From: Bacteroidota bacterium | GTDB taxonomy: Bacteria > Bacteroidota > Bacteroidia > AKYH767-A > OLB10 | Direction: 5' to 3' | NCBI GenBank assembly: GCA_963169675.1 | Contig: CAUJFJ010000110.1 | Coordinates: 1-32,679 of the forward strand | DNA length: 32,679 bases | Part shown: positions 1 through 32,679 of the stretch, in pieces | How the letters are laid out: the number at the start of each line of letters is the position of its first letter | Position numbering within the stretch: the first letter of the stretch is position 1 | Position numbers and translations under genes: made by a program | The notes under the pieces: model-generated | What the model saw: the letters and a program-made list of their open reading frames with translations, nothing else | Databases searched by the model: none | Told to the model about the DNA's origin: nothing

Positions 1-86
1 TCAGAATAACTTTGCTACTTACACACTTCGTGAAATGGTACCATAATTTATCATCCAAACGAAATTTCATTCTGCCCAGAAAATTC

Positions 87-128
87 TTAATCCTTAATAC
101 TTAATCCTTAATCCTTAATCCTTAATCC
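87..128. repeat. Heptanucleotide tandem array (ttaatcc)x6
   Basis: Six head-to-tail 7-nt units fill 87-128. Five read ttaatcc and the second reads ttaatac. The array joins the first 53-nt direct-repeat copy to the 112-nt repeat that begins at 129. Its length is a candidate for strain-to-strain variation by slippage. No gene is visible here. Confidence 0.9.
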
Positions 129-240
129 TATTGAATAGTGAGGAGCATGAAGTGAGAATTGAATAATGACATTTGCATAGAATTATAAATTGCTTCTGTG
201 CAGAATTCAATCTATCATTTATCATCTATAATTTATCATC
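129..240 (+). repeat. 112-nt dispersed intergenic repeat, left copy
   Basis: This 112-nt stretch aligns without gaps to the reverse complement of 30759-30870, with 87 of 112 matches by hand count. The most conserved part is the end (about 210-240), made of tatcattt/tatcatc words. A small dyad, ttctgtgcagaa at 194-205, has a counterpart in the other copy (ttcttcgcagaa). It is non-coding as far as I can see, and I know no named family for it. Confidence 0.85.
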
Positions 241-279
241 CAAACGAAATTTTATTCTGCGCACAAAATTCTTAGTCCT

Positions 280-1182
280 CTAATAAAGCACCACTTGAAA
301 TTGCACAATCTGCTCTTTCACCGGATCATTAAACTTCCGGTTATTGATATAGTTCCTCTTATCCACTAAAAACTGCACCCTATTTATCCCACCAAAATAA
401 AAATGCTGAAACATACCGGAACCAATGGTGAATGCACTAACAAAATGACTGATATAAATATGATATCCAATAAATCCTAAGGATGCTGCCTGAAGCGTTA
501 AATTCATAATGCCTTCTCCTGTATATCCCGCATAAATATGGCCACTTCCAGGTAAAAATGTAGCCCACTTAATTGCTTTGTCTTTATCCTTGAGCTTGGG
601 ATAATTCAATTCATTATAAGTTGTATTTACAATAAGTAATAAGGAATCTTTTATCGCAGCGGGTGCATCCGACCACACCACCATTTTTTGAGCAATTGTT
701 TTTGCTTCATTCCATTTCCGTTGTTCATTTAAAACCAATACATGCAGAAAAAGTGTTTCCCTGTAAAGCATGCTATCCTTAGCAAAAAAGGACATCTGTA
801 ACAATTCCGAATGTGCCTGATTAAAATCGCGGTCGAGGTAAGAAACCAATGCAGCCTGAAAACGCGAAACCACCATTAGTGAATCACTAATTTCGCTATA
901 TGGAACTCGTGCAATAGTTCTAAATGCACCTACATAATCACCGGTTTGTTTTAAGCATTCCGCTTTGCCAAGTAAAGCATGTGTTCGTTCCACTGCATTA
1001 CCACCAGAGTAAATCCGGCGCTCATATTCCAATGCAGCATCCTGCCACTCCCCTTTTGCAAAAAGAGAATCGGCATTTCGGCTGAACTGTGCACTCGTTT
1101 GTCCCGGATTAACGAAAAATCCGGCGCAAAGGAATATGCAAATCCACCATGATGTTGTTATCGATGCGTTGGTAAAATTCAT
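280..1182 (-). CDS. Exported helical-repeat protein with C-terminal PGxGxxYxG membrane module
   Basis: This 300-residue protein has an N-terminal signal sequence (hydrophobic stretch about 11-24, likely cleavage after TSAQ near 32). A helical region (about 35-195) follows, with spacing suggesting tetratricopeptide-like repeats such as GEWQDAALEYERRI. The C-terminal module starts at the PGSGHIYAGYTGEG motif (211-224) and contains hydrophobic segments, resembling TM2/DUF5683-type membrane modules. The next upstream gene has the same architecture, so the two are probably paralogues. It is the last gene of a four-gene overlapping operon, and its first 74 nt overlap the preceding gene in another frame. 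The signal peptide requires this start. An envelope role is inferred from context only; the reaction or partner is unknown. Confidence 0.75.
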   Translation of the reverse strand: MNFTNASITTSWWICIFLCAGFFVNPGQTSAQFSRNADSLFAKGEWQDAALEYERRIYSGGNAVERTHALLGKAECLKQTGDYVGAFRTIARVPYSEISDSLMVVSRFQAALVSYLDRDFNQAHSELLQMSFFAKDSMLYRETLFLHVLVLNEQRKWNEAKTIAQKMVVWSDAPAAIKDSLLLIVNTTYNELNYPKLKDKDKAIKWATFLPGSGHIYAGYTGEGIMNLTLQAASLGFIGYHIYISHFVSAFTIGSGMFQHFYFGGINRVQFLVDKRNYINNRKFNDPVKEQIVQFQVVLY

Positions 1183-2020
1183 TTCTGTTTACATGAACTG
1201 AAAGGGCACTGCCCCAAATATTTCCTACATAGAATAAAGAGAATAAGGTCCCGAATATGATAAACCCGGCACTTTCCGGCCCCGACCGGAAATAATACTC
1301 AGCTGTGGCACCTCCCAGAGCTGCAATTTCGAGAAATGCAGCCAGTCCCTGACCTAACTTTCCTGAATATACCTTCCCCGCTCCAGGAATTATTGCCGAA
1401 AGAACTCCTGCAACAACTGCTGAACGTTTCGGATAATTGCGAATGGTATCGGCATATAACTTCAGACTCTTTTGCTCTTCAACGATAGCATAAAAACTAT
1501 AATCAAACGAGTTAGCCAAACTATCGAATGTCGGTAAATCTTTTTCAAGCAAAGCGAGTGCTGCAAGATTTAAATTGGTGAGCGATTGATATTCTTTGTT
1601 TTGATAGGCCAATAACCGGCTGCGACATTCTTCATACTGCTTTGCATAAATTCTGTTCAACACGCCATAAAAAAATGAAGGATCATAAAATCCGGATGAT
1701 GCCGAAATGCGATCAAAATAAAATATGGCACTGTCACTGTTCCGTATCTGGTGCAAATTCCACGCTGTAAAAAAATTAACAGTATCGGTGCGACCTGCAC
1801 TGAAAGCTGTTCCGGTCATGGTCAATCGCTTCAATGCAAGCAAAGCATCCCGGTTTTCACCTCTGTTATTTAAGTAAGTAATAAAATTCAACTCCTGTTG
1901 AATGGAATCTACCGGTAAAATAGTTTCAATAGTATCAACAGATGTTATTGGTGCTATGGAATCCTGCTGAGCAGAAAGCAACAAGGGGAAAAACAAAAAA
2001 TATAGCAGCAGCAACCTCAC
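1109..2020 (-). CDS. Exported helical-repeat protein with PGAGKVYSG membrane module (paralogue of downstream gene)
   Basis: This 303-residue protein starts with GTG, and its start overlaps the stop of the upstream yidD-like gene by four bases (2017-2020, GTGA), a typical translational coupling arrangement. Residues 1-17 form a signal peptide ending SAQ. A helical, probably TPR-like region covers about 45-190. The PGAGKVYSGKLGQG motif at 212-225 opens a hydrophobic C-terminal module like that of the next gene. The shared pattern is PG[SA]Gx[IV]Y[AS]GxxG[EQ]G. TM2/DUF5683-like membership is likely for the C-terminal half but not certain. Its function is unknown; its neighbours point to envelope assembly or lipoprotein handling. 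Confidence 0.75.
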   Translation of the reverse strand: MRLLLLYFLFFPLLLSAQQDSIAPITSVDTIETILPVDSIQQELNFITYLNNRGENRDALLALKRLTMTGTAFSAGRTDTVNFFTAWNLHQIRNSDSAIFYFDRISASSGFYDPSFFYGVLNRIYAKQYEECRSRLLAYQNKEYQSLTNLNLAALALLEKDLPTFDSLANSFDYSFYAIVEEQKSLKLYADTIRNYPKRSAVVAGVLSAIIPGAGKVYSGKLGQGLAAFLEIAALGGATAEYYFRSGPESAGFIIFGTLFSLFYVGNIWGSALSVHVNRNEFYQRIDNNIMVDLHIPLRRIFR

Positions 2021-2484
2021 CGATGAATATGATATTTGGAAGGTGTGTCAAACATTCTGAAATTCACATCGTAATCGCCGGGACGGGCATCAATCATGGC
2101 CACACGATTGCATTTCATAATTCTGTCAGCCGACAATGCCACGCCTTTTAATAAACCGAAGCGGGAAATAGATTGCTTACTGAAATTGGAACAACTCAAC
2201 TGGAAACGGCATTCAGCAGAAATTTGCGGACTTAATGCTGCCTGATAAAAATACATCATGGAACCGAAAAATAAAGTCACGGGATTGTACTTAACTAACG
2301 GACTTTTACTTTTGGAAGTAAGAAAATGTATCTCCCTTTTTTTGTATTGCGCTTCTTCAAATTTTTGCGCTCCTATTAATCCCAGATCACCGGAACTCAA
2401 TTGCGCCTGCAGAGTTTCAGAAATGAATAAGAAACCAAGTATTCCAATAAACAAAATAAATTTACTGTTGTAAGCTTCGCGCAT
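2017..2484 (-). CDS. yidD: YidD-like protein (membrane insertion efficiency factor domain) with N-terminal signal sequence
   Basis: Residues about 70-130 carry the YidD signature: an FYQAALSP segment (79-86), CRFQLSCS with Cys92 and Cys98, and Cys125 in the IMKCNR position equivalent to the LLRCHP motif of the family. Classical YidD is a small (about 85-residue) cytoplasmic peripheral protein that helps YidC/Sec insertion. This one is 155 residues, with a hydrophobic N-terminal segment (9-22) ending AQA-like near residue 28 and a 40-residue linker. The domain may therefore face the periplasm. The usual GGYDPVP tail is replaced by a PGDYDVNF stretch. It overlaps its upstream neighbour by 23 nt and its downstream neighbour by 4 nt. 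Domain identity is confident; cellular location is inference. Confidence 0.8.
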   Translation of the reverse strand: MREAYNSKFILFIGILGFLFISETLQAQLSSGDLGLIGAQKFEEAQYKKREIHFLTSKSKSPLVKYNPVTLFFGSMMYFYQAALSPQISAECRFQLSCSNFSKQSISRFGLLKGVALSADRIMKCNRVAMIDARPGDYDVNFRMFDTPSKYHIHR

Positions 2485-3193
2485 TGGAAGGGATTTTAAA
2501 ATTCAACTGAGAATCTTCAACAGCTTCATTGGTTTTAATATTGGAGTAACCTTTTTTCTCAATAGTGGAATCAATTGGTGAAGTAAACCGAAATTCAGTA
2601 ACGGATTGCGGAAAACTGAGATCTTTTACTTTGGTATAATTACTGTAATAAACTTTAAGCAAAGGTTCATTTTTAGAATCAAAATATGCCATGTAAACCG
2701 GCAGGTAATTTTCGTGTACCAACTCTGCTTTGCCCATAGTGCCAACGAGCACCGAAGGTGGCAACCAGGTTGTTATAACCATTCCATTTTCAAAACGGGT
2801 ATCGCTAATACTGAATCCGGCTGATTTTAATCCCATATCGCCGGCATGACCATTTAAGATAAAATACATAAAACTCGATTGCGATGATATGCCACTGTTT
2901 GGTTTAATCAGGATGGTATTTGCTTTCGGATCGTAGATTTTTAATTCACCCTTTGAATTAATCATCATGTAACTCAAAAAAGGTTTCAGTGTTTTGGTGG
3001 TCATGTGTCCACCATCTTCTGATGTATAATACACCATGGCTTCCGTGGTCACCGACTGCCCTTTTTTCAACGATTTGGAAACAACTTGCATACTCATTCG
3101 CTCAATTTGCTGCTGTGGCAGGAAACTGGTGAGCGATATACTGAAAATTAACAGTATTGAAAGTAAAAGTGGTTTAGGCATCTGATATTTCAT
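2462..3193 (-). CDS. LolA-like outer-membrane lipoprotein carrier protein
   Basis: This 243-residue secreted protein has a hydrophobic signal segment at about 8-24. Its middle and C-terminal strands fit the LolA/LolB-like half-barrel: KIYDPKANTILIKP (about 84-97), then a KVYYSNYTKVKDLSFPQSV stretch, and a closing FKIPSNAR typical of the last strand of this fold. LolA family members shuttle lipoproteins across the periplasm. It is the first gene of the operon, followed by yidD-like (overlap 23 nt) and two paralogous membrane-module proteins. The ATG at 3193 is used, though the Met at codon 5 would also serve. The fold assignment is by pattern only and moderately sure; it could be another LolA-fold periplasmic protein. 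Confidence 0.65.
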   Translation of the reverse strand: MKYQMPKPLLLSILLIFSISLTSFLPQQQIERMSMQVVSKSLKKGQSVTTEAMVYYTSEDGGHMTTKTLKPFLSYMMINSKGELKIYDPKANTILIKPNSGISSQSSFMYFILNGHAGDMGLKSAGFSISDTRFENGMVITTWLPPSVLVGTMGKAELVHENYLPVYMAYFDSKNEPLLKVYYSNYTKVKDLSFPQSVTEFRFTSPIDSTIEKKGYSNIKTNEAVEDSQLNFKIPSNARSLQQ

Positions 3194-3381
3194 ATCTAAA
3201 GTGAGAGAGGCGACAAATTTACAAAATTGATGCCTAAAATGTCATCCGTTACTGTTATTAAACACAATTCCAGCCTTCATTTATTTAAATAACAGGGTAA
3301 TGTTGATAAATGAATCTGATGTTTCTCCTTTATTGGCTCAGAACAGACTTATTTTGCACTATGAAACACATTTTTAAAAAC

Positions 3382-3936
3382 ATGAAAAAATTAGTTCTTA
3401 TTGCTTTTACCCTTTTCACCGGATTCCTTCAATCATATGGTCAGGATGGCACCTTTTCGAAAGGTACCAGTAATATTGGTGTGGGCTTCGGACTCGGAGG
3501 TGCTTATGGACTGAATTCCTTTTCAACTACCACACCTGCCTTCGGAGCGCATTTCGACCATGGCATTGTGGATCTCGATGGTGGTGGTACCATTGGCGTT
3601 GGTGGCTATGTGGGTTACAAAGGATTCGTATATAAAATTGATAAGTACCGCCAAAAATGGAATTACTTCATGGTTGGTGCCCGCGGAACTTTTCACTACG
3701 ATGTATTTGAAGTAGAAGAGCTCGATACTTATGCCGGAATCATGCTGGCCTATTATGTGCTGAACTATTCTGATGATATTCCGAATAATGTTCTCGTCAA
3801 TACCAATTATTCCAGTTCAGCTTATGCTTCCGTATTCGCAGGAGCCAAATATTACTTCACACCTGAAGTTGCCGCCTTCGGTGAAGTTGGATATGGTGTA
3901 TCTTGGCTGACTCTGGGTGCTGCATTTAAATTCTGA
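3382..3936 (+). CDS. Small outer-membrane beta-barrel protein
   Basis: From the ATG at 3382 the product is about 184 residues, with a clean signal peptide MKKLVLIAFTLFTGFLQSYGQ. The open frame extends upstream to ATGs at 3361 and 3310, but those add residues before the signal peptide. The rest is strand-rich and glycine-rich with alternating aromatic residues, ends in AAFKF (terminal Phe), and fits an 8-strand outer-membrane barrel. The function cannot be named. It stands alone and converges on korB, from which it is separated by a perfect palindromic terminator at 3976-4003. Confidence 0.75.
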   Translation: MKKLVLIAFTLFTGFLQSYGQDGTFSKGTSNIGVGFGLGGAYGLNSFSTTTPAFGAHFDHGIVDLDGGGTIGVGGYVGYKGFVYKIDKYRQKWNYFMVGARGTFHYDVFEVEELDTYAGIMLAYYVLNYSDDIPNNVLVNTNYSSSAYASVFAGAKYYFTPEVAAFGEVGYGVSWLTLGAAFKF

Positions 3937-3975
3937 TATTCTCAACCGACCCCTTTTCCCCTTCTATAACCAATG

Positions 3976-4003
3976 AAAAAGCCCCGCAATTGCGGGGCTT
4001 TTT
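3976..4003. terminator. Perfectly palindromic bidirectional terminator
   Basis: A 28-nt perfect palindrome has a GC-rich core (gccccgcaattgcggggc, 3981-3998) flanked by five A on the left and five T on the right. It lies between the convergent barrel gene (+) and korB (-). It would terminate transcription from both sides. Confidence 0.92.
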
Positions 4004-4023
4004 ATGTTGATAATGATCAGGGA

Positions 4024-5067
4024 TTAATGAATCTCCCAAACATCACGACCTTTTAATAATTTATCGAGATCGCCCTCACCTTTTTGTGCCAGTGCAGCAG
4101 CAATCTGAGCATTCAATCCATCTTCATAACAAGCACGTTGCTCGGTATAAAATACGCCAAACGGACGTGGGAAATGATCTCCACCTTTTTTAGGATTATC
4201 GAAGAATCGACTCAGAATTCCTGCTTTCACGCGATCTGTTTCATCGTGAATCCATAAATCATTTGCAGAATGGCCTTCCGCAAGATTTACAATGACAGGT
4301 TTGAAACCATCCAGCTTGACCCCTTTATCACTGTTCGCACCAAAAACCAATGGTTTTCCATTCTCTACAAACAACGTCTCCAGTTTCTTCGTTTCCTTAT
4401 CGGTGAAGATTTCGAATGCACCATCATTGAAAACGTTACAGTTCTGATAAATTTCAACGAACGATGTACCCTGATGCGCATGTGCACGACGAAGAATATC
4501 TTTCAAATGAACCGGATCACGATCCATCGAACGTGCAATAAAAGTTCCATCTGCACCTAAAGCCAAAGCTGCAGGATTGAAGGGATGATCAATAGAACCG
4601 AATGGAGTTGATTTGGTAACTTTCCCAGCTTCAGAAGTTGGAGAATATTGCCCTTTGGTTAATCCGTAAATCTCGTTGTTAAACAATAACAGATTCACAT
4701 TAAAATTTCGACGCAATAAATGAATGAAGTGATTTCCACCAATTGACAATGAATCACCATCACCCGAAACCATCCATACACTAAGTTCAGGACGGGTTGC
4801 TTTTAATCCACTGGCAAATGCTGCTGCACGTCCGTGAATACTGTGCATACCGTAGGTCTCCATATAATATGGAAAACGTGAAGAACATCCAATTCCGGAA
4901 ATGAATACAATATTTTCGCGTGGAATTCCTAATTCAGGAATTACAGTTTGTGCCTGTTTTAATATAGAATAATCACCGCAGCCGGGGCACCATCTCACAT
5001 CCTGATCGGTTACCAGATCTTTCGCAGTAAATGATGGTTGTGCGGGAGTTGTTGTTACTTCTGACAT
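4024..5067 (-). CDS. korB: 2-oxoglutarate (2-oxoacid):ferredoxin oxidoreductase, beta subunit
   Basis: This 347-residue protein is the thiamine-diphosphate subunit that, with KorA, oxidatively decarboxylates a 2-oxoacid to its acyl-CoA and reduces ferredoxin. Visible motifs are CPGCGD (Cys27, Cys30), Cys61 in SGIGCSS and Cys210 in QNCNVF, the four likely [4Fe-4S] ligands. The TPP/Mg motif GDGDSLSIGGNH is at 102-113. Its length is normal. It lies 30 nt downstream of korA in one operon. No ferredoxin gene is adjacent. 2-oxoglutarate is the usual substrate of this Bacteroidota pair; pyruvate or a branched 2-oxoacid cannot be excluded from sequence alone. Confidence 0.95.
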   Translation of the reverse strand: MSEVTTTPAQPSFTAKDLVTDQDVRWCPGCGDYSILKQAQTVIPELGIPRENIVFISGIGCSSRFPYYMETYGMHSIHGRAAAFASGLKATRPELSVWMVSGDGDSLSIGGNHFIHLLRRNFNVNLLLFNNEIYGLTKGQYSPTSEAGKVTKSTPFGSIDHPFNPAALALGADGTFIARSMDRDPVHLKDILRRAHAHQGTSFVEIYQNCNVFNDGAFEIFTDKETKKLETLFVENGKPLVFGANSDKGVKLDGFKPVIVNLAEGHSANDLWIHDETDRVKAGILSRFFDNPKKGGDHFPRPFGVFYTEQRACYEDGLNAQIAAALAQKGEGDLDKLLKGRDVWEIH

Positions 5068-5097
5068 TTTATACAGATTTTTTTTGTTTCGAATTAA

Positions 5098-6942
5098 TTA
5101 TTTACCCAGGATACTTTCGATTTTCTCTCTGATTTCACCGGCATTAAATGGTAATCCCTGAATTTTATTGTAGGCAATTGCAGGTATCATGAATTTATCA
5201 CGAATTACTTTTACCAGTTGTCCGTTATTCATTTCAGGAATAAGAACATGTTCAAAATTATACAATACCTCACCCAGATTTTTAGGGAATGGTTTCAGAT
5301 AGCGAACATGAGCATGTGAAACATCATAACCTTTTGCTCTTGCTTCAAGAACGGCAGTTTTGATAGCTCCGTAAGTTGATCCCCATCCTAAAATTAACAA
5401 CTTTCCTTTTTCAGTTCCGGTGTCAATAGTCTGCAATGGAATATGATTGGCAATGCCTTCAACTTTATTCTCACGCATGTGAACCATGAATTCATGATTC
5501 TCAGAATCGTAAGAGATATTACCGGTTTCATGTTGCTTTTCAATTCCTCCGATACGATGCTCTAATCCTTTCGTTCCAGGAATTGCCCATGGACGGGATA
5601 ATTTTTCATCTCTCTTGTACGGAAGATATTTTTCGCCGTTTTTCTCAGTTGCGAATTTTACATTGATCTCTTTCAGATCTGCACTCTGTGGGAATCTCCA
5701 TGGCTCTGCACCATTGGCGATATATCCGTCGGAGAGGAATAACACCGGAGTCATAAACTCAATTGCCAAACGTGTTGCTTCGAATACCGTTTCAAAACAA
5801 TCTGCTGGAGAAGAGGCAGCAATTACCGGCATAGGTGCTTCACCATTTCTTCCGTATAATGCCTGCATTAAATCCGATTGCTCCGTTTTAGTTGGTAATC
5901 CTGTAGATGGACCACCTCGCTGAACATTGATAATTACTACCGGAAGTTCCAGCATCACTGCCAGTCCCATAGCTTCGCCTTTCAATGCAATTCCCGGTCC
6001 CGATGAAGCAGTAACGCCTAAAGCACCCCCGAATGAAGCCCCAATTACCGAAGCAATAGCTGCGATTTCATCTTCAGCCTGAAAAGTTCGAACTCCAAAG
6101 TTTTTATATTTTGCCAACTCATGCAGAATGTCGGATGCAGGTGTAATAGGATAAGTTCCGAAAAATAATTGCAATCCCGATTTTTTCGCAGCAGCAATTA
6201 ATCCCAAAGCAGTAGCCTGATTTCCCATCATGTTACGGTAAACACCTGGAATCATCTTCGCTGGATTTACCACGTAACGGGTCATAATCGTTTCCGTAGT
6301 ATCACCGTAGCTAAATCCGGCTTTCAAAATTTTAATATTTGCATTCAGGATATCCGGTTTCTTTGAAAATTTCTCTTCCAGAAAACGAATTGAGTTGTCG
6401 AGTGAACGGTTGTACATCCAATACAAAAAGCCAAGTACAAACATGTTCTTGGAACGATCAATTTCTTTTACTCCCAATCCCGAATCAGTTAAAGCCGCAC
6501 GGGTCATTTTGGTGACATCAATTTTTATAACCCGGAATTTATCCAGTGAACCATTTTCTAATGGATGATCTGTTTCGGCAATATTTGCCAAACGTAAATT
6601 CTTGGAATCAAAACCTTCCGTATTGGCTATAATTGTTCCACCTGGCTTCAACTGACGTAAGTTGGCTTTCAATGCCGCAGCATTCATTACCACTAAAACA
6701 TCACACTTGTCGCCGGGCGAATAAATGTTCGTACTTCCAAAGTGCAACTGATAACCCGATACACCAGCCAGTGTTCCCTGAGGAGCCCTGATTTCAGCCG
6801 GGAAATCAGGAAACGTACTGATATCGTTACCAAATAAAGCCGCAGTATTCGTGAACTGCGTACCTGTCAATTGCATTCCATCACCGGAATCTCCGGCAAA
6901 CTTGATGATAACCCTCTCCAGGGTATCTGTTGTATGCTCCAT
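5098..6942 (-). CDS. korA: 2-oxoglutarate (2-oxoacid):ferredoxin oxidoreductase, fused gamma-alpha subunit
   Basis: This 614-residue protein joins the gamma domain (about 8-200, with GDSGDGM at 17-23) to the alpha domain (about 235-614), as in the long OOR alpha-subunit family. YPITPAS at 264-270 is the conserved alpha-subunit motif contacting the 2-oxoacid, and QAEDEIAAI follows. It pairs with KorB in the cytoplasm to make acyl-CoA and reduced ferredoxin. It is the first gene of a two-gene operon, divergent from the Omp28-like gene across a 223-nt promoter region. The ATG at 6942 fits the family start. No anomaly is visible. Confidence 0.95.
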
Positions 6943-6989
6943 TATTTATGAAATTATGGTTGTTAATCGTCTAATAGTCGCTTAAAATG

Positions 6990-6997
6990 CAAAAATA
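6990..6997 (-). promoter_or_regulatory. Candidate -7 box of the korAB operon
   Basis: On the minus strand this reads TATTTTTG, an exact match to the Bacteroidota TAnnTTTG -7 consensus, 47 nt upstream of the korA ATG. I could not find a correctly spaced TTTG -33 element, so support rests on the -7 box and position. Confidence 0.55.
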
Positions 6998-7113
6998 CTG
7001 TGAAATACAATCCCCTCGGCACGATAGCTTAAATCAAATTGTAAACACCTGTTGGCAAGCACCATAAAAAAACGCAAATAACTGCTTTTCAGTCACTTAT
7101 TTTTTAATGATTC

Positions 7114-7144
7114 TTGTCATATTCCCATTTTTTTTCTAAATTTA
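7114..7144 (+). promoter_or_regulatory. Candidate promoter of the Omp28-like gene
   Basis: TTG at 7114-7116 and TAAATTTA at 7137-7144 (seven of eight consensus positions counting the two free ones) are separated by 20 nt. The box ends 21 nt before the chosen ATG at 7166. An in-frame GTG at 7160 is also downstream of the box but less likely as the start. Confidence 0.5.
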
Positions 7145-7165
7145 CTTCTTAAATCCATTGTGCCT

Positions 7166-8269
7166 ATGAAAAAGTTCTTTACTCCTACCCTAATTGCCCT
7201 GATTGCTGCCATGCCCGCATTGGCCCAAACACTGGTAACTACAGCTGTTCAGCCCCGAAATGCGGTGCTGGAAGAGTTTACCGGTGTAAATTGCGTGAAT
7301 TGTCCCGACGGACATTTCCGGGCCAATCAGTTGTATAACGCTTTTCCCGGCCGTGTTGTTCTGATTAATGTACATTCCGGATCATTTGCAAATCCCTCTG
7401 CGGGTCAACCCGATTTCCGCACTCCCTGGGGCAACCCGATTGATGCCTTTGCCGGTGTTGCAGCTTACCCAAGTGGAACCATGAACAGATTGGTTTGGTC
7501 CGGTGCTTACAATGCTCCCCCTTATTTCCCTCAAAATCCTCCAAATAATCTCGCAATCCGCCGTCCGGGTTGGTGGGATACCGCCTATCCGAATCAGGGT
7601 GCCGGAGCATATATTATTCTGAATGGCGGAAATTCACCAGTTAACATTGGAGCCGCTACCTCGTGGAATGCAACAACACGAGAATTATCGGTGACTGTTG
7701 AGCTTTATTATACCGCTTCCGAGAGCCTGGACAATAAACTGAACGTTGCCTTCACTGAAAGTGGTGTCATCGGTTATCAATCCGGTGGAGGTGCAAATTA
7801 TACGCACAACCACATTCTACGGAATTTACTCACCGGTCAGTGGGGCGAAACCATAACTACTGTTTCACAGGGAACGCTGGTTACCCGCACCTACGCTTAC
7901 ACGGTGCCTGCAAATTTTAATATCGATAATTGCGACATCAGTGTTTTTGTAACGCAAAGCGATAATAAAAATACGCACACTGGAATTTCAATTCCTGCAA
8001 AAAATGGAACAACAGGAGTTGCAGAAGCAAATGCCTCCGGCCGATTGGCTGTTTACCCAAACCCTGCCTCCGATGATTTGTATATTTCAGGAATTCCTGC
8101 AAATGCTTCTCAGGTAAAAATTGTGAATGTTATAGGTAAAACGGTACTTGAATTTGATAATTATGAGAATCAGATAAAAGCAGATATTTCTAAACTTCCT
8201 GCCGGTGTTTATTTTGTGAATGTTACAGCAGGATCAAAAAATATAGTTAAGAAATTTATCAAAGACTAA
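7166..8269 (+). CDS. Omp28-like secreted protein with T9SS type A sorting domain
   Basis: From the ATG at 7166 the product is 367 residues, with signal peptide MKKFFTPTLIALIAAMPALA. Residues about 34-50 (EEFTGVNCVNCPDGH) match the thioredoxin-like opening of the Omp28 family, with a CxxC pair at 43-46. A beta-sandwich region follows. The last 75 or so residues, from RLAVYPNPASDDLYI to a basic KKFIKD end, form a T9SS type A C-terminal sorting domain, so the protein is predicted to be exported across the outer membrane and anchored or released. The ligand and any redox activity are unknown. It is a single gene, followed by a hairpin at 8293-8322 that also faces trmB. Confidence 0.88.
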   Translation: MKKFFTPTLIALIAAMPALAQTLVTTAVQPRNAVLEEFTGVNCVNCPDGHFRANQLYNAFPGRVVLINVHSGSFANPSAGQPDFRTPWGNPIDAFAGVAAYPSGTMNRLVWSGAYNAPPYFPQNPPNNLAIRRPGWWDTAYPNQGAGAYIILNGGNSPVNIGAATSWNATTRELSVTVELYYTASESLDNKLNVAFTESGVIGYQSGGGANYTHNHILRNLLTGQWGETITTVSQGTLVTRTYAYTVPANFNIDNCDISVFVTQSDNKNTHTGISIPAKNGTTGVAEANASGRLAVYPNPASDDLYISGIPANASQVKIVNVIGKTVLEFDNYENQIKADISKLPAGVYFVNVTAGSKNIVKKFIKD

Positions 8270-8287
8270 AACGAATTTTAATAATAA

Positions 8288-8322
8288 AAAAGAACGTCAC
8301 AGCTAAAACTGTGGCGTTTTTT
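8288..8322. terminator. Bidirectional rho-independent terminator
   Basis: The stem aacgtcacag (8293-8302) pairs with ctgtggcgtt (8309-8318) around a six-base loop, with one G-T pair. It is flanked by A-rich sequence on the left and six T on the right. It separates the convergent Omp28-like gene and trmB, whose stop codon begins at the hairpin's T-run. Confidence 0.88.
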
Positions 8323-8986
8323 ATTGGAATGAAAAGGATACATAGCAAATAGAAAATCCCTGATCCCTGAATTTTTTTTCATACGTAGTTTGAACTGCCA
8401 TTAAAGGATCATCCGGAAATTCAGTGTGTACATCAGTCGATTGCCTGTGAATAGTGACTTTGTCGGCCGCAAGTTTCAGCAAAGTGTAATCGTAAAAAGT
8501 GCGATTGTCAGTTTTTAAATGCACTATTCCTCCCGCCACCAGTAAGGAACGGTACATAGCTAAAAAACGTGGTGAAGTAAGTCTTCTGTTTTCTCTGGTT
8601 TTCTGTGGTTGCGGATCTGGAAAAGTAATCCAGATTTCATTGAGTTCTCCCGGTGCAAAAAATGCCGCTAGCTGCTCTATTTGTGTGCGAAGAAACGCAC
8701 CGTTCAGAATTTGTTCTTCATTAACCGTTTTAGCACCACGCCACAAACGGGCTCCTTTAATGTCAATTCCTATGAAATTTTTCTCGGGATAAAAACCGGT
8801 GAGTGCCACCGTATATTCCCCACGACCACATCCCAACTCAACTACAATTGGCTTGCTATTCCCAAATACCTCATGGCCCCACTTGCCTTTCAATTCAAAG
8901 TCTTTATCGAGAAATAATCCCTTTGGCTGAAAAACCCGGTCTAAAGTTTCCAGTTCTGCAAATCGCCTTAATTTATCCTTTCCCAC
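8321..8986 (-). CDS. trmB: tRNA (guanine-N7-)-methyltransferase, GTG start
   Basis: This 221-residue enzyme makes m7G46 in tRNA using S-adenosylmethionine. Motifs are the SAM-binding ELGCGRGEYT (about 50-59), GIDIKGARLWRGA, and the family signature ITFPDPQPQKTRENRRL (from about 120), then LKTDN. I start it at GTG 8984-8986 because the product then begins MGKDKLRRFAE, where relatives begin. The region further upstream holds its promoter: the TTG at 9032-9034 that would give a longer frame is the -33 element, and the ATG at 9022 lies between the promoter boxes. It is convergent with the Omp28-like gene and divergent from the glycosyltransferase gene. Confidence 0.93.
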   Translation of the reverse strand: MGKDKLRRFAELETLDRVFQPKGLFLDKDFELKGKWGHEVFGNSKPIVVELGCGRGEYTVALTGFYPEKNFIGIDIKGARLWRGAKTVNEEQILNGAFLRTQIEQLAAFFAPGELNEIWITFPDPQPQKTRENRRLTSPRFLAMYRSLLVAGGIVHLKTDNRTFYDYTLLKLAADKVTIHRQSTDVHTEFPDDPLMAVQTTYEKKFRDQGFSICYVSFSFQ

Positions 8987-9004
8987 TAGTGCTGAATTTT
9001 GCCG

Positions 9005-9034
9005 CGAAAATACACATTTCATTCCGTTGTGCAA
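9005..9034 (-). promoter_or_regulatory. Promoter of trmB
   Basis: On the minus strand, TTG (9034-9032), a 19-nt spacer and TATTTTCG (9012-9005) match the Bacteroidota -33/-7 layout with one mismatch in the -7 box. The GTG start of trmB follows 18 nt after the box. The promoter overlaps the region of the opposing glycosyltransferase promoter. Confidence 0.7.
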
Positions 9035-9058
9035 TCACGCTACATTATCCTACTTTTG
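9027..9058 (+). promoter_or_regulatory. Promoter of the glycosyltransferase gene
   Basis: TTG at 9027-9029, a 21-nt spacer and TACTTTTG at 9051-9058 (exact TAnnTTTG match). The ATG at 9063 begins four bases after the box, so the 5' untranslated leader is extremely short or the mRNA is leaderless. It is interleaved with the trmB promoter. Confidence 0.65.
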
Positions 9059-9062
9059 CAGG

Positions 9063-10133
9063 ATGCCATCCAAGCAACCAAAAGTTCTGGTTTCCCCTCT
9101 AAACTGGGGATTAGGTCATGCCACCCGCATGATTCCTGTGATCAGGGAATTAGTGAGCATGGGCTGTGAAATTGGTATTGCTGCTGAAGATGGCGGTTAT
9201 GCTATTCTCAAACAGACTTTCCCGAATTTATTGTTTGTCACTTTGCCGGGCATACGAATTTCTTATCCCGAAAAGGGCTCCATGACCATGGCAATTGCCA
9301 GACAATTTCCTTCCATTTTGAAGGCTATTGAAAAGGAACATGAAGCATTACTGCAGGTGATTCAGGAACATGGTTTCACGCATATAATTTCCGATAACCG
9401 CTATGGTTTGCATCATCCTGAAATTCCTGCTGCTATTATCTGTCACCAGATAAATATTCAGGCAGGAAAATCACTACGCTTTATGGAACCTCTCCTGCTG
9501 CGATTACACAAAAATCGCTTGCAAAAATTTGATGAATTGTGGATTCCTGATCTCAAACCACCACACAATCTTTCCGGTAAGCTTTCTGAAATTGCTGAAC
9601 CTGATCTTCCCCACAAACATATCGGCCTTTTATCGAGATTCACATCCTTACCAAAGCCAGCTGAAAAAAAATATCACTTCATAGCACTGCTTTCAGGTGT
9701 CGAGCCACAACGAACCTTGCTTGAAAATAAATTGCAAAACTACTTTCAGAATTGCGGACTACCATCTTTAATCATCCGGGGAAAACCCGAAACAAACACA
9801 ACTCAAACTGTTGCAAACGGCACCACCATTTCCGCAATCAGTGATGAACAACTGCTCACCATTTTACATCCCGAAACATGGGTAATTTGCAGACCCGGTT
9901 ACTCCACGCTGATGGATCTGCTTACATTGCAACATTCGCGAATAGTTACCATTCCTACTCCAGGACAAACCGAACAGGAATACCTGGCAGCACACATATT
10001 TCATATATACGGAATCCGTTATATCCAACAAAGTGAATCATTACCCGATTTTGAATCTATTCCGAATGCGGTTTTTACGGATAAACAAAATCAGGAATTA
10101 CGTCTGATACTTAAAGAATTCCTGAAAAAATAA
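9063..10133 (+). CDS. GT-B fold glycosyltransferase (family 28-like)
   Basis: From the ATG at 9063 the product is 356 residues. The N-terminal half opens with KVLVSPLNWGLGHATRMIPV, whose GLGHATR loop is typical of MurG/GT28-like enzymes. The C-terminal half has a RPGYSTLMDLLTLQHSRIVTIPTP stretch (given in part: RPGYSTLMDLL then PTPGQTEQEYLA) forming the nucleotide-sugar site. No signal peptide is seen, so it is likely cytoplasmic or membrane-peripheral. The sugar and acceptor are unknown. The open frame can be extended 12 codons to a TTG at 9027, but that TTG is the -33 element. It converges on the barrel gene at 10154 with a 20-nt gap and no obvious terminator. Confidence 0.85.
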   Translation: MPSKQPKVLVSPLNWGLGHATRMIPVIRELVSMGCEIGIAAEDGGYAILKQTFPNLLFVTLPGIRISYPEKGSMTMAIARQFPSILKAIEKEHEALLQVIQEHGFTHIISDNRYGLHHPEIPAAIICHQINIQAGKSLRFMEPLLLRLHKNRLQKFDELWIPDLKPPHNLSGKLSEIAEPDLPHKHIGLLSRFTSLPKPAEKKYHFIALLSGVEPQRTLLENKLQNYFQNCGLPSLIIRGKPETNTTQTVANGTTISAISDEQLLTILHPETWVICRPGYSTLMDLLTLQHSRIVTIPTPGQTEQEYLAAHIFHIYGIRYIQQSESLPDFESIPNAVFTDKQNQELRLILKEFLKK

Positions 10134-10153
10134 GTTCGTTTAAAATACCGGTT

Positions 10154-10810
10154 TTAGTTTTGCGATTGCTTTCCTAACTTAAAAACTATTCCGCCTAAAA
10201 CTGAAAATTGATAGAGGTTAGATTTCGTTTTTAAGCCAGGTAATTTTCCGGCTTCATCGAAATAAAGTTCACCTCCCATAGCTTGTACTGCAGTTATTAA
10301 TTGCGTTTGCAATTTCAATCCTACCACAGGTGAAAGAAAAAGATTACAACCAGCCTTGGCACCCCAGGTAAAATTTACGGAACTTCCATCATAAGAAGAA
10401 ACATCTTCGCTGATGGCGGCAAACAGAATACCTGTTGTTATCCCACCATATACATCGTACAAACCATTGTCAGAAGCTAAATGTTTGTTGAAACCAAATA
10501 CCACGTTGTGAAGTGTTAAATCAAAATAATCAAATTCCCTTAACGAATCAATACTAAATGTTGTTGGAGCAGTTGTGGATTGGAAAAAATAATTGAAATC
10601 GATACTATAATTCGTTGGCATCACGTATTCAATCCCGGCACCAACCTGCAAGCCATCCGAAACTTTGCTGAAATAATAGGAATCGTCCTCATAAAAAGAA
10701 TCAAACTTATCTCCTACCATATATCCGCCGACAAACGATAAGTTGACTTTCTGAGCCTGGGTTTGAGCACATATAAGCAACAGAATTACAAGTAAATACT
10801 TCTTTATCAT
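10154..10810 (-). CDS. Outer-membrane beta-barrel protein
   Basis: From the ATG at 10810 (CAT 10808-10810) the product is 218 residues. It has the signal peptide MIKKYLLVILLLICAQTQAQ, then strand-rich sequence with alternating aromatics (KVNLSFVGGYMVG, GLQVGAGIEYVM) and an end FKLGKQSQN. A TTG at 10822 would add four residues but precedes a well-formed signal peptide without improving it. TACTTTTA at 10837-10844 on the minus strand is a possible -7 box. It fits a PorT/OmpA-like small barrel, but no specific function can be named. It is divergent from the cobalamin riboswitch. Confidence 0.75.
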   Translation of the reverse strand: MIKKYLLVILLLICAQTQAQKVNLSFVGGYMVGDKFDSFYEDDSYYFSKVSDGLQVGAGIEYVMPTNYSIDFNYFFQSTTAPTTFSIDSLREFDYFDLTLHNVVFGFNKHLASDNGLYDVYGGITTGILFAAISEDVSSYDGSSVNFTWGAKAGCNLFLSPVVGLKLQTQLITAVQAMGGELYFDEAGKLPGLKTKSNLYQFSVLGGIVFKLGKQSQN

Positions 10811-10888
10811 AGAATTAGACAATTTATTCCAAACCCTAAAAGTACTATTTCCCCTTTTAAAGGAGTCAAAAAACTTTTAAGGAATTAG

Positions 10889-10917
10889 TTTTGTTTAACT
10901 TTTAAATACTATTATTG
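10889..10917 (+). promoter_or_regulatory. Possible promoter of the cobalamin operon
   Basis: TTTTG at 10889-10893 and TATTATTG at 10910-10917 lie just upstream of the riboswitch. The -7 box has one mismatch to TAnnTTTG and the spacer is 16 nt, shorter than the usual 19-21, so this is tentative. The 393-nt gap 10811-11203 otherwise holds the riboswitch and its downstream leader. Confidence 0.35.
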
Positions 10918-10923
10918 CACAAA

Positions 10924-11095
10924 ATATGGTTGACCGGATTCAATTCCGGTTATTAAAAGGGAATCCCGGTGAAAATCCGGAACAGTCCCCGCTGCTGTAA
11001 GCCTGAATTGAACCTTTAGGGTATTCATGCCACTGGATTTCTCAAAAATCCGGGAAGGCACCCAAAAGGAAGGTGAGTCAGAAGACCTGCCATAT
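10924..11095 (+). promoter_or_regulatory. Cobalamin (adenosylcobalamin/B12) riboswitch
   Basis: The core is recognisable: GGGAATCCCGGTGAAAATCC (10960-10979), then ACAGTCCCCGCTGCTGTAA (10982-11000), a variable arm, TGCCACTG (11028-11035), GGGAAGGC (11052-11059), and the B12 box AGTCAGAAGACCTGCC (11076-11091). The order and spacing fit the RF00174 aptamer. It sits upstream of a TonB-dependent receptor and a BtuG-like gene, so it should repress cobalamin uptake when B12 is plentiful. A leader of about 110 nt follows before the ATG, with no clear terminator hairpin; control of translation is therefore more likely than termination. Confidence 0.95.
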
Positions 11096-11203
11096 TACTA
11101 TAACTTAAACAGTCTTTCGGAGGAAAAGCAGTGAGTTGAAACGATTCATTATCCTGAATCATATCCGCTTGCCATTTCATCGAATTCTGGAAATTATTTC
11201 AGT

Positions 11204-13120
11204 ATGCCATTGTTCAGGATGTTTTGCTTATTCACTTTGATAGGATTATTTCCTGTCTTAAATAGTGCTGCACAAACTTCTGATACTATCCGATTGAAAG
11301 AAGTGGAAATTCATTCCGACCGCAACAAACTTTTTGATCAAGGCGCACACATCACCAAATTTGATTCGTCAACTGTTTTACTTGCACCCAATCAAACTAT
11401 TGCAGAACTGTTGCAGCAAAATTCGGCTATGTTTATTAAGAGTTATGGTGCCGGTGGAGTTGCAGTAATTTCGGCCAGAGGTACCGAAGCCAGGCATAAT
11501 AATGTATTGTGGAATGGTTTTAATATTAATTCTGCAAGTCTGGGATTAAGTGATCTTTCAATCATTCCATCTTTTATCACCGACAATATACAACTGGTTC
11601 ATGGTGGTTCATCGCCGGTGAATGGTAATGCTGCCTTGGGAAGCACACTAATTCTGAATAATCACAAACCGGAATTTAAAAAAGCATTTAAATCGATGCT
11701 GAATTTTGAAACCGGTAGTTTCGGTAACTACCAGGGGAATGCATCAGTATCTGTTTCCAGTAAGGATCTTACTTCAGCAACCAAAGTATTTTATCATACT
11801 TCCGAAAACGACTTTACTTACATCAATACAACACATCGGCTGAAGCCGGAAGTAAAACAAACACATGGTGCTGTTTCCGGTTATGGTTTGTTACAGGATT
11901 TCTGTTTTAAAACTGGCTCTAATCAATATATAAGTGCAGGTATTTGGTATCAGTTCACCAATCGCGAAATCCCTCCCTTAATGACGGTACCGGAGAGTCA
12001 TGCAGAACAACGCGACAGTGTATTAAGAACCTATCTCAACTACAGAATTTTAATTAATAAACATAGTTTTAAAGTAAGTGCCGGATGGTTTCAGGAATAT
12101 CAGTTTTATGTAGATCCTAAGTCAGCACTCGACCTCGATTATTTAGTAAAAAATTACAATGGCGAAATTGAATGGAGATATTTCCACAACGATAAAATCA
12201 CCATCAATTCGGGAGTAAGTTATAGCCTTGCACAAGCTTCTTTCAAAGAATATGATCAGCAGCGACAAAGAAATACGACTTCCCTGTTCTCCGGAATTTC
12301 TTTTCGGCCTTTTTCAGGATGGGATTTTCATGCTTCTCTGAGAGCAGAATTTACCAATGTACAAAACCCTCCTGTAGCGCCTTCAATCGGATTTAGTGGA
12401 AATTTGCTAAAGAACAAATTGTATTTAGTTGCTAATTCCGGAATCAGTTACAGTATTCCTTCCATGAATGATTTGTATTGGATTCCCGGAGGAAATGCAC
12501 ACCTAAAAACAGAAACAGCATTTAGTCACGAAGCCGGCATATCACTGTTTCCCGGTGATTCTGTTTTACCTCAATTCCGAATCACAGGCTTCATAAGTAA
12601 TGTCGATAACTGGATACGTTGGCAGCCAACTACAGGAGGAATTCATTCACCCGATAATTTGCAACAGGTACAGATTAAAGGTGTGGAAGCTCAAATGTCA
12701 TGGACTAAATCAACAGGCAATCTGATGATTACTTTTAATGCAAATTATTCCTGGAATATTTCTGCTATTGTTGCATCCGAGAATCCACATAGTGCCGCTA
12801 TAATCGACAAACAAATTCCTTACATACCTGAGCATCGAATTCAAGGATCAATCTATTTGCATTGGCATCAGTTTATGCTTTCGTATCAGCAGAATTTCAC
12901 CGGCATAACTTATACAACAGCTGACAACAATAGTCATCTGAACGATTATGCAACAGCCAACTTAACGCTGTCCAAAAATATCAACATTCAAAAAACGGGT
13001 ATCAGATTGTATTTCCGGGTGATGAATCTTTTTGATGCACAATATCAGGTAATGGCTTACCGACCAATGCCAGGCAGATGGATCAGCACCGGAATAACAT
13101 TGAATTTAAATCACTACTAA
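11204..13120 (+). CDS. btuB: TonB-dependent outer-membrane receptor, probable cobalamin transporter (BtuB-like)
   Basis: This 638-residue protein has a signal peptide (1-23, ending SAAQ) and a probable TonB-box region LKEVEIHS at 31-38. A plug domain covers about 45-155 (QTIAELLQQNS, SARGTEARHNNVLWNG, VHGGSSPVNGNAALGSTL), followed by a long barrel to the C-terminus (GRWISTGITLNLNHY). The size matches BtuB. The cobalamin riboswitch immediately upstream and the BtuG-like lipoprotein gene 24 nt downstream support cobalamin or cobinamide as substrate. Energy would come from TonB-ExbBD encoded elsewhere. The inner-membrane BtuCDF genes are not in this window. ATG 11204 is used; ATG 11219 would shorten the signal peptide. 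Confidence 0.88.
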   Translation: MPLFRMFCLFTLIGLFPVLNSAAQTSDTIRLKEVEIHSDRNKLFDQGAHITKFDSSTVLLAPNQTIAELLQQNSAMFIKSYGAGGVAVISARGTEARHNNVLWNGFNINSASLGLSDLSIIPSFITDNIQLVHGGSSPVNGNAALGSTLILNNHKPEFKKAFKSMLNFETGSFGNYQGNASVSVSSKDLTSATKVFYHTSENDFTYINTTHRLKPEVKQTHGAVSGYGLLQDFCFKTGSNQYISAGIWYQFTNREIPPLMTVPESHAEQRDSVLRTYLNYRILINKHSFKVSAGWFQEYQFYVDPKSALDLDYLVKNYNGEIEWRYFHNDKITINSGVSYSLAQASFKEYDQQRQRNTTSLFSGISFRPFSGWDFHASLRAEFTNVQNPPVAPSIGFSGNLLKNKLYLVANSGISYSIPSMNDLYWIPGGNAHLKTETAFSHEAGISLFPGDSVLPQFRITGFISNVDNWIRWQPTTGGIHSPDNLQQVQIKGVEAQMSWTKSTGNLMITFNANYSWNISAIVASENPHSAAIIDKQIPYIPEHRIQGSIYLHWHQFMLSYQQNFTGITYTTADNNSHLNDYATANLTLSKNINIQKTGIRLYFRVMNLFDAQYQVMAYRPMPGRWISTGITLNLNHY

Positions 13121-13144
13121 CACACCAAAAACACTCAATAGAAA

Positions 13145-14221
13145 ATGAAAATTAATTTTAAACTCCTACTACTAATAACCATTCCGATTATTACTTTTTC
13201 TTCCTGTTCAAAAGATGATAAGGAAGATACTCCAGCAAATTATCTGACTAACGGTATTTACATAGTAAACGAAGGCTCATTTGGTGCAGGAAATTCATCT
13301 GTTTCTTATCTGAATCTCCAATCAGGAACCATGTCGAATGATGTATTTGAAATTACAAATGGTTTTCCTTTGGGAGATGTGGCACAGTCAATGACCATCC
13401 TGAATAATAAAGGTTATATCGTTGTAAATAATTCGCAGAAGATTGAAGTCGTTGACCTCAGCAATATGCAAAGTGTTGCAACAATCTCCGGGTTTCAAAG
13501 TCCACGTTATATCGTAACATCTAATAACAAAGGATATGTAAGCGATTGGTTCGATAATAATATCAAGGTAATTGATCTTACCACAAACACCATTACCAAT
13601 ACCATTCCAACCGGAAATGGCCCGGAACAAATGGTAATTAACTCTAACAAATTATTTGTGGTAAATGTGGGTGGTTTCGGAACCGACAACACCGTGACTG
13701 TGATTGATCTTACTGCTGAAACAGTTTTAACAACAATTACAGTGGGCGTGAACCCCAATAGCCTTTGTATGGATGCGAATGGAAAAATCTGGGTGCTTTG
13801 CAGCGGAAGTACCGGACCCGATTTCACAGGTGGTACTGCCGATGACATTGCAGGCTCACTATGGAAACTAAACCCTGCCGACCAAACCATTGAAACCAGT
13901 CTCCCAATGGGTCAGTTTGAGCATCCGATAAAACTCACTAAAAATGGTGCCGGGACAGAGCTTTATTTCTTGAACGGTTCTGATGCCTATACCGGAAAAG
14001 TATGTAAAACAAGCATTGCCAATCCTTCGGTAAGCGGGCTGGTTCCGGTAATAGATAAATCGTTCTATGGCCTCGGAGTGGATCCTGTTTATGGAACCAT
14101 TTATGGCGGATTTGTACCCGGTTTCACGCAAAATGGCCATATCTTCAGATATCAATCGTCCGGAAATGTAATAGATTCAATGGAAGTAGGTATTGCACCT
14201 AACTTTTTCGTTTTCAAATAA
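13145..14221 (+). CDS. Surface beta-propeller lipoprotein, BtuG-like
   Basis: This 358-residue lipoprotein has a lipobox ending at Cys21 (TFSSC) followed by SKDDKED, an acidic stretch of the kind that directs Bacteroidota lipoproteins to the cell surface. The mature part shows YncE/YVTN-type blades, for example KVIDLTTNTITNTIPTGNGP (about 141-160) and TVIDLTAETVLTTITVGVNP (about 185-204). In gut Bacteroides, BtuG is a surface propeller lipoprotein that captures B12 for BtuB. The shared operon, riboswitch and fold suggest the same job here. Direct B12 binding is inference from context; propellers of this class are common and diverse. Confidence 0.8.
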   Translation: MKINFKLLLLITIPIITFSSCSKDDKEDTPANYLTNGIYIVNEGSFGAGNSSVSYLNLQSGTMSNDVFEITNGFPLGDVAQSMTILNNKGYIVVNNSQKIEVVDLSNMQSVATISGFQSPRYIVTSNNKGYVSDWFDNNIKVIDLTTNTITNTIPTGNGPEQMVINSNKLFVVNVGGFGTDNTVTVIDLTAETVLTTITVGVNPNSLCMDANGKIWVLCSGSTGPDFTGGTADDIAGSLWKLNPADQTIETSLPMGQFEHPIKLTKNGAGTELYFLNGSDAYTGKVCKTSIANPSVSGLVPVIDKSFYGLGVDPVYGTIYGGFVPGFTQNGHIFRYQSSGNVIDSMEVGIAPNFFVFK

Positions 14222-14236
14222 TTAAAAATACTTTCT

Positions 14237-14284
14237 GCCGGTTTCTGCATATCAGGTTAACAATATGCGGAAACCGGCGTTTTC
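14237..14284 (+). terminator. Strong terminator of the cobalamin operon
   Basis: A 16-bp stem, gccggtttctgcatat (14237-14252) with atatgcggaaaccggc (14263-14278), has one T-G pair and a ten-base loop, and is followed by gttttctt. It ends the riboswitch-controlled operon ahead of asnB. Confidence 0.9.
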
Positions 14285-14320
14285 TTGTAACCTTAGCATC
14301 GGGTTTGAGTATTATTAAAT

Positions 14321-16219
14321 ATGTGTGGATTAGCAGGATTTATTGACTTTTCGAGGTCTTCCAATGAAGAAATTCTTGGGAAAATGACCCGATCAATTGC
14401 GCATCGCGGACCCGATGATGAAGGTGGCGAATTGCGTCACTTTGGAGATGCTACTGTAGGACTTGGTTTTCGCAGATTATCGGTAATTGATTTATCCCCT
14501 TTGGGACATCAGCCCATGATAAACGAAATCAATGGTGATATTTTGGTTTTCAATGGCGAAGTTTACAATTACGCTGAAATCAGAAAAGAACTGGAAGCTT
14601 TGGGGCATGCCTTCAAAAGTCATTCAGACACCGAAGTAGTTTTAAAATCGTTCCAGGCATGGGGAAGTGCATGCGTTCATAAATTCATTGGCATGTTTGC
14701 CATTGTAATTTATAATCCTTCAGCCAATAAAGTTCACATATTCCGCGATCGTGCAGGCGTAAAACCAATGTATTACTATTGGGATGGAACTTTATTTCTT
14801 TTTGCATCGGAGTTAAAAGCTTTTCATCAACATCCTGGCTTTAAAAAGAAAATAGATTTCGATTCGTTGCGTCTGTATTTCCATCATGGATACATTCCGG
14901 CTCCCTACTCTATTTTTAAAAATACCCAGAAACTAAGTCCGGGTTCACATCTCGAATTTAATCTGAGAAGCAGAAAAATAGAATTGAAATCATACTGGAA
15001 TATTCTGGATGCATTCAATAAACCTAAATTAAAAATATCTTACGAAGAAGCAACTGATGAACTCGAGAAACTTCTGATTTCATCATTCAACTACCGTATG
15101 ATTTCCGATGTTCCTGTTGGAGTTTTCCTGAGTGGCGGTTACGATAGCTCCGGTGTTACTGCTCTGATTCAGAAAAATCAAACTCAGAAACTGAAGACTT
15201 TTACTATTGGATTCGAGAATGAATTATTCAACGAATCGCATTTTGCAAAAGGTGTTTCAAATTACCTGGGAACCGATCATCATGAATATTTATGTAGCGA
15301 AAAAGAAGCTACCGAAATTATTCAGGATCTACCTGATGTATATGATGAACCACTTGCCGATGGTGGTGCTATTCCCAATATTTTAGTCTGCAAACTCGCC
15401 AGCAAACATGTGAAAGTGGTGCTTAGCGCAGATGGTGGTGATGAAGTTTTTGCAGGCTATTCTAAATATTTTGAGGCACGCAAGCAAATCGACAGATTTA
15501 TTGGTCTTCCAGATATTGTAAAACGTGGAGGTGCAAAGTCTATTGAATTTATCAATCGTTTTCGAACCAAATCTTTGCATCATGTAGATAGATTAAGCAG
15601 GGTTCAAAGTTATCTTCAGGCACGTGATGGTGCGATGATGCTGAATGCTCTGAATCAGACTTTCACAGAAGCGGAAATCAGCTCCTTCCTTAAGATAAAA
15701 ACAAAACATTTATACAGCAAGTTCATGAATGGGCACCTGCTGAATAAAAATAATGAAGAAATCGACCGGGTAATTGCTATCGACTATCAAACCTATCTGG
15801 TAGATGATATCCTGGCGAAAGTCGACAGAGCAACATCTTTTCTAAGCTTAGAAGGACGTGAGCCTCTTCTGGATCACAGAATCGCAGAATTTGCTGCTAC
15901 ATTGCCTGCAGATTATAAAATGCGAAATGGTGTAGGAAAATCTATCCTTCGCAATGTGGTACACCGCCACATTCCTAAAGAATTAGTAGACCGACCAAAA
16001 CAAGGATTTGGTTTACCAATAAGTACCTGGGGATTGAAAGAACTGAAGCCTTTATTTGACGAAGCCTTTGATCCGGCATTTTTACGTCGTCAGAAAATAT
16101 TTTCTGTTAAAAAAGTTCGTGGATTATACGAATACTACATGGCGGGCAATGAACATTGCTTCGATAGGATCTATGAAATTTTTGTTTTCCAGATGTGGTA
16201 CAAACGCTGGATGGAATAA
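14321..16219 (+). CDS. asnB: Asparagine synthetase (glutamine-hydrolysing)
   Basis: This 632-residue enzyme transfers glutamine-derived ammonia to aspartate using ATP. Cys2 is the class II glutaminase nucleophile. HRGPDDEG (28-35), FNGEVYNY (77-84) and DRAGVKP (143-149) mark the glutaminase domain. The synthetase domain has the PP-loop SGGYDSS at 271-277 and SADGGDEVFAGY at 369-380. The canonical PP-loop is usually SGGLDSS; the Tyr variant is seen in AsnB-like proteins of polysaccharide loci, so another amidation substrate is possible. No polysaccharide genes are adjacent. Its TAA stop directly abuts the stop of the convergent lipoprotein gene. Confidence 0.9.
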   Translation: MCGLAGFIDFSRSSNEEILGKMTRSIAHRGPDDEGGELRHFGDATVGLGFRRLSVIDLSPLGHQPMINEINGDILVFNGEVYNYAEIRKELEALGHAFKSHSDTEVVLKSFQAWGSACVHKFIGMFAIVIYNPSANKVHIFRDRAGVKPMYYYWDGTLFLFASELKAFHQHPGFKKKIDFDSLRLYFHHGYIPAPYSIFKNTQKLSPGSHLEFNLRSRKIELKSYWNILDAFNKPKLKISYEEATDELEKLLISSFNYRMISDVPVGVFLSGGYDSSGVTALIQKNQTQKLKTFTIGFENELFNESHFAKGVSNYLGTDHHEYLCSEKEATEIIQDLPDVYDEPLADGGAIPNILVCKLASKHVKVVLSADGGDEVFAGYSKYFEARKQIDRFIGLPDIVKRGGAKSIEFINRFRTKSLHHVDRLSRVQSYLQARDGAMMLNALNQTFTEAEISSFLKIKTKHLYSKFMNGHLLNKNNEEIDRVIAIDYQTYLVDDILAKVDRATSFLSLEGREPLLDHRIAEFAATLPADYKMRNGVGKSILRNVVHRHIPKELVDRPKQGFGLPISTWGLKELKPLFDEAFDPAFLRRQKIFSVKKVRGLYEYYMAGNEHCFDRIYEIFVFQMWYKRWME

Positions 16220-16702
16220 TTACTGCACCTGTGTAATTACTGTAGAAGTTGTAATAGTGTTGCTTTTATTTCCGGCACGGTCCAAAATATACACATCATA
16301 TTTAATGGTGTCGTTTGGCTGGAGTAAATTAAAGCTCATCGATATGGAAATGTCACCTTTCAACGATGCATTGCTGCCACGAGGTTCCATGTAAGGAAGT
16401 GCATATTTCAAAAACGGATTACCATCATCCCATGGCACAAAAACACCATCTTTCATTTCATACATAGTTGCTATTACATCACGAGTGGCAGTATCATTGG
16501 ATGCAACACCCAAATCACCATCGCCATCGGTAAATGAAAAAGTAAGTGACAACGAATCAAATGGTGTGGTATAATCGAATTTTTCTAGACTCACGAATTT
16601 AATCTCCGGAACATCTGAATATTCGTCCTCATCCTGACATCCTGCCAGAAAGGCCAATCCGGCCATCGCCACAAACAGCAAATAAATTGATCGGTTTCGC
16701 AT
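16220..16702 (-). CDS. Small lipoprotein of unknown function
   Basis: This 160-residue protein has a signal sequence and lipobox LAGC with Cys22, followed by QDEDEYSD, an acidic run consistent with surface export in Bacteroidota. The mature part includes a DSLSLTFSFTDGDGDLG segment that looks like an immunoglobulin-like strand pair with a calcium-type acidic loop, and ends with VYILDRAGNKSNTITTS. I do not recognise the family. It is divergent from the gamma-carbonic-anhydrase gene (65-nt gap, TAATTTTA at 16710-16717 as a possible -7 box on the minus strand). Its stop codon directly abuts the asnB stop. Confidence 0.8.
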   Translation of the reverse strand: MRNRSIYLLFVAMAGLAFLAGCQDEDEYSDVPEIKFVSLEKFDYTTPFDSLSLTFSFTDGDGDLGVASNDTATRDVIATMYEMKDGVFVPWDDGNPFLKYALPYMEPRGSNASLKGDISISMSFNLLQPNDTIKYDVYILDRAGNKSNTITTSTVITQVQ

Positions 16703-16767
16703 CGTTCCGTAAAATTACAAAAATTTCCAATGAACTGGTTATCTTCGTTCCCTTATAACTGAAAATT

Positions 16768-17286
16768 ATGGCACTTATTTTACCTGTCAGAGGCATTTTA
16801 CCGGTTTTTGGTAAAGATTGCTATCTGGCTGATAATGCAACCATTACCGGAGAGGTAACCATGGGAGATGAATGCTCTGTTTGGTTTAATGCAGTCGTTC
16901 GCGGAGATGTTAATTCGATAACCATTGGAAATCGCGTAAACATTCAGGATCAAGCTGTTATACATTGCACCTATCAGAAAACAGCTACTTTAATTGGTAA
17001 CAATGTTTCTATCGGCCATGCTGCCATTGTGCACGGTTGCACGGTTGAAGATAATGTGCTTATTGGTATGGGAGCAATTGTAATGGACAATGCTGTGATT
17101 GGAGCAAATTCCATGATTGCAGCCGGAGCTGTGGTTCTTGAAAATACCATTGTTGAACCTGGTAGTATCTGGGCCGGCGTTCCTGCAAAAAAAGTAAAGC
17201 AAATGACACCCGAACATTTCAAAGAATTTAATGAACGGATTTCAAAGAATTATCTTTTCTATTCTAAGTGGTATCAACAACCATAA
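16768..17286 (+). CDS. Gamma-carbonic-anhydrase-like hexapeptide-repeat protein
   Basis: This 172-residue protein is a left-handed beta-helix of the YrdA/PaaY/gamma-CA family. Hexapeptide repeats run from about 22 to 140 (for example ATITGEV, NVSIGHAAIVHGC, NVLIGMGAIVMDNAVIG) and are followed by a C-terminal helix. His66, His84 and His89 are at the positions of the three zinc ligands. Typical gamma-CA sequence around the first ligand is AVLHVT; here it is AVIHCT. Carbonic anhydrase activity is possible but many relatives are inactive or act as acyl-CoA thioesterase-like helpers. It is 6 nt upstream of the DUF3667 gene. TATCTTCG at 16739-16746 is a weak -7 candidate. Confidence 0.9.
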   Translation: MALILPVRGILPVFGKDCYLADNATITGEVTMGDECSVWFNAVVRGDVNSITIGNRVNIQDQAVIHCTYQKTATLIGNNVSIGHAAIVHGCTVEDNVLIGMGAIVMDNAVIGANSMIAAGAVVLENTIVEPGSIWAGVPAKKVKQMTPEHFKEFNERISKNYLFYSKWYQQP

Positions 17287-17292
17287 AAGGTA

Positions 17293-18312
17293 ATGCGCCG
17301 GCAAAGGATTAAGTCTCCTTATTGTACCAACTGCGGAAAAGAACTTCCGCAGCTGGAAAATTTTTGTCCCGAATGCGGACAGGAAAACGATAACAAACGA
17401 CTGACTTTTCGCAAATTAATGGTTGAATTGATTACCAATTTTTTATCGGTAGATTCAAGATTTACCCATTCTGTGCCAGCTCTACTTTTCCGTCCGGGAT
17501 TACTCTCGAAAGAATATTTGAGAGGGCGCCGACAGCGATACCTCGATCCAATCAGGATGTTTATCACAGTTACTGTTTTGTATTTCCTTATTGCCTCATT
17601 TGGGAATGAAGATCCGAAAAAGGAAATTCACCAATTAATTGCTAATGACACAACAGGAGTCATTAATGTTGAATCCGATTCAATGATTGTGATTAATCAA
17701 GGTCCCATTTCATACAAAATCAAAGATGATGCAGCTGCAGCATTACTTGATTCTTCAGGAGTGAATGAGGATGACCTGGTAATTGATGACCTAAAATATC
17801 CCGAGATCAAAGCAATGGTGAAAAGAGGCCATACCAATACTATTGAAATCATGGATTCATTAAATATAGAAAATACTTTCTGGAATCGTTTTTACTATGG
17901 TGAATTGGTAAAATTTGCAAACTCTGATTTCGATAAATTTAAGGATTATCTTTCAAGCAAATTGCCATGGATTATTTTTTGTCTTATTCCAATTTTCGCA
18001 TTTGTTCTCCAGGTATTATATATCAGAAGAAAATTTCTATATATAGATCATCTGATATTTTCTTTCCATCTGTATTCCTTTATATTCGTTATGCTCATCC
18101 TTCAAAACATTTATGAGAATTTAACGGGTAGCGATGCAGCCGGATGGTTATTCTTAATTGTTTCAATTTATACCTTGTTTGCATTTCGCAATTTTTACGA
18201 ACAATCTTATCTCAAAACAATTTTTAAGATGATTATTCTGTTTTTCATCTACACAATTACAGCAATTATCTCATCGCTTTTTATTATGATAGTAATGTTT
18301 GTGCTATACTAA
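17293..18312 (+). CDS. DUF3667 zinc-ribbon membrane protein
   Basis: This 339-residue protein opens with a zinc ribbon, YCTNCGKELPQ...FCPECGQ, with Cys11, Cys14, Cys25 and Cys28. The DUF3667 core follows (RKLMVELITNFLSVDSRF, then YLRGRRQRYLDPIRMFI at about 76-92). A first transmembrane segment lies at about 90-105, and several more in the C-terminal 120 residues (IIFCLIPIFAFVLQVLYI, LIFSFHLYSFIFVMLILQ). The middle 110-210 is acidic and soluble. The function of the family is unknown. The start ATG follows AAAAGGTA, one of the few Shine-Dalgarno-like sequences here, and the gene is probably cotranscribed with the upstream gamma-CA-like gene. It converges on murI with a 3-nt gap. Confidence 0.88.
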   Translation: MRRQRIKSPYCTNCGKELPQLENFCPECGQENDNKRLTFRKLMVELITNFLSVDSRFTHSVPALLFRPGLLSKEYLRGRRQRYLDPIRMFITVTVLYFLIASFGNEDPKKEIHQLIANDTTGVINVESDSMIVINQGPISYKIKDDAAAALLDSSGVNEDDLVIDDLKYPEIKAMVKRGHTNTIEIMDSLNIENTFWNRFYYGELVKFANSDFDKFKDYLSSKLPWIIFCLIPIFAFVLQVLYIRRKFLYIDHLIFSFHLYSFIFVMLILQNIYENLTGSDAAGWLFLIVSIYTLFAFRNFYEQSYLKTIFKMIILFFIYTITAIISSLFIMIVMFVLY

Positions 18313-18315
18313 AAA

Positions 18316-19140
18316 TTACTTCCACAAATTTTTGTGTTCGAGCTTCAGTTTATCCTTAAAAAAGATTTTGGTACTCTGCTCAAATGATTTCGTAAAATCA
18401 GAAATATAGAAGCGGTGCTTACCGGCTTTTCCGCTGTGAAGTAATTTGGATGCTGCTAACGATTGTTTGACAAAGCGGGCAACAATGGCTGCAGAATCAA
18501 CTATGGTAATATTCCCTTTGTAATACTCAGTTATCTCAGCTTTGATCAACGGATAATGCGTGCATGCCAGAATCAGTGCATCTATTTTTTTAATTTTAGG
18601 ACGCGATAAATAACTGTTGATTACGGTGCGGCTGATTTTGTTGTTGAAAAAACCTTCTTCAATCATAGGTGCCAACAAAGGTGTTGCAAGTGAGGAAACT
18701 TTCAGACTTTCATTCTGTCTGACAATTCTGGTAGCATATGCATTGGAACGAATGGTGGCTCTGGTGCCAATTACTCCTACATGAGTAATCTTTTTCATAT
18801 TGCTAACCTCAGCAACCACCGGATTTATTACATCGATTACAGTTGCTCTTCCACCTACATGTTCCTTCACTGTTTCATAGGCAATACTCGATGCAGTATT
18901 ACAGGCAATAACAATCATTTTACATCCATGCTCCAGTAAAAAATCAGCAATTCTTACTGAATAGGCTCTGATAGATTCAGGAGCCTTATCTCCATACGGA
19001 AGATGGGCGGTATCACCAAAATAAATTAAAGTTTCGGAAGGCAATAATTTATGGATGGCATCGGCAACAGTTAATCCGCCAATGCCACTATCGAATATTC
19101 CAATCGGACTCGACGACTTAACAGTTTTGGATGCTTTCAT
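18316..19140 (-). CDS. murI: Glutamate racemase
   Basis: This 274-residue cytoplasmic enzyme interconverts L- and D-glutamate for peptidoglycan. The two catalytic cysteines are Cys80 in VIACNTASS and Cys193 in ILACTHYPL. The N-terminal GIFDSGIGGLTVADAI (14-29) and DTAHLPYG motifs are typical. It lies downstream of the skp genes but behind their terminator. TATGTTTA at 19157-19164 on the minus strand is a candidate -7 box of its own, 16 nt from the ATG. The order bamA, skp, skp, murI is familiar in Bacteroidota. Confidence 0.95.
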   Translation of the reverse strand: MKASKTVKSSSPIGIFDSGIGGLTVADAIHKLLPSETLIYFGDTAHLPYGDKAPESIRAYSVRIADFLLEHGCKMIVIACNTASSIAYETVKEHVGGRATVIDVINPVVAEVSNMKKITHVGVIGTRATIRSNAYATRIVRQNESLKVSSLATPLLAPMIEEGFFNNKISRTVINSYLSRPKIKKIDALILACTHYPLIKAEITEYYKGNITIVDSAAIVARFVKQSLAASKLLHSGKAGKHRFYISDFTKSFEQSTKIFFKDKLKLEHKNLWK

Positions 19141-19156
19141 TTGGCTGCTAATATAA

Positions 19157-19164
19157 TAAACATA
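19157..19164 (-). promoter_or_regulatory. Candidate -7 box of murI
   Basis: The minus strand reads TATGTTTA, one mismatch from TAnnTTTG, 16 nt before the murI ATG and just after the upstream terminator. A TTTG lies 22 nt further upstream (19190-19187), within the terminator T-run. Confidence 0.4.
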
Positions 19165-19186
19165 TGTATTTACCGATAACGGGAAA

Positions 19187-19217
19187 CAAAAAAAGCCATC
19201 CTTACAGATGGCTTTTT
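19187..19217 (-). terminator. Terminator after the skp/ompH genes
   Basis: The stem aaaaagccatc (19190-19200) pairs with gatggcttttt (19207-19217) around a six-base loop. On the minus strand it is followed by a run of seven T. It ends the bamA-skp-skp transcript 17 nt after the last stop codon. Confidence 0.9.
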
Positions 19218-19234
19218 ACAATTTTAACCCCGGA

Positions 19235-19744
19235 TTATTTCAAACCAAGTTTGGCTTTTACCAAAGGCATTATATCGTCAGATTCCTGAGCGTAAAGAAC
19301 AACACCAACACTTGTGTCGAATATGTAGGAATATCCTTTTTCTTTAGCAATACCCTTAATGGCATCTTCAGCCTTTTTAATGATTGGGGTATAAATTTCT
19401 TCTTTCTTTTTTTGCAATGAAGTTTGTGCAGACTCCTGGAAATCCTGGATTCTTGTTTCAAGATCATTGATTTCTTTTGCTTTTGCCTCTTTTATCGGCT
19501 CCGACATAGTTGCTTCATTTGCTCTGAATTCAGTTACTTTACTCTGATATTCATTGGTCATAGTTTTTAACTGTGCTTCCAAAGTGGTTCCGAATTTTTG
19601 TAATGTCGAATCGGCCATTTTGGTTTCCGGCATCTGCGTAAGCAACTGGGTTGAGTTAATGTGACCAAACTTAAGGGTCTGCGCCTGAATTGCACCTGTA
19701 GCCAGTATAAAAATAATAGCCAGCAGTTTAATAGATTTTGTCAT
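19235..19744 (-). CDS. Skp/OmpH family periplasmic chaperone (second copy)
   Basis: This 169-residue protein has a signal peptide (1-22, ending IQAQ). The body fits Skp: a short strand TLKFGHINSTQLLTQMPE, a long coiled-coil (about 45-120, rich in E, K, Q, A), and a closing strand GYSYIFDTSVGVVLYA. Skp holds unfolded outer-membrane proteins for BamA. It follows a paralogue by 38 nt, and bamA lies upstream in the same direction. Length is normal for the family. Tandem skp copies after bamA are common in Bacteroidota. Confidence 0.92.
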   Translation of the reverse strand: MTKSIKLLAIIFILATGAIQAQTLKFGHINSTQLLTQMPETKMADSTLQKFGTTLEAQLKTMTNEYQSKVTEFRANEATMSEPIKEAKAKEINDLETRIQDFQESAQTSLQKKKEEIYTPIIKKAEDAIKGIAKEKGYSYIFDTSVGVVLYAQESDDIMPLVKAKLGLK

Positions 19745-19782
19745 AGGTTGATTTTTGAATACTATACTTGATTAGGGTTAAA

Positions 19783-20433
19783 TTACTTTGGTTTGATATT
19801 AGAATTGTCTGAATCAGATGGTGGTGTTTCTCTTGCCGGAGGCGTTGTTTTTGGTGATGATCCTCCCGGAGTTGAACCTGTCTTTGGACCGGAACCGCTG
19901 CCACCTTCTTTATTACCTGTTTTATAACCGAGTGCATTTAAAATGTCATCACTCTTGTCGTATTTAGGATTTGCATAAAGCATGATCAGATCTGATGATT
20001 TGTCGAATACCACTGCATAACTCTGATCAGTTGCCATTTTTTTGATGGCATTGTAAATTTTATCCTGGATTGGTTTTACAAGTTCCTGCTTCTTCTTAAA
20101 TAATTCACCCTCGTAACCGAATTTAGTTTTCTGAAAATCTTTCACCTCTTTTTCTTTGGTGACAATTTCATTCTCACGTTTACGCTTCATCTCATCAGTA
20201 AGCAATATTTGCTCTGCCTGAAAATCTTTATAAAGTTTATCGATGAAAGCATATTTGGCTTCAATCTCTTTTTGCCAGTTCACCGATAACTGATCAAGTT
20301 GTTGTTGTGCCGCTTTATACTCGGTGATATTATCAAGGATGTATTCGGTATCGACATAACAATATTTCTGAGCAAATGAACCAGCCGACAGCATAGTGGC
20401 CAGAACGGTGAAGAGCACGGTTAACTTTTTCAT
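19783..20433 (-). CDS. Skp/OmpH family periplasmic chaperone with disordered C-terminal tail (first copy)
   Basis: This 216-residue protein has signal peptide MKKLTVLFTVLATMLSAGSFA. The Skp fold follows: KYCYVDTEYILDNI, a coiled-coil of about 40-120, and SYAVVFDKSSDLIMLYA. Unlike its neighbour it carries about 45 extra residues rich in Gly, Ser, Pro, Thr and Lys (GGSGSGPKTGSTPGGSSPK and onward), predicted disordered. The tail is in frame and not a frameshift. It sits 39 nt after bamA, and a perfect -7 box lies in that gap. The role of the tail is unknown. Confidence 0.9.
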   Translation of the reverse strand: MKKLTVLFTVLATMLSAGSFAQKYCYVDTEYILDNITEYKAAQQQLDQLSVNWQKEIEAKYAFIDKLYKDFQAEQILLTDEMKRKRENEIVTKEKEVKDFQKTKFGYEGELFKKKQELVKPIQDKIYNAIKKMATDQSYAVVFDKSSDLIMLYANPKYDKSDDILNALGYKTGNKEGGSGSGPKTGSTPGGSSPKTTPPARETPPSDSDNSNIKPK

Positions 20434-20456
20434 AATGAACTGTTTTTAAGGGTTTG

Positions 20457-20464
20457 CAAAATTA
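20457..20464 (-). promoter_or_regulatory. Candidate internal promoter between bamA and skp
   Basis: The minus strand reads TAATTTTG, an exact match to TAnnTTTG, in the short gap between the bamA stop and the first skp gene, 23 nt before its ATG. A TTG lies 22 nt further upstream inside the bamA end. It could give extra skp transcript independent of bamA. Confidence 0.45.
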
Positions 20465-20472
20465 ATAATTTT

Positions 20473-22959
20473 TTAGAACTGCTGACCAATTGTAAAGTGG
20501 AATTCACCACCGTTTTTGCCTGTAGTTCCCGGTAAATTGTCGAAACCATAGCCCCAATCTAATCCCAGCAAACCAAACATTGGCAGGAAGATCCGAACTC
20601 CACCACCGGCTGCCCTTTTTACGTTAAAAGGACTGTATTCCCGGAACCGGCTGAAGGCATTTCCTGCTTCCAGAAATCCTAAGGCATAAATGGTGGCTGA
20701 TGGGTTCAATGATAAGGGGTATCTGACTTCGATCGTGTACTTATCATAAATTGTGCCACCCCCGTTTGGGTTGAGGGAATTGTTGGGATAACCGCGCTGA
20801 GCAATAATTTCACGACCATCCAGAGAGAACCCTGATAATCCATCTCCACCCAGATAAAAACGCTCAAATGGCGATTGGCCGATTCCTTTATTGTAGTAGC
20901 CTAAGAATCCGAAATTAGCCTTAACATTTAATACCAGTTTGCTCCATGCTAAAGGGGTAAACCACGACGCACCGAACTTCCACTTGTGATACTCAATAAA
21001 TTTGTACTTCTCCTGATCAGTAGCTGTGGAATAATCTTTATTCGAAAATAAAGAATATGGTGGTGTTAATTGTAAAGTGAAAGAGAACTGGGAGCCAATC
21101 CTTGGATAAATTGGTGCATCAACCGAATTCCTGCTGATGGTTTCCTGGAAACTAATGTTGTTGGCATATCCATCACTGAAAAGGAATGTGGAGCTGTAAT
21201 TGTCGAGTTCGTAATGCTGGAAGCTTGCCTCATGGTAAATGTTAAAGTAATCATCAGGAACTGTTAATCGTTGCCCTAATCCTACCGATAATCCGTTAAT
21301 TGCAATCGATTGACGACTGTCATCCGATTTTTTCAATCCGTTTGTTTGAACCGATCTGAAGACAGAAACACTCAATGCGTTTGGTTTTTTACCACCTAAC
21401 CAGGGCTCTGTGAAAGATGCACTGTAGGATTGATAATATTTACCATTGGTTTGTGCTCGTAAACTCAATCGCTGTCCATCACCCGATGGCAAAGGTTGCC
21501 ACGATGCTCCCTTGAAGAAGTTTCGGGCTGAGAAGTTATTGAAGGTTACACCGAGTGTTCCTACAATCTGACCGGCACCCCAGCCACCCGACAATTCAAC
21601 CTGATCGGATGGACGTTCTTCAACTACATACTCTATATCAACGGTACCTTCTTCCGGATTTGGCTTTGGATTTACACCAAGTTTCTCCTGATCAAAATAT
21701 CCCAATTGCGCCAACTCACGCTGTGTTCTGATAATATCGTTTCTTGAAAACAACTGACCCGGCTTCGTACGAATTTCACGCATGATAACCTTGTCGTTTG
21801 TTTTTGTATTTCCAACAATGGTAATTTTGTTTACAATGGCCTGCTTGCCTTCGTAAATTCGCATTTCATAATCGATGGAATCACCTACCACCTGAACCTC
21901 AACCGGAGTTACTGAAAAGAACAAGTATCCATTGTCCATGTAAAGTGAAGTAATGTCGCGCCCCGACTGACTACCAAAAAGTGCCTCATCGAGTTTCGCC
22001 TGATTAAACACTTCACCTTTTTTAATATTCAAAACACGATCCAAATCACGAGCTGCATATTTCGTGTTTCCTATCCAGCTAATATTTCTGAAATAGTATC
22101 GCGGACCTTCATCAATGGTTACTCGAATGTCTACAGACTTGGCATCATGTGCGTACACAGTATCAGAAACAATTTTTGCATCACGATATCCTTTGTCCTG
22201 ATATTTGGTAATAACTTTTAACTGATCTTCTTCATACAAATCTTCTATAAACTTAGAAGTGCTGAACAAACGATACCAATGTTTCACTTTAGTATCTTTC
22301 ATTGTTCTGCGCAATTTCGACTCTTTAAATTGCGTCACTCCTGCAAAAGTTAAAGAATTAATTTTTACCCGGGGTCCCTTCATTACATTAATGACCAACA
22401 TCTGATTGTTGGGAGCTTTAGGCTCATCAATGATATCAATTTTAGTTTTAGCATTCAGAAATCCTTTGTCAACAAAATGTTTGGTGACTTCATTCTCAGT
22501 AGTCTGAATTAAATTTTCGGTAATGATTTTTCCGGTAACGAGCTTAATTTTTTCACGCAATTTATCGGCATCCGATTTACTTACTCCGGTGAAAGAAAAT
22601 TTCGATAAACGTGGACGTTCCTGCAAGCGCAGTTCGAGGAATATTTTTTTATCCTGAATTTTGGTAGCAACAATTTTAATGTCGGAAAGCAATCCCTGTT
22701 TCCATAAGTTCTCGATAGCTTTCGAAATTTTATCACCTGGTACGCGAACTTTGTCGCCTACTGATAATCCGGATAAGGTACGCAGTACATTTTCATCCAG
22801 AAATTTTACTCCGGTAACAGTAATGCCGCCGATTTCATAATCTTTGGGATTTGCATAATCAATCAGATTATCATCTTCGCCTCCAATTGCTACCTGAGCA
22901 AATGTGGAAACGGTATAACAACAAATTAAAGCTGTTAACAGCAGGTACTTCCTAAGCAT
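20473..22959 (-). CDS. bamA: Outer-membrane protein assembly factor BamA
   Basis: This is the essential insertase for outer-membrane beta-barrels. From the ATG at 22959 it is 828 residues: signal peptide 1-22 (ending STFAQ), five POTRA domains at roughly 41-116, 117-196, 198-286, 287-371 and 374-450, then the Omp85 barrel to the terminal Phe (FTIGQQF). The barrel contains an RGYPNN segment at the position of the conserved VRGF loop. The frame stays open 44 codons further into uppS, but the signal peptide fixes the start at 22959 (22968 is also possible), giving an 8-nt overlap with uppS. It is followed by two skp genes. Confidence 0.96.
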   Translation of the reverse strand: MLRKYLLLTALICCYTVSTFAQVAIGGEDDNLIDYANPKDYEIGGITVTGVKFLDENVLRTLSGLSVGDKVRVPGDKISKAIENLWKQGLLSDIKIVATKIQDKKIFLELRLQERPRLSKFSFTGVSKSDADKLREKIKLVTGKIITENLIQTTENEVTKHFVDKGFLNAKTKIDIIDEPKAPNNQMLVINVMKGPRVKINSLTFAGVTQFKESKLRRTMKDTKVKHWYRLFSTSKFIEDLYEEDQLKVITKYQDKGYRDAKIVSDTVYAHDAKSVDIRVTIDEGPRYYFRNISWIGNTKYAARDLDRVLNIKKGEVFNQAKLDEALFGSQSGRDITSLYMDNGYLFFSVTPVEVQVVGDSIDYEMRIYEGKQAIVNKITIVGNTKTNDKVIMREIRTKPGQLFSRNDIIRTQRELAQLGYFDQEKLGVNPKPNPEEGTVDIEYVVEERPSDQVELSGGWGAGQIVGTLGVTFNNFSARNFFKGASWQPLPSGDGQRLSLRAQTNGKYYQSYSASFTEPWLGGKKPNALSVSVFRSVQTNGLKKSDDSRQSIAINGLSVGLGQRLTVPDDYFNIYHEASFQHYELDNYSSTFLFSDGYANNISFQETISRNSVDAPIYPRIGSQFSFTLQLTPPYSLFSNKDYSTATDQEKYKFIEYHKWKFGASWFTPLAWSKLVLNVKANFGFLGYYNKGIGQSPFERFYLGGDGLSGFSLDGREIIAQRGYPNNSLNPNGGGTIYDKYTIEVRYPLSLNPSATIYALGFLEAGNAFSRFREYSPFNVKRAAGGGVRIFLPMFGLLGLDWGYGFDNLPGTTGKNGGEFHFTIGQQF

Positions 22960-23707
22960 GTTGATCATCAGATTGTTTTTCATTGACCATGCCATATCTG
23001 CGGTCGCGTTTTTGGAAATCAACAATGGCCTCAAAGAGATCTTCGCGCCTGAAATCAGGCCATAGTTTCTCTGTAAAAAATAATTCCGCATAAGCTATTT
23101 GCCAAAGCATAAAATTACTGATTCGGTGTTCACCGCTGGTTCTGATTAGTAATTCCGGATCGGGGCAAAATGAGGTACAAAGCTGTTTGGCAAAAACTTC
23201 ATCATCAATTTCCTCCGGTTTCAATTGTCCAGATGCTACCTGAGACGCAATTTTTCGTGTTGCATTCACAATTTCCCATCTGGAACTGTAGCTTAACGCA
23301 AGAATGAGAGTCATTCGTGTATTGGCCGAGGTAATATTTATGGTATCCTGCAATTGTCTGCGGCATTTAGGTGGCAAACTGTCCATGTCACCAATTGCTT
23401 GCAGACTTATATTATTGTCCATCAACGTCTTAGTCTCCTTACTAATGGTATCCACCAACAGTTCCATCAAGGCATCCACTTCCCATCTGGGACGTTTCCA
23501 GTTTTCAGTAGAAAAAGCATACAATGAAAGGAATTTCACTCCCAATTCTGCCGCTCCTTCAACAGTATCGCGAACAGCTAAAACGCCACCTTTATGGCCA
23601 AATGTTCTTATTTTTCCCTGCTTTTTAGCCCATCTGCCATTCCCATCCATAATAATGGCAACGTGCAAAGGCAATTTTTCGGCAATGATTTGATCTTTGA
23701 AACTCAT
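22952..23707 (-). CDS. uppS: Isoprenyl (undecaprenyl) diphosphate synthase
   Basis: This 251-residue cis-prenyltransferase makes the C55 lipid carrier for peptidoglycan and other glycans. The catalytic Asp21 is in IIMDGNGRWAKK, and LSLYAFSTENWKRP and LLIRTSGEHRISNFMLWQ with AYAELFFTEKLWPDF are family signatures. Its 3' end overlaps the bamA start by 8 nt, indicating coupling. It is 53 nt downstream of a DUF6089 gene. Length and motifs are normal. Confidence 0.96.
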   Translation of the reverse strand: MSFKDQIIAEKLPLHVAIIMDGNGRWAKKQGKIRTFGHKGGVLAVRDTVEGAAELGVKFLSLYAFSTENWKRPRWEVDALMELLVDTISKETKTLMDNNISLQAIGDMDSLPPKCRRQLQDTINITSANTRMTLILALSYSSRWEIVNATRKIASQVASGQLKPEEIDDEVFAKQLCTSFCPDPELLIRTSGEHRISNFMLWQIAYAELFFTEKLWPDFRREDLFEAIVDFQKRDRRYGMVNEKQSDDQHA

Positions 23708-23760
23708 CAGTTTTTAAGGAAGCGTCAAAGGTAATAAAATAAGCTTTATGGCTCTTCTCA

Positions 23761-24606
23761 TTAACGCAGTTTCCCACGAAAAGGGGTACAATTATCGTTG
23801 TATTTTTTGGAAAGCGAGTAACTGATGGTAATTCCGGTAAACATATACCAGTCGCGATCGGAAGCATTTCCCCGCTGCCGGTTGGTATTATTCAGTGCTT
23901 GCCCGTCGATGCTTCGGTCTGATAAAATAACTGACAATTCTCCGTTTTCAGCCAGCAAAATGTCCTTATCGGCATAGGTTGTACTCACATCATCGAAATA
24001 ATCGGTGAATAACCTTCGCGCACCGGCTTCAACCGTCATACCAAAACGCCTCGATAATTTAAATTTGAATCCTCCTCCGAATGGAATGGCCACTTTCAAA
24101 CGTTTATACTTTTCACGATCGGGATAAGCTGTAGTACCTTGACCCTCAGTTCCTAACGGTTGCAAATTATACCAATCGTCACCTAATTCTGCCTGCGGAT
24201 TGAAGCGGTAAACCGATAATCCTCCAAAAATAAATGGTGCAAACTTGGTTCTGTTATTTGCAATCTGGTATGGTAAGAAGTTGAATTCCCACAAAAAATG
24301 TCCATCGAAAGTCCGTGACCGGAAACTCAGGTTTCTGCGTTGCTGATAGGGATCATCAGAATCGGCATCACTGGCATTTGGGGTACCATAAGTGATTCCA
24401 ATCCGGTAAGCCCAATGACTATTCAGATTTCTTCGATAAAATATTCCAACTGCAGGTTTGAGCGACTTCGCATTTACCAGCGAATTGCTGATTTCTCCTT
24501 TGTAGGTTGCAGTACCCAAAAATATTCCCATCTCGGAGCTTTGTGCATGCACAACTCCGGTAGTGAACAATAGTAAAAATAAGAGGAATCTAATTCTGAT
24601 CAGCAT
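23761..24606 (-). CDS. DUF6089-type outer-membrane barrel protein (second copy)
   Basis: From the ATG at 24606 the product is 281 residues, with signal peptide MLIRIRFLLFLLLFTTGVVHA; a TTG one codon earlier is not needed. Features shared with the adjacent upstream gene are FNPxxxLG, NLQxLGTEGQG, KxAIPxGxGFK and FTDYxDDxST, so the pair arose by tandem duplication. The strand pattern suggests an OmpA-like barrel with an 8-strand core. The family lies upstream of uppS-bamA in many Bacteroidota and its function is unknown; an accessory role in outer-membrane assembly is only suggested by context. Confidence 0.85.
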   Translation of the reverse strand: MLIRIRFLLFLLLFTTGVVHAQSSEMGIFLGTATYKGEISNSLVNAKSLKPAVGIFYRRNLNSHWAYRIGITYGTPNASDADSDDPYQQRRNLSFRSRTFDGHFLWEFNFLPYQIANNRTKFAPFIFGGLSVYRFNPQAELGDDWYNLQPLGTEGQGTTAYPDREKYKRLKVAIPFGGGFKFKLSRRFGMTVEAGARRLFTDYFDDVSTTYADKDILLAENGELSVILSDRSIDGQALNNTNRQRGNASDRDWYMFTGITISYSLSKKYNDNCTPFRGKLR

Positions 24607-24667
24607 CAACGTTACTTCGGCATATCAGCATGTGAAACGCCGCAACTTTTTAAATATTACCTATAGC

Positions 24668-25576
24668 TTAGAACATTGGGAAGGCTGAGCGACCGGTACG
24701 GATTTTATAGTTGATACTAATGATAGCAAACATATAAGCATCTTTATCTCTCGGATCACCACGTTGCTGCCCGGCAGAGGTGATGTAAGGGAATTCCTGA
24801 TCCGATTTATCTGCCATCGCCGCAGCTACAGCACCATTGAAAGAAAGAATTTCGTTATTGTCGTAGTAAGTTTTGCTGGCATCATCGATATAATCGGTGA
24901 AGGTTTTACGGATACCGTACTCTAAGCCAACACCCCAGCGACGATCGATGGCGTATTTAAATCCAATTCCCAAAGGAATGGCTAATTGTACTTTGCTGTA
25001 TTTTTTACGGGTACTTGAAATTCCCTGTCCTTCCGTTCCAAGCGACTGTAAATTTACGTATTCACTGCCTAATGAGCCCTTTGGATTGAAGTAAAATACA
25101 CCTACTCCTACAAATCCATAAGCTGATATCTCAAATCCACGTTGCCCACGAACACCTTTCAAACGATAACGGTGACCGACTTGCTCACGGATAAATGCAA
25201 ATTCTAAATTGGTACTAGCTTCCCAAATGTTGGTTTTGAAGTCGAGATTACGATAGTTGCGGAAGAATTCTTTGGTTAAATCGTCACTTCCGGAAACTTT
25301 ACCATATGACAATTTGGTGTTCAAAGCAAACATCTGACTCAATTTGTAACGAAGTCCGGCAGCAACCGCCAAACGCGTTTGTCCAAATTCAAGATCCTTG
25401 AAATAGTTGGTTCCCACCTGATCGGCACCGCCCAGTTCACCCAGGAAGTTACTTGGTCCGATACCGAAGTGCAATTCGGAACGATATGATTTCCAGCGCT
25501 GTTTGTAACGTTGTGCTTCCACAATTCCTGGAAGAATCAAAATTGAAAGGACGAGAAGTATGTAGCTTTTTTTCAT
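24668..25576 (-). CDS. DUF6089-type outer-membrane barrel protein (first copy)
   Basis: From the ATG at 25576 the product is 302 residues, with signal peptide MKKSYILLVLSILILPGIVEA. The upstream TTG at 25600 overlaps the -7 box and cannot be the start. Blocks conserved with the next gene are SLGTEGQG, KVQLAIPLGIGFKY and FTDYIDDASKTYYDN. It is the first gene after a canonical promoter at 25598-25628 and heads a unit running through a DUF6089 paralogue, uppS, bamA and two skp genes to the terminator at 19187-19217. Its specific function is unknown. Confidence 0.85.
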   Translation of the reverse strand: MKKSYILLVLSILILPGIVEAQRYKQRWKSYRSELHFGIGPSNFLGELGGADQVGTNYFKDLEFGQTRLAVAAGLRYKLSQMFALNTKLSYGKVSGSDDLTKEFFRNYRNLDFKTNIWEASTNLEFAFIREQVGHRYRLKGVRGQRGFEISAYGFVGVGVFYFNPKGSLGSEYVNLQSLGTEGQGISSTRKKYSKVQLAIPLGIGFKYAIDRRWGVGLEYGIRKTFTDYIDDASKTYYDNNEILSFNGAVAAAMADKSDQEFPYITSAGQQRGDPRDKDAYMFAIISINYKIRTGRSAFPMF

Positions 25577-25597
25577 GATCAGTTCAGTCGTTATCCA

Positions 25598-25628
25598 CAA
25601 AAATAAATATTATATTGTTAATAACAAA
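25598..25628 (-). promoter_or_regulatory. Canonical Bacteroidota promoter of the DUF6089-uppS-bamA-skp unit
   Basis: On the minus strand TTTG (25628-25625), a 19-nt spacer and TATTTTTG (25605-25598) match both consensus boxes exactly. It lies just after the nadK stop codon, 21 nt before the ATG at 25576. It is the best promoter in the window. Confidence 0.8.
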
Positions 25629-25650
25629 TTTAGGGTTTACTTTTTTTAGG

Positions 25651-26532
25651 TTAATTTCTGGCATCCAAACCCCACATCAGCTTGTCCCTCAGCGTCACCA
25701 GGAAATTCTGGTCATGTAAACGGACAATTTTTGCCATGAAATCTTCTTTCCGGGCAGCTAACTGGATCGAGGAGTCAATTGTCACCGACCGGCTGTCGAG
25801 GGAAGCCAGAAAATACTGACTGCGCCCTTCAACTTCCAGCGAAATGACATATTTATCCGATACTACGATGGGACGTACATTAAGGTTATGGGGAGCAATG
25901 GGTGTAATGACAAAATTTTCTGATTGCGGTACTATGATAGGGCCACCACAACTTAATGAATAACCAGTTGATCCTGTGGGAGTTGCGATGATCAATCCAT
26001 CTGCCCAATAGCTATTGAGATACTCACCATTCAGGTAAGTATGGATTATGATCATGGAAGAACTATCTTTTTTGTGGATGGTAATCTCGTTTAAAGCATA
26101 ATTCACCTCTCCAAAAAGTGACCGATTAGTTTCCAGCCGAATCAATGAACGCTGATCGAGATCGTATCTGCCCTGAATCAGACTGTCGAGGCAACTACCA
26201 ATGGCATCTTTCGAAATTCCGGCCAAAAATCCCAGACGTCCGGTATTAATTCCGACAATCGGAATGCCACTGTCGCGGACCAATGAAATGGTATCCAGCA
26301 TGGTACCATCACCACCCAGACTAAACAAAAAATCGACCTTACCTCTGATTTCATCATGAGATGAAAACGTTTCATAGTTGAGATCGATGGTTGAATTATG
26401 TTTGAGAAAGTTTAAAAACGGATGATAAATCACTCCTGTTAATCCTACCCGCTTCAGTTCTTTAAGCAGATTCTCAACAAAAGGTACAACGGCTACCGAA
26501 CCGGAACGACCATAAATCGCAATTTTCATCAT
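25651..26532 (-). CDS. nadK: NAD kinase
   Basis: This 293-residue cytoplasmic enzyme phosphorylates NAD to NADP. GGDGTML at 73-79 is the catalytic glycine-rich motif, NEITIHKKDSSSM (148-160) the NE/D motif, and ATPTGSTGYSLSCGGP (183-198) the second conserved loop. Two adjacent ATGs (26532 and 26529) are both plausible. It is 14 nt downstream of the Omp85 gene and probably cotranscribed with it and the CBS gene. Confidence 0.96.
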   Translation of the reverse strand: MMKIAIYGRSGSVAVVPFVENLLKELKRVGLTGVIYHPFLNFLKHNSTIDLNYETFSSHDEIRGKVDFLFSLGGDGTMLDTISLVRDSGIPIVGINTGRLGFLAGISKDAIGSCLDSLIQGRYDLDQRSLIRLETNRSLFGEVNYALNEITIHKKDSSSMIIIHTYLNGEYLNSYWADGLIIATPTGSTGYSLSCGGPIIVPQSENFVITPIAPHNLNVRPIVVSDKYVISLEVEGRSQYFLASLDSRSVTIDSSIQLAARKEDFMAKIVRLHDQNFLVTLRDKLMWGLDARN

Positions 26533-26546
26533 CTTAAGTTCTTAAA

Positions 26547-27986
26547 TCAAATAGGTGCTGTAAAGTGCAGAAAAAATCCGTTTTCACCAAATTTATTGAA
26601 TGAATATTCCATTCTGAAAACCAGATTGTAGTAAGTCACATAATCTAATCCCACCCCATAACCTAACTGTAAAGTGTTAGCCAGTGGATTTAATTCCCGG
26701 GTTTGCCGGTCACGCACATACCCCAAATCAAAATTTGCATTCAGATAAAATGCATAGGGAATGGTTCTGAATTTTTCCAGAAAGTTAAATGGTAAAGCAA
26801 GCACTCTTGTAGGTAATAAAGCGAATTTGAAACTGTTTCTTGATAGCAGATAATTTTGTCCGGGTATTACATAAAACTCATAGCCACGAACCAGTTCATT
26901 GCCATAACCAAACCCGCGGGTATTGAAAAATGAAGCATCACTTTGTCCCGATAATTTTCCTTTAACGGTGTGTGTAGTATACCATCTTGGTGCCAGTTGT
27001 TTGAAGTATTTTACCTGTGCTGCGAGATAGAGCAAATCGGGTTCATTCGCCAACACACCAATGCCTTGCTTCACTACATCCACATCAAATAAATATCCTT
27101 TCAACGGGTAAATTTTAAAATCGCGGTGATCGCGGCGGAATTGCCAGGAGAGAGTGATTAATTCTTGTCGGGTTCGTCCCTGTCCAAGAAATTCCGGATT
27201 AAGCTGTGCGATGGTATCTGAAATACTGTTGTATCGATACTCTGCTGCAAAACTTCCGGTATCGTAAAAACCATTTCGATGTGTATATCTGATTCCTGCA
27301 GCAATTTCTTTTCTCACAAAGTCATTTTCGTCCTTAAATAAAATCAATTTACTTTCATCAACTTTATATCCGGCTTCTCTGTTACGCGAATAGCTTGCAC
27401 CTACAATTAAACCTTCTTCCTGATTTTTATTGATAAAAGGAATAGCATACGAAACACCTATTCTTTGTGAGTATCCCCAGCGAAAAAGCAATCGTAATGA
27501 TTCATTCATCCCTCTGAAATTATCCCAGTTCAGATAAGCTCCGTAATTGATCCTCGACCAGTCACCCGACTTCACAAATTCATTAAAATTCCGATCAACC
27601 AACTCGAAAATTGGAACCGGAAAAACATACCACCGCTCTTTCAAATCAATAATTACCGCATATTCCGTTTTCGAAAGTTTCTGGTGTTGAATGGTAACGA
27701 AATTGAAGAGATTGGTATTCATCAGATTCTCCTTCGTACGTTCAATAGCCCGTTCAAAAACAATTCTGGGAAGCGTATCAAGTTCATGAATCACCAGTTC
27801 ACGCTGAATGATACTCATGCGTGTTACCTGATTTCCGGTAATGATCAGCTGCGAAATAATGATGGTATCGTTGTCCGTTAAAAGCGTATCGGCTTCCGAA
27901 GAACAATTCAGTGGGAACGATTCAGCACTTCTTCCCGCAAAGGAAAATGCAAAAGCAAAGAATAAGAATATTCCGGTAAATCTCAT
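26547..27986 (-). CDS. Single-POTRA Omp85-family outer-membrane protein (BamA-like)
   Basis: This 479-residue protein has a signal peptide (1-20). One POTRA-like domain spans about 40-120 (IIISQLIITGNQVTR through AVIIDLKERWYVFP), and a barrel of about 360 residues follows. The barrel has the ELVRGYEFYVI segment matching the VRGF/Y loop of Omp85 proteins. With one POTRA and no long loops it resembles TamA/BamA-related D15 proteins rather than BamA. The true BamA lies downstream, so this is an extra Omp85 member. It is 21 nt after the CBS gene and 14 nt before nadK. The substrate is unknown. The C-terminus ends TAPI rather than in Phe. Confidence 0.85.
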   Translation of the reverse strand: MRFTGIFLFFAFAFSFAGRSAESFPLNCSSEADTLLTDNDTIIISQLIITGNQVTRMSIIQRELVIHELDTLPRIVFERAIERTKENLMNTNLFNFVTIQHQKLSKTEYAVIIDLKERWYVFPVPIFELVDRNFNEFVKSGDWSRINYGAYLNWDNFRGMNESLRLLFRWGYSQRIGVSYAIPFINKNQEEGLIVGASYSRNREAGYKVDESKLILFKDENDFVRKEIAAGIRYTHRNGFYDTGSFAAEYRYNSISDTIAQLNPEFLGQGRTRQELITLSWQFRRDHRDFKIYPLKGYLFDVDVVKQGIGVLANEPDLLYLAAQVKYFKQLAPRWYTTHTVKGKLSGQSDASFFNTRGFGYGNELVRGYEFYVIPGQNYLLSRNSFKFALLPTRVLALPFNFLEKFRTIPYAFYLNANFDLGYVRDRQTRELNPLANTLQLGYGVGLDYVTYYNLVFRMEYSFNKFGENGFFLHFTAPI

Positions 27987-28007
27987 CTGCTATAAATTGC
28001 AGCAAAG

Positions 28008-28670
28008 TTACATTTTGAGATAGTTCATGAAAGCATCATAGCGTGATTGCAGATCCTGCTGAAATTCACTTTGATGATAAGATGCTTTCACATCGTAATT
28101 GTGGCGGTAAAATCCAGCCAATATACGGGTAAGATCAATGCGGTTGATTTTTAAAGTAACTTCAATGCGGTCAGGATCAGCAGTTACAATAGCACTGGCA
28201 CTTAATATCTGGGCTCCCTCCGATTCTGCAATTCGGGAAATTTCTCCCAAAGAATAATCTTTGCGATCGACTTCCAAAACCACAATACCTCCTGGATTTT
28301 GAACCGAATTGGCTTCTGCCAAAGCATGGATGATATCGAAAATGGTAACTAAACCGATGTACTGATCTTTGTCGTTGAGCACCGGAATGATGGAAAATTC
28401 GTTGTTGGAGGCAAACTTGATAGCATCAAAAATATGCTGGTACTCATTCACAAACAATCGGTTAAAGGGAATTGAAAGGCTGTGAAGCGGCACATCCAGG
28501 TTTTCGAGTTTCTGCAAATCGGTCTCGTAAACCAATCCCATATAACCTGTGCGGCCTATGACCGGCAGGTTGCTATGTCTGAATTCAGCCATCCACCTCA
28601 ATGCCTGCCGGGCTGTATCGGTAGTTTTGAGGGGCGGAATCAGATCCTTTATGAGATTTCTTAGTAACAT
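28008..28670 (-). CDS. CBS-domain-pair protein with C-terminal ACT-like region
   Basis: This 220-residue soluble protein has two CBS motifs at about 5-60 and 70-125 (ARQALRWMAEFRHSNLPVIG, then IFDAIKFASNNEFSIIPVLNDKDQYIGLVTIFDII). The C-terminal region (about 128-200, GGIVVLEVDRKDYSL to VTLKINRIDLTRIL) has the strand-helix pattern of an ACT domain. CBS pairs bind adenine nucleotides and regulate partners; the partner here is unknown. It begins the CBS-Omp85-nadK unit. In Bacteroidota this gene is commonly next to nadK and pdxJ. Confidence 0.9.
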   Translation of the reverse strand: MLLRNLIKDLIPPLKTTDTARQALRWMAEFRHSNLPVIGRTGYMGLVYETDLQKLENLDVPLHSLSIPFNRLFVNEYQHIFDAIKFASNNEFSIIPVLNDKDQYIGLVTIFDIIHALAEANSVQNPGGIVVLEVDRKDYSLGEISRIAESEGAQILSASAIVTADPDRIEVTLKINRIDLTRILAGFYRHNYDVKASYHQSEFQQDLQSRYDAFMNYLKM

Positions 28671-28713
28671 TCAGTAAATATACGATTGAAACAGTGGAAT
28701 GGTTGTACCGCCG

Positions 28714-28721
28714 CAAACATA
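28714..28721 (-). promoter_or_regulatory. Candidate -7 box of the CBS-Omp85-nadK unit
   Basis: The minus strand reads TATGTTTG, an exact TAnnTTTG match, 43 nt upstream of the CBS gene ATG. No well-placed -33 element is visible. TATATTTA at 28676-28683 is a weaker alternative nearer the gene. Confidence 0.45.
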
Positions 28722-28817
28722 ATACATTTGTATGACGAATAGTGGCAATATTAATTTATTTCAGATCGGGTAATTAACTCTGCAAAAGACAAGCCGAATA
28801 TTCAAACAAAAAATAAA

Positions 28818-29720
28818 TCAGATAAAATCCTGCCATTCCGGGAATGACATGCCTGTAACTTGTTTCAATAAAGCGACATCATCCCTGTAATAGGATGCTA
28901 ACCAATTCCTTTCTTCTACTGTCATCGCAGGGTAAGCTTGTTTGGTTGTCATCGCAGCGTACAAAGTATCTGAAATTCCTTTTCTGAACTTTTGACCAAA
29001 CGACTTTGGAATAATATTCTTCAGTAAACTCTTAAAAGGATTATTTCCATACATAAAATTCAATCTCTTATAGTATGCATCGGGGTCCGATAACAGTATA
29101 GTCGGATTAAGATTTTCTTCTGCAATTTCTTTTAATTCGGAAAGATTCAGAAATCTGAAACATGCATTCACTGTTTCAAGTGGAAAGTTTTTTAATTGAT
29201 TGGTTTCAAGAATCAGGATATTGGCACGATCGAATTTATCATAGATTCTGGAAAGTGATCTTCCATAAAGACCAAAACTGTAATAGTATTGCCCTTTATC
29301 GGTTATGGAGAGCTGACTGAAATCAGGGGTTGCATTCACGCTTTCCAAAAATGTTTCTTTGAAAGGCATACGAGCAAAGCCTCTTCCTCTGAGGAACCAG
29401 TAATGCGACCAAACACGGTCAATGGGATTGCGAAGAATGCAAATTAATTTTGCATCGGGAGTATGGATTTTAATCCTTTCAGCAAAAGTATCAAATGCCA
29501 TATACATGGCACTGGCATCTCCACGGTATAAATGATTGCTACCATTCCTAAATAACATTCTGTACGATTCAAGATCAGGATATTTTTTATCGTCAATCCA
29601 GAAGCTGGGTTCTTTGATTTCAGACATGAAAATATCAGGATGCGTGTCTAAATACTTCCACAAGGAGCTGGTTCCTGATTTCATCGCTCCGGGTATATAA
29701 AGATTTGGAAGATCAGACAT
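28818..29720 (-). CDS. Sulfotransferase (PAPS-dependent)
   Basis: This 300-residue protein has the 5'-phosphosulfate-binding loop GAMKSGTSSLWKYL at 11-24 and the 3'-phosphate motif ILRNPIDRVWSHYW at 95-108, both defining the sulfotransferase domain (PAPS to a hydroxyl or amine of a carbohydrate, lipid or protein). There is no signal peptide or transmembrane segment, so it should act in the cytoplasm on an unknown acceptor. It stands alone with 147 nt on one side and 331 nt on the other. It interrupts the CBS/pdxJ neighbourhood I recall from other Bacteroidota, suggesting a later insertion. TATTTTTA at 29755-29762 (minus) is a possible -7 box. Confidence 0.88.
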   Translation of the reverse strand: MSDLPNLYIPGAMKSGTSSLWKYLDTHPDIFMSEIKEPSFWIDDKKYPDLESYRMLFRNGSNHLYRGDASAMYMAFDTFAERIKIHTPDAKLICILRNPIDRVWSHYWFLRGRGFARMPFKETFLESVNATPDFSQLSITDKGQYYYSFGLYGRSLSRIYDKFDRANILILETNQLKNFPLETVNACFRFLNLSELKEIAEENLNPTILLSDPDAYYKRLNFMYGNNPFKSLLKNIIPKSFGQKFRKGISDTLYAAMTTKQAYPAMTVEERNWLASYYRDDVALLKQVTGMSFPEWQDFI

Positions 29721-30051
29721 GAATTTCTATAAACTTCAAATTACTTGGTCAGGATAAAAATACTGTTGTTTCGAAAGGTAAGAAGAATTCCGTTTATGAC
29801 TGCAATAGCGTTCATTAGCTCCGGTTTACTTAAGTTTGGTTCGATTGCTAAAAACAAAGCATCTATTTCTCAATGAATTAATTAGGCAGGATTTTGATAG
29901 CGAATCTTTGACCAAAACCCGAAACAACCTTGACAACCTTTGTATTGAAAGCAAGCTCATAGGAAATACAAATTGAAATATTTTGCTGTAATTGTTTCAT
30001 TAACCTGATACATTTGCAGCGTAAAGTCCTGAATCGTTAAATTCGTTAAGC
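29721..30051. other. 331-nt intergenic region between sulfotransferase and pdxJ
   Basis: It contains the possible -7 box for the sulfotransferase (29755-29762, minus) and the pdxJ -7 box (30009-30016, plus). I see no gene, RNA or repeat in the rest. It may hold remains of a former gene, but no reading frame with recognisable coding content is present. Confidence 0.6.
30009..30016 (+). promoter_or_regulatory. Candidate -7 box of pdxJ
   Basis: TACATTTG exactly matches TAnnTTTG and lies 35 nt upstream of the pdxJ ATG. A TTTTG at 29981-29985 is 23 nt further upstream, slightly longer than the typical spacing. Confidence 0.55.
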
Positions 30052-30777
30052 ATGATCAAGTTAAGTGTTAATATAAACAAAATAGCCACTCTCAGAAATG
30101 CCCGCGGAGGCAATACACCTAATGTGATTCAAGTGGCAATTGATTGCGAACGTTTTGGCGCAGATGGCATAACGGTACATCCCCGGCCCGATGAAAGACA
30201 TATCCGGTATAGCGATGTTGTGGAACTGAAAAAAGTAGTAACAACCGAATTTAATATTGAAGGATATCCTTCACCGGAATTCATGAAACTTGTCCTGGCT
30301 ACCATGCCTGTGCAAGTAACACTGGTTCCCGATCCACCCGATGTATTGACATCCAATGCCGGCTGGAATACCATAGAACAAAAATCGCTTTTGAAAAAAA
30401 TTATTGGTGAATTAAAAGCTGCGGGACTTCGTGTTTCCGTATTTATGAATCCCGATCCCGAACTCATAAAACATGCAGCCGAAACAGGAACCGATCGCAT
30501 TGAACTTTACACCGAGACATATGCTGTTGGGTACAAAGAAAATAAGGATAAAGCAATTGCACCTTTCATTGCTGCAGCAGAAGCAGCCCATACTAACGGT
30601 CTTGGCATAAACGCAGGTCACGACTTAAGCCTCGAAAATCTTGCCTACTTCGCTCATAAAATCCCGCACCTTCAGGAGGTATCTATTGGCCATGCATTAA
30701 TTAGTGATGCACTTTATTTCGGACTTGAGAATACCATTCAAATGTACAAAAGAAAACTAATGATAAATGATAGATGA
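30052..30777 (+). CDS. pdxJ: Pyridoxine 5'-phosphate synthase
   Basis: This 241-residue cytoplasmic TIM barrel condenses 1-deoxyxylulose 5-phosphate with 3-amino-2-oxopropyl phosphate to give pyridoxine 5'-phosphate. Motifs are [15 protein letters not shown] (6-20), [14 protein letters not shown] (39-52, with His43, Arg45 and His50 as catalytic or phosphate-binding positions), the FNIEGYPS region with Glu70, and [10 protein letters not shown] near 203-212. The last five residues (MINDR) and the stop codon lie in the 112-nt repeat that begins at 30759, so the end of the gene may have been reshaped by the repeat. Otherwise it is normal. Confidence 0.95.
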
Positions 30778-30870
30778 TAAATGATAGATGGCATTCTTCG
30801 CAGAATCAATTTGTCACTCGACATAAATGTCATTGTTCAATATTCCATTCTTGTTAATCATCATTCAATA
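30759..30870 (-). repeat. 112-nt dispersed intergenic repeat, right copy (inverted)
   Basis: The reverse complement aligns without gaps to 129-240, 87 of 112 positions matching. The first 19 nt overlap the end of pdxJ. The dyad ttcttcgcagaa is at 30794-30805. Tandem atgataa/atgatag words make up the first 32 nt. Confidence 0.85.
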
Positions 30871-31085
30871 AAAACAATTTGAGGACGAAAAGAGATTTTC
30901 CTGAGCAATTATATTTATAGGTAAAAACATAATTCTTAAAAATTAAAAGTGAAAAACACTGAACTCTAAATATAAAACTAATACCGTTATTAATTTTTAA
31001 ATTTTGTGTTTATCAATTTTAATTCCGCAAAAACATTTTTTAAGAACAGCTCCAATTGCTGAGCAGAAACATTCAAATTAAGAAT
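30871..31085. other. AT-rich gene-free stretch
   Basis: This 215-nt stretch is strongly AT-rich, with no convincing reading frame, hairpin terminator or RNA gene. It leads into the repeat cluster from 31086. Nothing further can be supported. Confidence 0.6.
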
Positions 31086-31439
31086 CACCAAACCACCAAA
31101 TCAAGAGCAGTTACATTTTTCTACTAAGAATTGCCCATCACCACCTTTCGACTACGCTCAAGGCAAGAATAGCCAAACCACCAAATCAAGTGCAGTTACA
31201 TTTTTATTTCTCAGTAACAAAAATCAGCACCTTTCGACAAGCTCAAGGAAGCGCCATTTCGACAAGCTCAAGGCAAGCATCACCGAACCAAATGCAGTTA
31301 CATCTTTTTACTAATACACCCCACTTGTCACTTGACACTTGTCACTTGACACTCATGTGCAGTCATACCTTTGTTACTCAGGAACAACAATCATCAAATC
31401 ACCAAACCACCAAATCAAGTGCAGTTACATTTTTCTACT
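31086..31439 (+). repeat. Cluster of five degenerate copies of a 40-nt repeat
   Basis: Copies at 31086-31125, 31172-31211, 31281-31314 (shortened), 31353-31382 (degraded) and 31400-31439 share caccaaaccaccaaatcaag followed by a tgcagttacattttt core. The first and last match at 39 of 40 positions. Spacing is irregular, and the intervals hold a second motif and a tandem repeat. No gene is supported; short reading frames here are artefacts of repeat translation. Confidence 0.85.
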
Positions 31440-31488
31440 TAGAAATAAAAATCAGCAAATAAGCACCCCTCGGCTTCGCTCTGGGCAA
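31143..31488 (+). repeat. Interspersed ctttcgacaagctcaaggcaag-type motif, four copies
   Basis: The copies, near 31143-31167, 31229-31251, 31255-31277 and 31465-31488, are variants of tttcgacaagctcaagg followed by aag or caag. The last is diverged (cctcggcttcgctctgggc). They alternate with the 40-nt repeat. Short motifs of this type are scattered between genes in Bacteroidota genomes in my recollection; no function is assigned here. Confidence 0.75.
31322..31353 (+). repeat. 14-nt tandem repeat (acttgtcacttgac)
   Basis: Slightly more than two head-to-tail copies of a 14-nt unit, itself made of two related heptamers (acttgtc, acttgac). It sits between the third and fourth copies of the 40-nt repeat. 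Confidence 0.85.
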
Positions 31489-31491
31489 GCA

Positions 31492-32679
31492 TTAATCAAT
31501 CAATACCTTTTTCACCAACCGCTCCAATTCTGTCTCCACAACAACTAGGTAAACCCCATCAGCCCTCCCTATCATCGACAAATCTCTGGTATAGTATCCA
31601 TTCTGTATCCGCAAAGGCTCCGAATGAACAACTTTCCCTTGCATATCATAAACCATTAACTTGCCGGTTTTGCCTTTTAGGTTTGAGGCATTAATGAATG
31701 CTTTCTCCCATGCTGTGTGGTAGAAAACATGAAGACTGCCTACTGCCGCTGCCCCTGCCAACTCATTTTGCGATACCAACGTATCACACGGACTGCCTGC
31801 AAGGGCTGGTAAGTCGTAGTCGGGGTTGTTGGGGAGACCCTTATAAGTTCGCTTTCCGCCAAGATAAAAACTCCATGGCAAAAAATTACAACTTGAGCCG
31901 GCAGAGTCAGGGAAATGGATTACTCCGAGATTCATGTTTTCTGGCCAATATTCTGTTGAATCGTACGGAAATGTAAATCCACCTCCGCTCCAGGAGCATG
32001 CAAAATAAATTTTGTTGTCAGGCCCTCTTTTGAGGGCTCCAGCAGTATTTGCCGGATTTTGAACTTGCCAAAGCAGCGTTTTGGATAAAGGAATATTAGT
32101 GGCCCATAAATCAAACTGCCACAATCTGCTGATTTGCGTGGAACTGCTCACATATAAATATTGTCCACTCGGAGAGAATTCTCCCGACCAATAAAATGGA
32201 AATGGCCCCACAGTTAATGGTGGCTCAATTAAAATTGGATTGCTGACTTCACCAGTACAACGATTAAAATCATATAGCTCTATCAAGCCAGCCAAGTTTG
32301 TAAAGCATAACTGGGTTCCATCAGCAGATACTGCAATTTTTCCAAGATTTGTCCCATTTAATGCTCCTATATTTTGTTGGGGAATGGCTGTAATGCCTGA
32401 CGGTGAAATCAAATAAAGCAACCAGGTATTGTTATAAACTGTTTGACCTACTGGTGAAGGCCGAACCATTATCCACCAATCTCGTCCATTGCCATGTTTT
32501 ATCGCAGTTACACAATCAACCATCAAACCGCCCAATAAAGGTACGTTTTTCTGCACCACTGATCCTAAGCCACCTTCAAGGCGAATGTCTATAACCGAGT
32601 ACATCAGACCAAATGGCATAGTTACTCCAATTGAAAATAGGAAATAGGATGAATCAACTGAAATTTGTGGAATAATTGC
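31492..32679 (-). CDS. T9SS-exported propeller-like protein, 5' end beyond the window
   Basis: The frame is open to the right edge of the window without a stop, so the ATG at 32619 is not the true start and the protein is truncated by the window. The visible part is at least 395 residues. The middle shows repeated beta-propeller-like segments (FSPSGQYLYVSSSTQ, KRGPDNKIYFACS, YDFNRCTGEVSNP) of the kind found in large Bacteroidota cell-surface proteins. The last 70 or so residues (GKLMVYDMQGKVVHSEP through VKKVLID) form a T9SS type A sorting domain, so it is exported across the outer membrane. Its ligand is unknown. The stop lies next to the repeat cluster. Confidence 0.85.
   Translation of the reverse strand, partial: AIIPQISVDSSYFLFSIGVTMPFGLMYSVIDIRLEGGLGSVVQKNVPLLGGLMVDCVTAIKHGNGRDWWIMVRPSPVGQTVYNNTWLLYLISPSGITAIPQQNIGALNGTNLGKIAVSADGTQLCFTNLAGLIELYDFNRCTGEVSNPILIEPPLTVGPFPFYWSGEFSPSGQYLYVSSSTQISRLWQFDLWATNIPLSKTLLWQVQNPANTAGALKRGPDNKIYFACSWSGGGFTFPYDSTEYWPENMNLGVIHFPDSAGSSCNFLPWSFYLGGKRTYKGLPNNPDYDLPALAGSPCDTLVSQNELAGAAAVGSLHVFYHTAWEKAFINASNLKGKTGKLMVYDMQGKVVHSEPLRIQNGYYTRDLSMIGRADGVYLVVVETELERLVKKVLID

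Follow-up and report, generated by a model that had tools for sequence, protein, structure and literature searches.

An operon carrying an apparently exported YidD paralogue occurs across many Bacteroidota and points to an undescribed envelope system. In the window (the whole stretch of DNA analysed, 32,679 nucleotides of a Bacteroidota contig) this operon comprises four minus-strand genes in the order A-B-C-D. The reading we prefer, held a little short of even, is that B, C and D would constitute a periplasm-facing inner-membrane module, with A and a set of small secreted hairpin proteins (T) as carrier and client. The features of the operon are as follows.

2462..3193, minus strand: gene A, 243 aa; LolA-fold protein with a signal-peptide-like start
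2017..2484, minus strand: gene B, 155 aa; YidD paralogue with a signal-peptide-like N-terminus
2098..2262, minus strand: YidD domain within gene B (PF01809 match, 60.2 bits)
1109..2020, minus strand: gene C, 303 aa, GTG start; TPR-type repeats (residues about 34-198) and a C-terminal PGAGKVYSG helical membrane module
280..1182, minus strand: gene D, 300 aa; paralogue of C with weak TPR matches and a PGSGHIYAG module
1109..1182, minus strand: coding overlap of C and D, 74 nt
3214..3221, minus strand: TAAATTTG, Bacteroidota -7-like box (presumed), upstream of gene A

The open reading frames, all on the minus strand, confirm the four overlapping genes of the preliminary description, with overlaps of 23 nt (A/B), 4 nt (B/C) and 74 nt (C/D). 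The C-D overlap exceeds 20 nt in 31 of 32 same-class junctions, and the relative frame is identical in all 31. The TAAATTTG element upstream of A, a candidate Bacteroidota -7-like box, is no more than suggestive because its pattern occurs at chance frequency in the window. The TANNTTTG pattern is likewise near chance frequency, as are the results of sigma-70 promoter and terminator scans of the window. None of six proteins matched the PADLOC defence families, and A to D are all without a match in the PHROGs phage families.

The unit is conserved far beyond close relatives. A total of 47 operons is obtained after dropping duplicate records (L034-L038, L118) and ordinary YidD loci (L088, L089, L092, L093, L096, L098 and L045, with L048 dropped by eye outside the profile analysis), a count that also leaves out long-frame YidD matches such as G174 and G198. 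These comprise 26 ABCD operons, 18 BCD operons, one BC at a contig end and two B-C fusions; operon subtypes (type 1 and type 2) were assigned by eye. In a scan of genome contigs, C lies directly 3' of B in all 23 B loci, five of which come from seed genomes. The B-C-D order is kept phylum-wide and A is added in part of the phylum, so the gene order is not confined to close relatives. The preliminary description took the unit to be undescribed as such, and the literature searched gave no description of the operon.

Gene B belongs to the YidD family (PF01809/TIGR00278), as first proposed, with a significant Pfam match (E 4.6e-16, 58.8 bits against a cut-off of 27) and a second YidD profile also passed (58.5 bits against a cut-off of 40). 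None of the solved structures matches the B alignment by sequence. YidD is known as a membrane protein insertion efficiency factor, and the role ascribed to it lies on the cytoplasmic side; Yu and colleagues reportedly found in 2011 that it works at the cytoplasmic face together with YidC/Sec. B shares with YidD the domain core, a C-x5-C cysteine pair and a preceding hydrophobic helix, but differs in its signal-peptide-like start, in approximately 45 extra residues ahead of the domain and in its position in an operon with C and D. The third cysteine is missing in 10 of 47 copies, all 10 outside the class. The C-terminal GG-x-G-x-DP motif, by which the ordinary YidDs were partly selected, is absent from window B and from the other apparently exported copies in the alignment. 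YidD is present in 10 of 14 control genomes, and an additional ordinary YidD is retained in all 13 relatives checked; that of the window genome adjoins an rnpA-like gene. Operon-type B and ordinary YidDs separate cleanly in a tree.

Its N-terminal sequence suggests that B is exported, and a protein with such a signal-peptide-like start should not act like E. coli YidD at the cytoplasmic face. Under a home-made simple rule (not SignalP), a signal-peptide-like start with glutamine at +1 is found in 36 of 45 B proteins; the corresponding counts are 0 of 33 for ordinary YidDs and 51 of 269 for neighbour ORFs. With the glutamine criterion removed, the rule also passes 22 of the 33 ordinary YidDs and 110 of the 269 neighbour ORFs. 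It is quite improbable, in our estimate, that B stays inside, its first helix serving as an uncleaved anchor or its YidD domain facing the cytoplasm as in E. coli. The simplicity of the rule and the four of 45 B proteins that fail it leave room for such a topology, but the glutamine past the signal-peptidase-like site sets B apart from ordinary YidDs, and two fusions of B and C speak against it as well. One fusion is encoded in the window genome (L003:601-1791) and the other in a genome of another class (L082:5599-6801). Neither has a strong hydrophobic segment separating YidD from TPR, an arrangement that would put YidD and the TPR domain on one side of the membrane.

Genes C and D are paralogues with helical repeats, in agreement with the preliminary description (hhalign 99.6%). 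The N-terminus of C is signal-peptide-like; that of D is hydrophobic but, in the window copy, does not pass the simple signal-peptide rule. For the model of C, the top VIA rows are mostly TPR domains spanning residues of about 31-200, with Z up to 14.8, values that helical repeats readily attain, and no Foldseek match is found at E <=0.001. TPR is weak in the sequence of D (TPR_6, E 0.012), and one D relative matches TPR_2 at E 4.8e-10. C is predicted from its model to consist of TPR repeats plus a helical membrane module. The label "TM2/DUF5683-like" first given to this module reduces to a resemblance of motif. Window C and D, considered as possible members of TM2 (PF05154) or DUF5683 (PF18935), match neither family, and 0 of 25 C sequences match either profile at E <=0.01. 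DUF5683 shares the PGxGxxYxG motif and a weak match in one D relative (L043:4523-5377), which hits both TM2 and DUF5683 at E 0.005, under the cut-offs. The genuine DUF5683 of the window genome sits elsewhere (C103).

The LolA fold proposed for the first gene is clear in predicted structure and weak in sequence. The AlphaFold2 model of A (mean pLDDT 89.1) resembles P. gingivalis LolB 9tpm (VIA Z 16.4, rmsd 3.1 over 199 residues) and LolA3 9tp6 (Z 15.9), and matches LolA 2w7q in Foldseek at E 1.3e-11. By sequence, LolA_like (E 0.035; 14.2 bits against a curated cut-off of 30) and DUF4292 (E 0.014) both remain under cut-off for the window copy; LolA_like is matched at E <=0.01 by 9 of the 19 members of the A alignment, the best at 7.9e-6. 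None of the solved structures matches A by sequence. A shares its predicted fold and signal-peptide-like start with LolA, LolB and LolA_like proteins (PF03548, PF17131, DUF4292), but its window copy is under every curated sequence cut-off with no lipobox seen, and it is coupled to T and to B-C-D.

A LolA fold in A beside a YidD domain in B had suggested a unit for lipoprotein or general membrane-protein maturation, which now appears improbable. LolA carriers ferry lipoproteins from LolCDE to LolB, but no specific support for a role of this kind was found: the genome encodes a separate LolA as well as its ordinary YidD, B appears exported, and A has a patchy distribution (7 of 61 relatives) that does not fit a general lipoprotein pathway. 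RseB and MucB share the fold of A (Z 8.8 to 9.6), and A could act like them as an envelope-stress sensor whose signal is relayed by C and D. We regard this as very unlikely, as C and D are without a recognised cytoplasmic domain and no recurrent sigma factor, anti-sigma factor or kinase was seen by eye among the neighbourhoods listed. LolA folds bind varied hydrophobic ligands. A could accordingly carry a lipid-like molecule in lipid, pigment or glycolipid handling, with T as a membrane partner and not as cargo, an explanation that is unlikely but retains some weight. The model of A also resembles several proteins of this fold that are not LolA, e.g. DUF1329 (Z 16.2), and in F. johnsoniae a LolA2/LolB2 pair is located within the flexirubin operon (PMC11885536). 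Against it, no recurrent lipid or pigment enzyme or transporter was seen by eye among the neighbourhoods listed, in which many products are unnamed.

The carrier-client reading is built on the coupling of A to T. T proteins are often multi-copy and fall into two subtypes that match the two operon subtypes. Among the 61 relatives, strong type-1 T (E <1e-25) occurs in exactly the three with A-carrying type-1 operons, and type-2 T in exactly the four with type-2 operons. A further 31 genomes show strong type-1 T in 15 of 15 with an A-carrying type-1 operon and nowhere else, and type-2 T in just the two with an A-carrying type-2 operon; a strong T match is found in 0 of 18 genomes with B-C-D but no adjacent A. 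These are raw genome counts that ignore relatedness, and the seeds of the T profiles came from most of the T-positive genomes. Among non-seed genomes with A, T is found in six of eight (G058, G453, G456, G461, G464, G465) and is absent by profile from G171 and G194, both with a divergent A. A look-alike secreted two-hairpin gene lies upstream of A in G171 and G194 (by eye). In an isolate, Arsenicibacter rosenii SM-1, the operon occupies L116:6298-9136 and T lies at 9194-9640.

Type-1 T shares the TM2 hairpin with TM2-domain proteins (PF05154; 12 of 18 at E <=0.01, best 4.7e-18), but T is often multi-copy, and in 29 of 32 operon-near T the signal peptide is followed by a Y-x-L-D-E...F-like motif. 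The strict form of this motif was rejected as a T signature: it is found in 29 of the 32 T from which it was derived and in 4 of 12 unlinked T in A-carrying genomes (0 of 10 generic TM2 and 2 of 501 background ORFs among controls). Weaker type-1 matches occur in 11 other relatives, eight without A (best 2.7e-19); those inspected proved to be generic TM2 proteins, and several of them end in a similar C-terminal tail. Since genomes lacking A also encode TM2 proteins with this tail, it was rejected as an A-specific signal. Profile comparison does not relate the hairpins of T and C (hhalign 0.8%), and a single hairpin family was rejected. The window genome's own T matches eight PHROGs of unknown function (best 1.3e-9).

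In the arrangement we infer for the module and its carrier, C and D would be periplasmic TPR platforms anchored via their C-terminal helical membrane modules. The YidD domain of B would be carried outside by its signal peptide and lie on the outer leaflet beside C, in complex with its partners. At the periplasmic face, B-C-D would aid release, insertion or assembly of hairpin proteins. This module would, in some lineages of the phylum, have acquired the soluble LolA-fold carrier A along with T, and A would cover the hydrophobic part of T in transit. T cannot be the sole client of B-C-D, since B-C-D is found without A or T. A full periplasmic hairpin route, in which an outward YidD and its TPR partners pass T to A for delivery across the periplasm and possibly into the outer membrane, is a long shot.

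A LolA-fold protein and small secreted hairpin proteins that are coupled type by type suggest a carrier-client pair. If the full hairpin route is true, a Lol-like route would serve helical membrane segments and not acyl chains, and the use of YidD would be inverted. YidD is widespread yet poorly understood, and the apparently exported YidDs, which form a clean clade, keep to one operon and are sometimes fused to their partner, offer a handle on the domain's own role.

The operon and its surroundings in the window comprise the following features:

280-3193, minus strand, read from 3193 to 280: genes A (LolA-fold protein), B (YidD paralogue), C (TPR and membrane-module protein) and D (paralogue of C), with successive overlaps of 23, 4 and 74 nt

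3310-3936, divergent from A: a small secreted-looking protein with a weak Omptin match (E 0.0037), retained beside the sister genome's operon (L034:3219-3794)

60-275, left end of the contig: short ATCCTTAA-type tandem repeats and two similar stretches

The four overlapping genes of the preliminary description were recovered as open reading frames, and B was confirmed as YidD-like (58.8 bits against the YidD profile, cut-off 27). The likeness of A to LolA is weak in profile searches of its sequence. The LolA fold proposed for this protein is borne out by its AlphaFold2 model (19 input sequences, mean pLDDT 89.1), which matches LolA and LolB structures, e.g. P. aeruginosa LolA (Foldseek E 1.3e-11), P. 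gingivalis LolB (VIA Z 16.4, rmsd 3.1 over 199 residues) and P. gingivalis LolA3 (VIA Z 15.9). C and D are paralogues, as had been suggested (hhalign, 99.6%). The model of C is helical (mean pLDDT 89.9); structure comparison finds TPR-type repeats as far as residue 198 or so, with further helices after them, and the PGxGxxYxG motif precedes helices of 25 and 51 residues. Foldseek alone returned no match for this model at E up to 0.001. The proposed TM2/DUF5683-like module was not upheld, as the window's C and D match neither family.

B belongs to a distinct, apparently exported type of YidD with a signal-peptide-like start. In a tree of 80 YidD domains, 47 exported and 33 ordinary (short) sequences separate without exception with a local support of 1.0, for a domain that is short and with ordinary members chosen partly by a C-terminal motif. 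A simple signal-peptide rule is passed by 41 of 45 B proteins (36 of these with Q at +1), 22 of 33 ordinary YidDs (none with Q at +1) and 110 of 269 neighbouring ORFs (51 with Q at +1). Since the rule also passes ordinary YidDs and neighbours, the Q criterion alone discriminates. The rule is likewise passed by A (26/26), C (45/47), D (41/44) and T (32/32), the small secreted hairpin proteins discussed below; D of the window fails it and nonetheless has a hydrophobic N-terminus. A lipobox-like stretch is seen in a single A protein (L104) and in four B proteins (L044, L080, L086, L106). All 47 exported YidDs carry a C-x5-C pair, and a third cysteine is absent in ten, all outside the class of the window organism; at L039, an eleventh failure of the search pattern, the third cysteine is present.

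The genome of the window contains three YidD domains, namely B, an ordinary copy of 73 aa adjoining an apparent rnpA (assigned by eye), and a fusion on contig C173. In the fusion protein (396 aa), a signal-peptide-like start is joined to YidD, repeats and a PGLGYAYSG module. C173 further carries a secreted TM2 protein T and an NAD-synthetase-like gene (the latter by eye). Because sister genome G001 has the same two genes 1.4 kb and more downstream of its operon, C173 probably lies next to the left end of the window, so that a few kb would separate the fusion gene from the operon; the repeats at 60-275 are a likely cause of the break in the assembly. The gene immediately downstream of the YidD-TPR fusion encodes a 175-aa protein with no Pfam match (L003:60-587). 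A separate LolA is found on contig C40 (E 1.8e-13). A second B-C fusion occurs in G167, from another class. No strong hydrophobic stretch separates YidD from the repeats in these fusions, so both parts should, judging from sequence, reside on the same side of the membrane.

Exported-type YidD is present in 13 of 61 relatives (own genome counted), each of which has a short ordinary YidD as well. Loci were fetched in a first set of 15 places (13 exported or fused) and a second of 20 (14 exported or fused), the rest being ordinary YidDs; a single scan of genome contigs with two B peptide patterns added 23 named loci, five of them from alignment-seed genomes. These 23 are labelled as MAGs of Chitinophaga/Chitinophagales, Flavobacteriales, Cytophagales, Salibacteraceae, Sphingobacteriales, or Bacteroidetes/Bacteroidia only, with Arsenicibacter rosenii (Spirosomataceae) as the sole isolate. 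After removal of duplicates and ordinary YidDs, 47 operons remained: 26 ABCD, 18 BCD, one BC at a contig end and two fusions; as loci were chosen for exported-type YidD, these counts describe the surroundings of B and not its frequency. Gene order is kept beyond close relatives, for B-C-D across the phylum and for A in part. Neighbouring genes touch or overlap at 21/26 A-B, 35/45 B-C and 40/44 C-D junctions. Within the class, C and D overlap by more than 20 nt at 31 of 32 junctions (upper bounds, as longest ORFs were used), in the same relative frame in 31/31. C was detected at E up to 1e-30 in 42 of 395 genomes across the phylum, with few candidates scored per genome and misses possible. Two of the 42 (own genome and G248) belong to the window's class, and the module is therefore patchy there. 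Among 13 operons fetched outside the class, ten are B-C-D without A, two include a divergent A, and the remaining one is a fusion. At the ten loci (L083-L087, L090, L091, L094, L095, L097), an acyl-CoA-dehydrogenase-like gene precedes B-C-D in nine, the tenth (L086) being cut by the contig start, and an ACT-domain-like gene follows in all except L084 (both by eye).

Two operon subtypes, distinguished by eye from YidD alignments, correspond to two types of T. Both subtypes stand back to back in one genome at L109 and L120, each with its own YidD subtype and, at L120, its own T subtype. In G453 (L134:2416-5255), a type-1 T pair adjoins short fragments resembling a decayed second B and C (by eye), beyond which the opposite strand carries a further C/D-like pair. 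T was found near the operon at 17/25 loci with A versus 0/18 without A (flank lengths vary), in up to six copies around one operon (L104). A TM2 hairpin is present in 12/18 type-1 members; type-2 T has a different hairpin, related to it in a profile comparison (95.9%), and is found immediately upstream of A in five of the six type-2 operons (L042, L043, L044, L109, L120; not L046).

The coupling of A and T extends to whole genomes. A was found in 7 of the 61 relatives; strong type-1 T (E below 1e-25) coincides exactly with the three whose type-1 operons carry A, as does type-2 T with the four that have type-2 operons (Fisher 2e-9 for 7/7 versus 0/54, a value that ignores relatedness and seeding). 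A further 11 relatives give weaker matches to the type-1 profile (best 2.7e-19); three of them have a type-2 A and the other eight lack A. Matches from eight of the 11 were inspected and proved to be generic TM2 proteins; several end in a similar tail at the C-terminus. Among 31 further genomes chosen from those fetched, strong type-1 T is present in 15/15 with an A-carrying type-1 operon and in no other. Type-2 T is restricted to G460 and G468, which alone among the 31 have an A-carrying type-2 operon. G460 is telling for subtype-matched coupling, as it also has a type-1 operon without A and lacks type-1 T. G457 (B-C-D, no adjoining A) gives only a partial TM2 match (3e-17), and no strong T match was found in 18 genomes with B-C-D and no adjoining A (for 12 of these, A was judged beside the operon only). 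T profile seeds came from most T-positive genomes; among non-seed genomes with A, T was found in 6/8 (G058, G453, G456, G461, G464, G465). The profile found no T in the other two, G171 and G194, both with divergent A; each has a secreted two-hairpin gene directly upstream of A (L080:1456-1869, L081:7114-7515) resembling type-2 T, by eye only.

Bacteroidota LolA/LolB have been described, including three LolA and two LolB in F. johnsoniae with one pair in the flexirubin operon, in an article whose main text makes no mention of YidD (PMC11885536). A role of YidD in insertion is cited from Yu et al. 2011 (PMC8082313; PMC6822775), and the one paper found to name both YidD and LolA treats them as separate Leptospira genes (PMC13066512). 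A metagenomic salt-tolerance locus, stlA, is reportedly often flanked by a TM2-protein gene (PMC3861447). No publication joining YidD, signal peptide and Bacteroidetes was found among the papers searched, and the single DUF5683 paper found is, by its title, unrelated.

B-C-D is a widespread core, and A and T track together. The copy number of T, its dispersal in some genomes (G026, G058) and its hydrophobic hairpin suggest a client; alternatively, T may act as a partner by which A is recruited. The model that explains these data most economically combines a periplasm-facing inner-membrane module with a carrier-client pair; in it, exported YidD would form the module with C and D, and A as carrier and T as client would be added to it.
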